Positions 1 to 46,588 of a stretch of 46,588 nt of DNA are shown in pieces (positions within the stretch are counted from its first letter, which is position 1; each line of letters opens with the position of its first letter). The notes beneath the pieces were generated by a model. The model made no database searches and was not told where the DNA came from. It saw only the letters and a program-made list of their open reading frames with translations. The position numbers and the translations under genes are program-made. This stretch comes from Neisseria elongata subsp. elongata (GTDB lineage: Bacteria > Pseudomonadota > Gammaproteobacteria > Burkholderiales > Neisseriaceae), in the NCBI RefSeq assembly GCF_900113545.1, contig NZ_FOPS01000012.1:1-46588 (forward strand), given 5' to 3'.

Positions 1-1185
1 TTAAGCGATGATAGAAGAAACCACGCCCGCACCTACGGTACGACCGCCTTCGCGAATCGCAAAGCGCAGACCTTCTTCCATAGCGATAGGTGCAATCAGT
101 TCTACAGTGATGGCCACGTTCTCACCAGGCATAACCATTTCTACACCTTCTTCCAAAGTAACCGCACCGGTTACGTCGGTAGTACGGAAGTAGAATTGTG
201 GACGGTAGTTAGCGAAGAACGGAGTATGACGACCACCCTCTTCTTTGCTCAATACGTAAACTTCTGCTTTGAATTTGGTGTGAGGAGTGATGGTACCCGG
301 TTTAGCCAATACTTGACCGCGTTCCACTTCTTCACGTTTGGTACCGCGCAGCAATACGCCTACGTTGTCACCTGCTTGACCTTCGTCCAGCAGTTTGCGG
401 AACATTTCAACACCGGTACAAGTGGTTTTTTGGGTTTCTTTCAGACCTACGATTTCGATCTCGTCACCGACGTGGATGATACCGCGCTCTACACGACCGG
501 TTACTACTGTACCACGGCCGGAGATAGAGAATACGTCTTCGATAGGCAACAGGAACGGTTTGTCCACGGCACGCTCAGGTGTCGGGATGTAGCTGTCCAA
601 TGCAGCAGCCAGTTCGAAGATTTTTTCTTCGTAAGCTGCGTCGCCTTCCAAGGCTTTCAGTGCGGAACCTTGTACGATCGGGCAGTCGTCGCCTGGGAAG
701 TCGTAGCTTGACAGCAAGTCACGGATTTCCATTTCAACCAGTTCCAACAGCTCGGCATCGTCAACCATGTCGCATTTGTTCATGAACACGATGATGTAAG
801 GTACGCCTACTTGGCGGGCCAACAGGATGTGTTCGCGGGTTTGCGGCATAGGACCGTCAGCAGCGGAACATACCAGGATTGCGCCGTCCATTTGTGCGGC
901 ACCGGTAATCATGTTTTTAACGTAGTCGGCGTGGCCCGGGCAGTCTACGTGTGCGTAGTGGCGGTTTTCGGTTTCGTATTCTACGTGTGAGGTATTAATG
1001 GTAATACCGCGAGCTTTTTCTTCGGGAGCGTTGTCGATTTGGTCGTAAGCTTTTGCAGCACCACCGAATTTTTTAGCCAAAATAGTAGTCAAAGCAGCTG
1101 TCAGAGTGGTTTTACCATGGTCAACGTGACCGATGGTGCCAACGTTTACGTGCGGTTTGCTACGTTCAAATTTTTCCTTTGCCAT
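1..1185 (-). CDS. tuf: Elongation factor Tu
   Basis: GTPase that delivers aminoacyl-tRNA to the ribosomal A site in the cytoplasm. The 394-residue product has the usual family length and is intact, with its stop codon at the first bases of the window. The G1 loop GHVDHGKT lies at residues 19-26, the G3 motif DCPGH at 81-85 and the G4 motif NKCD at 136-139; the C-terminal beta-barrel domains follow. It is the last gene seen of a transcription unit headed by tRNA-Tyr, tRNA-Gly and tRNA-Thr on the same strand, the arrangement known for tufB in many proteobacteria. Only 40 bases separate it from tRNA-Thr, so it is probably co-transcribed from the promoter upstream of tRNA-Tyr. Neisseria usually carry two near-identical tuf copies, so gene conversion with a copy elsewhere is possible, but this cannot be seen here. 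Confidence 0.98.
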
Positions 1186-1225
1186 GGCAAATTTCCTATC
1201 TCAAATTACTAAATAAACGGGTATT

Positions 1226-1300
1226 TGGTGCCCATGGGCAGATTTGAACTGCCGGCCTCTCCCTTACCAAGGGAGTGCTCTACCCCTGAGCTACATGGGC
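1226..1300 (-). tRNA. tRNA-Thr (GGT)
   Basis: On the minus strand the acceptor GCCCATG pairs with CATGGGC, followed by discriminator A and an encoded CCA. The D-arm reads GCTC...GAGC and the T-arm carries TTCAAAT. The anticodon loop gives GGT, for threonine. It is the third tRNA of the Tyr-Gly-Thr set ahead of tuf. Confidence 0.96.
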
Positions 1301-1309
1301 CAAGATTAT

Positions 1310-1383
1310 TGGAGCGGGTGAAGGGAATCGAACCCTCACCGTAAGCTTGGAAGGCTTCTGCTCTACCATTGAGCTACACCCGC
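1310..1383 (-). tRNA. tRNA-Gly (TCC)
   Basis: Minus-strand cloverleaf with acceptor GCGGGTG/CACCCGC, an encoded CCA, D-arm GCTC...GAGC, T-loop TTCGATT and anticodon TCC. It lies 9 bases upstream of tRNA-Thr, so both are likely cut from one precursor. Confidence 0.96.
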
Positions 1384-1419
1384 AGACTTACTGCATCAAT
1401 GCTCCAACATATTGGAATT

Positions 1420-1503
1420 TGGTGGTGGGAGAAGGATTCGAACCTTCGAAGCTTTCGCAACAGATTTACAGTCTGCCCCCTTTGACCGCTCGGGAATCCC
1501 ACC
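1420..1503 (-). tRNA. tRNA-Tyr (GTA)
   Basis: Class II tRNA of 84 bases including CCA, with acceptor GGTGGGA/TCCCACC, a long variable arm and anticodon GTA in CTGTAAA. It is the first RNA of the tRNA-tuf unit and sits just downstream of a strong promoter. Confidence 0.96.
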
Positions 1504-1516
1504 AAAGAGATTGAAC

Positions 1517-1545
1517 ATCTTACTTAAACCTCAAAACCTTGTCAA
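1517..1545 (-). promoter_or_regulatory. Sigma70 promoter of the tRNA-tuf unit
   Basis: On the minus strand there is a perfect -35 TTGACA (1540-1545), a 17-base spacer and a -10 TAAGAT (1517-1522). It ends 14 bases before tRNA-Tyr, as expected for a stable-RNA promoter. Confidence 0.85.
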
Positions 1546-1597
1546 ACAAAATACGGTTAAAAAGATAAATTTTAACACAACCAATTGTTTTATAATT

Positions 1598-1852
<255 letters not shown>

Positions 1853-1898
1853 TCAAAGTCCTTCTCAGATGCGGTATGGTTAAAATTATCGGGCGCGG

Positions 1899-1907
1899 AT
1901 TATAGCA
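1899..1907 (-). promoter_or_regulatory. Extended -10 element upstream of the ferredoxin gene
   Basis: The minus strand reads TGCTATAAT, an extended -10 (TGnTATAAT), about 50 bases before the ferredoxin start. No good -35 is visible, which is usual for extended -10 promoters. Confidence 0.55.
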
Positions 1908-1958
1908 CAACTTCTCTAGACGATTGTTTTCTTTATATTTATGAATAGTTATCATTTT

Positions 1959-2534
1959 TTAAACGCTTACCTTCCGAAGCAATACGAAACGGCTTAAGCC
2001 GGACCGTCCATCCCGGTAGTGTTCCAGCCAATCCGGATATTCGGGCAAAGAGCCTGCTTCGATATAGACAAATGCGTTTTCTTTGAGGCATTCCCTCAGC
2101 TGAGGGAATAAATCCTGCCACTGCGTCCAGTTGAACGGAGGATCAAGAAACACGACATCAAAAAGTTTATTCGTCGCCTGTAAAAAAACGGCAGCTGATT
2201 GCTGATGCAACGTTATTTTTTCTTGCCATCCAAATTGGTGGATATGTTTTTGCAAATTCTGAAACGTATTTCTATTTATTTCCACCATAGCTACTTCGGC
2301 AGCATTGCGTGAAGCAGCCTCAAAACCTAACGCACCGCTGCCGGCAAACAAATCCAATACTTTTAGCCCGGTTAAGTCCTGCCCCATCCAATTAAACAGC
2401 CGTTCACGAACGCTATCGGGAGTCGGACGCAATCCGTCGGCTGAAGAGAAAGTCAGCCTGCGACCTCTGCATTGCCCGCCGATGATACGTACTTGATTAT
2501 TATGTTTATCGTGTTTATTGCTTGCCATTTTCAC
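1959..2534 (-). CDS. rsmD: 16S rRNA (guanine966-N2)-methyltransferase
   Basis: SAM-dependent methyltransferase acting on G966 of 16S rRNA during 30S assembly. The SAM-binding motif VLDLFAGSGALGFEA spans residues 59-73 and the catalytic DPPF is at 131-134, as in RsmD. The N-terminal RIIGGQCRGRRL is also typical of the family. Length (191 residues) is normal. Two starts are possible: GTG at 2534, or ATG at 2528 giving MASNKHD; the ATG gives the more usual N-terminus. An inverted DUS pair lies directly upstream, separating it from topA. Confidence 0.93.
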   Translation of the reverse strand: MKMASNKHDKHNNQVRIIGGQCRGRRLTFSSADGLRPTPDSVRERLFNWMGQDLTGLKVLDLFAGSGALGFEAASRNAAEVAMVEINRNTFQNLQKHIHQFGWQEKITLHQQSAAVFLQATNKLFDVVFLDPPFNWTQWQDLFPQLRECLKENAFVYIEAGSLPEYPDWLEHYRDGRSGLSRFVLLRKVSV

Positions 2535-2540
2535 ATATGA

Positions 2541-2569
2541 AGGCCGTCTGAAAGTTTTTCAGACGGCAT
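2541..2569. terminator. Inverted DUS pair (one arm AT-DUS)
   Basis: An AG-DUS (2541-2552) faces TTCAGACGGCAT (2558-2569), the reverse complement of the meningococcal AT-DUS ATGCCGTCTGAA. Together they form a short hairpin between topA and rsmD. Confidence 0.6.
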
Positions 2570-2601
2570 TTGTTATTGATTCGGAAATAATTATACCTGC
2601 A

Positions 2602-2645
2602 AAGGCCGTCTGAAAATCAGAATATGGATTTTCAGACGGCCTTTT
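2602..2645 (-). terminator. DUS-pair terminator of topA
   Basis: The inverted repeat AAAGGCCGTCTGAAAATC...GATTTTCAGACGGCCTTTT lies just after the topA stop. This is the classic Neisseria use of paired uptake sequences as an intrinsic terminator. Confidence 0.8.
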
Positions 2646-2666
2646 CTCTTTTAAACCAATCTAATC

Positions 2667-4973
2667 TTACTCTTTCGGTGCAGGCGGTTCAATCTGCTCT
2701 TTCCAGCCGCATTCTTTTTGCGGGCAGACTTTTTCCACGCCCCAGCGTTTGGTGGTTTTGATGGTCAAAACCGGCCAATGGCAGTTCGGACATTCTTCGG
2801 CGACGGGCGGGTTCCAAGTGGCATAGTTGCAGTCGGGATAGGTGCTGCAACTGTAAAACAGTTTGCCGTAGCGGGATTTTCGCTCGACGAGGTTGCCTTT
2901 TTTGCATTGCGGGCATTGGACGCCGGTGTCTTTAGGTTTTTCTAACGGCTCGACGTGTTTGCATTTGGGGTAGTTGGCGCAGCCGATGAATTTGCTGCCG
3001 GTGCGGCTGTATTTGTACACCAGCCGTCCGCCGCATTTAGGGCATTCGCGTCCGTCGAGTTCGGCTTGCTCGGCTTCGGCTTTGGCAATGCGCTCGGCGG
3101 CCTCTTCGGCGGTTTCGTTGACGTTGCGGGTGTAGCTGCACTCGGGATAGCCGGCGCAGGCAACGAAGCGGCCCATTTTGCCGAACTTGATTTGCAGTTT
3201 GTGTTCGCCGCATTTGGGGCAGGTTTCGTCGAGTTCCTGCGTGGTGAATTTGGCGCGTTCGATGCCTTCTTTTTCTTCCACTTGCTTGATGAACGGTTTC
3301 CAGAATTTGTCCATCACAGGAATCCAGCGGCGTTTGCCGTCGGCGATTTCGTCGAGCTGGTCTTCGAGTTTGGCGGTGAAGTGGTAATCGACGTATTGGG
3401 CGAAATGTTCGGTCAGGAATTTGTTGACGATGTCGCCTGTGTCGGTGGGCATGAAGCGTTTTTGCTCAAGGGTAACGTATTCGCGGTCTTTGAGCGTGGA
3501 GATGATGCTGGCGTAGGTCGATGGGCGACCGATGCCGTATTCTTCGAGGGCTTTAACCAGCGTGGCTTCGTTGTAGCGCGGCGGCGGGGTGGTGAAGTGT
3601 TGTTCGCCGTAGAGTTTGTCCACGGGCAATTTGTCGCCTTCGCTCATTTCGGGCAGTTTTTTGCTGTCTTCGCCTTCTTCATCGTCGCTGCTTTCTTCGT
3701 AAACGCTGAGGAAGCCTGCGAAGGTTTGCACTTGTCCGGTTACGCGGAATACGCCTTTGCCGACGGTAATATCAACGGTGGTTTGGTCGAATTTGGCGGG
3801 CGTCATCTGACAGGCAACGGTGCGCTGCCAAATCATTTGATAGAGTTTGAACTGGTCTGCGCTCAGGAAAGGTTTGACGCTTTCGGGCGTGCGGTACACG
3901 GAAGTCGGACGGATGGCTTCGTGCGCTTCTTGGGCGTTTTTGGATTTGGTTTTGTATTGTTTGGCGGCACTCGGCAGATATTCTTTGCCGATTTTGTTTT
4001 CGATGTAATGGCGGATTTCGGTTAACGCTTCATCGGCCAAATTCACGCTGTCGGTACGCATATAGGTAATCAGACCGATGGCGCCCTGCCCTACGTCTAT
4101 ACCTTCGTAAAGCTGCTGGGCGGTACGCATGGTGCGGTCGGTGGTGAAGCCGAGTTTGCGCACGGCATCCTGCTGCATGGTGGATGTGGTGAACGGCGCG
4201 GCAGGATTGCGGCTGCGCTTTTTCTTTTCGATGGCGGTAACGACTGCCTCTTTGCCTTCAAGTTCTTTCAGCACGTCGGCTTGCGCGGCTTCGTTCGGCA
4301 GGTCGAATTGTTCGAGTTTCGCGCCGTTGTATTGGGCGAGTTTGGCGGTGAACTTGCTGCGGCCTTTGTGGCTGTCGAGATGCACCGTCCAATATTCCTG
4401 CGCTTCAAAGGCGCGGATTTCGTTTTCGCGTTCGCAAATCAGGCGCAGTGCTGGGCTTTGCACACGACCCGCACTCAAACCGCGGCGGATTTTTTTCCAC
4501 AACAACGGCGAGAGGTTGAAACCGACCAGATAGTCCAAAGCGCGGCGGGCTTGTTGCGCATCCACCAAATCCATTTCGATTTCGCGCGGGTTGGCGACGG
4601 CGTCGAGCACGGCGTTTTTGGTGATTTCGTGGAACACGACACGCTGCGGCTTGATGTTTTTCAGGCCGCGTTTGGTTTTGAGGATTTCATAAAGATGCCA
4701 TGAGATGGCTTCGCCTTCCCTATCCGGGTCGGTTGCGAGGTAGATGTTTTCGGCTTCTTTGGCTCCGGCGACAATCGCATCGACGTGTTTGGCGTTGCGT
4801 TTGATCAGCTCGTATTTCATGGCGAAGTCGTGTTCGGGATCGACGGCACCGTTTTTGGGGATAAGGTCGCGGACGTGGCCGTAGGAGGCCAGAATTTCGA
4901 AATCGCCGCCAAGGTATTTTTTCAGGGTTTTGGCTTTGGACGGTGATTCGACGATTAAGAGGTTTTTCGCCAT
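2667..4973 (-). CDS. topA: DNA topoisomerase I
   Basis: Type IA topoisomerase that relaxes negative supercoils. The 768-residue protein has the TOPRIM domain at the N-terminus (LLIVESPSKAKT from residue 5; DPDREGEA at 82-89). The active-site tyrosine is Y304 in LITYMRTDS. The C-terminus carries four Cys4 zinc-ribbon repeats: three of the usual CPKCG...C...C form and a last variant (CPNCHWP...CPQKEC). It is downstream of smg and dprA on the same strand, the order found in many proteobacteria, with a DUS-bearing gap of about 130 bases before it. Nothing looks broken. Confidence 0.97.
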   Translation of the reverse strand: MAKNLLIVESPSKAKTLKKYLGGDFEILASYGHVRDLIPKNGAVDPEHDFAMKYELIKRNAKHVDAIVAGAKEAENIYLATDPDREGEAISWHLYEILKTKRGLKNIKPQRVVFHEITKNAVLDAVANPREIEMDLVDAQQARRALDYLVGFNLSPLLWKKIRRGLSAGRVQSPALRLICERENEIRAFEAQEYWTVHLDSHKGRSKFTAKLAQYNGAKLEQFDLPNEAAQADVLKELEGKEAVVTAIEKKKRSRNPAAPFTTSTMQQDAVRKLGFTTDRTMRTAQQLYEGIDVGQGAIGLITYMRTDSVNLADEALTEIRHYIENKIGKEYLPSAAKQYKTKSKNAQEAHEAIRPTSVYRTPESVKPFLSADQFKLYQMIWQRTVACQMTPAKFDQTTVDITVGKGVFRVTGQVQTFAGFLSVYEESSDDEEGEDSKKLPEMSEGDKLPVDKLYGEQHFTTPPPRYNEATLVKALEEYGIGRPSTYASIISTLKDREYVTLEQKRFMPTDTGDIVNKFLTEHFAQYVDYHFTAKLEDQLDEIADGKRRWIPVMDKFWKPFIKQVEEKEGIERAKFTTQELDETCPKCGEHKLQIKFGKMGRFVACAGYPECSYTRNVNETAEEAAERIAKAEAEQAELDGRECPKCGGRLVYKYSRTGSKFIGCANYPKCKHVEPLEKPKDTGVQCPQCKKGNLVERKSRYGKLFYSCSTYPDCNYATWNPPVAEECPNCHWPVLTIKTTKRWGVEKVCPQKECGWKEQIEPPAPKE

Positions 4974-5007
4974 TGTCTGTTCTCTTTTAATGTATTGGAT
5001 TTTATAT

Positions 5008-5045
5008 TTCAGACGGCCTCTGCCGTATCGGGAGGCCGTCTGAAA
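5008..5045. terminator. DUS-pair hairpin between smg and topA
   Basis: TTTCAGACGGCCTC (5008-5021) and GAGGCCGTCTGAAA (5032-5045) form a 14-bp stem. It may separate smg from topA transcription; there is no clear T-run. Confidence 0.5.
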
Positions 5046-5106
5046 GTTATGAAATGTGTTTGGATTTTGTGTTGCGCCGTAGCGCGGCGGCCGTTTTCAG
5101 ACGGCC

Positions 5107-5562
5107 TCAATGCATGGTGGCTTCGCCGTGCAGCGCGGCCATCAGGTCGTCGCCCACCAATACGGGCAGTTCGGATTTCTGCGCCCACAACACCAGCAAG
5201 CTCATCACTTTGGCCATATCGACGGTAATGTCTTCGGCGGGCATGAACATCAGGGCGTTGATGACGAACTCGCGTTGTCCGGCATCCAGCGCGCCGGCCT
5301 GTTCGAGGTAGTGCAGCAGGCCGCGCACTTCCATCGGCAGCCTGTCGCTTTCCTCCGCCCAATAAACGCGCATGGCGGTGCCGCTTTGTTCGGCAACTTC
5401 CCATTGCGATGCTTCGTTCAATACGTCGATCAGCATCAGCAGTTTGTGTATGTCGGCCTCGTCGAAGCCCACTTCTTCCAAAACGTGCCCCAAATCGCCG
5501 CCCGAAGGGCAGGAGTCGAAGTCTTGGAAGTGTTCGATTAAGAAGGCTATCAATTCCACCAT
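5107..5562 (-). CDS. smg: Smg family protein (DUF494)
   Basis: Protein of 151 residues belonging to the Smg/DUF494 family, recognised from the N-terminal pattern VELIAFLIEHFQDF and the family's acidic, helical character. The molecular function is not established. The gene lies between dprA and topA, the conserved position for smg across beta- and gammaproteobacteria; only 39 bases separate it from dprA, so the two are probably co-transcribed. The length is typical and no transmembrane segment or signal peptide is seen. Confidence 0.9.
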   Translation of the reverse strand: MVELIAFLIEHFQDFDSCPSGGDLGHVLEEVGFDEADIHKLLMLIDVLNEASQWEVAEQSGTAMRVYWAEESDRLPMEVRGLLHYLEQAGALDAGQREFVINALMFMPAEDITVDMAKVMSLLVLWAQKSELPVLVGDDLMAALHGEATMH

Positions 5563-5601
5563 TTTTTATTCCTTGTCCGGCCGCGTTTTCAGACGGCCTG
5601 T

Positions 5602-6819
5602 TTATCCGATGCGTTGGTAACGCCCGCCCGGCATGGCGGCAACGAGTCCGCCCAGTTCCAATTCCAACAGGGCGGCGTAAATGTCGGCCGCGTTTTTGTC
5701 CAGCTGTTCGGCCAAAGTGTCGGGATGTATGGGGCCGTAGCCCATTTTCTCAAGAAGGGCGGCGGCATCGTTTGAGGCCGTCGCTGGGGAAGGTGGGCTT
5801 TCAGACGGCCTGTATTCTTTGTTTTCAACGACTTCTTCCCGCCTGCCGTCCGTTTCTGCCGCAGGGCTGACGGAAATTTTCCGCCGTACGGGCGTTTCCT
5901 TATATATAGAATATGATGAAGCGGCACTTTCTGGCAACAGTTGCGGGCATTCCTGCAGGATGTCTTCCAGCGATTCGGTCAGTTTCGCGCCTTCTTTAAT
6001 CAACTTGTGGCAGCCTTTGCTGTGCGGGTTGTCTATCGAGCCGGGAACGGCCAGCACCTCGCGCCCCATTTCGCCCGCCAGCCGCGCGGTAATCAGCGAA
6101 CCAGATTCCAAGGCGGCTTCAACGACCAATACGGCCTGCGAGAGTGCGGCTATCAGGCGGTTGCGGCGCGGGAAGTTGCCCGCCAGCGGGCGGGTTCCGA
6201 GCGGGAATTCGGATACGATCGCGCCTTTTTCGCCGAGTTCGTAGGCCAGTTCGCGGTTGGACGACGGGTAGATGCGGTCTATACCCGTCCCCCAAAAGGC
6301 CACGGTGCCGCCGCCGGCCGCCAATGCGCCGCGATGGGCGGCCGCATCAATGCCGGCGGCCATGCCCGAAACGACGGGAATCCCGAGCTCGGACAGGCTG
6401 CGGCCGAAATCATGGGCGATACGCAGTGCCTGCGGGGTGGCGTGGCGGCTGCCGACTATGGCCACGGACGGGCGGTGCAGCAGTCCGATGTTGCCGCGGA
6501 CGAACAGCATCGGCGGCGGGGTGATGCCTTCGGACAGCATGGTGGGAAAGTCTTCGTCGCACAACAGCAGCAGGCGGCAGTTTTCCTGTTCCGACCATTT
6601 TTCGGCGGCTTCGGCGGCCTGTTCGGCTTCTCCGCGCCGGTTTGCCCATGCTTCCTGCGCGGCTTTGCGCACCAGTACCTGCCGTACGGCTTCGGCATCT
6701 GCCTGCCACGCGGCGGTGGCCGTGCCGAAATGGCGGATAAACTGCAGGAAGGTTTCCGCGCCGATGTGTGGCATCAGTGCCAGCCGCAGCCAGTAATGGC
6801 GTTCTTGTCCGTCTGTCAT
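5602..6819 (-). CDS. dprA: DNA processing protein DprA (natural transformation)
   Basis: DprA binds incoming single-stranded DNA in the cytoplasm and loads RecA during transformation, which matches the many uptake sequences here. The Rossmann-like core is clear: VGSRHATPQALR, SGMAAGIDAAAH and the FPRRNRLIAALS region. A winged-helix-like C-terminal domain follows a Ser/Pro-rich linker that includes DUS-derived residues (RPSES). I chose the ATG at 6819 (MTDGQERHYW), with GGA nine bases upstream, rather than the ATG at 6879, whose first 20 residues look non-coding. The product is 405 residues. It heads dprA-smg-topA. Confidence 0.95.
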   Translation of the reverse strand: MTDGQERHYWLRLALMPHIGAETFLQFIRHFGTATAAWQADAEAVRQVLVRKAAQEAWANRRGEAEQAAEAAEKWSEQENCRLLLLCDEDFPTMLSEGITPPPMLFVRGNIGLLHRPSVAIVGSRHATPQALRIAHDFGRSLSELGIPVVSGMAAGIDAAAHRGALAAGGGTVAFWGTGIDRIYPSSNRELAYELGEKGAIVSEFPLGTRPLAGNFPRRNRLIAALSQAVLVVEAALESGSLITARLAGEMGREVLAVPGSIDNPHSKGCHKLIKEGAKLTESLEDILQECPQLLPESAASSYSIYKETPVRRKISVSPAAETDGRREEVVENKEYRPSESPPSPATASNDAAALLEKMGYGPIHPDTLAEQLDKNAADIYAALLELELGGLVAAMPGGRYQRIG

Positions 6820-6884
6820 GCTGTTTTTCCATTCGCGTAATGTGGGCGCGGTTATGGCATATTTTGCCGCCGTTGGCAACGGGA

Positions 6885-6928
6885 AAGGCCGTCTGAAAAA
6901 CGGCTTTTGCCCTTTTCAGACGGCCTCC
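6885..6928 (-). terminator. DUS-pair terminator of the ABC exporter gene
   Basis: AAAGGCCGTCTGAAAA and TTTTCAGACGGCCT form a stem just after the stop at 6942, between the exporter gene and dprA. Confidence 0.7.
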
Positions 6929-6941
6929 TTTACCTGTTTGC

Positions 6942-8792
6942 TCAGGCTTCGCCTTCGTGTTCGCTCAAAAAGCCGCCGCTTTGGCGCGACCACAGTTTGG
7001 CATACAGTCCGTTTTGCGCAAGAAGTTCGGCATGGGTGCCTTGTTCGACGATGTGGCCTTTGTCCAAAACGATGAGTCTGTCCATGGCGGCGATGGTGGA
7101 CAGGCGGTGGGCGATGGCAATCACGGTTTTGCCGTCCATCATTTTATCAAGGCTTTCCTGAATCGCGGCTTCCACTTCGGAATCCAGCGCGCTGGTGGCT
7201 TCGTCGAGCAACAGAATCGGCGCGTCTTTCAGCATGACGCGGGCGATGGCGATGCGCTGGCGTTGGCCGCCGGAGAGTTTCACGCCGCGTTCGCCGACGT
7301 GCGCGTCGTAGCCGCGCCGCCCTTTGGCATCGGAAAGGTTGGGGATGAAGTCGGCGGCTTCGGCGCGTTCGGCGGCCTGCATCATTTCTTCGTCCGTCGC
7401 GTTCGGGCGGCCGTAAACGATGTTGTCGCGCACGGAGCGGTGCAGCAGGCTGGTATCCTGCGTCACCAATCCGATTTGGGCGCGCAGGCTTTCTTGGGTA
7501 ACGTCGCCGACGTTTTGGCCGTCGATGGAAATGGTGCCGTTTTGCGGTTCGTAAAAGCGCAGGAGCAGATTGACGATGGTGGACTTGCCCGCGCCGCTGC
7601 GGCCGATTAAGCCGACTTTTTCGCCCGGGCGGATGGTCAGGTTGAAATCCTGCAGCAGCGGTTTGCCCGCTTCGTAGGAAAAATCCACTTTGTCGAATTT
7701 GATTTCGCCGCGTACCACTTTCAGCGGCGGCGCGTTCGGTTTGTCCAAGATGGTTTGTGGTTTGGACAGGGTGGCCATGCCGTCGCTGACAGTGCCGATG
7801 TTTTCAAACAACCGTGCCGATTCCCACATGATGTATTGCGACAGGCCGTTCACGCGCAACGCCATGGCCGTGGCGGTAGCCACCGCGCCCACGCCGACCT
7901 GCCCCTGATGCCACAGCCAGATGCCCAGCGCGGCGGTGCTCAGCGTGAGCGACGTGTTCACCAGAAAACTGCAGGTGTGCAGCATGGTGGCCAGACGCAT
8001 CTGGGCATGAACGGTTACCATGAATTCTTCCATCGACTGCTTGGCATAAGCCGCTTCGCGCGCGCCGTGGGAAAAAAGTTTAACGGTGGTGATGTTGGAA
8101 TAGGCATCGGTGATGCGGCCGGTCATCAGCGAGCGGGCATCGGCCTGCGCGGCGGCGGTTCTGCCCAATTTGGGAATCAGGAAACGCATCACCAAGGCAA
8201 AGCCGATTATCCAGCCGATAAACGGCAGCAGCAGCCAGCTGTCGAGCGTCGCCAGTATCACGCCCGACGTGATGAAGTACACCAGCACATAAGTTACCAT
8301 GTCGGCCAGGGTCATCACCACGTCGCGCAGCGAGAGCGCGGTCTGCATCACTTTGGCCGATACGCGTCCGGCAAATTCGTCCTGATAAAAACCCAGCGAC
8401 TGCCCCAGCATCAGGCGGTGGAAATTCCAGCGCAGGCGCATGGGGAACACGCCTTGCAGGGTTTGCAGGCGCACGTTGGACGCGATGAATATCCAGCAGA
8501 TGGAGAACAGCATCATCAAGGCCATGCCCGCCAATGCCCAACCTTTTTCGGCAAACAGCGTTTCGGGCGTGTATCTGCCCAGCCAGTCCACCACCTTGCC
8601 CATAAACTGAAACAGCAGGGCTTCCATGATGCCGATGCCCGCCGTCATCACCGCCAGCACGGCAATCCATTTGCGCACGCCGTCCATGCCCGACCAAACA
8701 AACGGCAGCAACCCTTTTTTCGGCGACAGCGGCACGGCCTCGGGATACGCTTCGACCCGGCTTTCAAACCAGTTGAAAATCTTGTTAATCAT
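6942..8792 (-). CDS. ABC exporter, fused permease-ATPase
   Basis: Inner-membrane half-transporter of the type I exporter family (MsbA/MdlB-like). An N-terminal domain with several hydrophobic helices covers about residues 35-320. The ATPase follows, with Walker A GRSGAGKST at about 397-405, the signature LSGGQRQR, Walker B ILLLDEATSALD and the switch histidine in AIAHRLST. I prefer the ATG at 8792 (MINKIFNWFE, 616 residues) over 8837 because the extra 15 residues come from an upstream DUS. It would work as a homodimer or with a partner encoded elsewhere. The substrate cannot be read from sequence; lipid or drug export are both possible, and msbA itself is not proven. Confidence 0.88.
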   Translation of the reverse strand: MINKIFNWFESRVEAYPEAVPLSPKKGLLPFVWSGMDGVRKWIAVLAVMTAGIGIMEALLFQFMGKVVDWLGRYTPETLFAEKGWALAGMALMMLFSICWIFIASNVRLQTLQGVFPMRLRWNFHRLMLGQSLGFYQDEFAGRVSAKVMQTALSLRDVVMTLADMVTYVLVYFITSGVILATLDSWLLLPFIGWIIGFALVMRFLIPKLGRTAAAQADARSLMTGRITDAYSNITTVKLFSHGAREAAYAKQSMEEFMVTVHAQMRLATMLHTCSFLVNTSLTLSTAALGIWLWHQGQVGVGAVATATAMALRVNGLSQYIMWESARLFENIGTVSDGMATLSKPQTILDKPNAPPLKVVRGEIKFDKVDFSYEAGKPLLQDFNLTIRPGEKVGLIGRSGAGKSTIVNLLLRFYEPQNGTISIDGQNVGDVTQESLRAQIGLVTQDTSLLHRSVRDNIVYGRPNATDEEMMQAAERAEAADFIPNLSDAKGRRGYDAHVGERGVKLSGGQRQRIAIARVMLKDAPILLLDEATSALDSEVEAAIQESLDKMMDGKTVIAIAHRLSTIAAMDRLIVLDKGHIVEQGTHAELLAQNGLYAKLWSRQSGGFLSEHEGEA

Positions 8793-8837
8793 TTTATTGT
8801 GCTTCGATAAGTTTTCAGACGGCCGATAGCAAGACAA

Positions 8838-9083
8838 AGGCCGTCTGAAAGCATTTGTTGGAAAAGGCGGATTTTACGGGAAAAGGCACGGCGGAAAAAG
8901 CGCGGTATGGGAAAAGCGGTGTTTACGATCGGGAAAAGCCGTCCGAACAGTTTTCAGACGGCCTGCCGCAGCAAGGGCCGCTTAAGCAGCCCTATCCGTC
9001 CTGCTTTACCGCTCAACCCCCGTCAAACGGATACGCCGGTTTCGGTTTGGTGATAGGCAACGAAAATCAGCCGTAAAGAACAA
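8838..9083. other. Intergenic stretch with scattered DUS copies
   Basis: Together with the adjacent lysS terminator this leaves about 300 bases without a gene. DUS copies lie near 8838 and 8953. I see no convincing gene, promoter or RNA structure here. Confidence 0.6.
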
Positions 9084-9127
9084 AAAGGCCGTCTGAAAAC
9101 GGAGAACCCTGTTTTCAGACGGCCTTT
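9084..9127 (-). terminator. DUS-pair terminator of lysS
   Basis: AAAGGCCGTCTGAAAAC...GTTTTCAGACGGCCTTT forms a 17-bp stem followed by T residues on the minus strand, just after the lysS stop. Confidence 0.8.
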
Positions 9128-9145
9128 CCATCATTCAACCCTACC

Positions 9146-10657
9146 TTATTCGGGACGCATTTGCGGGAACAAAATCACGTCGCGAATGGTTTGCGAATCA
9201 GTCAGCAGCATCACCAGACGGTCGATACCGATGCCGCAACCGCCTGTCGGCGGCAGGCCGAATTCCATCGCGCGGATGTAGTCGGCGTCGTAGTGCATGG
9301 CTTCGTCGTCGCCCGCATCTTTTTGCGCCACTTGCGATTTGAAGCGTTCGGCTTGGTCTTCGGGGTCGTTCAACTCGGAATAGCCGTTTGCCAGCTCGCG
9401 ACCGACAACGAACAATTCGAAACGTTCGGTCAGACCTTGTTTCGTATCCGAAGCGCGTGCCAACGGGGAAACTTCGACCGGGTAATCGACGATGAAGGTC
9501 GGGTTCCACAATTTGCTCTCAGCGCAACCTTCAAACAGGGCGAGTTGCAGGCTGCCGATGCCGGGGGACGGCGGCAGGCTTTCGCCGTGTTTGACGATTT
9601 CTTTTTTCAGCCACTCCGCATCATTCAACTGCTCGTCGGTGTAGTGCGGATTGTATTTTTTGATGGCTTCGAGAATGGTCAGGCGTTCAAACGGGCTTTC
9701 CAAATCGACTTCTTTACCGTTGTAGCTGATTTTCGCCGTGCCGTTTACCGTGCGCGATGCGTTGCGGATGATGTCTTCCGCCATCTGCATCATGCGTTCG
9801 TAGTCGGAGAAGGCTTCGTAGAATTCGATCATGGTGAATTCGGGGTTGTGGCGAACGGACATGCCTTCGTTGCGGAAGCTGCGGTTGATTTCAAACACGC
9901 GCTCCAAACCGCCGACCACCAGGCGTTTCAGATACAGCTCGGGGGCGATGCGCAGATACAGCGGGATGTCCAAAGCGTTGTGGTGGGTAACGAAAGGCTT
10001 CGCCGTCGCGCCGCCCGGAATCGGGTGCATCATCGGGGTTTCGACTTCGAGATAATGCTCGTTCACCATGAAATTGCGCACAGATTGGATGATTTGGCTG
10101 CGTTTGATAAACGTATTACGCGATTCTTCGTTGGCAATCAAATCGACGTAGCGTTGACGGTATTTGGTTTCCTGATCGCTCAAGCCTTTGTGTTTGTCGG
10201 GCAGCGGGCGCAGGGATTTGGACAGCAGGCGGATGTCGGACACGCGCACGGTCAATTCGCCGTGGTTGGTTTTGAACAAAGTGCCTTCCGCGCCGACGAT
10301 GTCGCCCAAGTCCCAATGGTTGAAATCGTCCAAAACCTCCTGACTCACGCCTTTGTTGTTCAGATAAAGCTGGATTTGACCGGTCACGTCTTGAATGGTG
10401 GCAAAGCTCGCCTTGCCCATTTGACGCTTGAGCATCATGCGGCCGGCAATTTTGACGGGGACGGCTTGCGGGTCGAGTTCTTCTTTGCCGATTTCGCCGT
10501 ATTGGGCGTGCAAATCAGCGGCAAAGCTGTCGCGTTTGAAGTCGTTGGGATAGGCAATGCGCTGTTGGCGGATGTTGTGCAGTTTTTCACGGCGCAGGGC
10601 GATGATTTGGTTTTCGTCCAACTGCGGCTCGGTTTGGTGAGTGTTTTGTTCGCTCAT
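9146..10657 (-). CDS. lysS: Lysyl-tRNA synthetase, class II
   Basis: Charges tRNA-Lys with lysine using ATP in the cytoplasm. The 503-residue product has an N-terminal OB-fold anticodon-binding domain (about residues 60-150). The class II catalytic core follows, with motif 2 [20 protein letters not shown] and motif 3 [14 protein letters not shown] near the C-terminus. Length and motifs are normal. The gene stands alone: terminators bound it on the downstream side, and the divergent neighbourhood of rtcR begins just upstream after another DUS pair. No riboswitch or leader is visible in the short upstream region. Confidence 0.97.
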
Positions 10658-10750
10658 TTGGTTTACCTGATAAAAAACAGGCAGTTGAATCTGCCCGATA
10701 GGAATGGTGCAAACGGCGGATTCTACGCTGTTTCGGCTGTTTGTGAAAGC

Positions 10751-10794
10751 AAAGGCCGTCTGAAAAGGCAGGATATGCTTTCAGACGGCCTTTT
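10751..10794 (-). terminator. DUS-pair terminator of rtcR
   Basis: AAAGGCCGTCTGAAA...TTTCAGACGGCCTTTT lies about 20 bases after the rtcR stop. Its AG-DUS dialect matches the core genome rather than the accessory island. Confidence 0.75.
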
Positions 10795-10814
10795 GCGGTG
10801 CGGCAGTCGGGTTT

Positions 10815-12440
10815 TCAGCGTATATCCGCCCAAGTCAGCCCGAAGCGTTGCAGGTATTTGCGCAGGCGGTCGCTGTCGTTGGCGGTGGCGCGTTCCAGCC
10901 GCGATACGTTAAACAGGGCGCGGCCGGCGGCGGCCATGTTGGGGTGGCGGCGGCATTCGGCGATGACGTGTTGCAGTTGGACGCGGTCGAACAGGTCGAG
11001 GGTTCCGGCATCGATTTTGGCGGGCAGGCCGTCTGAAAGCCGGTTTGCAAAAGGATTTTCCGCATCGTCCGCATCCGTTTCGTCCGCCCACAGCCATTTC
11101 AGACGGCCTATTTCGGCTTCAACCAATTCTGTCTGTATCCTGCCCTGCGGGGCAAGTGTGGCCAGGCGCATGATGCTGGCGGCAAGGTCGCGGAAATTGC
11201 CGCGCCATCGGGCTTCGCTTGAATGGGCGAAGGCAAGGTAGGCGGACAGTGCTTCTTTATTGAAACGGGTGGCACGGCCGAGTTCCTGCGAGGCGAGCGC
11301 GAGCTGGTGTTCGATGTTCGGCTCGATGTCTTCGCGGCGGTCGGCGAGCGCGGGCAGCGGGTAGTTCCAAATATTGATGCGGGCGAACAGGTCTTCGCGG
11401 AAGCGTCCGGCGCGGATTTCCCGCCGCAAATCGCGGTTGGTACCGGCAATCAGCTGGAAACTGCTTTGCACTTCCTTGTCGCTGCCGACGGGATAAAAAT
11501 GTTTTTCTTCAATGGCTTTGAGCAACATGGCCTGCTCGTCCAAGCCCAATTCTCCGATTTCGTCCAAAAACAGCACGCCGCCGTCGGCGGTTTTCAAATA
11601 GCCTTCGCGCTTTTCCGCCGCGCCGGTAAACGCGCCTTTTTTGTGTCCGAACAGGGCGGAAGCCGCGCCGTCGCCGCGCAAGGTGGCGCAGTTCACATCG
11701 ACAAACTCGCCTTTAATCAGATGGCGCGCCTTTTTCAATTCGAAAATCCTGCGTGCCAACATCGATTTGCCCGCGCCGGTAGGGCCGGAGAGCAGAATCG
11801 GCGACGGAGAATGGAGCGCGACTTGTTCAATTTCGGCAATCATGCGGTTGAAGGCGGCGTTTTGGGTGGAGATGCCGCTTTTCAGGTAGCGCACCGCATC
11901 ATCGCGCACGGCGGCGAGGCGTTCGGCCAGCACATCGTAACGCGCCAAGTCCAAATCGATGATTTCATAACTGCCGACATCGCCTTTTCCCATGTTTCGC
12001 CTTTGATTTTTCGGCGGCGCAGTCTGCAACAGCACGCCGGGGATTTGACGCGATTCCACCAATAAAAACAGGCAGATTTGCGCAACGTGCGTACCCGTGG
12101 TGATGTGGGTAAGATAGGTTTCCTCTTCCGTATCAAACGCATAGCCTGCTGCCCAATCGTGTAGCTTGGTATAAACCTCGGAAAAATCCCACGGGTTTTC
12201 CAGCTCCATAGGCACGAGATTGACGGCGGTGTGCGGCGACACCTGCTGAATATCGGCTTTTACATGATCCGCCAGATCGCGGTATTTCTCCGAATAAAAC
12301 AGCTCCATGCGGTCAAGATGGAAATCCTGACGCTGATTCATGGCAACGTTCGGCCGCCATTTCTGCCAACGCCCTTGCCCGAAACCGCTATCCAATACCG
12401 TGCCGAGAAAGCTGACGGCGACGTTTTTTCTACTATTCAT
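10815..12440 (-). CDS. rtcR: RtcR, sigma54-dependent activator of an RNA-repair operon
   Basis: Bacterial enhancer-binding protein that switches on sigma54 promoters. Residues 1 to about 185 form the RtcR sensor domain (CARF-like; in known systems it senses RNA-damage ligands such as cyclic-phosphate RNA ends). The AAA+ domain has Walker A GPTGAGKS at 219-226, an intact sigma54-contacting loop GAFTGA at 269-274 and Walker B VLFLDE at 289-294. A C-terminal DNA-binding segment ends the 541-residue protein. It is transcribed away from a perfect -24/-12 promoter that drives the Y-like RNAs, the Ro protein and the RNA ligase, so the pairing of regulator and target is clear. DUS-derived residues (RLSDGL, about residue 470) lie between the AAA+ domain and the DNA-binding part. 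Confidence 0.95.
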   Translation of the reverse strand: MNSRKNVAVSFLGTVLDSGFGQGRWQKWRPNVAMNQRQDFHLDRMELFYSEKYRDLADHVKADIQQVSPHTAVNLVPMELENPWDFSEVYTKLHDWAAGYAFDTEEETYLTHITTGTHVAQICLFLLVESRQIPGVLLQTAPPKNQRRNMGKGDVGSYEIIDLDLARYDVLAERLAAVRDDAVRYLKSGISTQNAAFNRMIAEIEQVALHSPSPILLSGPTGAGKSMLARRIFELKKARHLIKGEFVDVNCATLRGDGAASALFGHKKGAFTGAAEKREGYLKTADGGVLFLDEIGELGLDEQAMLLKAIEEKHFYPVGSDKEVQSSFQLIAGTNRDLRREIRAGRFREDLFARINIWNYPLPALADRREDIEPNIEHQLALASQELGRATRFNKEALSAYLAFAHSSEARWRGNFRDLAASIMRLATLAPQGRIQTELVEAEIGRLKWLWADETDADDAENPFANRLSDGLPAKIDAGTLDLFDRVQLQHVIAECRRHPNMAAAGRALFNVSRLERATANDSDRLRKYLQRFGLTWADIR

Positions 12441-12461
12441 TTTTCTACTTTTCTATATTTT

Positions 12462-12518
12462 AAGATATTTTTTAGCATTCTACCCCTTCCGCAGCAAAAG
12501 GCTACCTGAAAATATCTT
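12462..12518. promoter_or_regulatory. Candidate RtcR upstream activating site (inverted repeat)
   Basis: A perfect 10-base inverted repeat, AAGATATTTT (12462-12471) and AAAATATCTT (12509-12518), has centres 47 bases apart. It lies roughly 80-130 bases upstream of the expected sigma54 start, a normal distance for an enhancer. The sequence is AT-rich, so chance is not excluded. Confidence 0.35.
12499..12510 (+). repeat. Eikenella-type uptake sequence (AG-eikDUS)
   Basis: Exact AGGCTACCTGAA, the dialect described for Eikenella, not the AG-DUS used by most of this window. Further exact copies are at 12992-13003 (minus), 13432-13443 and 13939-13950, all inside the RNA-repair island. Confidence 0.85.
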
Positions 12519-12568
12519 CTTTTTATTTTCAATCAATTAAAAATAATTTTTGCCATTTTACTCATGCT

Positions 12569-12584
12569 TGGCACGGCTATTGCA
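12569..12584 (+). promoter_or_regulatory. Sigma54 (-24/-12) promoter of the RNA-repair operon
   Basis: TGGCACG-N4-TTGCA is a full match to the sigma54 consensus, with GG at 12570-12571 and GC at 12582-12583. The predicted start is near 12595, a few bases before the first Y-like RNA. It lies 129 bases from the divergent rtcR start, leaving room for an RtcR enhancer. Confidence 0.92.
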
Positions 12585-12596
12585 ATATGGTTTTCA

Positions 12597-12738
12597 GGCA
12601 CCGGCAAATGCCGGAGGAATTACAGCCTACGAAGCTCGAGGTCGCGGGTTCGAATCCCGCCTCTGCCGCCAACGATGGCAGAGTAGCTCAGAGGATAGAG
12701 CGCGTAACAATTTCTCCACCTCTAGTTGCCGAAGTGCC
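12597..12738 (+). ncRNA. Y-RNA-like module 1 with permuted tRNA head
   Basis: The outer stem GGCAC-CGGCAA (12597-12607) pairs with TTGCCG-AA-GTGCC (12726-12738). An internal loop ATGCC / ...CTAG follows, then an inner stem GGAGGAA (12613-12619) with TTTCTCC (12711-12717) and TTAC with GTAA. The head is a tRNA in permuted order: T-arm GCGGG-TTCGAAT-CCCGC (12644-12660), 3' acceptor strand CTCTGCC plus GCCA (12661-12671), a short linker, 5' acceptor strand GGCAGAG (12677-12683, 7 bp) and D-arm GCTC...GAGC (12686-12701). The anticodon arm is replaced by the Y-type stem. A CGAAG element near 12629 resembles the Ro-binding core. It is expected to be the first RNA of the sigma54 transcript. Confidence 0.85.
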
Positions 12739-12744
12739 CCCTAC

Positions 12745-12834
12745 GGGCGGATGCCGGCAGGATTACATTGTCTGGAAACAGCGGGTTCGATTCCCGCCGC
12801 CGGAAACGGCGAAATCCTGCCAATCTAGCCGCCC
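12745..12834 (+). ncRNA. Y-RNA-like module 2, T-arm plus GAAA hairpin
   Basis: Outer stem GGGCGG (12745-12750) with CCGCCC (12829-12834); conserved internal loop ATGCC / AATCTAG; perfect 9-bp inner stem GGCAGGATT (12756-12764) with AATCCTGCC (12813-12821). The head keeps a tRNA T-arm GCGGG-TTCGATT-CCCGC (12781-12797). In place of the acceptor and D-arm it has a hairpin CGCCG-GAAA-CGGCG (12798-12811) closed by a GNRA tetraloop. A run of six T follows at 12838-12843, so the 3' end could be a terminator or processing site. Confidence 0.82.
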
Positions 12835-12844
12835 ACCTTTTTTC

Positions 12845-12976
12845 GCGGCATGGAAAAACAAATGCCTTCGAAACTACATTGGTCGCAGGTTCGAGTCCTG
12901 CCCCGCTCCAAACGGGTAGCTCAGTTGGGTAGAGCGGTGAGGCGTTTCCAAAAAAACTCGTTGTTTGCCATGCCGC
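12845..12976 (+). ncRNA. Y-RNA-like module 3 with permuted tRNA head
   Basis: The outer stem GCGGCATGG (12845-12853) pairs perfectly with CCATGCCGC (12968-12976) and continues as AAACAA (12856-12861) with TTGTTT (12961-12966). The conserved loop is ATGCC (12862-12866) against CTCG (12957-12960), a variant of CTAG. The inner stem is weak (GAAAC with GTTTC). The head has a T-arm GCAGG-TTCGAGT-CCTGC (12885-12901), a 3' acceptor-like CCCG with CTCCA, then CGGG (12913-12916) and a D-arm GCTC-AGTTGGGTA-GAGC (12919-12935). It is again a tRNA read 3' half first, without an anticodon arm. Confidence 0.78.
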
Positions 12977-12991
12977 CCCTTAATAAATATT

Positions 12992-13003
12992 TTCAGGTAG
13001 CCT
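12992..13003 (-). repeat. Eikenella-type uptake sequence (minus)
   Basis: TTCAGGTAGCCT is the exact reverse complement of AGGCTACCTGAA. It lies between Y-like module 3 and the small membrane gene, inside a near-palindrome TTTCAGGTAGCCTGAAA. Confidence 0.8.
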
Positions 13004-13020
13004 GAAACAGGATGTTTGTT

Positions 13021-13395
13021 ATGAACACTTGGCAAATCATCAGCGTCATCGTTTTTTCGACCATGATTTATCTGTCCTTCCAAAACAGCCGCAGCCGTAA
13101 ACGCGAACAGGCTTGGCGGGAGCGGACTTTTCCCGAAGCGGAATGCCGTTTGATAAAGGAAGGCAGCCGTTACGACATCATGCTTTCAGACGGCCGCGCC
13201 TTCGGCCAAGCCGAAATCCTCGGCACGGCACAGGGCAAAGAAGCGGAGTTTCTGTTCGGCTATGGGAACATGCTTGTTTTGAGGCTTTCAGACGGCCGCA
13301 AGGCCTATGTGCGGCAGTTCTGCGTCCGCTGCATGATTGAAAGCGAAAGGCCGTCTGAAAGCGCGGCTTCGATGAAGTTAAAACTAAGTTCCTGA
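13021..13395 (+). CDS. Small membrane-anchored protein of unknown function within the Y-RNA array
   Basis: Predicted 124-residue protein. I chose the ATG at 13021 (MNTWQII) because AGGA lies 8-11 bases upstream; the ATG at 13012 overlaps that ribosome-binding site. Residues 3-18 (TWQIISVIVFSTMIYL) form a single hydrophobic segment, probably an N-terminal anchor. A basic stretch (SRSRKREQAWRER) and a small soluble domain of about 80 residues follow. Three AG-DUS copies are read in frame (as LSDGR twice and RPSES). The gene interrupts the non-coding RNA array between modules 3 and 4, on the operon strand, so it would be co-transcribed. I do not recognise the family. Two cysteines near the C-terminus (CVRC) are notable. 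Confidence 0.65.
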   Translation: MNTWQIISVIVFSTMIYLSFQNSRSRKREQAWRERTFPEAECRLIKEGSRYDIMLSDGRAFGQAEILGTAQGKEAEFLFGYGNMLVLRLSDGRKAYVRQFCVRCMIESERPSESAASMKLKLSS

Positions 13396-13406
13396 AGGAG
13401 GCTAGG

Positions 13407-13526
13407 TTTCTGTGAAGCTAAAACGAAATACAGGCTACCTGAAAACGAAGTGTCCGAAGGAAGCTGAGTTTCTGCGGAGCTAAAACGGAGCTTCCAAAAG
13501 AAGCGAAGTCTCTGCGAAGCCAAAAC
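13407..13526. repeat. Three short repeats, consensus TTTCTGCGAAGCTAAAAC
   Basis: Copies at 13407-13424, 13469-13486 and 13509-13526 share the 18-base consensus with one to three differences. A fourth copy sits at 13916-13933, and a weaker relative near 23908 lies in the hemL terminator loop. Spacing is irregular (62 and 40 bases), unlike a CRISPR. An Eikenella-type uptake sequence lies between copies one and two. Confidence 0.7.
13432..13443 (+). repeat. Eikenella-type uptake sequence
   Basis: Exact AGGCTACCTGAA within the short-repeat stretch between the small membrane gene and Y-like module 4. Confidence 0.8.
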
Positions 13527-13545
13527 CAATATTTGCAAGTTTTAC

Positions 13546-13630
13546 GGGCGGATGCCGGCAGGATTACATTGGATAAACAATCGTCGTACTAATAATACGA
13601 AGCAGGAATCCTGCCACAGCCTAGCCGCCC
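13546..13630 (+). ncRNA. Y-RNA-like module 4 without tRNA parts
   Basis: Outer stem GGGCGG (13546-13551) with CCGCCC (13625-13630), loop ATGCC / ACAGCCTAG, and a perfect inner stem GGCAGGATT (13557-13565) with AATCCTGCC (13607-13615). The frame is nearly identical to module 2. The head lacks a T-arm and instead has simple hairpins (ATTG-GATAAA-CAAT; TCGTA-CTAATAA-TACGA). The shared frame with a different head shows that the stem is the conserved element. Confidence 0.8.
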
Positions 13631-13640
13631 ACCCTTTTCC

Positions 13641-13793
13641 GGTACGGCAGACAGATGCCGGAGGAATTACATTCCACGTCCGAAGGTCGCGGGTTCGAGT
13701 CCCACCCTGCCGCCAACAAACTTCTATGGCAGGATAGCTCAGGGGTAGAGCATCGGAAGAGAATTTCTCCAACACCTAGCTGCCCGCCGTACC
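13641..13793 (+). ncRNA. Y-RNA-like module 5 with permuted tRNA head
   Basis: Outer stem GGTACGGC (13641-13648) with GCCGTACC (13786-13793); loop ATGCC (13655-13659) / AACACCTAG; 9-bp inner stem GGAGGAATT (13660-13668) with AATTTCTCC (13762-13770). A GTCCGAAGG element resembles the Ro-binding core of Y RNAs. The head has a T-arm around TTCGAGT (one C-A mismatch in the stem), then CCTGCC plus GCCA (13706-13715), a 12-base linker, GGCAGG (13728-13733), and D-arm GCTC-AGGGGTA-GAGC (13737-13751). Its layout closely matches module 1. A T-run follows at 13797-13801. Confidence 0.84.
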
Positions 13794-13810
13794 CCCTTTT
13801 TACGGCAGCA

Positions 13811-13879
13811 GGCGGATGCCTGAAGGGATTACATTAACCTGTAAAGTTAAAAACCGTATCCCTTCAAATATTAGCCGCC
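13811..13879 (+). ncRNA. Y-RNA-like module 6, minimal stem-loop
   Basis: Outer stem GGCGG (13811-13815) with CCGCC (13875-13879), loop ATGCC / AATATTAG, and a perfect 9-bp inner stem TGAAGGGAT (13821-13829) with ATCCCTTCA (13858-13866). The head is only about 28 bases and can form TAAC-CTGTAAA-GTTA; no tRNA elements remain. It keeps the conserved ATTACATT after the inner 5' strand. It is the last module before the Ro gene. Confidence 0.75.
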
Positions 13880-13915
13880 GCGCCACCACCTATTCGAGGC
13901 CGTCTGAAAGCGCAG

Positions 13916-13933
13916 TTTCTGCGGAGCTAAAAC
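13916..13933 (+). repeat. Fourth copy of the TTTCTGCGGAGCTAAAAC repeat
   Basis: Identical to the copy at 13469-13486. It lies between module 6 and the Ro gene, flanked by an AG-DUS (about 13898) and an Eikenella-type uptake sequence (13939). Confidence 0.7.
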
Positions 13934-13938
13934 AACTC

Positions 13939-13950
13939 AGGCTACCTGAA
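13939..13950 (+). repeat. Eikenella-type uptake sequence
   Basis: Exact AGGCTACCTGAA about 20 bases before the Ro (TROVE) gene start. Confidence 0.8.
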
Positions 13951-13969
13951 ACCAACAACACGAAAGGAA

Positions 13970-15541
13970 ATGAAAATGGCTAACACCACCTTGTTCCAAT
14001 CCATGAAAACCCGTTCAACTGCCGCCGACACCCGTAATGAAGCCGGCGGCATCGCCTATACGCTGACACCCAAGCAACAGCTCGCCCAACTTGCCGCCAC
14101 TGGCTGCCTGAACAGCACCTACTACGCCGATGCGCAAGACCAGCTTGAGCAAGTATTGGAATTGGCAGAAAACCTGGATGCCGAGTTTATCGCCAAAACC
14201 GCCGTGTACGCCCGTCAAAAAGGCTTCATGAAAGACATGCCTGCACTGTTGCTTGCCGTGTTGGCGCAAAAAGACGTGAACATGCTTGCCCGCGTATTCG
14301 ACCAAGTGGCGGACAACGGTAAAATGTTGCGCAACTTCGCGCAAATCATCCGAAGCGGCGCGGTCGGTAGAAAATCCTTCGGCAACCGTCCGAAAAAACT
14401 GATGCAGACCTGGCTTTTGACCGCCACCGAAAAACAACTGTTGAACGCAGCCATCGGCAACGCCCCGTCGCTGGCGGACGTGGTCAAAATGGTGCATCCC
14501 AAACCGCGTGAAGCATGGCGTGCCGCCTGGTTTGCGTGGCTCATCGGCAAACCGTATGACCGTGCAGCATTGCCGCCCATCACCCGCGCTTTTGAAGACT
14601 ACAAACAAAGCCGCCAAGGCGCATTGCCCGACGTTCCGTTCCAAATGCTCACTGCCTTGGAATTGAACAGCGGCGACTGGGCGCAAATCGCCCGCAACGG
14701 CTCATGGCAGCAGGTTCGCCAAAACCTGAACACCTTTCTGCGCCACGATATGTTTGCGAAAAGCAAAAACATCAAAATGGTGGCAGAAAAACTGCGCGAC
14801 AAAGCCGCCATTGCCCGCGCCCGCGTTCTGCCTTACCAATTGCTGACCGCGTATCAAGCCGCATCCGAACAGATGCCGTTTGAAATCCGCGAAGCCCTGC
14901 AAGATGCGATGGAAACCGCCGTACAAAACGTACCGGCAATCCGAGGCAAAGTCGTGGTTTGCCCCGACGTCTCCGGCTCCATGCACAGCCCGGCCACCGG
15001 CTATCGCGGCAGCGCGACCAGCAGAACCCGCTGTATCGACATCGCCGCGCTCGTGTCCGCCGCCATGTTGCGCACCAACCCGCAAGCCCGCGTGATACCG
15101 TTTGAACAAATCACAGTAAACGTGCAGCTCAACCCGCGCGACAGCATCATGACCAACGCCCAAAAACTCGCCAATATCGGCGGCGGCGGAACGGCATGCA
15201 GCGCACCGCTCGCCATGCTGAACCGCGAAAAAGCCGATGTGGATTTGGTCGTCATCGTGTCTGATAACGAAAGCTGGGCAGACCGCGGACAATGGGGCGG
15301 CAAAACCGGCCTGATGAAGGAATGGGACATCCTGAAACAACGCTGCCCCGAAGCCAAACTCGTCTGCCTGGACATCCAGCCCTACACCACCGCACAGGCG
15401 CAAAACCGCCGCGACATCTTGAACATCGGGGGCTTCTCCGACCAAGTGTTCACGCTCATCGGCTCGTTCGCCGAGCAAGGTATGGGCGCGGATTTCTGGG
15501 TGGAAGAGATTGAGAAAACCGAGCTGGCGGCGGTAAATTAG
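13970..15541 (+). CDS. rsr: TROVE-domain Ro60-like RNA-binding protein (Rsr)
   Basis: Ring-shaped RNA-binding protein related to Ro60; in other bacteria it binds Y RNAs and works with exonucleases in RNA quality control. The N-terminal TROVE HEAT-repeat region covers about residues 1-320. A von Willebrand A domain follows, with a complete MIDAS start DVSGS at 333-337 (VVCPDVSGSMHS), then GGGGTACSAPL and VIVSDNESW. Length is 523 residues, normal for bacterial Ro. The ATG at 13970 lies close to AAAGGA; the ATG at 13976 (MANTTLFQ) has better spacing and may be the true start. It follows six Y-like RNAs and precedes the kinase-ligase, with a hairpin made of mucosa-type DUS after its stop. Confidence 0.95.
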   Translation: MKMANTTLFQSMKTRSTAADTRNEAGGIAYTLTPKQQLAQLAATGCLNSTYYADAQDQLEQVLELAENLDAEFIAKTAVYARQKGFMKDMPALLLAVLAQKDVNMLARVFDQVADNGKMLRNFAQIIRSGAVGRKSFGNRPKKLMQTWLLTATEKQLLNAAIGNAPSLADVVKMVHPKPREAWRAAWFAWLIGKPYDRAALPPITRAFEDYKQSRQGALPDVPFQMLTALELNSGDWAQIARNGSWQQVRQNLNTFLRHDMFAKSKNIKMVAEKLRDKAAIARARVLPYQLLTAYQAASEQMPFEIREALQDAMETAVQNVPAIRGKVVVCPDVSGSMHSPATGYRGSATSRTRCIDIAALVSAAMLRTNPQARVIPFEQITVNVQLNPRDSIMTNAQKLANIGGGGTACSAPLAMLNREKADVDLVVIVSDNESWADRGQWGGKTGLMKEWDILKQRCPEAKLVCLDIQPYTTAQAQNRRDILNIGGFSDQVFTLIGSFAEQGMGADFWVEEIEKTELAAVN

Positions 15542-15546
15542 CCAAG

Positions 15547-15587
15547 GGGTCGTCTGAAGATAAGGTGGCAACGTTTTCAGACGACCT
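15547..15587 (+). terminator. Hairpin of mucosa-type DUS after the Ro gene
   Basis: GGGTCGTCTGAA (15547-15558) faces TTCAGACGACCT (15576-15587), an exact reverse AGGTCGTCTGAA. It could end or attenuate transcription before the ligase gene. The dialect differs from the AG-DUS of most of the window. Confidence 0.6.
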
Positions 15588-15613
15588 TACCGATAAAAGA
15601 TTGAGTGGCAAAC

Positions 15614-15824
15614 ATGAATGCTGACGAACTTGCCTTGATTGAAACCTTTCCCGCAGCCTTGCGGCATGAGACAGAAAGACCGTATCCGCAGCTATTGGCA
15701 TTGTTATCACAGCCGCCGTTATCCCGATTGGCAAAGTTATCCCGTCCGTTTGCTGGCGGAAAAAATCGATAAGGAAATCGCCCGTATTGTTTTCAGACGA
15801 CCTCCTACGCCAAACGTCGTCTGA
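15614..15824 (+). pseudogene. Possible small ORF or relic between Ro and ligase genes
   Basis: An ATG at 15614 opens a 52-codon frame (MNADELALIETFPAAL...) that stops near 15772. An overlapping frame to 15824 continues with plausible residues (YPDWQSYPVRLLAEKIDKEI). The sense of the text seems to pass from one frame to the other around 15670-15700, so this may be a frameshifted remnant. Family unknown; it could also be non-coding. Confidence 0.25.
15792..15803 (-). repeat. Mucosa-type uptake sequence (AG-mucDUS)
   Basis: Exact TTCAGACGACCT. Another exact copy is inside the ligase gene at 17055-17066, and near-copies are at 15815-15825 and 16719-16730. Confidence 0.75.
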
Positions 15825-15849
15825 AAACCCAAATAAGGAAACCAAAACC

Positions 15850-17328
15850 ATGCAAAAATTCATCTTAATCCGCGGTCATCAAGGTTCGGGAAAATCGACT
15901 TTCGCCGAACAAAAAGCCGCCGAATTTAAAGCGAAGTACCGTGATGCGGAAATTGTCCGTATTGAAAACGACTTGTTCATGACCGACGAAAACGGCGTGT
16001 ACCGCTGGTCAGGCGAGGCGGTGGATAAGGCGCAGAAGCGCGGTAATGCCTTGATGACTGAAACCTTAAAAATCGGACGCCAAAATCCGAACCGCAACAT
16101 TTTAATCATCCATTCCAACACCAACCAAAAGGCTTCGCGTTGCCGCCATTTGTTGGATTTGGCGAAAAAAAGCGGTTTCGAAACAGAAATCTACCGTATG
16201 CACAATTTCTATCCCAACCTGCACGGCGTGAAAGAGCATGACGTGTTGGCGGCGTATATCAAGCTGAACCAAAACCGTGTGGCAAACGAAATCCACGTCG
16301 AAGCCATGCAGCCCGCCAACGCGGAACAGTTGGAAAAAATCAAGCAAATGCAGGCTTTCGAGCGGCAACCCTTGTCGTTTGACGAAGCGCAGCAAACCTT
16401 CGTCACCGAAAATTATCTGCAACACGGCAGCCGCAACTTTACCGCCAAAGCATCCAAGCGTTATCCAGAATTGCGCGTGTTGAAATACGCACGCAGCGTG
16501 TTCTATAACAACCGCTTCGACGATGCACTGCTGGAAATGCGCGGTTTGATTATCGACGCGCACAACCGCATCATCGTGCGCCCGTTTAAAAAAGTGTTCA
16601 ATTATTCGGAGCGTATTGCCAAAGGCAGCCGTTACCCGATCCGCGTCAGCGACGAGCGATTAGTGGATGCGGTGGTAAAAGTGAACGGCTTCCTCGGCTG
16701 CTGCACTTTCGTCTCGCTTTCAGACGACCACCCGTCCCACGGCGCGGCGTTTGACGGCAAAGTGCTGTATTCGACCACCGGTTCGCTTGATAGCGCGTTT
16801 GCAGACATGACCGCCGCACACTGCGCGCAATACGAAACCCTGTTCCGCGCTTATCCGAACCACACTTTTTTGTTTGAAATCACAGACGCGAAAGATATCC
16901 ACATCATCCGCGAAGAATTGGGTGAAACCCTAATCGGCTGCATCGACGTGGCGACAGGTCATCAATTTTCTGAAGCGGAATTGGACGAAATCGGCAAACA
17001 ATACGGCATCCGCCATCCCGAAACGCTGAAAAACATTACGTTTGGCGAGCTGAAAGGTCGTCTGAAAAACGTGGAACACGAAGGCTTTATGGTATTTGAT
17101 GCCCAAACCGGCGAAATGCTGTTCAAACTCAAATCGCCGTATTACCTGATTTCCAAGTTTCTGGGACGAAGCAACGAAGGCAACATCGGACGCAAGCTCG
17201 ACAAACGCCACGTCGATGAAGAGTTTTACCCCTTAATCGACCATATCCACGATCATCGCGAAGCGTTCAACGCCATGCCGGAATTGGATAAGATTGCGTT
17301 TATCCAAGCATTCTTGCGGCAACTGTAA
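15850..17328 (+). CDS. Fused polynucleotide kinase and T4-type RNA ligase
   Basis: Two-domain RNA end-healing and sealing enzyme of 492 residues, starting at ATG 15850 with AAGGAA about 10 bases upstream. The N-terminal kinase has P-loop GHQGSGKST at 9-17, END (39-41) as a likely catalytic aspartate, and HSNTN at 88-92, similar to the T4 Pnkp lid region. The ligase half has motif I KVNG at 277-280 (K277 as the nucleotidyl site; N replaces the usual D), motif III FEIT at 342-345, motif IV EGFMVFD at 411-417 and motif V KLK at 426-428. No phosphatase domain is present. It would phosphorylate 5'-OH ends and join them to 3'-OH ends in the cytoplasm, replacing RtcB/RtcA of the classic RtcR operons. 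It contains one exact mucosa-type DUS in frame. Confidence 0.92.
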   Translation: MQKFILIRGHQGSGKSTFAEQKAAEFKAKYRDAEIVRIENDLFMTDENGVYRWSGEAVDKAQKRGNALMTETLKIGRQNPNRNILIIHSNTNQKASRCRHLLDLAKKSGFETEIYRMHNFYPNLHGVKEHDVLAAYIKLNQNRVANEIHVEAMQPANAEQLEKIKQMQAFERQPLSFDEAQQTFVTENYLQHGSRNFTAKASKRYPELRVLKYARSVFYNNRFDDALLEMRGLIIDAHNRIIVRPFKKVFNYSERIAKGSRYPIRVSDERLVDAVVKVNGFLGCCTFVSLSDDHPSHGAAFDGKVLYSTTGSLDSAFADMTAAHCAQYETLFRAYPNHTFLFEITDAKDIHIIREELGETLIGCIDVATGHQFSEAELDEIGKQYGIRHPETLKNITFGELKGRLKNVEHEGFMVFDAQTGEMLFKLKSPYYLISKFLGRSNEGNIGRKLDKRHVDEEFYPLIDHIHDHREAFNAMPELDKIAFIQAFLRQL

Positions 17329-17417
17329 GGCCGTCTGAAAAACGCCGAACGCTTGTGATAAGATGACGGCGGCGGATACTTCGTTTCATCCGCCCCCTCA
17401 TTATTGCAAAAGGAAAA

Positions 17418-17981
17418 ATGATGAAAAAAACCAATATTGTCAAAAAATTGATGCTTGCCGCCGTGATGTTCCCGTTGGCGGCACAGGCGGCGCAAGCTGC
17501 GGAGATGGCATCCTTCGGCGAACCGCCCAAAGACTTCAAAATCGGCTATCAAACCGAGCAAAACGGCATGGTAATGGTCGAGCTCGTACCGCAGAAACAG
17601 ACCGTCGACAACTGGACAAAAATGATTACCCTGCAATCCATGGCAGGCGCAAAACCGGGCGTGGCCGCATTCGGCAACAATCTGTCTACCTTATGGAAAA
17701 ATACCTGCCCGGGAGGCAGCTTTGACACTGTACAGGAAGGTAAAGAAAACGGTTATCCCTTCGCATTATGGATGATGGCTTGCGAAAACAACCCGAGCAG
17801 CAACAAACCCGAATTGACTTGGGTGAAGGCAGTACAAGGCAACGACGGCCTGTATGTGAAACAATACGCCTTCCGCTATGCGCCAAACGATGCCGAAATT
17901 ACCAATGCCATGGGGCATCTGCGCAATTTAATCGTCTGCGACAATAGTGCGAAGCATCCTTGCGGCAAAAACGGCAAATAA
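17418..17981 (+). CDS. Secreted protein of unknown function
   Basis: Protein of 187 residues with a clear signal peptide (KKLMLAAVMFPLAAQAAQAAEM, cut near residue 28), so it is probably periplasmic. The mature part is mixed alpha/beta with three cysteines (NTCPGG, MACENN, IVCDNS) plus one near the C-terminus (HPCGKNG), suggesting disulfides. AGGA lies about 8 bases before the start. It follows the kinase-ligase by 90 bases with an AG-DUS between, and may lie outside the RtcR-controlled unit because the core dialect of DUS returns here. I do not recognise the family. Confidence 0.8.
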   Translation: MMKKTNIVKKLMLAAVMFPLAAQAAQAAEMASFGEPPKDFKIGYQTEQNGMVMVELVPQKQTVDNWTKMITLQSMAGAKPGVAAFGNNLSTLWKNTCPGGSFDTVQEGKENGYPFALWMMACENNPSSNKPELTWVKAVQGNDGLYVKQYAFRYAPNDAEITNAMGHLRNLIVCDNSAKHPCGKNGK

Positions 17982-18058
17982 GCGTTTAAATATTTTCAGA
18001 CGGCCTTGGCAGTAAAATGCAACAAGGCCGTCGGTTTAAAATAACAAAAAACAAACAC

Positions 18059-18502
18059 TCACGCGCCGCACTCGAATGCCTCGATTTCGCCAACCTTGGG
18101 CGCATAAGCGCTGCTTGTGTCGTGGCGCAAATCCAGCCAAATATCCACCAGTGCCCAAGCGGCAGGTGCGGCAATCACATTCTGCCCCATGCACAACACC
18201 TGCGCGTCGTAGTTTTCCACCGAACCGCGGACGGTAAGCAAATCGTGCGCCGTCGCCGCCCGTATGCCGCGCACCTTATTGGCAGCAATCGCCGTACCCA
18301 CGCCCGTACCGCAAATCAGGATGGCGCGGTCGGCACGCCCCGCCGCCACTTCCTGCGCCGTCGCAAACGAAAGCTGCGGATAAGTGCCTTCGGGCGAAGA
18401 CAAATCGACCAGGCTGCCGACACGCGAGTCGTTTTGCAAATGCGCTTTGAGCGCGTCTTTTAATAGTGCGCCGTTGGCAGGCGCGGCAATAACCAAACGC
18501 AT
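18059..18502 (-). CDS. RpiB/LacA-family sugar-phosphate isomerase-like protein
   Basis: Protein of 147 residues resembling ribose-5-phosphate isomerase B, which interconverts ribose-5-phosphate and ribulose-5-phosphate. The family core ILICGTGVGTAIAANKVRGIRAAT is present, with the catalytic cysteine, as is QVLCMGQNVI. However, the usual N-terminal GADHAG, which binds substrate, is replaced by AAPANGA, so the conserved Asp-His pair is missing. This may be a divergent or specialised isomerase. It is transcribed divergently from the metallophosphoesterase gene. Confidence 0.8.
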   Translation of the reverse strand: MRLVIAAPANGALLKDALKAHLQNDSRVGSLVDLSSPEGTYPQLSFATAQEVAAGRADRAILICGTGVGTAIAANKVRGIRAATAHDLLTVRGSVENYDAQVLCMGQNVIAAPAAWALVDIWLDLRHDTSSAYAPKVGEIEAFECGA

Positions 18503-18609
18503 ACATACTCCTTAACCACATAATAAACATAACCAGCATACGCCCGCTTGCAATACGCTTCAAGCCGGACAGCCGCACTACCACATCAAAAAATCACAGG
18601 AAACGCAAC

Positions 18610-19263
18610 ATGAGCAAAATCTTTTTCACATCCGACCTACATTTTTCGCACAAAAACATTGCCAAATTCTGCCCGCAGTTCCGCCCGTTCGACAACATCG
18701 CCGACATGGACGAATACCTGATCGAAACATGGAACAACACCGTTTCCCCCGATGATGACGTATACAACTTGGGCGATTTGTCTTTCGCCCACGACATCAA
18801 AAAAATCGCCGCCGTCCTATCGCGCCTCAACGGCAAACACCACCTGATTTACGGCAACCACGACGACATCATCCGCCGCCACAACAAATACCTGTTTGAA
18901 ACCGTCAAACACGACGGCCACCCACTGCTGTCATCCGCCCGAACCTACCGAAAACTGCAATTGGAAGAAATAGACAACACGCTGATTTTGTTCCACTACC
19001 CGATTAACGAATGGGACGGCTGCCACAAAGGCTGGTATCACTTATACGGCCATTTGCACGACCGTCTGGCAGAAATCCCCGGCCGTGCCTTAAACGTCGG
19101 CTTCGACCTGCACGGCCGTTTCCTCACCCCGCAAGACATCGACAGCTTCCTCAGCCCGCTGCCGAAAATCTCGCATTTCGGCGAAAACACATCCGTACCG
19201 TCCCAATTAGAAACTGCCAAGGACTTCGTGGCACATCGGCTTCAGGCAATCAACAATTTGTAA
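18610..19263 (+). CDS. Calcineurin-like metallophosphoesterase
   Basis: Soluble protein of 217 residues with the full two-metal site of the superfamily: SDLHF (residues 8-12), LGDLSF, YGNHDD, the histidine in FHYPIN, and YGHLH. There is no signal peptide, so it acts in the cytoplasm. Members cleave phosphomonoesters or diesters, and some remove 2',3'-cyclic phosphates from RNA. It lies 1.3 kb downstream of the kinase-ligase, which lacks a phosphatase, so a link to RNA end healing can be imagined but two unrelated genes lie between. The substrate is unknown. Confidence 0.85.
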   Translation: MSKIFFTSDLHFSHKNIAKFCPQFRPFDNIADMDEYLIETWNNTVSPDDDVYNLGDLSFAHDIKKIAAVLSRLNGKHHLIYGNHDDIIRRHNKYLFETVKHDGHPLLSSARTYRKLQLEEIDNTLILFHYPINEWDGCHKGWYHLYGHLHDRLAEIPGRALNVGFDLHGRFLTPQDIDSFLSPLPKISHFGENTSVPSQLETAKDFVAHRLQAINNL

Positions 19264-19346
19264 GACACGAAACCGCAGCGGAGTAACCGGAATTTGCGAA
19301 TTTATATATTTTCGAACACGAATACCCAGCCTCCGCCCAATAACAA

Positions 19347-19382
19347 AAAGGCCGTCTGAAATATATTTTTCAGACGGCCTTT
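19347..19382. terminator. DUS-pair terminator after the metallophosphoesterase gene
   Basis: AAAGGCCGTCTGAAA...TTTCAGACGGCCTTT forms a hairpin 85 bases after the stop. Confidence 0.7.
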
Positions 19383-19485
19383 CATCAAAAACACCCTCAA
19401 ACGCCGAACAACCGCCACCAAACCGCCCCGCCCGTTTTATTCCGCTATATAATCCGTCCTTTTTTCCGCCGTCCGAAACCGCCCC

Positions 19486-21186
19486 ATGTCCGCCAAAATC
19501 CAAGTCCGTCCCGTCAATCCCCAAACCTGCCAAACCCTGATTGCCGCCGGTGCCGACCCGCTGATCGCCCGCCTGTGCGCCGCCCGCGACGTGGCCGGGC
19601 CGGACGAGTTGCTGGACAAACTTTCCGCCCTGCTGCCTTATACGCTGCTGAAAAACTGCGAAACCGCAGCCGTCCGATTGGCCGACGCAATCGAAAAACA
19701 GGAAAACATCCTGATTGTCGCCGACTACGACGCCGACGGCGCAACTGCCTGCGCCGTCGGCATCAAAGGCTTGCAGGCCATGGGGGCGCGGGCGGATTTT
19801 ATGGTGCCGAACCGCTTTGAAAACGGCTACGGGCTGACACCCGAAATCGCCGAAGCCGCAGCGGCGGCCGGCGCGCGCCTGATGCTGACGGTGGACAACG
19901 GCATCGCCAGCATGGCGGGCGTGGCGCGGGCTGCGGCCTTGGGCTTAGAAGTCATCGTTACCGACCACCACCTGCCCGCCGAAGAAACGCCCGACTGCAT
20001 CATCGTCAATCCCAACCAGCAAGGCTGCGGTTTTCCGAGCAAAAACCTGGCGGGCGTGGGCGTGATTTTTTACGTCCTCACCGCCTTGCGCGCCGAAATG
20101 CGCCGACGCGGCTGTTTTTCAGACGGCCTCACCGAGCCGAACCTTGCCGACCTGCTGGATTTGGTGGCTTTAGGCACGGTGGCCGACGTTGTGCCGCTCG
20201 ACCACAACAACCGAATTTTAGTGTCGCAGGGACTGAAACGGATGAGGGCGGGCAAGATGCGCCCGGGTATCCGCGCCCTGTTTGACGCGGCACGGCGCGA
20301 CTGGCGCAAGGCGCAGCCTTTCGACATGGGTTTTGCGCTGGGCCCGCGCATCAATGCCGCCGGACGGCTGGATGACATGTCCGTCGGCATCGCCTGCCTT
20401 TTGGCCGACAACGACGCGGCGGCACAAACGCTGGCGGCACAGTTGAACGACCTCAACATCGAACGGCGCGAAATCGAACAATCCATGCTCAACGACGCGC
20501 TGGCGGGCTTCCCCGAAACACTGCCGTTCGGGCAGACCACGCTGACGGTTTACCGCGACGACTTCCATCAAGGCGTAGTCGGCATCGTGGCAGGCCGTCT
20601 GAAAGAGCGTTTCCACCGCCCCACCATCGTCTTCGCCCCGGCGGACAACGGCGAAGTGCGCGGTTCGGGACGCTCCATCCCCAAGCTGCACCTGCGCGAT
20701 GCGCTGGATTTGGTGGCCAAACGCCATCCCGACCTGATTTTGAAATTCGGCGGACACGCGATGGCGGCCGGCCTGACCATACACGGAAACGACGTCGCCC
20801 GCTTTCAGACGGCCTTCGAAGAAACCGTGCGCGGCCTGCTGGATGAAGACGACCTGACCCAAACCTACCTTACCGACGGCAGCCTTCCCGCCGGCGACAT
20901 CACGTTGGAACGCGCGCAACACCTGTCCGCACACGTCTGGGGGCAGGGATTCGCCCCGCCGAGCTTTACCGACGAATTCAGCGTCATCCGCCAGCAAAGC
21001 ATGGGCGCGGAAGGCAAACACAAAAAAGCCCTGCTGAAAAAAGACGGCTACGAATTTGAAGCCATGTTCTGGCGGTGCGGCGAAAACATCCCCGAACGCA
21101 TCCGCACCGTCTACCGCCCCGTGGCCAACGAATGGCGCGACAACATCGAACTGCAACTCTATATCGATTATTGGGAAGCGGCCTGA
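19486..21186 (+). CDS. recJ: Single-strand DNA 5'-3' exonuclease RecJ
   Basis: DHH-family nuclease used in recombination and mismatch repair. Residues 78-85 read VADYDADG (motif I), and the signature DHH is at 160-162. The DHHA1 domain with GGHAMAAGL and an OB-type C-terminal domain follow. The 566-residue length is normal. A DUS is read in frame near residue 213 (FSDGL) and a second near residue 365 (AGRLKE). The gene stands between DUS copies. No defect is seen. Confidence 0.96.
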   Translation: MSAKIQVRPVNPQTCQTLIAAGADPLIARLCAARDVAGPDELLDKLSALLPYTLLKNCETAAVRLADAIEKQENILIVADYDADGATACAVGIKGLQAMGARADFMVPNRFENGYGLTPEIAEAAAAAGARLMLTVDNGIASMAGVARAAALGLEVIVTDHHLPAEETPDCIIVNPNQQGCGFPSKNLAGVGVIFYVLTALRAEMRRRGCFSDGLTEPNLADLLDLVALGTVADVVPLDHNNRILVSQGLKRMRAGKMRPGIRALFDAARRDWRKAQPFDMGFALGPRINAAGRLDDMSVGIACLLADNDAAAQTLAAQLNDLNIERREIEQSMLNDALAGFPETLPFGQTTLTVYRDDFHQGVVGIVAGRLKERFHRPTIVFAPADNGEVRGSGRSIPKLHLRDALDLVAKRHPDLILKFGGHAMAAGLTIHGNDVARFQTAFEETVRGLLDEDDLTQTYLTDGSLPAGDITLERAQHLSAHVWGQGFAPPSFTDEFSVIRQQSMGAEGKHKKALLKKDGYEFEAMFWRCGENIPERIRTVYRPVANEWRDNIELQLYIDYWEAA

Positions 21187-21272
21187 TTCCGGTATAAAGG
21201 CCGTCTGAAAATCTCAAACCGCGCGACGGCAAAACAAAAATACAAACACACGAACTACGAAGGAACCCTCGG

Positions 21273-21701
21273 ATGAAACCCCTGCTTTTCTGCCTGCTCA
21301 CGGCAGCCATCGGCAACTGCCTCTACCACCTCGGCCTGAAATCCGCCGACATTCAGGGCAACCCGATGCGGGCCTTAAGCCTGTATTACGCCTTCGCCTT
21401 CATCCTTTCCCTGGCAGCCGCGCCGTTTTTCGGCCCGCTGAAACTTTCAGACGGCCTCGTTTCCGCCGCCGATTGGCGCATCTGGTTGGTGGCCGCAGGC
21501 ATGGTATTAATCGAACTCGGCTTTTTCTTGGCCTACCGCAGCGGCGGCTCGCCGCAATGGTCGGGCGTGGCAGTAAACGGTACCGCCGCCTTGTTGTTGG
21601 TACCTCTGGGCATCCTGCTGTTTCACGAACAATTTTCCATGCAAAAAGTGCTGGGCATCATACTCACACTATCGGGCATCTATTTTTTGGCCTCCAAATA
21701 A
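21273..21701 (+). CDS. Small DMT/EamA-like membrane protein
   Basis: Protein of 142 residues with four hydrophobic helices, about residues 3-20, 36-55, 72-92 and 98-138 (the last region may be two helices). It is half the size of a normal EamA transporter, so it resembles the small multidrug-resistance-type half proteins that work as dimers. AGGAA lies shortly before the start. A DUS is read in frame (KLSDGL). The substrate is unknown. Confidence 0.7.
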   Translation: MKPLLFCLLTAAIGNCLYHLGLKSADIQGNPMRALSLYYAFAFILSLAAAPFFGPLKLSDGLVSAADWRIWLVAAGMVLIELGFFLAYRSGGSPQWSGVAVNGTAALLLVPLGILLFHEQFSMQKVLGIILTLSGIYFLASK

Positions 21702-21827
21702 AACAGCTTGATATCAATATGCTACCGTAATCCACTAAATTTTATTGCACAAATTATATGCAGGCTATATGATGACCGACCACCCGCACCCACCATCAAA
21801 GACACACCGCTCTTCGGAGAAACCATC

Positions 21828-22628
21828 ATGAGACTGCCCGTATTGTTCATCGGCCACGGCAGCCCGCTCAATGCCATACGCGACTCCGCCTACACCGAAG
21901 AATGGCAAAACTACGGCGACGAACTGCTCGACGAATACGACGGCGAAATCGAAAGCATCCTCTGCATCTCCTCCCAATGGCAGACCGAAGGCACGCGCGT
22001 CACATCTGCCGAACAACCGTCCACCCTGCACGATTTCGACGACTTCCCCGACGAACTCTACCGAATAAATTATCCCGCCGAAGGCAACCCCGAACTGGCC
22101 GCCCGCATCGTCGCCCTGTTGGGGGAAGAGCAAGCCGCCGCCGACCCGCAACGCGGCCTGGATTACAGCGCGTGGGCAGTATTGAAACGCCTCGTCCCCG
22201 CCGCCGACATCCCCGTCGTGCAAATGAGCCTCGACAGCCGCCTGAACGCCCAAGGCCACTTCGACCTGGCGGCCAAACTCGCCCCGCTGCGCAAAGAAGG
22301 CGTGCTGATTGTCGCCGCCGGCAACATCGTCTCCAACCTGCCGCTACAAGACTGGCAACATCCCGACCGTGCGGGCAATGCCTACCCGTGGGCGGATTTG
22401 GCGCACGAACTGGTCAACAAATGGATAACCGGCCGCCGCTACGACCGCCTGCTGGACGAAGCCCAATATCCCGTCGCCATCCGTCAGGCATTCCACAACC
22501 GGCAGAATTTCTACCCGCTGCTCTACGCCCTGGCATTACGCGGCGAAAAAGAACCGATCGAATTTTTCAACGACGAAATCATCGGCAAATCCGTCAGCAT
22601 GACTTCGCTGGTCATCGGCTTCGTCTGA
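21828..22628 (+). CDS. ygiD: DODA-type extradiol dioxygenase (YgiD family)
   Basis: Cytoplasmic non-haem metal enzyme of 266 residues of the 4,5-DOPA dioxygenase extradiol family. The start at 21828 (MRLPVLFIGHGSPLNA) has GGAGA eight bases upstream; the longer frame from 21708 lacks support. The metal-binding histidine in IGHGSP, the SSQWQTEG segment, the IVAAGNIVSNL stretch and the late His in RQAFHN are all present. The true substrate in Neisseria is not known; the family opens catechol-type rings. It is followed by a divergent-looking iron-type control region and a binding-protein gene. Confidence 0.85.
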   Translation: MRLPVLFIGHGSPLNAIRDSAYTEEWQNYGDELLDEYDGEIESILCISSQWQTEGTRVTSAEQPSTLHDFDDFPDELYRINYPAEGNPELAARIVALLGEEQAAADPQRGLDYSAWAVLKRLVPAADIPVVQMSLDSRLNAQGHFDLAAKLAPLRKEGVLIVAAGNIVSNLPLQDWQHPDRAGNAYPWADLAHELVNKWITGRRYDRLLDEAQYPVAIRQAFHNRQNFYPLLYALALRGEKEPIEFFNDEIIGKSVSMTSLVIGFV

Positions 22629-22656
22629 TTCTCGGAAGCGCAGTCCTCCTTTACAG

Positions 22657-22689
22657 TTATCGGCCGAATCATTATCATCCGGCCGATAA
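22657..22689. promoter_or_regulatory. Inverted repeat with a Fur-like core
   Basis: TTATCGGCCG (22657-22666) and CGGCCGATAA (22680-22689) form a perfect 10-base inverted repeat. The space between, AATCATTATCATC, resembles part of a Fur box. It sits just before a siderophore-type binding-protein gene, so iron control is plausible. It could also be a terminator of ygiD. Confidence 0.4.
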
Positions 22690-22710
22690 AAACAACAGGA
22701 AACGTCTGCC

Positions 22711-23613
22711 ATGCCTGTCCGAAAACTCCTCTCCGGCCTCCTTGCCGCCGTCCTTTTCGCCGCGCTTCCGGCTGCTGCCAAAGACATCGTTTGGAAACAG
22801 CAAACCATCACAATCGCAAAAAATCCAAGCCGCATCGCCGTTTACGATCCTGCCGCGCTCGACATCCTCGAAAGCCTGGGCGTACAAACCGCCGCATACA
22901 ACGACGGCGGGCAACCCGATCCCGCCAAACTCGCCGCCGAACCGCCCGAATTGATTATCCTCGGCGGCGCAACGGCAGGCCGTCTGAAAGATACCGCCGC
23001 CATCGCCCCCTCCCTCGACCTCACACCCGATACCGACAGCTACCTTACCGACCTTGCCGCCCGCACCATGCTGCTGGCCGACATATTCGGCAAAAACAAA
23101 GCCGCCGAACAAAAATTGAAAGCCGTATCCAACAAACGGGCCATCTTAAAACAGCGCACCGAAGGCAAAACCGCCATCTTACTGCTGATGGAAAACGGCG
23201 GCTTCATCCCCCAATCCGAAGACGACCGCTTCGGCTTCTTCTACACCCTCTCCGACCTGTACACGCCCGACAATGCCGACTTGACGCATCATCCCGAAGA
23301 CCGGCCACCCGCGCCGCTGCCGGAAAAAGCTTCCTCGCGCCAAAAAAAGGCCGCACGGGAAGCCGAAGAAAAACGGCTGGCCGAACAAAATGTGCGGTTG
23401 GAAAAACTGCTGGCCGCCCGTCCCGACTACATCGCCGTCCTCAACCCGCACGCCGATGCATCCGCCACCCGCGCCGAACTGCAAAAACACTCCGTACTCG
23501 GCCGGTATTCCGCCCAAACCATCCTCCTCGATACCGGCTCTTGGTATCGAATCGGCGCGGGGCTGGACAACACCACCCGCATGTTGGACGAACTGATACG
23601 GGCAACCGACTGA
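22711..23613 (+). CDS. Siderophore-type periplasmic binding protein
   Basis: Substrate-binding component of an iron-siderophore ABC importer (FatB/CeuE-like), 300 residues. A signal peptide covers about residues 1-23 (LLAAVLFAALPAAAKD). The typical KNPSRIAVYDPAALDILESLGV, the PELIILG segment and the C-terminal VLGRYSAQTILLDTGSWY follow. No lipobox cysteine is seen, so it is probably soluble in the periplasm. Around residues 205-230 lies a charged helical stretch rich in K, E and R (SSRQKKAAREAEEKR), longer than I expect for the family. No permease or ATPase gene is adjacent, so its partners must be elsewhere. Confidence 0.82.
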   Translation: MPVRKLLSGLLAAVLFAALPAAAKDIVWKQQTITIAKNPSRIAVYDPAALDILESLGVQTAAYNDGGQPDPAKLAAEPPELIILGGATAGRLKDTAAIAPSLDLTPDTDSYLTDLAARTMLLADIFGKNKAAEQKLKAVSNKRAILKQRTEGKTAILLLMENGGFIPQSEDDRFGFFYTLSDLYTPDNADLTHHPEDRPPAPLPEKASSRQKKAAREAEEKRLAEQNVRLEKLLAARPDYIAVLNPHADASATRAELQKHSVLGRYSAQTILLDTGSWYRIGAGLDNTTRMLDELIRATD

Positions 23614-23886
23614 AACACCGAGGCCGTCTGAAAACCCGTCAGGTTTCGCGGGAAAGCCGATTTTCCGTACCGGCGGCCCGATAGGCAGTCTCTCAGGTGG
23701 AAGACGGTTTCTCACGAATCCCTTTCGACTCCTCTGCCCCTCACGACACGCCCTGCCGCACCTGAACCGAATATGCCCGGCCGAACCGATGGGAAAACGG
23801 TAACCGTGCGCCCTATCCGTCCCGACCCGTTTTTTTACAACATAAAGCCTGCGGCAGGGCAGGCAACACCTCAACCGGACATGCAA
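23614..23886. other. Intergenic stretch, no gene seen
   Basis: With the terminator that follows, this makes about 340 bases without a gene. It holds an AG-DUS near 23623 and otherwise no convincing reading frame, promoter or RNA structure. Confidence 0.6.
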
Positions 23887-23942
23887 AAAGGCCGTCTGAA
23901 AACATCAGCTTCTGTGAAGTAAATGTTTTCAGACGGCCTTTA
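23887..23942 (-). terminator. DUS-pair terminator of hemL
   Basis: A 19-bp stem, AAAGGCCGTCTGAAAACAT (23887-23905) with ATGTTTTCAGACGGCCTTT (23923-23941). The loop carries a relative of the TTTCTGCGAAGC repeat. Confidence 0.8.
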
Positions 23943-23956
23943 TTCAAAAATATCCG

Positions 23957-25243
23957 TTATCCGGCCATTGCGGCGAAAACTGCTTCTGCCGCCGCCACGG
24001 TTTCGTCTATCAGCTCGGGCGTGTGCGCGGCGGAAACGAAGCCCGCTTCGTAGGCCGACGGGCCGAAGGCAACGCCGCGTTCCAACATACCGTGGAAGAA
24101 ATGTTTGAAACCGTCGGTATTCGAGCGCGCCATGTCGGCGTAGTTTTGCGGCACATGATCGGCAAAATACAGGCCGAACATGCCGCCCACGCTGTCGGCG
24201 GTAAACGCTACGCCTACTTTGGCTGCGGCCGTCTGAAAGCCTTTAACCAACTGTTCGGTGCGCGCGGTCAGGTTTTCGTAGAAGCCTTCGCGCCGGATGA
24301 TTTCCAGTGTTTTCAAGCCGGCTGCGACGGCAATCGGGTTGCCCGACAAAGTACCCGCCTGATACACGCCGCCCAGCGGGGAGATGCAGGCCATGATGTC
24401 TTTGCGCCCGCCGAACGCCGCCAGCGGCATACCGCCGCCGATGACTTTGCCCATCGTGGTCAGGTCGGGCGTGATGCCGTGCAGCGACTGCGCGCCGCCG
24501 AGTGCGACGCGGAAACCGGTCATTACTTCATCGTAAATCAACACGGCGCCGTGTTTGGCGGTGAGGGAGCGCAGGGCGCGGACGAAGTTTTCAGACGGCC
24601 TGACCAGATTCATATTGCCCGCGAACGGTTCGACAATCACGCAGGCAATTTCGCCGCCGATTTTTTCAAACGTTTCTTCCAGTTGGGCGGTGTTGTTGTA
24701 TTCGAGCACCAGCGTGTGCTTGGTGAAATCGTCGGGCACGCCGGCGGAAGAAGGGTTGCCGAAGGTGAGCAGGCCGCTGCCGGCTTTGACCAGCAGGCTG
24801 TCGGAATGGCCGTGGTAGCAGCCTTCGAACTTGATGATTTTGTCGCGGCCGGTAAATCCGCGCGCGAGGCGGATGGCCGACATGGTGGCTTCGGTGCCGG
24901 AGCTGACCAGCCGCAGTTGTTCGACGCTGGGCACGAGTTCGGCGATTTTTTCGGCGATGACGATTTCCGCCTCGGTGGGCGCGCCGAACGACAAACCGCC
25001 CAACGCGGCTTCGCGCACGGCTTCGATGACTTCGAGGTGCGCGTGTCCGACAATCGCAGGCCCCCACGAGCCGACGTAATCGATGTAGCGCGTGCCGTTT
25101 TCGTCCCACACATACGCGCCTTGGGCTTTTTTGATGAAGCGTGGCACGCCGCCGACGCTGCCGAATGCGCGGACGGGGGAGTTTACGCCGCCGGGGATGA
25201 TGGCTTTGGCGCGGTTGAACAAGGTTTCGTTGCGGTCGGTCAT
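23957..25243 (-). CDS. hemL: Glutamate-1-semialdehyde 2,1-aminomutase
   Basis: PLP enzyme that makes 5-aminolevulinate for haem synthesis from glutamate-1-semialdehyde. With the ATG at 25243 ([13 protein letters not shown]) it has 428 residues; an ATG two codons earlier is also possible. The PLP lysine is K266 in [16 protein letters not shown]. The N-terminal [13 protein letters not shown] and [10 protein letters not shown] are family signatures. A DUS is read in frame (NLVRPSENF). The gene is bounded by a DUS upstream and the DUS terminator downstream. Confidence 0.97.
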
Positions 25244-25352
25244 AATCATTCCTTTCGAGGCCGTCTGAAAATGCGGCCGGATAAATTTGCATCAGACGGT
25301 ATGATACCGTAAATCGGACCAAGCCATTCCGTTAATCCGTATCGATATCGAC

Positions 25353-25381
25353 TTGACCATATTTTATATAAATTTGATAAT
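25353..25381 (+). promoter_or_regulatory. Sigma70 promoter of the secreted-protein gene
   Basis: -35 TTGACC (25353-25358), a 17-base spacer and -10 GATAAT (25376-25381) in AT-rich DNA, about 100 bases before the start at 25480. Confidence 0.6.
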
Positions 25382-25479
25382 ATTTATCGTTTGTTAGATA
25401 ATCTTACCGTTTCTTCGGGGTCTCCCCGCCTGCAAACATTCATTGATTTTTATATTTTCCCCACATAATGAGGTTCCAT

Positions 25480-26181
25480 ATGAAAAAACGTAATGCCGTC
25501 ATTCTCAGTGCGGCTTTGGGTATTTCTGCTTCTTTCTGTACCTACGCCGCCGATTTCGGCCACGAGCAAACTTTGACCATCAGCGGCAAACCTGCCTATT
25601 TGGCCGAAACATCCGCCCGCGTTCTAGCCAATCAGAATGCCACTGCTCCGGAATTGGTAGAAGACATTACCGACGGTTTTGGCGCGAAAAAAATACCCGG
25701 CTACAAACTGATGGTAATGGGTCGTACCTATTCTATGGCCGCCGAAACCAAACCGCCGAAACAGGGTCAAACCCAATGGCGGGAAAATGCCTATGTCCAT
25801 AGGGGCATCAAATTGTATCTCGGCATTCCGGTTGCCGGCGGCAAAATGGATTTGGCCAATGCGAAGCTGATCAATATCGGCGTGGTGGATGATGACGGCG
25901 GCTCCGCCCCCCACGTTCCCGAAGAAAAAATCCGGCCGGTAGGCAAACAGTTGATGGGAAAAGATACAAAAATTGAAAAAGCCAAACTGCGCATCAGCGA
26001 ATTGGATTTTCCCGATATGGATAAAGGGGAAACCAGCGGCGGCGGCGTACGGCTGGAAGCGGAAGCCTTTATTGACGGCAAACCCGTCCACACCAAAATC
26101 AACAGCACATTTGCCCGCTTTTATACAGGCAAACCGGCCAGTGCCGGGGCATTCAAGGCTGATGCGCGTTTGATGAAATAA
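25480..26181 (+). CDS. Secreted protein of unknown function
   Basis: Protein of 233 residues starting at ATG 25480, with GAGG about six bases upstream; the ATG at 25468 is less likely. A signal peptide (KKRNAVILSAALGISASFCTYAADF) is cut after about residue 23, which points to the periplasm. The mature region has an even mix of charged and hydrophobic residues, with no cysteine and no transmembrane segment. A good promoter lies upstream and a GC-rich terminator downstream, so it is probably expressed alone. I do not recognise the family. Confidence 0.8.
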   Translation: MKKRNAVILSAALGISASFCTYAADFGHEQTLTISGKPAYLAETSARVLANQNATAPELVEDITDGFGAKKIPGYKLMVMGRTYSMAAETKPPKQGQTQWRENAYVHRGIKLYLGIPVAGGKMDLANAKLINIGVVDDDGGSAPHVPEEKIRPVGKQLMGKDTKIEKAKLRISELDFPDMDKGETSGGGVRLEAEAFIDGKPVHTKINSTFARFYTGKPASAGAFKADARLMK

Positions 26182-26198
26182 GCGAAGACAAAAAAATT

Positions 26199-26233
26199 AG
26201 GAGCTGCCCGCATTTCAAAAAGCAGCTCCTTTA
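26199..26233 (+). terminator. Intrinsic terminator of the secreted-protein gene
   Basis: AGGAGCTGC (26199-26207) pairs with GCAGCTCCT (26222-26230), followed by TTTA. It is one of the few terminators here not built from DUS. Confidence 0.75.
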
Positions 26234-26272
26234 TAATGCTTCCAGACAGGAGGCCGTCTGAAAAACCGTATG

Positions 26273-27142
26273 CTACCAACGCACCATCAGCGCACGGTGA
26301 TCCGAATGCCGCCAAGGCAAAGGTTCGGCACGCACCGGCTGTTTTGCCAAAACATGATCGAGGTTTAGCCCGAACGGCAGCCAGGTTGGCGTCCAAAACC
26401 GTGTTTGCGCCCGTATGCCCGCCGTTTCGGTAAAACTGCGGAACAGTGGCGAAAACGGGCTGCTGTTCAGATCGCCAACCACCAGCACATTTTCTTCCTT
26501 CCCGATGAATACGGCCGTCTGCGCCAAATATTCCTGCCGTTCCACCGCCAATGAGGCACTGACGGGCGGCGGCGGATGAAGGGCAAATAAGGCGGTATTG
26601 CCCGCTACCGCACGAATATACGGATAATCGCCGACAAACCTTACCTCACAGCCGGCCAGGGGCTTCCTGCTCCACACTGCCAGGGCAAACGGACTGTCCG
26701 ACTCCCATTCGCAACCATAGGGATAACTGCGGCGCAAAGCCTGCCATCCGCTGTCGGCCAAATCGATTTCCGCCAAAGCCAGCACTTCCGGCGCGGCAGC
26801 CAAAATCTTTGCCGATTCTTCGGCTGCCTTGGGATTATCGAGATTCACGTTGTACCACAACAGGCTGTGATGTGTTTCAGACGGCCTCTCCCCTTCGAAA
26901 GGCTGCGCCAGCCACAGCAACAGCACAGATGCCGCACCCAGCCATAGCCAACGTTTCCAACCACTGTCCAACCAAACCGCCAACACGAAAACGGCGGCAT
27001 AATAAGGCACAAAATGGCTGAACAACTCAGCCTGCCAATACGATGCGCCGATATTGCCCGCCAATACCGCAATCATCGATAAAACCGCCAATATCCGCAC
27101 CCTTTGAACGGCAAACTGCCGCCAACCGAATTTTTTATCCAT
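26273..27142 (-). CDS. Membrane-anchored endonuclease/exonuclease/phosphatase family protein
   Basis: Protein of about 289 residues (start at 27142, MDKKFGWRQF; an alternative ATG lies at 27163). The N-terminal third has two or three hydrophobic helices (IAVLSMIAVLAGNIGAS, VPYYAAVFVLAVWLDS, WLWLGAASVLLLWLA). The EEP catalytic domain follows, with ALAEIDL, VVGDLNSSPFSPLF (metal site), LDHVLA and the final catalytic SDHRALMVRW. Its substrate, nucleic acid or phospholipid-like, cannot be told. A DUS is read in frame near residue 90. It is divergent from the DUF2167 gene. Confidence 0.82.
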   Translation of the reverse strand: MDKKFGWRQFAVQRVRILAVLSMIAVLAGNIGASYWQAELFSHFVPYYAAVFVLAVWLDSGWKRWLWLGAASVLLLWLAQPFEGERPSETHHSLLWYNVNLDNPKAAEESAKILAAAPEVLALAEIDLADSGWQALRRSYPYGCEWESDSPFALAVWSRKPLAGCEVRFVGDYPYIRAVAGNTALFALHPPPPVSASLAVERQEYLAQTAVFIGKEENVLVVGDLNSSPFSPLFRSFTETAGIRAQTRFWTPTWLPFGLNLDHVLAKQPVRAEPLPWRHSDHRALMVRW

Positions 27143-27288
27143 ATTTTTCCAAACTGCAATCATATAATCATGTAACTATTGGCTTGCCTATTGTAAACTT
27201 CCACCTTCAACCGTATCGGAGCATACGGTATTGCTGCCGACCGCATCCATTTTTTACTCACCCATTTTACTTTACGGGAAATTCTGTC

Positions 27289-28239
27289 ATGAAAAACAAC
27301 CGCCTTGCCTGCGCCGTTTTAGCCGCTTTGCTGTCTATCCAAACCCTGCCGGCATCTGCCGCCAAACCTGATACCGCTTCAACTGTAGGAACACCCTCAC
27401 AGAACAATCCTGCTCCTGCAGATGCCAGACTTCCCGCCGACCTCGCCGAACAAATGGTTGTCGGCCCGGCGGTTATCGATTTGGGCAACCAGGCAAAACT
27501 GAAACTGCCCGCTAAAATGGTCTTTATCAAAAAAGAAGCCGCCAACACCATGATGGAGGAGGCCGGCAACGGTACAGACCCCAACCGTTACGGGCTGATT
27601 CTGCCGGAACAAGAGAATGATGAAAGCGATACTCCCTGGCTGGTGGATCTGACCTTTACCGATTCCGGTTACATCAAAGACGATGATGCCAAAGAATGGG
27701 ATGTCGAAGCCATGCTTGAACAATTGAAAGAAGGCACAACCGAACAAAACAAAGAACGTGCCGCCCGCAATCTGCCCGAATTGGAAACGCGCGGCTGGGT
27801 GGAAAAACCGCAATATGATGCCGCCAACCACCGGCTCATTTGGTCGATTGACGTTTACCACAAAAACGAACCTAACCAAAACCCATCCATCAATTACAAT
27901 ACCTTCCAGCTCGGCCGCGAGGGTTATATCGAACTGACCATGGTCAGCGATTTGAAAAACATAGAGGCATACAAACCCGTAGCACGGGAGTTGTTAGGCA
28001 ACATCGAATTCAACGAAGGCAAGCGTTACAGCGATTTCAATGCCGCCACCGACAAAGTGGCGGAATACGGATTGGCTGCCTTAGTCGGCGGATTGGCTGC
28101 GAAAAAACTGGGCTTGTTGGCCCTTGTCGGCGCATTGCTCGCCAAATTCGGCAAATTGATTGCTGTCGGCGTGATTGGGGCAGGCGCGCTGTTTAAAGGC
28201 TTATGGCGCAAAAAAGATAAAAACCAAAGCGAAGAATAA
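27289..28239 (+). CDS. DUF2167 membrane protein
   Basis: Protein of 316 residues from ATG 27289 (MKNNRLACAVLAALL). A signal peptide of about 24 residues is followed by the DUF2167 core, with LPAKMVFIKKEAA, YGLILPE, PWLVDLTFTDSGYIKDDDA and VEKPQYDAANHRLIWSIDV. Near the C-terminus two glycine/leucine-rich segments (LAALVGGLAAKKLGLLALVGALLAKFG and LIAVGVIGAGALFKGL) are transmembrane, then comes a basic tail. The function of the family is not established. A hairpin of mucosa-type DUS follows the stop. Confidence 0.88.
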   Translation: MKNNRLACAVLAALLSIQTLPASAAKPDTASTVGTPSQNNPAPADARLPADLAEQMVVGPAVIDLGNQAKLKLPAKMVFIKKEAANTMMEEAGNGTDPNRYGLILPEQENDESDTPWLVDLTFTDSGYIKDDDAKEWDVEAMLEQLKEGTTEQNKERAARNLPELETRGWVEKPQYDAANHRLIWSIDVYHKNEPNQNPSINYNTFQLGREGYIELTMVSDLKNIEAYKPVARELLGNIEFNEGKRYSDFNAATDKVAEYGLAALVGGLAAKKLGLLALVGALLAKFGKLIAVGVIGAGALFKGLWRKKDKNQSEE

Positions 28240-28254
28240 GTCCCTGAGAAACCA

Positions 28255-28287
28255 AAAAGGTCGTCTGAAAATTTTCAGACGACCTTT
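28255..28287. terminator. Hairpin of mucosa-type DUS between DUF2167 gene and gltX
   Basis: AGGTCGTCTGAA (28258-28269) faces TTCAGACGACCT (28274-28285), followed by T residues. It serves two convergent genes. The dialect differs from the AG-DUS around it. Confidence 0.78.
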
Positions 28288-28295
28288 TCAACGCT

Positions 28296-29690
28296 TTAAG
28301 AACGTATCCGTTTCAACACTTCTTCCTTGCCAATTAGTGCCAACACGGCATCGACGCTGGGTGTTTTCGCCGTGCCGCAGACGGCGAGGCGCAGGGGCAT
28401 GCCGAGTTTGCCCATTTTGATGCCTTCTTCGTCGCAGAAGGGTTTGAACAGGTCGTGGATGGCTTCGGCGTTCCAGTCTTCCAGCCCTTCGAGGCGTTCG
28501 GCGAAGCGCAGCATACGGGTGGCGGCTTCGTCGTCCCAGTGTTTCTGCACGTCCGCTTCGGCGGGCGTTTGTTTGACGTAGAAGTAGAGGCACTCGTCGG
28601 CGAGCGTGTTCAGGTCTTGGGCGCGGTCTTTGACCAATGCCAACACGTCTTCCAACGCGGGTTTTGCCGTGTCGTAAATGTCGTGCAGGGCGAGGCGGGG
28701 TTTGACGAGTTCGGCGAGTTTCTCGTTGGGCGTGATTTTGATGTGTTCGCCGTTAATCCAGTAGAGTTTCTTCAAGTCCATGCGGCTTGGAGACGGCGAA
28801 ACATCTTTCAAATCAAACCATTCAATGAATTGTTCCATCGTGAAGAACTCGTCGTCGCCGTGCGCCCAGCCCAAACGCGCCAGATAGTTGAGCATGGCTT
28901 CGGGCAGGATGCCCATCGCGCCGAAATCGGTGATGGCGACGGTATCGCCGCTGCGTTTGGAGATTTTTTTGCCTTGTTCGTTGAGAATCATGGGCAGGTG
29001 GCCGTATTCGGGCAGGTTCGCGCCGATGGCTTTTAAGATATTGATTTGTTTCGGGGTATTGTTCACATGGTCGTCGCCGCGGATAACGTGGGTAACGCCC
29101 ATGTCGTAGTCGTCCACCACGACGCAGAAGTTGTAGGTCGGCGTGCCGTCGGCGCGGGCGATAATCAGGTCGTCGAGTGCTTCGTTGGGAATGGAGATTT
29201 CGCCTTTGACCAAGTCCGTCCACTTGGTAACGCCTTCCAAAGGCGTTTTGAAGCGGACGACAGGTTGCACGTCGGCAGGGATTTCGGGCAGGGTTTTGCC
29301 TGCTTCGGGACGCCAGCGGCGGTCGTAAGTCGCCGTGCCTTCTTTTTCGGCTTTCTCGCGCATGGCTTCCAGCTCTTCTTTGCTGCAATAGCAGTAGTAG
29401 GCGGCACCTTTTTCCAAGAGTTCGGCAATGACTTCTTTATAGCGGTCGAAACGGCGGGTTTGGTACACGACGTTGTCGGCGTTGTCGTAGTTCAGGCCGA
29501 CCCATTTCATGCCGTCGAGGATGATGTTGACGGATTCGGCAGTAGAGCGCGCCAAGTCGGTGTCTTCGATACGCAATAGGAACTCGCCTTTATGATGGCG
29601 GGCAAACGCCCATGAAAACAAGGCGGTGCGCACGCCGCCGATGTGCAGGTAGCCGGTGGGGCTGGGGGCGAAACGGGTTTTGACTGTCAT
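28296..29690 (-). CDS. gltX: Glutamyl-tRNA synthetase
   Basis: Class I synthetase of 464 residues that charges tRNA-Glu. The HIGH motif is HIGG at 16-19 (PSPTGYLHIGG), and the KMSKS-like motif is KISKRSG in the middle of the protein. A C-terminal anticodon-binding region follows. Length is normal for a bacterial GltX. Because glutamyl-tRNA also feeds haem synthesis, its product supplies the pathway of hemL, although the genes are apart. It converges with the DUF2167 gene. Confidence 0.96.
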   Translation of the reverse strand: MTVKTRFAPSPTGYLHIGGVRTALFSWAFARHHKGEFLLRIEDTDLARSTAESVNIILDGMKWVGLNYDNADNVVYQTRRFDRYKEVIAELLEKGAAYYCYCSKEELEAMREKAEKEGTATYDRRWRPEAGKTLPEIPADVQPVVRFKTPLEGVTKWTDLVKGEISIPNEALDDLIIARADGTPTYNFCVVVDDYDMGVTHVIRGDDHVNNTPKQINILKAIGANLPEYGHLPMILNEQGKKISKRSGDTVAITDFGAMGILPEAMLNYLARLGWAHGDDEFFTMEQFIEWFDLKDVSPSPSRMDLKKLYWINGEHIKITPNEKLAELVKPRLALHDIYDTAKPALEDVLALVKDRAQDLNTLADECLYFYVKQTPAEADVQKHWDDEAATRMLRFAERLEGLEDWNAEAIHDLFKPFCDEEGIKMGKLGMPLRLAVCGTAKTPSVDAVLALIGKEEVLKRIRS

Positions 29691-29722
29691 GTTGTTTCCA
29701 ATATTTATGTAAGATATTTAAT

Positions 29723-30280
29723 TTAAAACAGAGGGATACGGTGGCTTTCCAAATCCAATAATGCCTGTTTGCGCGGCAATCCTCCGGCATAGCCGGTCAG
29801 CTTGCCGTTGCTGCCGATAACGCGATGGCAGGGAATGATGATGGAGATTTTGTTTGCACCGTTGGCGGCAGCTACTGCACGAACGGCTTTAGGATTAGCC
29901 AAAGCTTCGGCTTGCTGTTTGTAGCTGCACGTATCGCCATAAGGTATGGTTTGCAGGATATGCCAAACCTGCTGTTGAAACGGCGTGCCGATTAAATCAA
30001 GCGGTATGTCGAAGTTTTGCCGCCGGCCGGCAAAGTATTCGGCCAATTGGCGGCGCAGGTTTTCAGTATCGGCGTTCTTTTGTTCAATACATTCCTCCGC
30101 ATTATGGTGTTTCATAACGGCCTGTAATTCACGCGATAAAGTCTGTTGGTCGGTAAATTCGAGCAGGCACAGCCCTTTTCTGCTGAATACGGCTGTCATT
30201 TCACCAAGCGGAGTATCTATTTCGATGCGGTTTAAACTATCAGCGGCGTTTTCAGACGGCCTTTGGATGTGATTATTCAT
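29723..30280 (-). CDS. ogt: Methylated-DNA--protein-cysteine methyltransferase
   Basis: Suicide repair protein that removes alkyl groups from O6-alkylguanine. With the ATG at 30280 (MNNHIQRPSEN) it has 185 residues. The acceptor cysteine is C151 in IIPCHRVIG, preceded by the helix-turn-helix with RAVAAANGAN. The start overlaps the end of the upstream IMPACT-family gene by 8 bases, so both are translated from one message. The longer frame to 30349 lies within that gene and is not used. Residues 7-10 come from a DUS. Confidence 0.93.
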   Translation of the reverse strand: MNNHIQRPSENAADSLNRIEIDTPLGEMTAVFSRKGLCLLEFTDQQTLSRELQAVMKHHNAEECIEQKNADTENLRRQLAEYFAGRRQNFDIPLDLIGTPFQQQVWHILQTIPYGDTCSYKQQAEALANPKAVRAVAAANGANKISIIIPCHRVIGSNGKLTGYAGGLPRKQALLDLESHRIPLF

Positions 30281-30890
30281 CTTCCATATTTCCTTGCTCA
30301 CTGATATCAATCGCACGCGTCTGCCGCCAAGCAGCCAAACAGTTTTCATAATTGGCTTGCGGGATACACATGGTCAGACGACAGTCGAGTTGCAAATCTT
30401 GTGCAATAATTTCAGCCTGATGCTGTTTGGCAATCCTCACGGCATCGTTCAAATTTGGATAATCGCAACGCAAAAAGACGGTTTTCTCAATGTTTTTTTC
30501 TACTATATCGGCAGTTTTCAAGGCTTCGGCTGCAGCTGTTTTGTAAGCATGTATCAAGCCCGGAACACCCAGCAGTGTACCGCCGAAATAGCGCACGACA
30601 ATAATCAATACATCGGTCAGACCGAAAGAATCAATCTGCCCCAATATCGGCCGTCCTGCACTGCCGGAAGGTTCTCCATCATCATTGGCACGAAATTGCA
30701 GGCCGTCTGTACCGAGGCGGTAGGCATAACACCAATGCCGCGCCTTATGATGCGCCTGTCGCTGGTCATCTACCAGTTTTTTTACCTCTTCAGTGGTACG
30801 TATCGGGTAGACGTAGGCAATAAAACGGCTGCCCTTATCTTTAAATTCGGCTTCAACCGATGCGGACAGGGTACGAAAAGTATCAGCCAT
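30273..30890 (-). CDS. yigZ: IMPACT (YigZ) family protein
   Basis: Cytoplasmic protein of 205 residues starting at ATG 30890 (MADTFRTLSASVEAEFKDKGSRF). The UPF0029 N-terminal domain is marked by RANDDGEPSGSAGRPILGQI and the VVRYFGGTLLGVPGLIHAYKTAA stretch; a ferredoxin-like C-terminal domain follows. Eukaryotic IMPACT relatives act in translation control; the bacterial function is uncertain. It forms an overlapping pair with ogt. The longer frame to 31010 contains a DUS and looks non-coding at its start. Confidence 0.9.
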   Translation of the reverse strand: MADTFRTLSASVEAEFKDKGSRFIAYVYPIRTTEEVKKLVDDQRQAHHKARHWCYAYRLGTDGLQFRANDDGEPSGSAGRPILGQIDSFGLTDVLIIVVRYFGGTLLGVPGLIHAYKTAAAEALKTADIVEKNIEKTVFLRCDYPNLNDAVRIAKQHQAEIIAQDLQLDCRLTMCIPQANYENCLAAWRQTRAIDISEQGNMEDE

Positions 30891-31116
30891 ATTCAGACGG
30901 CCTTCCTGACAATAAAAACCGCTTTGCAGACCGCCGACAATAAGCCTTCCATCTTTTTGAAACGGATATTGAAACCGCACATGAAGCACACCCTTTCCAC
31001 ACCATTCCAATCATAGTTGCGTCTTGACTGTATCGGATTTTGGATTTGAAAAATGATGGATTTAAAAGCACAGGCCGTCTGAAAGAGGATGCTTTTAAGT
31101 TTCCGTTCAGACGGCC

Positions 31117-31132
31117 TGTTTCACGTGAAACG
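31117..31132. promoter_or_regulatory. ParB-binding site parS (one mismatch)
   Basis: TGTTTCACGTGAAACG matches the universal parS TGTTTCACGTGAAACA at 15 of 16 positions. It lies just after the etfA stop. parS sites cluster near the replication origin. Confidence 0.85.
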
Positions 31133-31134
31133 CC

Positions 31135-32070
31135 TTATTGTTTCAGTGCTGTCGTCAATTGCGGCACGATATCAAACAAATCGCCCACTATACCGTAATC
31201 CGCCGCATTGAAAATTGCCGCTTCGGGATCTTTATTGATAGCAACCACGGTTTTACTGTCCTGCATGCCGGCGATGTGCTGAATCGCGCCGGATATGCCG
31301 ACCGCGATATACAGCTCGGGCGCAACTACTTTGCCGGTTTGGCCGACCTGATAATCGTTGGGCGCATATTCGGCATCAACGGCCGCACGGGACGCGCCTA
31401 TTGCCGCACCCAGAACATCGGCCAGCGGGATCAGCACGGCATCAAAATTCTCTTTGCTACCCAAACCTTTGCCACCGGACACCACTATACGCGCCTGTGT
31501 CAGTTCGGGACGTTCTGATTGCGGCAGCTCGCGGCTGACAAAGCGGCTGATATTTTGCGCGGGCGTAGGTGCGGCAGAAACGGTTTCGGCCGAACCGCCG
31601 TCTGCGGCGGCATCAAAAGCGGTGGTACGGAAAGTCAGTACCAATTTCGGCTCTGTACATTTCAATGTAATCAGTGCGTTTCCGGCGTAAATCGGACGTA
31701 CAAAGGTATCACCGTCTATGATTTCAACCACATCGGATACTTGCGAACAATCCAACAAAGCAGCAATGCGCGGCATCAGATTTTTGCCGAAGGCATCGGC
31801 AGCGGAAGCAATGTACCGGTAATCGGCAGCCAGAGACACGACCAAGGGAGCGAGTTCTTCTGCCAATGCTTCGGCATAATGCGGCGCATCGGCCAGCAAT
31901 ACTTTTTCCACACCGGCCACTTTTACCGCCTGCTCTACCACAGCCGACGCGCCGCTGCCCGCCACCAGCATGTGTACACTACCCAGTTTGGCAGCGGCGG
32001 AAACAGCATGGAGGACGGACGGATTCAAGGTTTGATTATTGTGTTCTGCTATCACTAATACGTTCATCAT
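31135..32070 (-). CDS. etfA: Electron transfer flavoprotein, alpha subunit
   Basis: FAD-binding subunit of the ETF heterodimer, which carries electrons from acyl-CoA and similar dehydrogenases to the quinone pool. The C-terminal FAD domain has the signature VVSGGKGLGSKENF, followed by GQTGKVVAPELYIAVGISGAIQH and INKDPEAAIF. Length is 311 residues (or 310 from the second ATG). The gene starts 8 bases after the etfB stop, so the two are one operon. A parS site lies immediately downstream. Confidence 0.96.
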   Translation of the reverse strand: MMNVLVIAEHNNQTLNPSVLHAVSAAAKLGSVHMLVAGSGASAVVEQAVKVAGVEKVLLADAPHYAEALAEELAPLVVSLAADYRYIASAADAFGKNLMPRIAALLDCSQVSDVVEIIDGDTFVRPIYAGNALITLKCTEPKLVLTFRTTAFDAAADGGSAETVSAAPTPAQNISRFVSRELPQSERPELTQARIVVSGGKGLGSKENFDAVLIPLADVLGAAIGASRAAVDAEYAPNDYQVGQTGKVVAPELYIAVGISGAIQHIAGMQDSKTVVAINKDPEAAIFNAADYGIVGDLFDIVPQLTTALKQ

Positions 32071-32077
32071 TTTCTCC

Positions 32078-32824
32078 TTAAATCACTTTGGCAGCTTTGA
32101 GTTTTTCTACCAATTCAGCCACACTGCCGACTTTTTCGCCGGCCTTCCGCACTTTCGGTTCGGCGTAGGACACCGCCTGCATACGGGGTGCCGTATTTAC
32201 ACCTAATTCTTCGGGCGTGGATTTTTCCAACGGTTTTTTCTTAGCCTGCATAATCTGCGGCAGTTTGACGTAACGCGGTTCATTCAGGCGCAAATCCGCA
32301 CTGATAACGGCAGGCAGTTTCAGGGCGACCGTTTCCATTCCCCCGTCGATTTCACGCGTTACCACGGCTTCACCGCCGTCAATTTCCAATTTTCCGGCAA
32401 ATGTACCTTGCGGCGCATTCATCAGAGCAGCCAGCATTTGGGCGGTTTGATTGGCATCGTCATCTATCGCCTGTTTACCCAACAGCAGGATTTGCGGCTG
32501 CTCTTTGTCGGCCACAGCTTTGAGCAATTTGGCCACAGCCAGCGGTTCTAAAGCGGCTTCGGTTTCAACGTGGACGGCGCGGTCGGCACCCATGGCCAAA
32601 GCAGTGCGCAGGGTGTCTTCGCATTTTTTGCCGCCCAGCGACACGGCGACGATTTCACTTACTTTACCCGCCTCTTTAAGGCGTACGGCTTCTTCCACCG
32701 CAATTTCGTCAAACGGGTTCATCGACATTTTGACGTTGCCGATGTCCACGTCCGAGCCATCGGCCTTTACCCGCACTTTGACGTTGTAATCCACCACGCG
32801 CTTTACGGCGACCAGTGCTTTCAT
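32078..32824 (-). CDS. etfB: Electron transfer flavoprotein, beta subunit
   Basis: AMP-binding partner of EtfA, 248 residues. The N-terminus [19 protein letters not shown] and [18 protein letters not shown] are typical, as are the GADRAVHV and [14 protein letters not shown] segments around the AMP site. It is the first gene of etfBA, with a ribosome-binding GAAAGGAA a few bases before its start. The upstream 240 bases to the next gene are AT-rich and may hold the promoter, but no clear -35/-10 pair stands out. Confidence 0.96.
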
Positions 32825-33061
32825 TGGAATTCCTTTCGACTATATTTTGAAGAAATTATTTTGATTTTTCGGATTGCCGAATCGAATGTTTTCACACACG
32901 GGTTTACACAAATCGCAGCCTTGTCCCTATTTGAAAATTTGCATTTTCTTCCGAACAAATCCCAGCCTTACGACCCGAACAAGGATAAGGTCCGCATAGG
33001 AAATTTTTGATAAAACCAAACATCGGCGCACAATCAATAAACTGTAATACCGTTAATTTTT

Positions 33062-33389
33062 TTAAATATCCGGCAATGTTTCCGACCAAACAATACAAAA
33101 TGTACCGCCGCCGTATCCGGACTGCCAACCTGCTGTCAAAGCCTTGCGAATAGCGGCGGCAACTGTTTTAGGGCTAACAACGCTGTGAGGTACGTCATGC
33201 ATAATGTCATATCGTGCGGCATTCATCTTAACGTGCAATAAACTGCCGCGTATATTTTCCTGCGCAACGGCAAAAGTAAGCGGTTCGGCATAATCAGCTT
33301 GCCCGCGCGAAGGCTTGCGGCGGATCACCCAACGATACACTGTGCCGTCTACAACAATTCGGCGGCTGCCTTTTTTTCGTTATCGACAT
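33062..33389 (-). pseudogene. Small protein of unknown function, frameshifted at a 7-T tract
   Basis: The open frame of 92 codons (33062-33340) can only start at GTG and looks truncated. Reading on upstream, the frame has no start before a stop. A second frame opens at ATG 33389 (MSITKK) and would join it exactly if the run of seven A on the coding strand (plus-strand T at 33371-33377) had six. The repaired 109-residue protein would read MSITKKGSRRIVVDGTVYRW and on. This could be a true pseudogene, phase variation, or a sequencing slip. It begins 22 bases after the waaC stop, so it would be co-expressed with waaC. The family is unknown to me. Confidence 0.6.
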
Positions 33390-33410
33390 TATTTGTTACT
33401 TCATCTGTTT

Positions 33411-34379
33411 TCAGACGGCCTCTTCCGCATTCATACCCTGCAACAATAATTTAAAAACGGATTCAGGTTCCGGCATTTGACCTACACCTCCGATATTGGC
33501 TGCTTTCGGCAACGATTGCACGCCGGTTTTTTCGGGGGCAGTGTCGGTATAAATACCGACCAAAGGCTTATCGAACGCATTGGCCAGATGCAGCAATCCG
33601 GTATCCACGCCGACCACACCGGCCGCATCCTGCAATAATTCTGCCGCCTGCATCAGATTCATTTTATCGCACACCCGAACATACGGCAGGCCGTCTGAAA
33701 GGCTCTCGGCACGGATTTTTTCCTTCTCACTGCCCCAAGGCAGGTATATCGTACCGCCGTCTCGTTCATGCATCAGCCGCATCAGCTCGCGCCAATATTG
33801 AGGCTGCCATAATTTGCTGTCGCGACTGGTGGCATGTAGGGCAACATAATACGGTTTTTCGGTTTTCAGACGGCCTTTCTCGGGAATTCGCGCACCGAAA
33901 ATCAATTTTTCCGGCAATTCGTAACCGAATGCTTGGGCAAACAGACTGCGGTTGCGCCAAACGGCATCTCGGCCCTTAGGAACAGAAAACATCCGGTTGT
34001 ACAAGCAGGCCGCCCAGCTTTCACGCGCACTGTATTTGTCCAGCCCCCACACCGGCGCACCGGCCATTTTTGCCGGCAGCGCACTTTTTATCAGGCTTTG
34101 GCTGTCCAACACCAAATCAAATTTTTCTTGCCGCAAATTGGCTTTCAGACGGCCTATTTCCTGCCAAGTTTCCCTTTTACCCAACTGTTTGCGCCATTGC
34201 CGCCAGCTTAGGGTATGGATTTTTTTCACAAAAGGATGCAGCCGTGCAATATCGGCAAACCCCGCTTCACACAACCAATGCAATTCGATATCGGGGCAGC
34301 AGAAGGATAAATCGTTTACCGCCGGCAAAGTGTGGATTAAATCGCCCATACTCGACAGGCGGACCAATAATACTTTCAT
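33411..34379 (-). CDS. waaC: LPS heptosyltransferase I
   Basis: GT9-family glycosyltransferase that adds the first heptose to Kdo of lipooligosaccharide at the inner face of the cytoplasmic membrane. The start at 34379 (MKVLLVRLSSMGDLIHTLPAV) matches the family N-terminus; the 20 codons upstream to 34439 run through a parS site. The protein is 322 residues. The C-terminal VVGVDTGLLHLANAFDKPLVGIYTDT is the donor-binding signature. Two DUS are read in frame (ESLSDGLPYV and KGRLKTEK). Possible translational coupling with the frameshifted gene downstream. Confidence 0.94.
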   Translation of the reverse strand: MKVLLVRLSSMGDLIHTLPAVNDLSFCCPDIELHWLCEAGFADIARLHPFVKKIHTLSWRQWRKQLGKRETWQEIGRLKANLRQEKFDLVLDSQSLIKSALPAKMAGAPVWGLDKYSARESWAACLYNRMFSVPKGRDAVWRNRSLFAQAFGYELPEKLIFGARIPEKGRLKTEKPYYVALHATSRDSKLWQPQYWRELMRLMHERDGGTIYLPWGSEKEKIRAESLSDGLPYVRVCDKMNLMQAAELLQDAAGVVGVDTGLLHLANAFDKPLVGIYTDTAPEKTGVQSLPKAANIGGVGQMPEPESVFKLLLQGMNAEEAV

Positions 34380-34416
34380 TGCGTTATCGCCAGATTCCTT
34401 TTGCACCGCATTGGCC

Positions 34417-34432
34417 TGTTTCACGTGAAACA
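34417..34432. promoter_or_regulatory. ParB-binding site parS (perfect)
   Basis: TGTTTCACGTGAAACA matches the parS consensus at all 16 positions. It lies between waaC and the nicotinamidase-like gene, 3.3 kb from the other parS and about 3.5 kb from the first DnaA box near lpxC. Confidence 0.93.
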
Positions 34433-34435
34433 GAA

Positions 34436-35074
34436 TCAAACTGATGATTTCAAATAATCTTTTATTTTTTCAGCATTCGGCAACACGATTGCTCCGGCTG
34501 CCTGCATTTCGTGCCAAGCTTGTTCAACCGTTTCTTCGGCAATGCCGCGGCAGGCCGCCGCATTCACGATAACCTGCCAATCTCCGCTGCGGCAAAGCTG
34601 CAATACCGTATATTTAACACAATAATCGGTGGCCAAACCACCTACCAGAACTGTCTCCGCACCCTTTGCCGTCAGCCATTCGATTAGGCCTGTACTCAAC
34701 CTTTCTTCGATATCGTGATAACACGCGCCGTAAGGGTGCAATTCAGGATCTACCCCCTTCCATACGCAATAATCATACCCATGATAATCAGGAAGGCCAT
34801 TTAATAAATCGAACCCTTCACTGCCGACAATCGCATGGGAAACCCACGTCAAATCAGCGTTTGCCAAACCTGTCGGTTTCAACATATCCACAGGGTTATC
34901 CACAAGCCAGCGGGCATTCGGGCTGTGTGCGTCTTTCGTCATTACACGCAAATCGGCCAACTCGGCCTGCGCGTTCAACTCCGCGGCAATAGTGTCCCCG
35001 CCGGCCACCGGCAATTCGGCCGGACAAAGCGGGGTAAAGGTTTTCTGTGCATCAACATCAATTGAAACAATCAT
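34436..35074 (-). CDS. Nicotinamidase/isochorismatase-family hydrolase
   Basis: Cytoplasmic cysteine hydrolase of 212 residues. The catalytic triad is visible as D8 (SIDVDAQKTF), K106 (VWKGVDPE) and C152 (GLATDYCVKYT). The metal-site pair D48 and H50 (TKDAHSP) marks the nicotinamidase (PncA) branch, so conversion of nicotinamide to nicotinate is likely. Two TTATCCACA-like boxes lie inside the gene at 34884-34892 and 34896-34904. It precedes waaC on the same strand with a parS between. Confidence 0.88.
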   Translation of the reverse strand: MIVSIDVDAQKTFTPLCPAELPVAGGDTIAAELNAQAELADLRVMTKDAHSPNARWLVDNPVDMLKPTGLANADLTWVSHAIVGSEGFDLLNGLPDYHGYDYCVWKGVDPELHPYGACYHDIEERLSTGLIEWLTAKGAETVLVGGLATDYCVKYTVLQLCRSGDWQVIVNAAACRGIAEETVEQAWHEMQAAGAIVLPNAEKIKDYLKSSV

Positions 35075-35165
35075 GGCGCTATTTTCCCATCGGCCGCAAA
35101 CAGAGCGGCATTATAACAAAAGCACCGCCGCACCGTGCTACAATCCGCACAACTTACCAACATAG

Positions 35166-35174
35166 TTATCCACA
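35166..35174 (+). promoter_or_regulatory. DnaA box directly before trmO
   Basis: Exact TTATCCACA touching the trmO ATG at 35175. It may influence trmO expression or simply belong to the DnaA-box-rich neighbourhood of the origin. Confidence 0.55.
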
Positions 35175-35855
35175 ATGCGGTATACCATAGAAACCATAGG
35201 CCGCGTACATTCGCCCTATACGCAGAAATTCGGCATCGCCCGCCAACCCGGGCTGGTGCCGTCGGCGGAAATCGTCATCGAATTGAAGCCCGAATTTACC
35301 GCCGATTCCGTACGCGGTTTGGAAGGTTTCGGCTACATCTGGCTGCATTTTATCTTTCACGGCGTACTCGGCAAAGGCTGGTCGCCCATGGTGCGGCCGC
35401 CGCGTTTGGGCGGAAAACGGAAAATGGGTGTGTTTGCCACCCGCAGCCCGCACCGTCCCAACCATCTCGGCTTGTCGTTGTTGAAACTGGAAGGCATAGA
35501 ATGCGGCAGCGGCGGCGTAAAAATCCGCTGCAGCGGCGCAGATTTGCTGGACGGTACGCCAGTTATCGACATTAAACCTTATATTCCATTTGTCGAAGCC
35601 CGCCCCGACGCGGCTGCCGGTTTTGCCACCGAATCCCCTCCGTTGCTGGATATTGTTTGGCAGACTGAGGCGGACGGCCTTTCAGACGGCCTGAAAACCC
35701 TGATTGAACAATCCGTCGCTCAAGACCCGCGCCCGGCCTATCAAGACATCGCCGAACGGATTTATGTGATGGAAATTGCCGGTTGGGAAGTAAAATTTAG
35801 GATTGAAGGGCAAACCGCCGCTATCATTCAAATCAAACCAATCGAAGCAATTTGA
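35175..35855 (+). CDS. trmO: tRNA (t6A37 N6)-methyltransferase TrmO
   Basis: SAM-dependent enzyme that adds a methyl group to t6A37 of tRNA-Thr. The 226-residue product has the YaeB/TsaA core: IGRVHSPYTQKFGIARQPGL, WLHFIFHG, GKRKMGVFATRSPHRPNHLGLS and the C-terminal GTPVIDIKPYIPFVEA. Length is normal. A DUS is read in frame (LSDGLK). It is on the plus strand among minus-strand genes, and converges with ubiG over a shared DUS terminator. Confidence 0.94.
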   Translation: MRYTIETIGRVHSPYTQKFGIARQPGLVPSAEIVIELKPEFTADSVRGLEGFGYIWLHFIFHGVLGKGWSPMVRPPRLGGKRKMGVFATRSPHRPNHLGLSLLKLEGIECGSGGVKIRCSGADLLDGTPVIDIKPYIPFVEARPDAAAGFATESPPLLDIVWQTEADGLSDGLKTLIEQSVAQDPRPAYQDIAERIYVMEIAGWEVKFRIEGQTAAIIQIKPIEAI

Positions 35856-35897
35856 ATTTGAGGCCGTCTGAAACGATATTTTCAGACGGCCTCAAAT
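35856..35897. terminator. Bidirectional DUS-pair terminator, trmO/ubiG
   Basis: ATTTGAGGCCGTCTGAAA and TTTCAGACGGCCTCAAAT form a perfect 18-bp stem between convergent genes. Confidence 0.8.
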
Positions 35898-35921
35898 CCA
35901 TTCGGAAGAAAAGATTTCAAA

Positions 35922-36641
35922 CTATGCCAACCGGCAGGCAACCATATAATTAACATCTACTTTATCGCTGAGCAAATAATGTTTCAGCAGCGGGTTGTAA
36001 GTCAAACCCTTGCTGTCGGCAATATCCAGCCCGGCTTGGCGGCACATGCGCGCCAATTCGGCGGGCGTGATGAACTTCTGCCAGTCGTGCGTACCTTTGG
36101 GCACCAGCTTCAAAATATATTCCGCCCCCAAAATGGCATGCAGATAAGATTTCGGGTTACGGTTGATGGTGGAAAAAAACACCATGCCGCCCGGTTTGGC
36201 CAAACGGGCGCAAGAACGGATGATGGCGGCAGGATCGGGCACATGCTCCATCATTTCCATGCAGGTAACGACGTCGTAAGCCTGAGGGGTTTCGGCCGCC
36301 AAATCTTCCACGCTGACGCAGCGGTAGGCAATATTGTCCAACTGCCTCATTTTTGCATGGTTTTCGGCGGTTTGCAGCGATTTTTCCGCCAAATCGATAC
36401 CCAAGACCTCCGCCGCGCCTCGGTCGGCCATGCTTTCGCTCAAGATGCCGCCGCCGCAGCCGACATCCAGCACTTTCTTGCCCGCCAAACCGGCAAAGCG
36501 GTCGATATAGTCCAAACGGATGGGGTTGATGTCGTGCAGCGGCTTGAATTCGCTCTCTTTATCCCACCATTTGTCGGCCAGGCGGCTGAATTTGTCGATT
36601 TCTTCGTTGTCCACATTCGGCTGTTGCTCGGTTTGATTCAT
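35922..36641 (-). CDS. ubiG: Ubiquinone biosynthesis O-methyltransferase UbiG
   Basis: SAM-dependent enzyme for both O-methyl steps of ubiquinone synthesis. The 239-residue protein has motif [14 protein letters not shown], the conserved N-terminal [29 protein letters not shown] and the C-terminal [23 protein letters not shown]. Length and motifs are normal. It supplies the quinone acceptor to which ETF (etfBA, 4 kb away) delivers electrons through ETF dehydrogenase, though the genes are not linked. DUS copies lie before and after it. Confidence 0.96.
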
Positions 36642-36736
36642 TGGATTCTCCGTTTTTCAGGTCGGCGGCATTGTACCCGAAACACCGCCTGCCGTATTTG
36701 TCTTTCAGACGGCCTGATGCCTGCCGCAGAAAACCA

Positions 36737-36769
36737 AAAGGCCGTCTGAAAACCTTTTTCAGACGGCCC
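36737..36769 (-). terminator. DUS-pair terminator of gapA
   Basis: AAAGGCCGTCTGAAAA...TTTTTCAGACGGCCC hairpin just after the gapA stop. Confidence 0.7.
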
Positions 36770-36789
36770 AAACAATCACTGACACCGGA

Positions 36790-37797
36790 TTAGGCGTTCA
36801 AACCCGCCCAATAAACCAATGTACGGATAAGCTGGCAGGCGTAAGACATTTCGTTGTCGTACCACGATACGGTCTTCACCAACTGATTATTTCCGCTGCC
36901 GATAACGCGGGTTTGCGTGGCATCAAACAGCGAACCGGCCTGCAAACCGATAACGTCGGAAGAAACAATCGGATCTTCCGTGTAGGCAAAGGCTTCGCTT
37001 TCGGCAGCCTTCATCGCAGCATTGATTTCCTCAACCGTTACTTCACGCGACAAGACCGAAACCAATTCGGTCAGCGAGCCGGTGGCGACGGGTACGCGCT
37101 GCGCCGAGCCGTCGAGTTTGCCTGCCAGCGCCGGAATCACCAGGCCGATGGCTTTGGCCGCACCGGTGGTATTTGGCACAATGTTCAAAGCGGCGGCGCG
37201 GGCGCGGCGGAAATCGTTTTTCCGATGCGGCGCGTCCAAAGTATTCTGGTCGCCGGTGTAGGCATGAACGGTGGTCATAAAGCCCTGAACCACGCCAAAT
37301 TCACGTTGCAATACGTTGGCCATCGGCGCCAGACAGTTGGTGGTGCAGGAAGCGGCGGAAACCACTTCTTCGCTGCCGTCCAAAATCTGATGGTTCACGC
37401 CGAAAACGACGGTTTTGACATCATTGCCGCCCGGGGCTGAAATCATTACCTTCTTCGCGCCCGCCCGAATATGGGCCTGCGCTTTTTCTTTTTTGGCAAA
37501 AAATCCGGTGCATTCCAAAACCACGTCTATGCCGAGTTCGCCCCACGGCAGTTCTTCGGGATTCGGATTGGAAAATACTTTGATTTCTTTGCCGTTTACC
37601 GCGATATTTCCGTTTTTCAATTCCGCTTTTCCGCCAAATCTGCCTTGTGTGCTGTCGTATTTGAACAGATGCAGCAGCATGTCTGCCGGTGTCAGGTCAT
37701 TGATTGCCGCTACTTCGATGCCCGGTGTTTCGCTGATAAGGCGCAAAGCCAGTCTGCCGATGCGTCCGAAACCGTTGATTGCCACTTTGATAGCCAT
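36790..37797 (-). CDS. gapA: Glyceraldehyde-3-phosphate dehydrogenase
   Basis: Glycolytic or gluconeogenic enzyme of 335 residues. The NAD-binding NGFGRIGR is at residues 8-15, the catalytic cysteine is C151 in [12 protein letters not shown], and the C-terminal [13 protein letters not shown] is typical. D33 in AINDLTP favours NAD over NADP. The gene is transcribed away from the candidate origin region upstream. No defect is visible. Confidence 0.96.
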
Positions 37798-38245
37798 GTC
37801 TCACTCCTTGTCTTCAATATTTTGATGTAAAGAAATATCGCCGGTCCGTTTTATCACATTCGGCACGGACTACCTAAGATTACCTGTTATTTTTTGCCGA
37901 TTTGTCGTAAAAAGATACTAAATAATATGAAAATATAAATTGATGATGCGGATGAATACTGAAATTTATTGTGGATAACAAAAATTATCTATTTATTTCA
38001 TAGCACTATATCAATTTCAAATAGGTGGATAACGCTAATTTTTCTTTTTTGAATACTGTGGGTATTTTTTCAGACGGCCTCCATATCTGTGGACAAAACC
38101 AGATTGTGGATATTTTTCGGCAGCGGTTGTCCACATCAGGCTAAGGCCGTCTGAAAGATTGGGAAAATTTATGGAATACCTGCTGCCGATATCGTATTTT
38201 TACCGTATGATGACGCGGCATGATTAGGATTGGAAAGGAAGCAAT
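37798..38245. other. Candidate left part of oriC: AT-rich DNA with DnaA boxes
   Basis: Gap of about 450 bases. It carries an exact DnaA box TGTGGATAA (37970-37978, reverse TTATCCACA) and four one-mismatch boxes: 38024-38032, 38088-38096, 38105-38113 and 38127-38135. The DNA around 37895-38050 is strongly AT-rich, like an unwinding element. Two DUS copies also lie here (about 38071 and 38143). The boxes may also regulate lpxC or gapA. Confidence 0.6.
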
Positions 38246-39166
38246 ATGCGGCAGAGAACTTTGGTAAAATCGGTCAGTGCGACGGGCGTCGGCCTGCATT
38301 CGGGCGAACGGGTGATATTGACCCTGCATCCGGCAAAAGAAAACGAAGGCATCATGTTCCGTCGCAGCGATTTATCGGGCGAACAAGGCGAAATCATCCG
38401 TTTGTCGCCCTATCTGATCAACGACACCCGCCTTTCGTCCACCATCGTAACCGAACAAGGCGTGCGGGTCGGCACCATCGAACACATCATGTCCGCCCTT
38501 GCGGCCTACGGCGTGGACAATGTCTTAATCGAGCTCAATGCGCCGGAAATTCCGATTATGGACGGCTCCAGCCTGCCTTTCCTCTACCTTCTGCAAGATG
38601 CCGGTATTGTCGATCAGAAGGCGCAAAAGCGTTTCTTGAAAATCATCAAACCGGTGGAAGTAAAGGCCGACGGCAAATGGGTGAAATTCACTCCGCACAA
38701 CGGCTTTAAAGTAACGCTGACCATCGAATTCGACCATCCCGTATTCAATTGCAGCCCGCCGACTTTCGAAATCGACTTTGCCGGCCAATCGTATGTGGAC
38801 GAAATCGCCCGTGCCCGCACTTTCGGTTTCATGCAGGAAGTGGAAATGATGCGGTCGCATAATTTGGGTTTGGGCGGCAATCTGTCCAACGCCATCGTTA
38901 TTGATGACAACGACGTGCTTAATCCCGAAGGCCTGCGCTATCCCGACGAATTCGTGCGCCATAAAATCCTTGATGCCATCGGCGATTTATATATCGTCGG
39001 CCACCCAATTATCGGCGCGTTTGAAGGTTACAAATCCGGTCATGCCATCAATAATGCCCTGTTGCGGGCAGTATTGGCCGACGAAACCGCCTATCAGTGG
39101 GTGGAATTTCCCGACGACAGCCTGATTCCGCCCTCATTCTTTCAAATTAACGGACAAGCAGCCTGA
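38246..39166 (+). CDS. lpxC: UDP-3-O-acyl-N-acetylglucosamine deacetylase
   Basis: Zinc enzyme that performs the committed step of lipid A synthesis. The 306-residue protein begins MRQRTLVKSVSATGVGLHSGERV. The zinc ligands lie in TIEHIMSALAAYG and in the HKILDAIGDLYIVG segment near the C-terminus. Length is normal. It lies between two AT-rich regions with DnaA boxes. With waaC it makes two lipooligosaccharide genes in the window. Confidence 0.97.
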   Translation: MRQRTLVKSVSATGVGLHSGERVILTLHPAKENEGIMFRRSDLSGEQGEIIRLSPYLINDTRLSSTIVTEQGVRVGTIEHIMSALAAYGVDNVLIELNAPEIPIMDGSSLPFLYLLQDAGIVDQKAQKRFLKIIKPVEVKADGKWVKFTPHNGFKVTLTIEFDHPVFNCSPPTFEIDFAGQSYVDEIARARTFGFMQEVEMMRSHNLGLGGNLSNAIVIDDNDVLNPEGLRYPDEFVRHKILDAIGDLYIVGHPIIGAFEGYKSGHAINNALLRAVLADETAYQWVEFPDDSLIPPSFFQINGQAA

Positions 39167-39529
39167 AAAGTGGGAAAAAATCGGGTTTATCCACAGAAAA
39201 CTGAGGCCGTCTGAAAACAGTCCACAATCATCCCTGCGTAAACAGAATGGTTGCCGACAGCTTTTCAGAAGGCCTAATCACTTGAAAAAGAAAACATAAA
39301 ACAGCTTATCCACAGATAATTTAACGGTTTAACAAAACAATCTGTTTATATAAAAGCATATTAAAGTACAAATAACGGCAAACAAAACAAAACCGTAAAA
39401 ATGGGACTTTGTTATAAAATTTCATAAAAACAGTATAAAAATCAAAGCGAACAACCAAAAATCATAGCAGGAACAGCAGCAATCGGGTAAAGTTACGCCA
39501 TTTTCCAACCGAATTTTGAAGGACACCTG
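39167..39529. other. Candidate right part of oriC: AT-rich DNA with two exact DnaA boxes
   Basis: Gap of 363 bases between lpxC and gnd. Exact TTATCCACA boxes lie at 39187-39195 and 39306-39314. The stretch 39280-39480 is very AT-rich. A DUS (about 39204) and a degenerate DUS (TTCAGAAGGCCT, near 39264) are also present. It may also carry the gnd promoter. Confidence 0.55.
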
Positions 39530-40978
39530 ATGAAAGGCGACATCGGCGTAATTGGTTTGGCCGTAATGGGACAAAACCTGATACTCAACATGAACGACAA
39601 AGGCTTCAAAGTAGTGGCCTACAACCGCACCGTTTCCAAAGTGGACGATTTTCTCAACGGCGCGGCAAAAAACACGAATATCATCGGTGCGTACAGCATT
39701 CCCGATTTGGTGGAAAAACTGGAAAAACCACGGAAAATTATGTTGATGGTTCGGGCTGGAACAGTAGTGGACGACTTTATCGCCCAATTGTTGCCACACC
39801 TTGAAGAAGGCGACATCATCATCGACGGCGGCAATGCGAATTTCCCCGATTCCACCCGCCGTACGCACGAACTGGCCGCCAAAGGCATACGCTTTATCGG
39901 TGCGGGCGTATCTGGTGGCGAAGAAGGCGCGCGCAACGGCCCGTCGATTATGCCCGGCGGCAGCGAAGAAGCCTGGCCGTTTGTCAAACCCATTTTGCAG
40001 GCCATTTCCGCCAAAACCCCGCAAGGCGAGCCCTGTTGCGACTGGGTCGGCCGCGACGGTGCGGGGCATTTCGTCAAAATGGTGCACAATGGTATCGAAT
40101 ACGGCGATATGCAGCTGATCTGCGAAGCCTATCAGTTTATGAAAGACGGCTTAGGCATGAGTGCCGACGAAATGCAGCAGACTTTTGCCGCATGGAATAA
40201 AACTGAGCTGAACAGTTATCTGATTGAAATTACTGCCGACATCCTTGCTTATAAAGATTCAGACGGCCTGCCTCTGGTAGACAAGATACTCGATACCGCC
40301 GGACAAAAAGGCACCGGCAAATGGACAGGCATCAACGCTTTGGATTTGGGCATTCCGCTGACTTTGATTTCCGAAGCCGTTTTCGCCCGCTGCGTTTCCG
40401 CCTTTAAGCAGCAGCGCGAAACTGCCGCCGCATTGTTCGGCCATACCGCCGAAACAGTGGCGGGAGACCGTACGGAATGGCTGGAAGCCCTCCGTCTGGC
40501 CTTGCTGGCATCCAAAATTATTTCTTACGCCCAAGGTTTTATGCTGATACGCGAGGCGGGCGAGGCCAACGGCTGGGAACTGAACTACGGCAACACCGCC
40601 TTGCTTTGGCGCGAAGGCTGCATCATCCGCAGTGCGTTCTTGGGCAATATCCGCGACGCTTATGAAGCCGATCCCGATTTGGTTTTCTTGGGCAGCGACC
40701 CTTATTTCAAAAATATCCTGCAAACCGCGCTGCCGTCTTGGCGCAAAGTGGCGGCCAAGGCCATCGAATGCGGCCTGCCCATGCCGTGCATGACTTCCGC
40801 GCTGACTTTTTTGGACGGCTACACCACAGCACGCCTGCCGGCCAATCTGTTGCAGGCGCAACGCGATTATTTCGGCGCGCACACTTACGAACGCACCGAC
40901 AAACCGCGCGGCGAATTTTTCCATACCAATTGGACGGGTACCGGCGGCGATACGGCTTCGACAACTTATGATGTTTGA
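39530..40978 (+). CDS. gnd: 6-phosphogluconate dehydrogenase, decarboxylating
   Basis: Pentose-phosphate pathway enzyme of 482 residues that converts 6-phosphogluconate to ribulose-5-phosphate, making NADPH. The N-terminal fold begins IGLAVMGQNLILNM, the NADP-binding NR of AYNRTVSKV follows, and the substrate-binding GAGVSGGEEGARNGPSIMPGG and catalytic HFVKMVHNGIEYGDMQ are present. A DUS is read in frame (YKDSDGLPLV). A shine-like AAGGA lies before the start. Confidence 0.97.
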   Translation: MKGDIGVIGLAVMGQNLILNMNDKGFKVVAYNRTVSKVDDFLNGAAKNTNIIGAYSIPDLVEKLEKPRKIMLMVRAGTVVDDFIAQLLPHLEEGDIIIDGGNANFPDSTRRTHELAAKGIRFIGAGVSGGEEGARNGPSIMPGGSEEAWPFVKPILQAISAKTPQGEPCCDWVGRDGAGHFVKMVHNGIEYGDMQLICEAYQFMKDGLGMSADEMQQTFAAWNKTELNSYLIEITADILAYKDSDGLPLVDKILDTAGQKGTGKWTGINALDLGIPLTLISEAVFARCVSAFKQQRETAAALFGHTAETVAGDRTEWLEALRLALLASKIISYAQGFMLIREAGEANGWELNYGNTALLWREGCIIRSAFLGNIRDAYEADPDLVFLGSDPYFKNILQTALPSWRKVAAKAIECGLPMPCMTSALTFLDGYTTARLPANLLQAQRDYFGAHTYERTDKPRGEFFHTNWTGTGGDTASTTYDV

Positions 40979-40992
40979 GGCCATCTGAAAAC

Positions 40993-42144
40993 ATGATTGC
41001 CGACGATAATCCGCGCCTGCCTTTTCTCAACCAAGTGCTTTCGGCCGTGCAAAAACTGCCTGATGCCGCCGTTTTGTCGCATTATTTTGCCGAATATACA
41101 CCTTTGCCCGATATGAGCCTGTTGCTGACACATCCCGATTGTGATGGGCCTTTGGTTGTATCCGCTGTTTCCGTGCAAGGTGGCGATGTCGTTTTCCAAC
41201 CGTTTCCCGCCGATGGCAAACCGCATTGGCGTTTGGATTGCGAAAGCGGTGAAATTTTTTACACCTGCGATTTGGATGAAGCGGTCGGTTTTGTGGAAGA
41301 TTGGCTGGATTTTTGTCAAAGCACCCGTTTAATCAGGCAAGATTTGCCGTTGCGGGTTGCCGCCGAAGATTTGCCCCCGCCGTCTGCCGTTCTGCCACAG
41401 CAGCTTGTTTGGTCGGAAGGAACTCCGCCCGATATGGCGGATTGGCCTGCAGGGGATAAAGCTGCCTTGGCTGCCGATTATGCGGCTGCAGACAGGGAGC
41501 GTATCGCCGAAGGCTTTCCTCGCGACAAGCGCGGCAATGCGGCCAAAGGAAGTACGGTTGTTTTGGCGTGGTATGGCCCGCCGGTTGGCTATATGCGCCG
41601 TCGTCCGGCTTTGGTGGTACGTGCGGCGGCAAAAAATACGCTGGTTTTCGCGGCGGAAAAACTGATTGTGGAAAACCAGACTCATTGTTGGGCTGACGAA
41701 CGATGGCGTTGGCACAGCGGTGAAGAATGGCCGTCTGAAAGTGTCCGCAACGGTACGGCAGGCGACGAGGAACGTGCCGCCCAAGCATCTGCCGCGTTGG
41801 CAGAAGGCCGTTTTGATGACGCGTTGGCTTTATACGGTATCGGTTGGGACAAATATTTGGCGCAAGTGCTGAACGGTTTGCCGCTGAATATGAGCGATGC
41901 TGTACACTGCGACGATTGGCGGGAAGAGTTGGTCCGGCTGATGGCCAATCTCGCTCCGTGGCGTTTGGCCAAAGCCGTATTGCAGGGAAAACGCCGCCCG
42001 CGCCTGCTGCTGTTTTCCGGCCAGCAACGTCAGAGTAAGGTTTGCGTGTTGTTGGAACGCGGCGGAGAAGGTTTGCGCTTGGTTGTGGATTACAGCGGCT
42101 CGAACGAACGTTTGCCGCAAAGCCGCTTTTTGCGGGAAATATGA
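40993..42144 (+). CDS. Protein of unknown function (383 residues)
   Basis: I prefer the ATG at 40993 (MIADDNPRLPFLNQVL) to an upstream TTG inside a degenerate DUS. The protein has no signal peptide and no transmembrane segment, so it is probably cytoplasmic. It is acidic and Trp-rich in the middle, with charged stretches and LAWYGPPVGYMRRRPALVVRAA as one compact segment. It starts 14 bases after gnd, so co-transcription with gnd is possible. I do not recognise the family and assign no function. Confidence 0.8.
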   Translation: MIADDNPRLPFLNQVLSAVQKLPDAAVLSHYFAEYTPLPDMSLLLTHPDCDGPLVVSAVSVQGGDVVFQPFPADGKPHWRLDCESGEIFYTCDLDEAVGFVEDWLDFCQSTRLIRQDLPLRVAAEDLPPPSAVLPQQLVWSEGTPPDMADWPAGDKAALAADYAAADRERIAEGFPRDKRGNAAKGSTVVLAWYGPPVGYMRRRPALVVRAAAKNTLVFAAEKLIVENQTHCWADERWRWHSGEEWPSESVRNGTAGDEERAAQASAALAEGRFDDALALYGIGWDKYLAQVLNGLPLNMSDAVHCDDWREELVRLMANLAPWRLAKAVLQGKRRPRLLLFSGQQRQSKVCVLLERGGEGLRLVVDYSGSNERLPQSRFLREI

Positions 42145-42540
42145 GGCGTAGCGGACTTTAGTACATTTTGGAAAATCTTTGATGCTACCTACCTGCCCAA
42201 ACTGCCCGTAGCATTTATTTTGTAAATCATGTTTTGATACATGATATCTTTACCTGTTTTAGTATCCAACGTATGTAAGAAATTCTGGCATTATGTCCAT
42301 TCACGCTATACGGACATTCTTTAATACTTATTCAAAATTTAATCTACCTATACATTTTTTAATCTGAGAAATATTTACAGGTGCATAAATCTTTGTTAAA
42401 ACCTTGCCGTCATATTGTGCATTTTTCGGGCAGTCAGAAATTTTACCAGTTCCATTAAGGTTGTCTGTCTGAATGTCCAATGACCGGGACTTGCCGTTAA
42501 AGCGGTAAGGGAATGTGTACTCATTCATAGGAGGAATCTT
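42145..42540. other. AT-rich intergenic stretch, no gene called
   Basis: About 400 bases, lower in GC than its neighbours. A 65-codon minus-strand frame (42328-42525) lacks a ribosome-binding site and is not called. No convincing promoter or RNA structure seen. Confidence 0.55.
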
Positions 42541-42714
42541 ATGTATTTCGAAATTTATAAAGATGCAAAAGGTGAATACCGTTGGCGTTTGAAAGCGGCC
42601 AACCATCAGATTGTCGCGCAAAGCAGCGAAGGCTATACCACCAAACAAAACTGCCAGCACGCTGTCGATTTGGTTAAAAGCACCAATGCCGACACTCCTG
42701 TAAAAGAGGTATAA
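42541..42714 (+). CDS. DUF1508 (YegP-like) small protein
   Basis: A 57-residue protein with a single DUF1508 domain: MYFEIYKDAKGEYRWRLKAA, then NHQIVAQSSEGYTTKQNC and HAVDLVKS. An excellent ribosome-binding site AGGAGG lies seven bases before the ATG, which decides the start. The family is found as single or double copies in bacteria, and its role is not established. An intrinsic terminator follows. It is a good example of a gene that simple length filters miss. Confidence 0.9.
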   Translation: MYFEIYKDAKGEYRWRLKAANHQIVAQSSEGYTTKQNCQHAVDLVKSTNADTPVKEV

Positions 42715-42737
42715 AAACCGCTTTTTTCCTTTTTTCG

Positions 42738-42760
42738 GCCCGCGCCAGACGCGGGCTTTT
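42738..42760 (+). terminator. Intrinsic terminator of the DUF1508 gene
   Basis: GCCCGCG (42738-42744) pairs with CGCGGGC (42750-42756), followed by TTTT. Not DUS-based. Confidence 0.85.
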
Positions 42761-42802
42761 GTCAGTTTCCAACTAAGGCAATATGGAAACAAAACATGAA
42801 TC

Positions 42803-42847
42803 AGGCCGTCTGAAGACTCCGATGATATGGTTTTCAGACGGCCTTTT
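42803..42847. terminator. DUS-pair hairpin between the DUF1508 gene and the secreted-protein gene
   Basis: AGGCCGTCTGAA...TTCAGACGGCCTTTTT lies after the minus-strand gene at 42875-43324 and can end both convergent genes. Confidence 0.7.
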
Positions 42848-42874
42848 TGGCTTCATGCTTTAATGATTATCTGC

Positions 42875-43324
42875 TTACGAACTGTAAGCTTTATGGATAA
42901 TTTTGACGGTTTTGCCGCTTTTGACAAATTCAGTGTCGGCGGAAAAGGGTGAAGCGCAATCCGAACCACGGTATTGCATATTGACGCTGTTGGCGTTTTG
43001 ACGGCGCAGTTTAAAAGACCATTCAAAAGTTTCGGGTTCGTTACCGCACTCTATTTTTTCTTTGGCATTCAGGGTCAAGTTTTTGCGCGGCAGGACGGAC
43101 GGTACGGTTTTAGGGTAAGGTGCTTTATCGTTGTAACCTTGTTTCATAAAGGCCGCATAGGCTTGCTGCAGCGAGCCGGTGTAATCGCATTCGTAGCGGG
43201 TAACGATGGAATCGAGCTCCTGGTTGCCTGTGGGTTTCGGGCTTTCATGACAGGACAGGTTGCCGGCAAAAGCAGCTGGGGAGGCCAGAAGCAGGCAAAG
43301 CAGCAAAGGTTTAACAGACATCAT
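42875..43324 (-). CDS. Secreted protein of unknown function
   Basis: Protein of 149 residues with a signal peptide (MMSVKPLLLCLLLASPAAFAG), cut after residue 20, so it is probably periplasmic. The mature part has four cysteines (LSCHES, YECDYT, IECGNE, SDCASP), which could form two disulfides. The middle is rich in charged and polar residues. It is transcribed on the minus strand and converges with the DUF1508 gene. I do not recognise the family. Confidence 0.8.
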   Translation of the reverse strand: MMSVKPLLLCLLLASPAAFAGNLSCHESPKPTGNQELDSIVTRYECDYTGSLQQAYAAFMKQGYNDKAPYPKTVPSVLPRKNLTLNAKEKIECGNEPETFEWSFKLRRQNANSVNMQYRGSDCASPFSADTEFVKSGKTVKIIHKAYSS

Positions 43325-43436
43325 AAGTTCCTTTAATTCGGTTTAACAGGACAGGCCGTCTGAAATCCAAATAAATTTCAAACAGCCTTATCTAAAAACA
43401 ACGGCGCGATTATATATCCAACAATTTTTCTTGGCA

Positions 43437-46022
43437 CTAAATTTCCCCATCCGCCAATTGCTTCAAACGATACAGTGCATCCAAGGCTTCGCGCGGGGAC
43501 ATCTCGTCAGGATGGATACTATCCAGCTCGGCAAATAATGCGGATGATTTTTCAGACGGCCTTTCGCCGTCTTGTGCCGAATCATCGGCAAAGTCCGGTT
43601 CAAAAGACGCGGAGCCGAAAAAATCCAGCTGCGGCCTTTGTTCGGCAGCCTGACTTTCCAAATTTTCCAAATACCTTTGGGCCGCTTTCAATGCCCGTGC
43701 GGGCAGTCCGGCGAGTTTGGCCACCGCGATGCCGTAACTCTTACTGGCGGGGCCTGCTTCGATATGGTGCAGGAAAACAATATCCCGCCCCTGTTCCAAC
43801 GCGCTCAAATGCATATTTACCGCCGCTGGGTAACGTTCGGGTAGAGCAGTCAGCTCAAAATAATGTGTGGCGAACAAAGCGAACGAACCGTTTTTCAACA
43901 GCAAATGTTCCGCTATCGCATGTGCCAATGCCAAGCCGTCGAAAGTGGACGTGCCGCGCCCCACTTCGTCCATCAAAACCAGCGACTGCGGTGTGGCGTG
44001 ATTCAAAATATAAGCCGTCTCACTCATTTCCACCATAAAAGTCGAACGGTTTGATGCCAAATCGTCCGATGCCCCGATGCGGGTGAAAACCTGATCGATA
44101 GGGCCGATTTTTGCCGCCGAAGCCGGAACGAAACTACCGGTGTGCGCCATCAGCACAATCAGCGCGACCTGTCGCATATAAGTCGATTTGCCGCCCATAT
44201 TCGGGCCCGTGAGCAGCATCAGGCAGTGTTTGTCGTCCAAGCGCGTATGATTGACCGTAAAACGCTGCACTTGCTGTTCGACAACCGGATGCCGTCCGTC
44301 CGAAATCTCAATCACCGGGTAATCCGCAAATTCAGGGCAGACATAGCTGGCCTCTTCAGCCGTGGCGGCAAAACAGCACAACACATCTAATGTTGCGGCG
44401 GCTTTGGCTGCTTTCTGTAATAGCGGAAGCATGTCCTGCAACTCCCGTATCAGGCCTTCGTACAATTTTTTTTCCAAAGACAAAGCCTGCTCTTGTGCCG
44501 TCAGCACTTTATCTTCAAAAACCTTCAATTCGGGCGTGATAAAACGCTCGACATTTTTCAGTGTTTGGCGGCGTTGGTAATCGGCAGGTGCCTGTTCCGC
44601 CTGAACCTTAGACAATTCAATATAAAAACCGTGTACGCGGTTGAACTCCACCTTCAAAGTGGACAAACCCGTGCGTTCCCGTTCGCGCGCTTCTAAAGCC
44701 AGCAAAAATTCATCGCCGTGATTTTGAATATGGCGCAATTCGTCCAACTCGGCTGAAAACCCGCGATTGATTACCCCGCCGTCGCGAAGCCAAACAGAAG
44801 GCTCGGGCAAAACCGCCGCCGCCAGCCGTTCGGCTACCGCCACACTTTCCGGAAAAATGCCTTGTAACGTATCCAGTAAAGGCGAAGAAGGCAGTTTAAT
44901 CTGTGCCAAAGCAAACAAACTGTCGCGCAAACCGCTCAAATCGCGTGGTCGTGCCGAACCGACCGCAATCCGTGCCGCAATCCGTTCAATGTCCGCAATG
45001 CCTTTCAGACGGCCTGTAATGTCATCGTTGTTACCAAACAAAGCCGATACCGCTTGCTGTCGTGCACGGATATGGCTTCTGTTACGCAGAGGATGATGCA
45101 GCCACAAAGCCAGCAGGCGGCTGCCCATATGTGTGGCACAGCGGTCGAGTACCGAAAATAACGTGGGCGACTTTTTGCCGCCCAAAGTTTGCGTAAGCTC
45201 CAAATTCCGCCGCGTGGCCGCATCCATGCCGATATATTGCTGCTCGCTTTCCAAACTTAAGCCGTCCAAATGGCGGGGCAGTTGCGACTGGGTCAGCTTG
45301 ATATAATTCAACAATGCGCCGGCAGCACCGATGGCGGGCGCATGATTATCCATTTCCAAACCAAATCCGCGCAAGTCCTGGCAGCCGAAATAGCGCGTAA
45401 TCAAGTCAAAACCACTGTCCGCATCAAACTGCCAATCATGCAGCCGCGTAACATTTGCTTGTGGCAGACCGATATTGAGGGCGGATTTATCATCCGGCAC
45501 AAGGATTTCTGCCGCCTGCAAACGTGCCAACTCGTCAACCAACCTGTCCAGCGTCGTCATTCTGACCTTAAACTCGCCACTTTGCAGTGATGCCCAAGCA
45601 ATCCCCAAACGTTTTTTTCTTATACAAACTGCTGCAATTCGGTTTGTTTCCTTATCTTCCAACAAAGCCGAATCCGTCAGGGTTCCCGGTGTAACAATCC
45701 GTACAACCTTTCGTTCCACAGGTCCTTTACTTGCGCCGACTTCGCCCACCTGCTCGCAAATCGCCACACTTTTTCCCAGTTTTACCAAGCGCGCCAAATA
45801 CTGTTCCGCCGCATGATAAGGCACACCTGCCATCTTAATTGCCTCGCCGTCTATTTGACCGCGAGTCGTCAAAGTAATGTCCAGCAACTTGGCCGCTTCT
45901 ACCGCGTCGTCAAAAAACAACTCGTAAAAATCGCCCATGCGGTAAAAAACCAATTTATCCAAATGGTCTGCTTTAATGCCCAAATATTGCTGCATCATAG
46001 GAGAAACGGCGGATTTGCTCAT
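43437..46022 (-). CDS. mutS: DNA mismatch repair protein MutS
   Basis: Mismatch-recognition ATPase of 861 residues. The mismatch-binding F32-Y33-E34 lies in [12 protein letters not shown] near the N-terminus. The ATPase domain has Walker [10 protein letters not shown] and Walker [16 protein letters not shown]. Near the C-terminus a DUS is read in frame (GERPSEKSS). Length is normal and no defect is seen. The gene is divergent from the rRNA operon, separated by about 350 bases that hold the rRNA promoter and leader. Confidence 0.97.
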
Positions 46023-46188
46023 TTTCAGACGGCCTTATACTAAGAAAAAACAAAAGCCATTTTAGCAATTCGGGCGATGGATTAGGTGGGGAAATTTCGG
46101 TATGTGATTTTCAAACCAAAATTCAAAAATAAATTTCCATTACAAACAACAAGATTACAAAAATAAGTAAAAAAAATCCTAACAAGAT

Positions 46189-46217
46189 TTGACACGAATT
46201 ACTAGGTTCTGTATAGT
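46189..46217 (+). promoter_or_regulatory. rRNA operon promoter
   Basis: Perfect -35 TTGACA (46189-46194), a 17-base spacer and -10 TATAGT (46212-46217), with an A/T-rich upstream stretch (about 46110-46185) that could act as an UP element. Transcription would start near 46224. Confidence 0.9.
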
Positions 46218-46241
46218 TCGGCTCTTCGCTGCTTCCACAGC

Positions 46242-46288
46242 AATGCTCTTTAACAAACAGATTACCGATAAGTGTGAGTGCTTAGGCC
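46242..46288 (+). promoter_or_regulatory. rRNA leader antitermination elements (boxA and hairpin)
   Basis: TGCTCTTTAACA (46242-46253) is an exact boxA. A hairpin GTGTGAG...CTCACAC follows about 20 bases later. This leader also takes part in RNase III processing. Confidence 0.8.
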
Positions 46289-46378
46289 TCACACTGTTTA
46301 GAAGACAGACAAGATGATGTTTTGAACATTATTCTGTCGGTTTCTTTGAAGCAGACCAGAAGTTATAAGTTAGAGATT

Positions 46379-46588
46379 GAACATAAGAGTTTGATCCTGG
46401 CTCAGATTGAACGCTGGCGGCATGCTTTACACATGCAAGTCGGACGGCAGCGGGGTAGTGCTTGCACTACTGCCGGCGAGTGGCGAACGGGTGAGTAATA
46501 TATTGGAACGTACCGAGTAATGGGGGATAACCAATCGAAAGATTGGCTAATACCGCATACGCTCTGAGGAGGAAAGCAGGGGACCTTC
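46379..46588 (+). rRNA. 16S ribosomal RNA, 5' part (runs off the window)
   Basis: The conserved 5' region AGAGTTTGATCCTGGCTCAG begins at 46386 and corresponds to E. coli position 8, so the mature 5' end is about 46379. The sequence after it (GAACGCTGGCGGCATGCTTTAC) is betaproteobacterial. Only 210 bases are present. Confidence 0.97.

Follow-up and report, generated by a model that had tools for sequence, protein, structure and literature searches.

The closest described relative of the locus studied here is the rsr-yrlBA-rtcBA operon of Salmonella (the RtcR regulon), which lies divergent to rtcR behind a sigma54 promoter and comprises a Ro/Rsr gene, two Y RNAs placed after rsr (among them YrlA, which has a tRNA-like domain), and the rtcB and rtcA genes. 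T4 polynucleotide kinase and Rnl1 form another tRNA repair system, in which the phosphatase domain sits on the kinase. The bacterial Pnkp-Hen1 and Pnkp1-Rnl-Hen1 systems combine kinase, phosphatase and ATP-dependent ligase as a single kit, as described in PMC4411300. As for the regulator, a study in E. coli reports that RtcA and RtcB were required for RtcR activation, and that tRNA fragments, although they bound the CARF domain, did not bind full-length RtcR and were insufficient for activation in vitro (PMC9650030).

We analysed a window of 46,588 nucleotides of Neisseria elongata subsp. elongata (contig NZ_FOPS01000012.1, whole stretch), which contains an island with rtcR, a sigma54 site and an array of six Y-RNA-like modules, as well as a small ORF and genes for a Ro60/Rsr-like protein and for a kinase-ligase fusion (Table 1). 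This is probably an RtcR-triggered tRNA repair island, in which a split kit of kinase, phosphoesterase and ligase would replace RtcB and RtcA. It shares with the Salmonella operon the divergent rtcR, the sigma54 promoter, Ro/Rsr and the Y RNAs. In contrast, it has a kinase-Rnl1 fusion and a nearby phosphoesterase instead of RtcB and RtcA, and six Y RNAs, placed first; the exchanged sealing module and the first position of the Y RNAs are its unusual features. A kinase domain and an Rnl1-family ligase are common to the island and to T4, whereas the island fuses both in one chain, is accompanied by RtcR and has a separate metallophosphoesterase; compared with the Pnkp kits, it splits the domains differently and has RtcR and Ro-Y partners. 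The metallophosphoesterase lies beyond the region 12569-17328 covered by an earlier note on this DNA, in which it was missed, as were a gene remnant and the mixed uptake-sequence dialects of the island. No paper recognisable as describing an operon of RtcR, Y RNAs, Ro and kinase-ligase was among the literature matches listed; an earlier description in reviews is possible.

Table 1. Features of the island and its surroundings (positions within the window)
Feature	Position	Strand	Evidence
rtcR, CARF-AAA-HTH sigma54 activator, divergent to array	10815..12440	-	NCBIfam NF038308, PADLOC RtcR
sigma54 (-24/-12) promoter TGGCACGgctaTTGCA	12569..12584	+	exact match, 0 mismatches
Y RNA 1: Ro stem and permuted tRNA-like head (T arm, 7-bp acceptor, discriminator and CCA, D arm)	12601..12735	+	Rfam YrlA 68.1 bits
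Y RNA 2: Ro stem and T arm only	12744..12838	+	Rfam YrlA 30.7 bits, below cut-off
Y RNA 3: Ro stem, head with T and D arms	12855..12970	+	Rfam YrlA 98.2 bits, above cut-off
Small ORF between Y RNAs 3 and 4, 124 aa, N-terminus hydrophobic (by eye)	13021..13395	+	conserved in relatives
Y RNA 4: Ro stem, short head without tRNA-like arms	13546..13630	+	descriptor; same slot in relatives; no Rfam match
Y RNA 5: Ro stem, head with T and D arms	13648..13789	+	Rfam YrlA 44.9 bits, below cut-off
Y RNA 6: Ro stem, short head	13810..13880	+	descriptor; same slot in relatives; no Rfam match
Ro60/Rsr-like protein, 521 aa; further in-frame ATG at 13970	13976..15541	+	vWA_Ro60, TROVE; Rsr 2nvo
Gene remnant between Ro and ligase (whole gene about 195 aa)	15669..15785	+	39-residue match, 61.5%
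Predicted polynucleotide kinase/Rnl1-type RNA ligase fusion, 492 aa	15850..17328	+	Pfam, PHROG, invariant motifs
Metallophosphoesterase, 217 aa, candidate 3'-end-healing partner	18610..19263	+	phrog_547

Regulator and promoter

RtcR scored 800 bits against the NCBIfam equivalog (cut-off 650) and 822.7 bits against the PADLOC model, and TGGCACGgctaTTGCA was the sole exact sigma54 match within the window, 0.81 matches with at most one mismatch being expected by chance; the perfect sigma54 promoter divergent to rtcR that had been claimed before is thus confirmed. Transcription would be expected to start near 12596. In 13 of 17 array loci, a sigma54 element with no more than two mismatches was located 33-36 nt 5' of the first Y stem; the other four lacked one at this threshold, which counts against the repair reading. 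The RpoN gene of the same genome was whole (394 bits, positions 1-434 of 434, no stop), and that RtcR, promoter and RpoN are all intact argues for repair. A candidate RtcR enhancer, TTTTCAATcaATTAAAAA, was dropped because it was AT-rich and absent from some loci.

The Y RNA array

A purpose-made stem descriptor found all six modules, each with a two-helix basal stem bearing a 5' AUGC(C) internal loop, and gave no match when the same 10.5 kb was shuffled 10 times. Since its first form had missed Y RNA 5 and had given five matches elsewhere in the window at a score of 15 or more, the descriptor was loosened and another score used; Y RNA 5 was then barely above threshold (29.7 versus 29), but has an Rfam match of its own. 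The gathering score of Rfam YrlA (RF02553) is 69, and it was reached by one module, missed by 0.9 bit in another and clearly missed in two, the remaining two giving no match. The six structured RNA modules proposed from the letters alone were therefore recovered as six Y stems, four of them with a YrlA match. The module's own inner arm out-paired the mean of the other modules' arms in 79 of 87 anchors chosen by sequence. A further descriptor match between Ro and ligase in another locus (L049) was probably due to chance, and weak YrlA matches elsewhere in the genome were discarded because they overlapped tandem tRNA genes; for the same reason, a tally of YrlA matches in 78 of 83 genomes is not evidence of Y RNAs.

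The heads varied: three of the six had T and D arms, one had a T arm and two had short loops. In a set of 20 heads, pairing amounted to 133 of 140 pairs, above all of 2000 shuffles (mean 120, largest 129), a weak test because most heads are close relatives. When head 1 was compared with its own genome in search of a source tRNA, only itself, head 5 and matches with E of 0.08 or worse were obtained, one of which covered most of the head at 73%.

The array had also been called much larger than known ones, which was overstated. Two operons with the canonical arrangement RtcR-Ro-(four Y RNAs)-RtcB-RtcA (L100 and L102, one of them with RlaP between RtcB and RtcA) carry four Y RNAs each, so that array size is not a distinguishing mark. 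Their RtcR and Ro proteins are 56-57% and 56-60% identical to those of the island, respectively, and their Y RNAs have the same stem and similar heads; they differ in having RtcB and RtcA instead of the kinase-ligase, and in the location of the Y RNAs between Ro and RtcB.

The tRNA-like heads might instead be decoys that bind tRNA-attacking nucleases or tRNA-binding enzymes and exhaust them, the ligase merely tidying up. This is unlikely, even though it survives better than the other alternatives: T and D arms were kept, by the rule of our script, in 26 of 76 distinct modules, a discriminator and CCA followed the acceptor strand in 13 of 20 heads examined (two of the 20, mis-anchored or one base off, were scored as failures), and competitive inhibition is named as a possible YrlA role by Hughes et al. 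(PMC7790460). However, the heads have no anticodon arm, the site of most of the cuts mapped in Salmonella (PMC7790460), and neither arm was found by the same rule in 29 of the 76 modules, although at least one of these (L047) resembles a degenerate tRNA-like head.

It is slightly more doubtful that the Y RNAs with permuted tRNA heads are themselves working substrates, either damage gauges or Ro adaptors with each head for a different partner, and that, beyond this, RtcR is a general tRNA-damage alarm, independent of RtcA and RtcB, whose repair chemistry is interchangeable. Such heads comprise, in order, T arm, seven-pair acceptor, encoded CCA, short linker, acceptor 5' strand and D arm; a tRNA-processing cut at the junction of CCA and linker would leave ends that the kit could reseal, and hence the first-made RNAs would serve as gauges or adaptors.

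Ro and the sealing module

Both domains of the Ro protein were above the Pfam cut-off (vWA_Ro60, 64.4 bits; TROVE, 30.7 bits) and it matched the solved Rsr structure 2nvo at 1.2e-26, but it fell far under the NCBIfam Rsr equivalog cut-off (84.5 versus 900 bits). The TROVE/Ro gene described earlier is therefore upheld and, judging by these scores, it is a diverged member of the Ro family. The small membrane-protein gene stood only in part: the ORF is present, and in an alignment with three relatives its identity was 75, 79 and 89%, but it had no family match in Pfam, NCBIfam, PHROG or PADLOC and its membrane helix was seen by eye only. The gene reduced to a remnant after Ro was near full-length in five relatives.

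In the fusion, RNA_lig_T4_1 (PF09511) and AAA_33 were slightly above cut-off. The protein also matched the phage RNA-ligase family phrog_562 (2.2e-37), which we take to be of the T4 Rnl1 type, and the polynucleotide kinase family phrog_505 (1.5e-7); in a PDB profile search, T4 kinase came up at no better than E 0.27. GHQGSGKST (Walker A), K-x-N-G, LFE, EGFMVF and KLKS, presumably kinase and ligase motifs, were invariant across 10 sequences. Kinase and ligase activities are thus predicted from sequence, in agreement with the fusion first noticed.

Kinase-ligase and RtcR occurred together in 15 of 83 family genomes, ligase only in one, RtcR only in nine and neither in 58 (Fisher p 1.5e-9; G057 and G062, with weak or partial ligase matches, left out of the ligase counts). 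The metallophosphoesterase was present in the same 17 of the 83 genomes as the kinase-ligase, one of them with a ligase remnant (p 4.9e-18), or 17 of 19 if the two partial matches are counted; both p-values overstate independence because the genomes are related. It matched phrog_547 phosphoesterase at 1.2e-48, and an alignment of three sequences contained D-x-H, GD, GNHD and GH-x-H, which we assume to be the metal motifs of metallophosphoesterases. Neither Pfam nor NCBIfam gave a match for the protein of the window, Pfam gave none for its L069 orthologue, and three others had Pfam matches under the cut-off. In 15 of the 17 genomes it was downstream of the kinase-ligase on the same strand, at 39-1709 nt, and in Moraxella, Cardiobacterium and Pasteurellaceae mostly directly 3' of it. 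In Neisseria, orf187 and a reverse-strand rpiB intervene, and the gene may consequently be outside the ligase transcript; in G048 it was 1.6 Mb away and in G045 a stop lay inside the match; these points count against the repair reading. The phosphoesterase may provide the 3'-end healing activity missing from the fusion.

In the genome of the island, RtcA and a ThpR-type phosphodiesterase gave no match, and the only RtcB was on another contig, adjoining a PrfH-like gene. With RtcA absent and RtcB unlinked, the E. coli requirement for both counts against the repair reading, as does the behaviour of tRNA fragments towards RtcR in that study. The presence of a T4-type kinase-ligase in place of RtcB/RtcA, together with RtcR, sigma54 site, Y-like RNAs and Ro, is nevertheless supported by the sequence, and the comparison of rtcR loci suggested earlier showed that other Neisseriaceae, and Cardiobacteriaceae, have the same gene set.

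A proposed repair pathway and its alternatives

For the favoured repair reading the following steps may be proposed. By analogy with Salmonella RtcR, the CARF domain would sense cut tRNAs with 2',3'-cyclic-phosphate and 5'-OH ends, and RtcR would drive sigma54 transcription from about 12596, first of the Y RNAs, then of Ro and then of the kinase-ligase. The metallophosphoesterase would take off the 2',3'-cyclic or 3'-phosphate, the kinase would phosphorylate the 5'-OH, and the Rnl1-type domain would seal 3'-OH to 5'-P using ATP. Ro, presumably bound to Y RNAs with different heads, would serve as a platform on which to hold, present or discard damaged tRNA. Also counting for this reading are the co-occurrence of the kinase-ligase with RtcR and with the metallophosphoesterase and, in the genome of the island, the lack of RtcA and ThpR-type matches and the position of the only RtcB. 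For the Salmonella operon, tRNA halves and a tRNA-like YrlA are described (PMC7790460, PMC8394870). In Neisseria G045 the kinase-ligase is separated from the Y-Ro pair, and each of the two has a sigma54 site of its own. Three Neisseria relatives and Cardiobacterium hominis, furthermore, carry a Thg1-family gene in the interval from rtcR to the array.

Ro and the Y RNAs could also tether PNPase for decay of structured or broken RNA, the kinase-ligase acting on another target. Descriptions of Rsr-Y-PNPase machines in D. radiodurans, and of PNPase binding by Salmonella Rsr and YrlA (PMC7790460, PMC8394870, PMC9879122), are in line with decay. However, rtcR and kinase-ligase were together in six of seven Moraxella loci with no Ro or Y RNAs within the 14-21 kb around the locus, which suggests that the ligase accompanies the regulator more constantly than they do, and decay is slightly less probable than either role proposed above for the heads. 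Least probable is that the island is mobile DNA in decay that now does little in this strain. The gene remnant, the mixed uptake-sequence dialects and the decayed copies in G023 (kinase-ligase in two frames) and G036 (remnant only) point to this, and the decayed copies also count against the repair reading, but against it stand the whole RtcR, promoter, Ro, kinase-ligase and phosphoesterase frames and the well conserved relatives of each.

The island probably joins an established alarm protein, and the RNAs that assist it, to repair enzymes unlike those of the described versions, with the metallophosphoesterase proposed as the partner that would complete the kinase-ligase. The same RtcR alarm and Ro-Y partner with two unrelated sealing chemistries amount to a natural exchange experiment, by which it becomes testable whether RtcR can act without RtcA and RtcB, whether Ro and the Y RNAs serve in repair or in decay, and what role the Y heads have.

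Features and gene order of the RtcR-linked locus

The window corresponds to contig 13 of a genome of 2.36 Mb, in which RpoN was found whole. The Pfam scores of the kinase and ligase domains of the fusion were modest, and PHROG matches and motifs were also used for its assignment.

Features of the RtcR-linked locus and its downstream neighbour
Feature	Position	Strand	Remark
rtcR	10815-12440	minus	
sigma54 site	12569-12584		exact match
six RNA modules	12601-13880		small ORF inserted among them
small ORF	13021-13395		interrupts the RNA modules
Ro gene	13976-15541		
kinase-ligase gene	15850-17328		
metallophosphoesterase gene	18610-19263		1285 nt downstream of kinase-ligase

Among 17 loci with an array of Y RNAs (one per genome), 13 had a sigma54 element that deviated at no more than two positions and lay 33-36 nt upstream of the first Y stem; random stretches matched this in 0.57% of 5100 draws. 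From this recurring distance, the Y RNAs are probably made before the other products of the operon. No element with up to two mismatches was found before the first Y stem of the other four (L063, L072, L076 and L082); L082 retained the GG-GC core, at 29 nt. In Neisseria genome G045, rtcR stood at one place, the Y-Ro pair at a second and the kinase-ligase at a third, and the latter two each had a sigma54 site. In G066 the array was distant from rtcR, and the sigma54 element of the array was kept. L063, from G031, bore a six-module array and Ro with neither a recognisable sigma54 site nor rtcR in the 8 kb fetched.

Thg1-like proteins repair tRNA 5' ends. A Thg1-family gene (113 bits) was located between rtcR and the array in the Neisseria relatives G018, G023 and G026 and likewise in Cardiobacterium hominis (66% identical), and it had no match in the window. 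In the same interval of Neisseria relatives (L064:3009-9108), a 1792-aa double helicase of DEAD and UvrD type accompanied it. Another gene of about 195 aa, for which no family match was found, was near full-length between Ro and the ligase in G013, G023, G026 and G048, where its frame was viewed in G048 and was open, and upstream of a ligase piece in G031; it was reduced to a 39-residue match in the window and G018.

Uptake words were also counted, using sequences that we take to be those of the eikDUS, mucDUS and common types. The window's four eikDUS-type words all fell within 12441-13975, alongside four of the common type, six of the eight mucDUS-type words fell in 15542-17328, a stretch without the common type, and 61 of 67 common-type words lay outside 10815-17328. 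With dialect names and hosts as excerpted from PMC3630211, this mosaic suggests that pieces of 12441-17328 may have been acquired from different Neisseriaceae.

Structure of the Y RNAs

The Rfam YrlA model matched four of the six modules in the window, one of them above the gathering score. All six had an outer and an inner helix with an AUGCC internal loop between them, and a 3' loop, which ended in UAG in five and CUCG in one. They were set apart by their heads: T and D arms were both present in three, the T arm alone in one, and the remaining two heads were short. Our stem-search descriptor yielded 86 modules over the 17 array loci (76 distinct; 2 to 8 per locus). By a strict motif rule, which places some degenerate heads in lower classes, 26 of the distinct modules had both arms, 21 only the T arm and 29 neither. 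At 79 of 87 anchors, picked by sequence motif with pairing left out of the selection, the module's own inner arm paired better than the arms of the other modules did on average.

When 20 heads were picked by loop sequence and spacing, the acceptor formed 7/7 pairs in 18, and a discriminator base plus CCA stood immediately 3' of the acceptor strand in 13. The elements run T arm, acceptor 3' strand, CCA, linker, acceptor 5' strand and D arm, which is, as read from the sequence, the order of a permuted tRNA. Tandem tRNA genes of this genome show that order as well where one gene meets the next; two weak YrlA matches elsewhere in the genome fell on such genes and were rejected. The CCA was readable at the same place in Y RNAs of the canonical operon L100, so that it is not special to the kinase-ligase variant.

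In Moraxella loci L074, L078 and L086, the interval between rtcR and the kinase-ligase, which is the slot of the Y array, held a sigma54-like site followed by a tRNA-like RNA of about 230 nt, with a 7-bp acceptor, a T arm and an ACCA end recognised by eye. The acceptor of L074 was altered relative to the other two but pairing was kept. This RNA was called neither by ARAGORN nor by Rfam at the gathering score.

Distribution of the kinase-ligase and the candidate 3'-end enzyme

Kinase-ligase matches were detected in 19 of 83 family genomes; G057 and G062 were dropped as partial or weak, leaving 17, including the remnant in G036. RtcR was above the cut-off in 24. RtcR and the kinase-ligase occurred together in 15 genomes, RtcR only in nine, the ligase only in one (G046, fragmented) and neither in 58 (Fisher p 1.5e-9, with related genomes each counted as independent). 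Eight of the nine RtcR-only genomes came from one genus and the ninth was G036. In a member of that other Neisseriaceae genus (L060:3565-8703), rtcR was 51% identical and adjoined an SPFH/Band-7 gene and RtcB.

Named genomes scanned with two peptide patterns, which detect only part of the family, gave 21 loci in Neisseria, Cardiobacterium and other Cardiobacteriaceae, Moraxella, Alysiella, Conchiformibius, a further Neisseriaceae and Pasteurellaceae. Both Cardiobacterium loci, Alysiella and one MAG from Cardiobacteriaceae had Ro and Y RNAs along with the ligase, and these were not found with it in the fetched stretch of a second Cardiobacteriaceae MAG (L083). Within the fetched stretches, six of seven Moraxella loci had rtcR and kinase-ligase with no Ro or Y RNA, and rtcR was not seen at the two Pasteurellaceae loci. 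L052, L053, L054 and L055, two of which have L088 and L089 as named records, held kinase-only genes related to the N-terminal domain at 45-51% identity, in which the ligase part had no match. Decay was seen at L030, L033 and L032: in G023 the kinase-ligase was broken into two frames, in G036 ligase remnants only were left and no Ro match was found in the fetched stretch, and in G045 one stop lay within the phosphoesterase match.

No phosphatase domain was found by Pfam in the fusion, and a ThpR-type phosphodiesterase model had no match in this genome, whereas 11 of 14 control genomes were matched. A metallophosphoesterase gene followed the kinase-ligase in 17 of 21 scan loci, with a gap of 12-139 nt in 14 of them and 1.1-1.7 kb in L069, L070 and L080; the four loci without it were the split-gene pieces L071 and L087 and the kinase-only genes L088 and L089. 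Among the 83 genomes it was present in exactly the 17 having the kinase-ligase or its remnant (p 4.9e-18, related genomes again each counted as independent), or in 17 of 19 when G057 and G062 are counted. It lay on the same strand, 39-1709 nt 3' of the kinase-ligase, in 15 of the 17, the exceptions being G048 (1.6 Mb off) and G031 (different contig). A second full-length copy (contig 10:331060-331713) and a fragment (contig 9:72590-72856), each 59% identical, were also observed in this genome.

The metallophosphoesterase would take off the 2',3'-cyclic or 3'-phosphate, as the metallophosphoesterase domain of Clostridium thermocellum Pnkp reportedly does. ATP-grasp RNA ligases require 3'-OH and 5'-P ends (excerpt of PMC7824862), and the RtcR signal in Salmonella is described, in part of PMC9879122, as RNA bearing a 2',3'-cyclic phosphate. 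The phosphatase domains of the two bacterial complexes Pnkp-Hen1 and Pnkp1-Rnl-Hen1 belong to different superfamilies, according to a section of PMC4411300.

Comparison with known RtcR operons

Salmonella has rsr-yrlBA-rtcBA under RtcR control (excerpts of PMC9879122 and PMC7790460), and RtcR homologues adjoining other cargo are known from CoCoNuTs (PMC11090510, in part). The present locus differs from the Salmonella and canonical operons in its sealing module and RNA position. A class-wide scan, whose strict filters undercount, gave strong YrlA matches in at least four of 370 genomes, this one among them. Two were RtcR-Ro-RtcB-RtcA operons of the canonical kind, each holding four Y modules, and array size alone is thus not distinguishing; the earlier idea of an RNA array much larger than known was overstated. 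The third had Ro and two modules, with RtcR not found in 16 kb.

The claim that a kinase-ligase stands in place of RtcB/RtcA held: this genome had no RtcA match, and its only RtcB copy was beside a PrfH-like gene. On contig 14 (L023:2363-4803), RtcB, an ORF without assignment and the PrfH-like RF-1-domain gene lie in a row, which is a separate repair system. In E. coli, as far as the excerpted text of PMC9650030 goes, RtcR activation requires RtcA and RtcB, the CARF domain bound tRNA fragments and full-length RtcR did not, and tRNA fragments failed to activate RtcR in vitro. Judged from this gene content, RtcR activation here must differ from that of E. coli or involve other partners.
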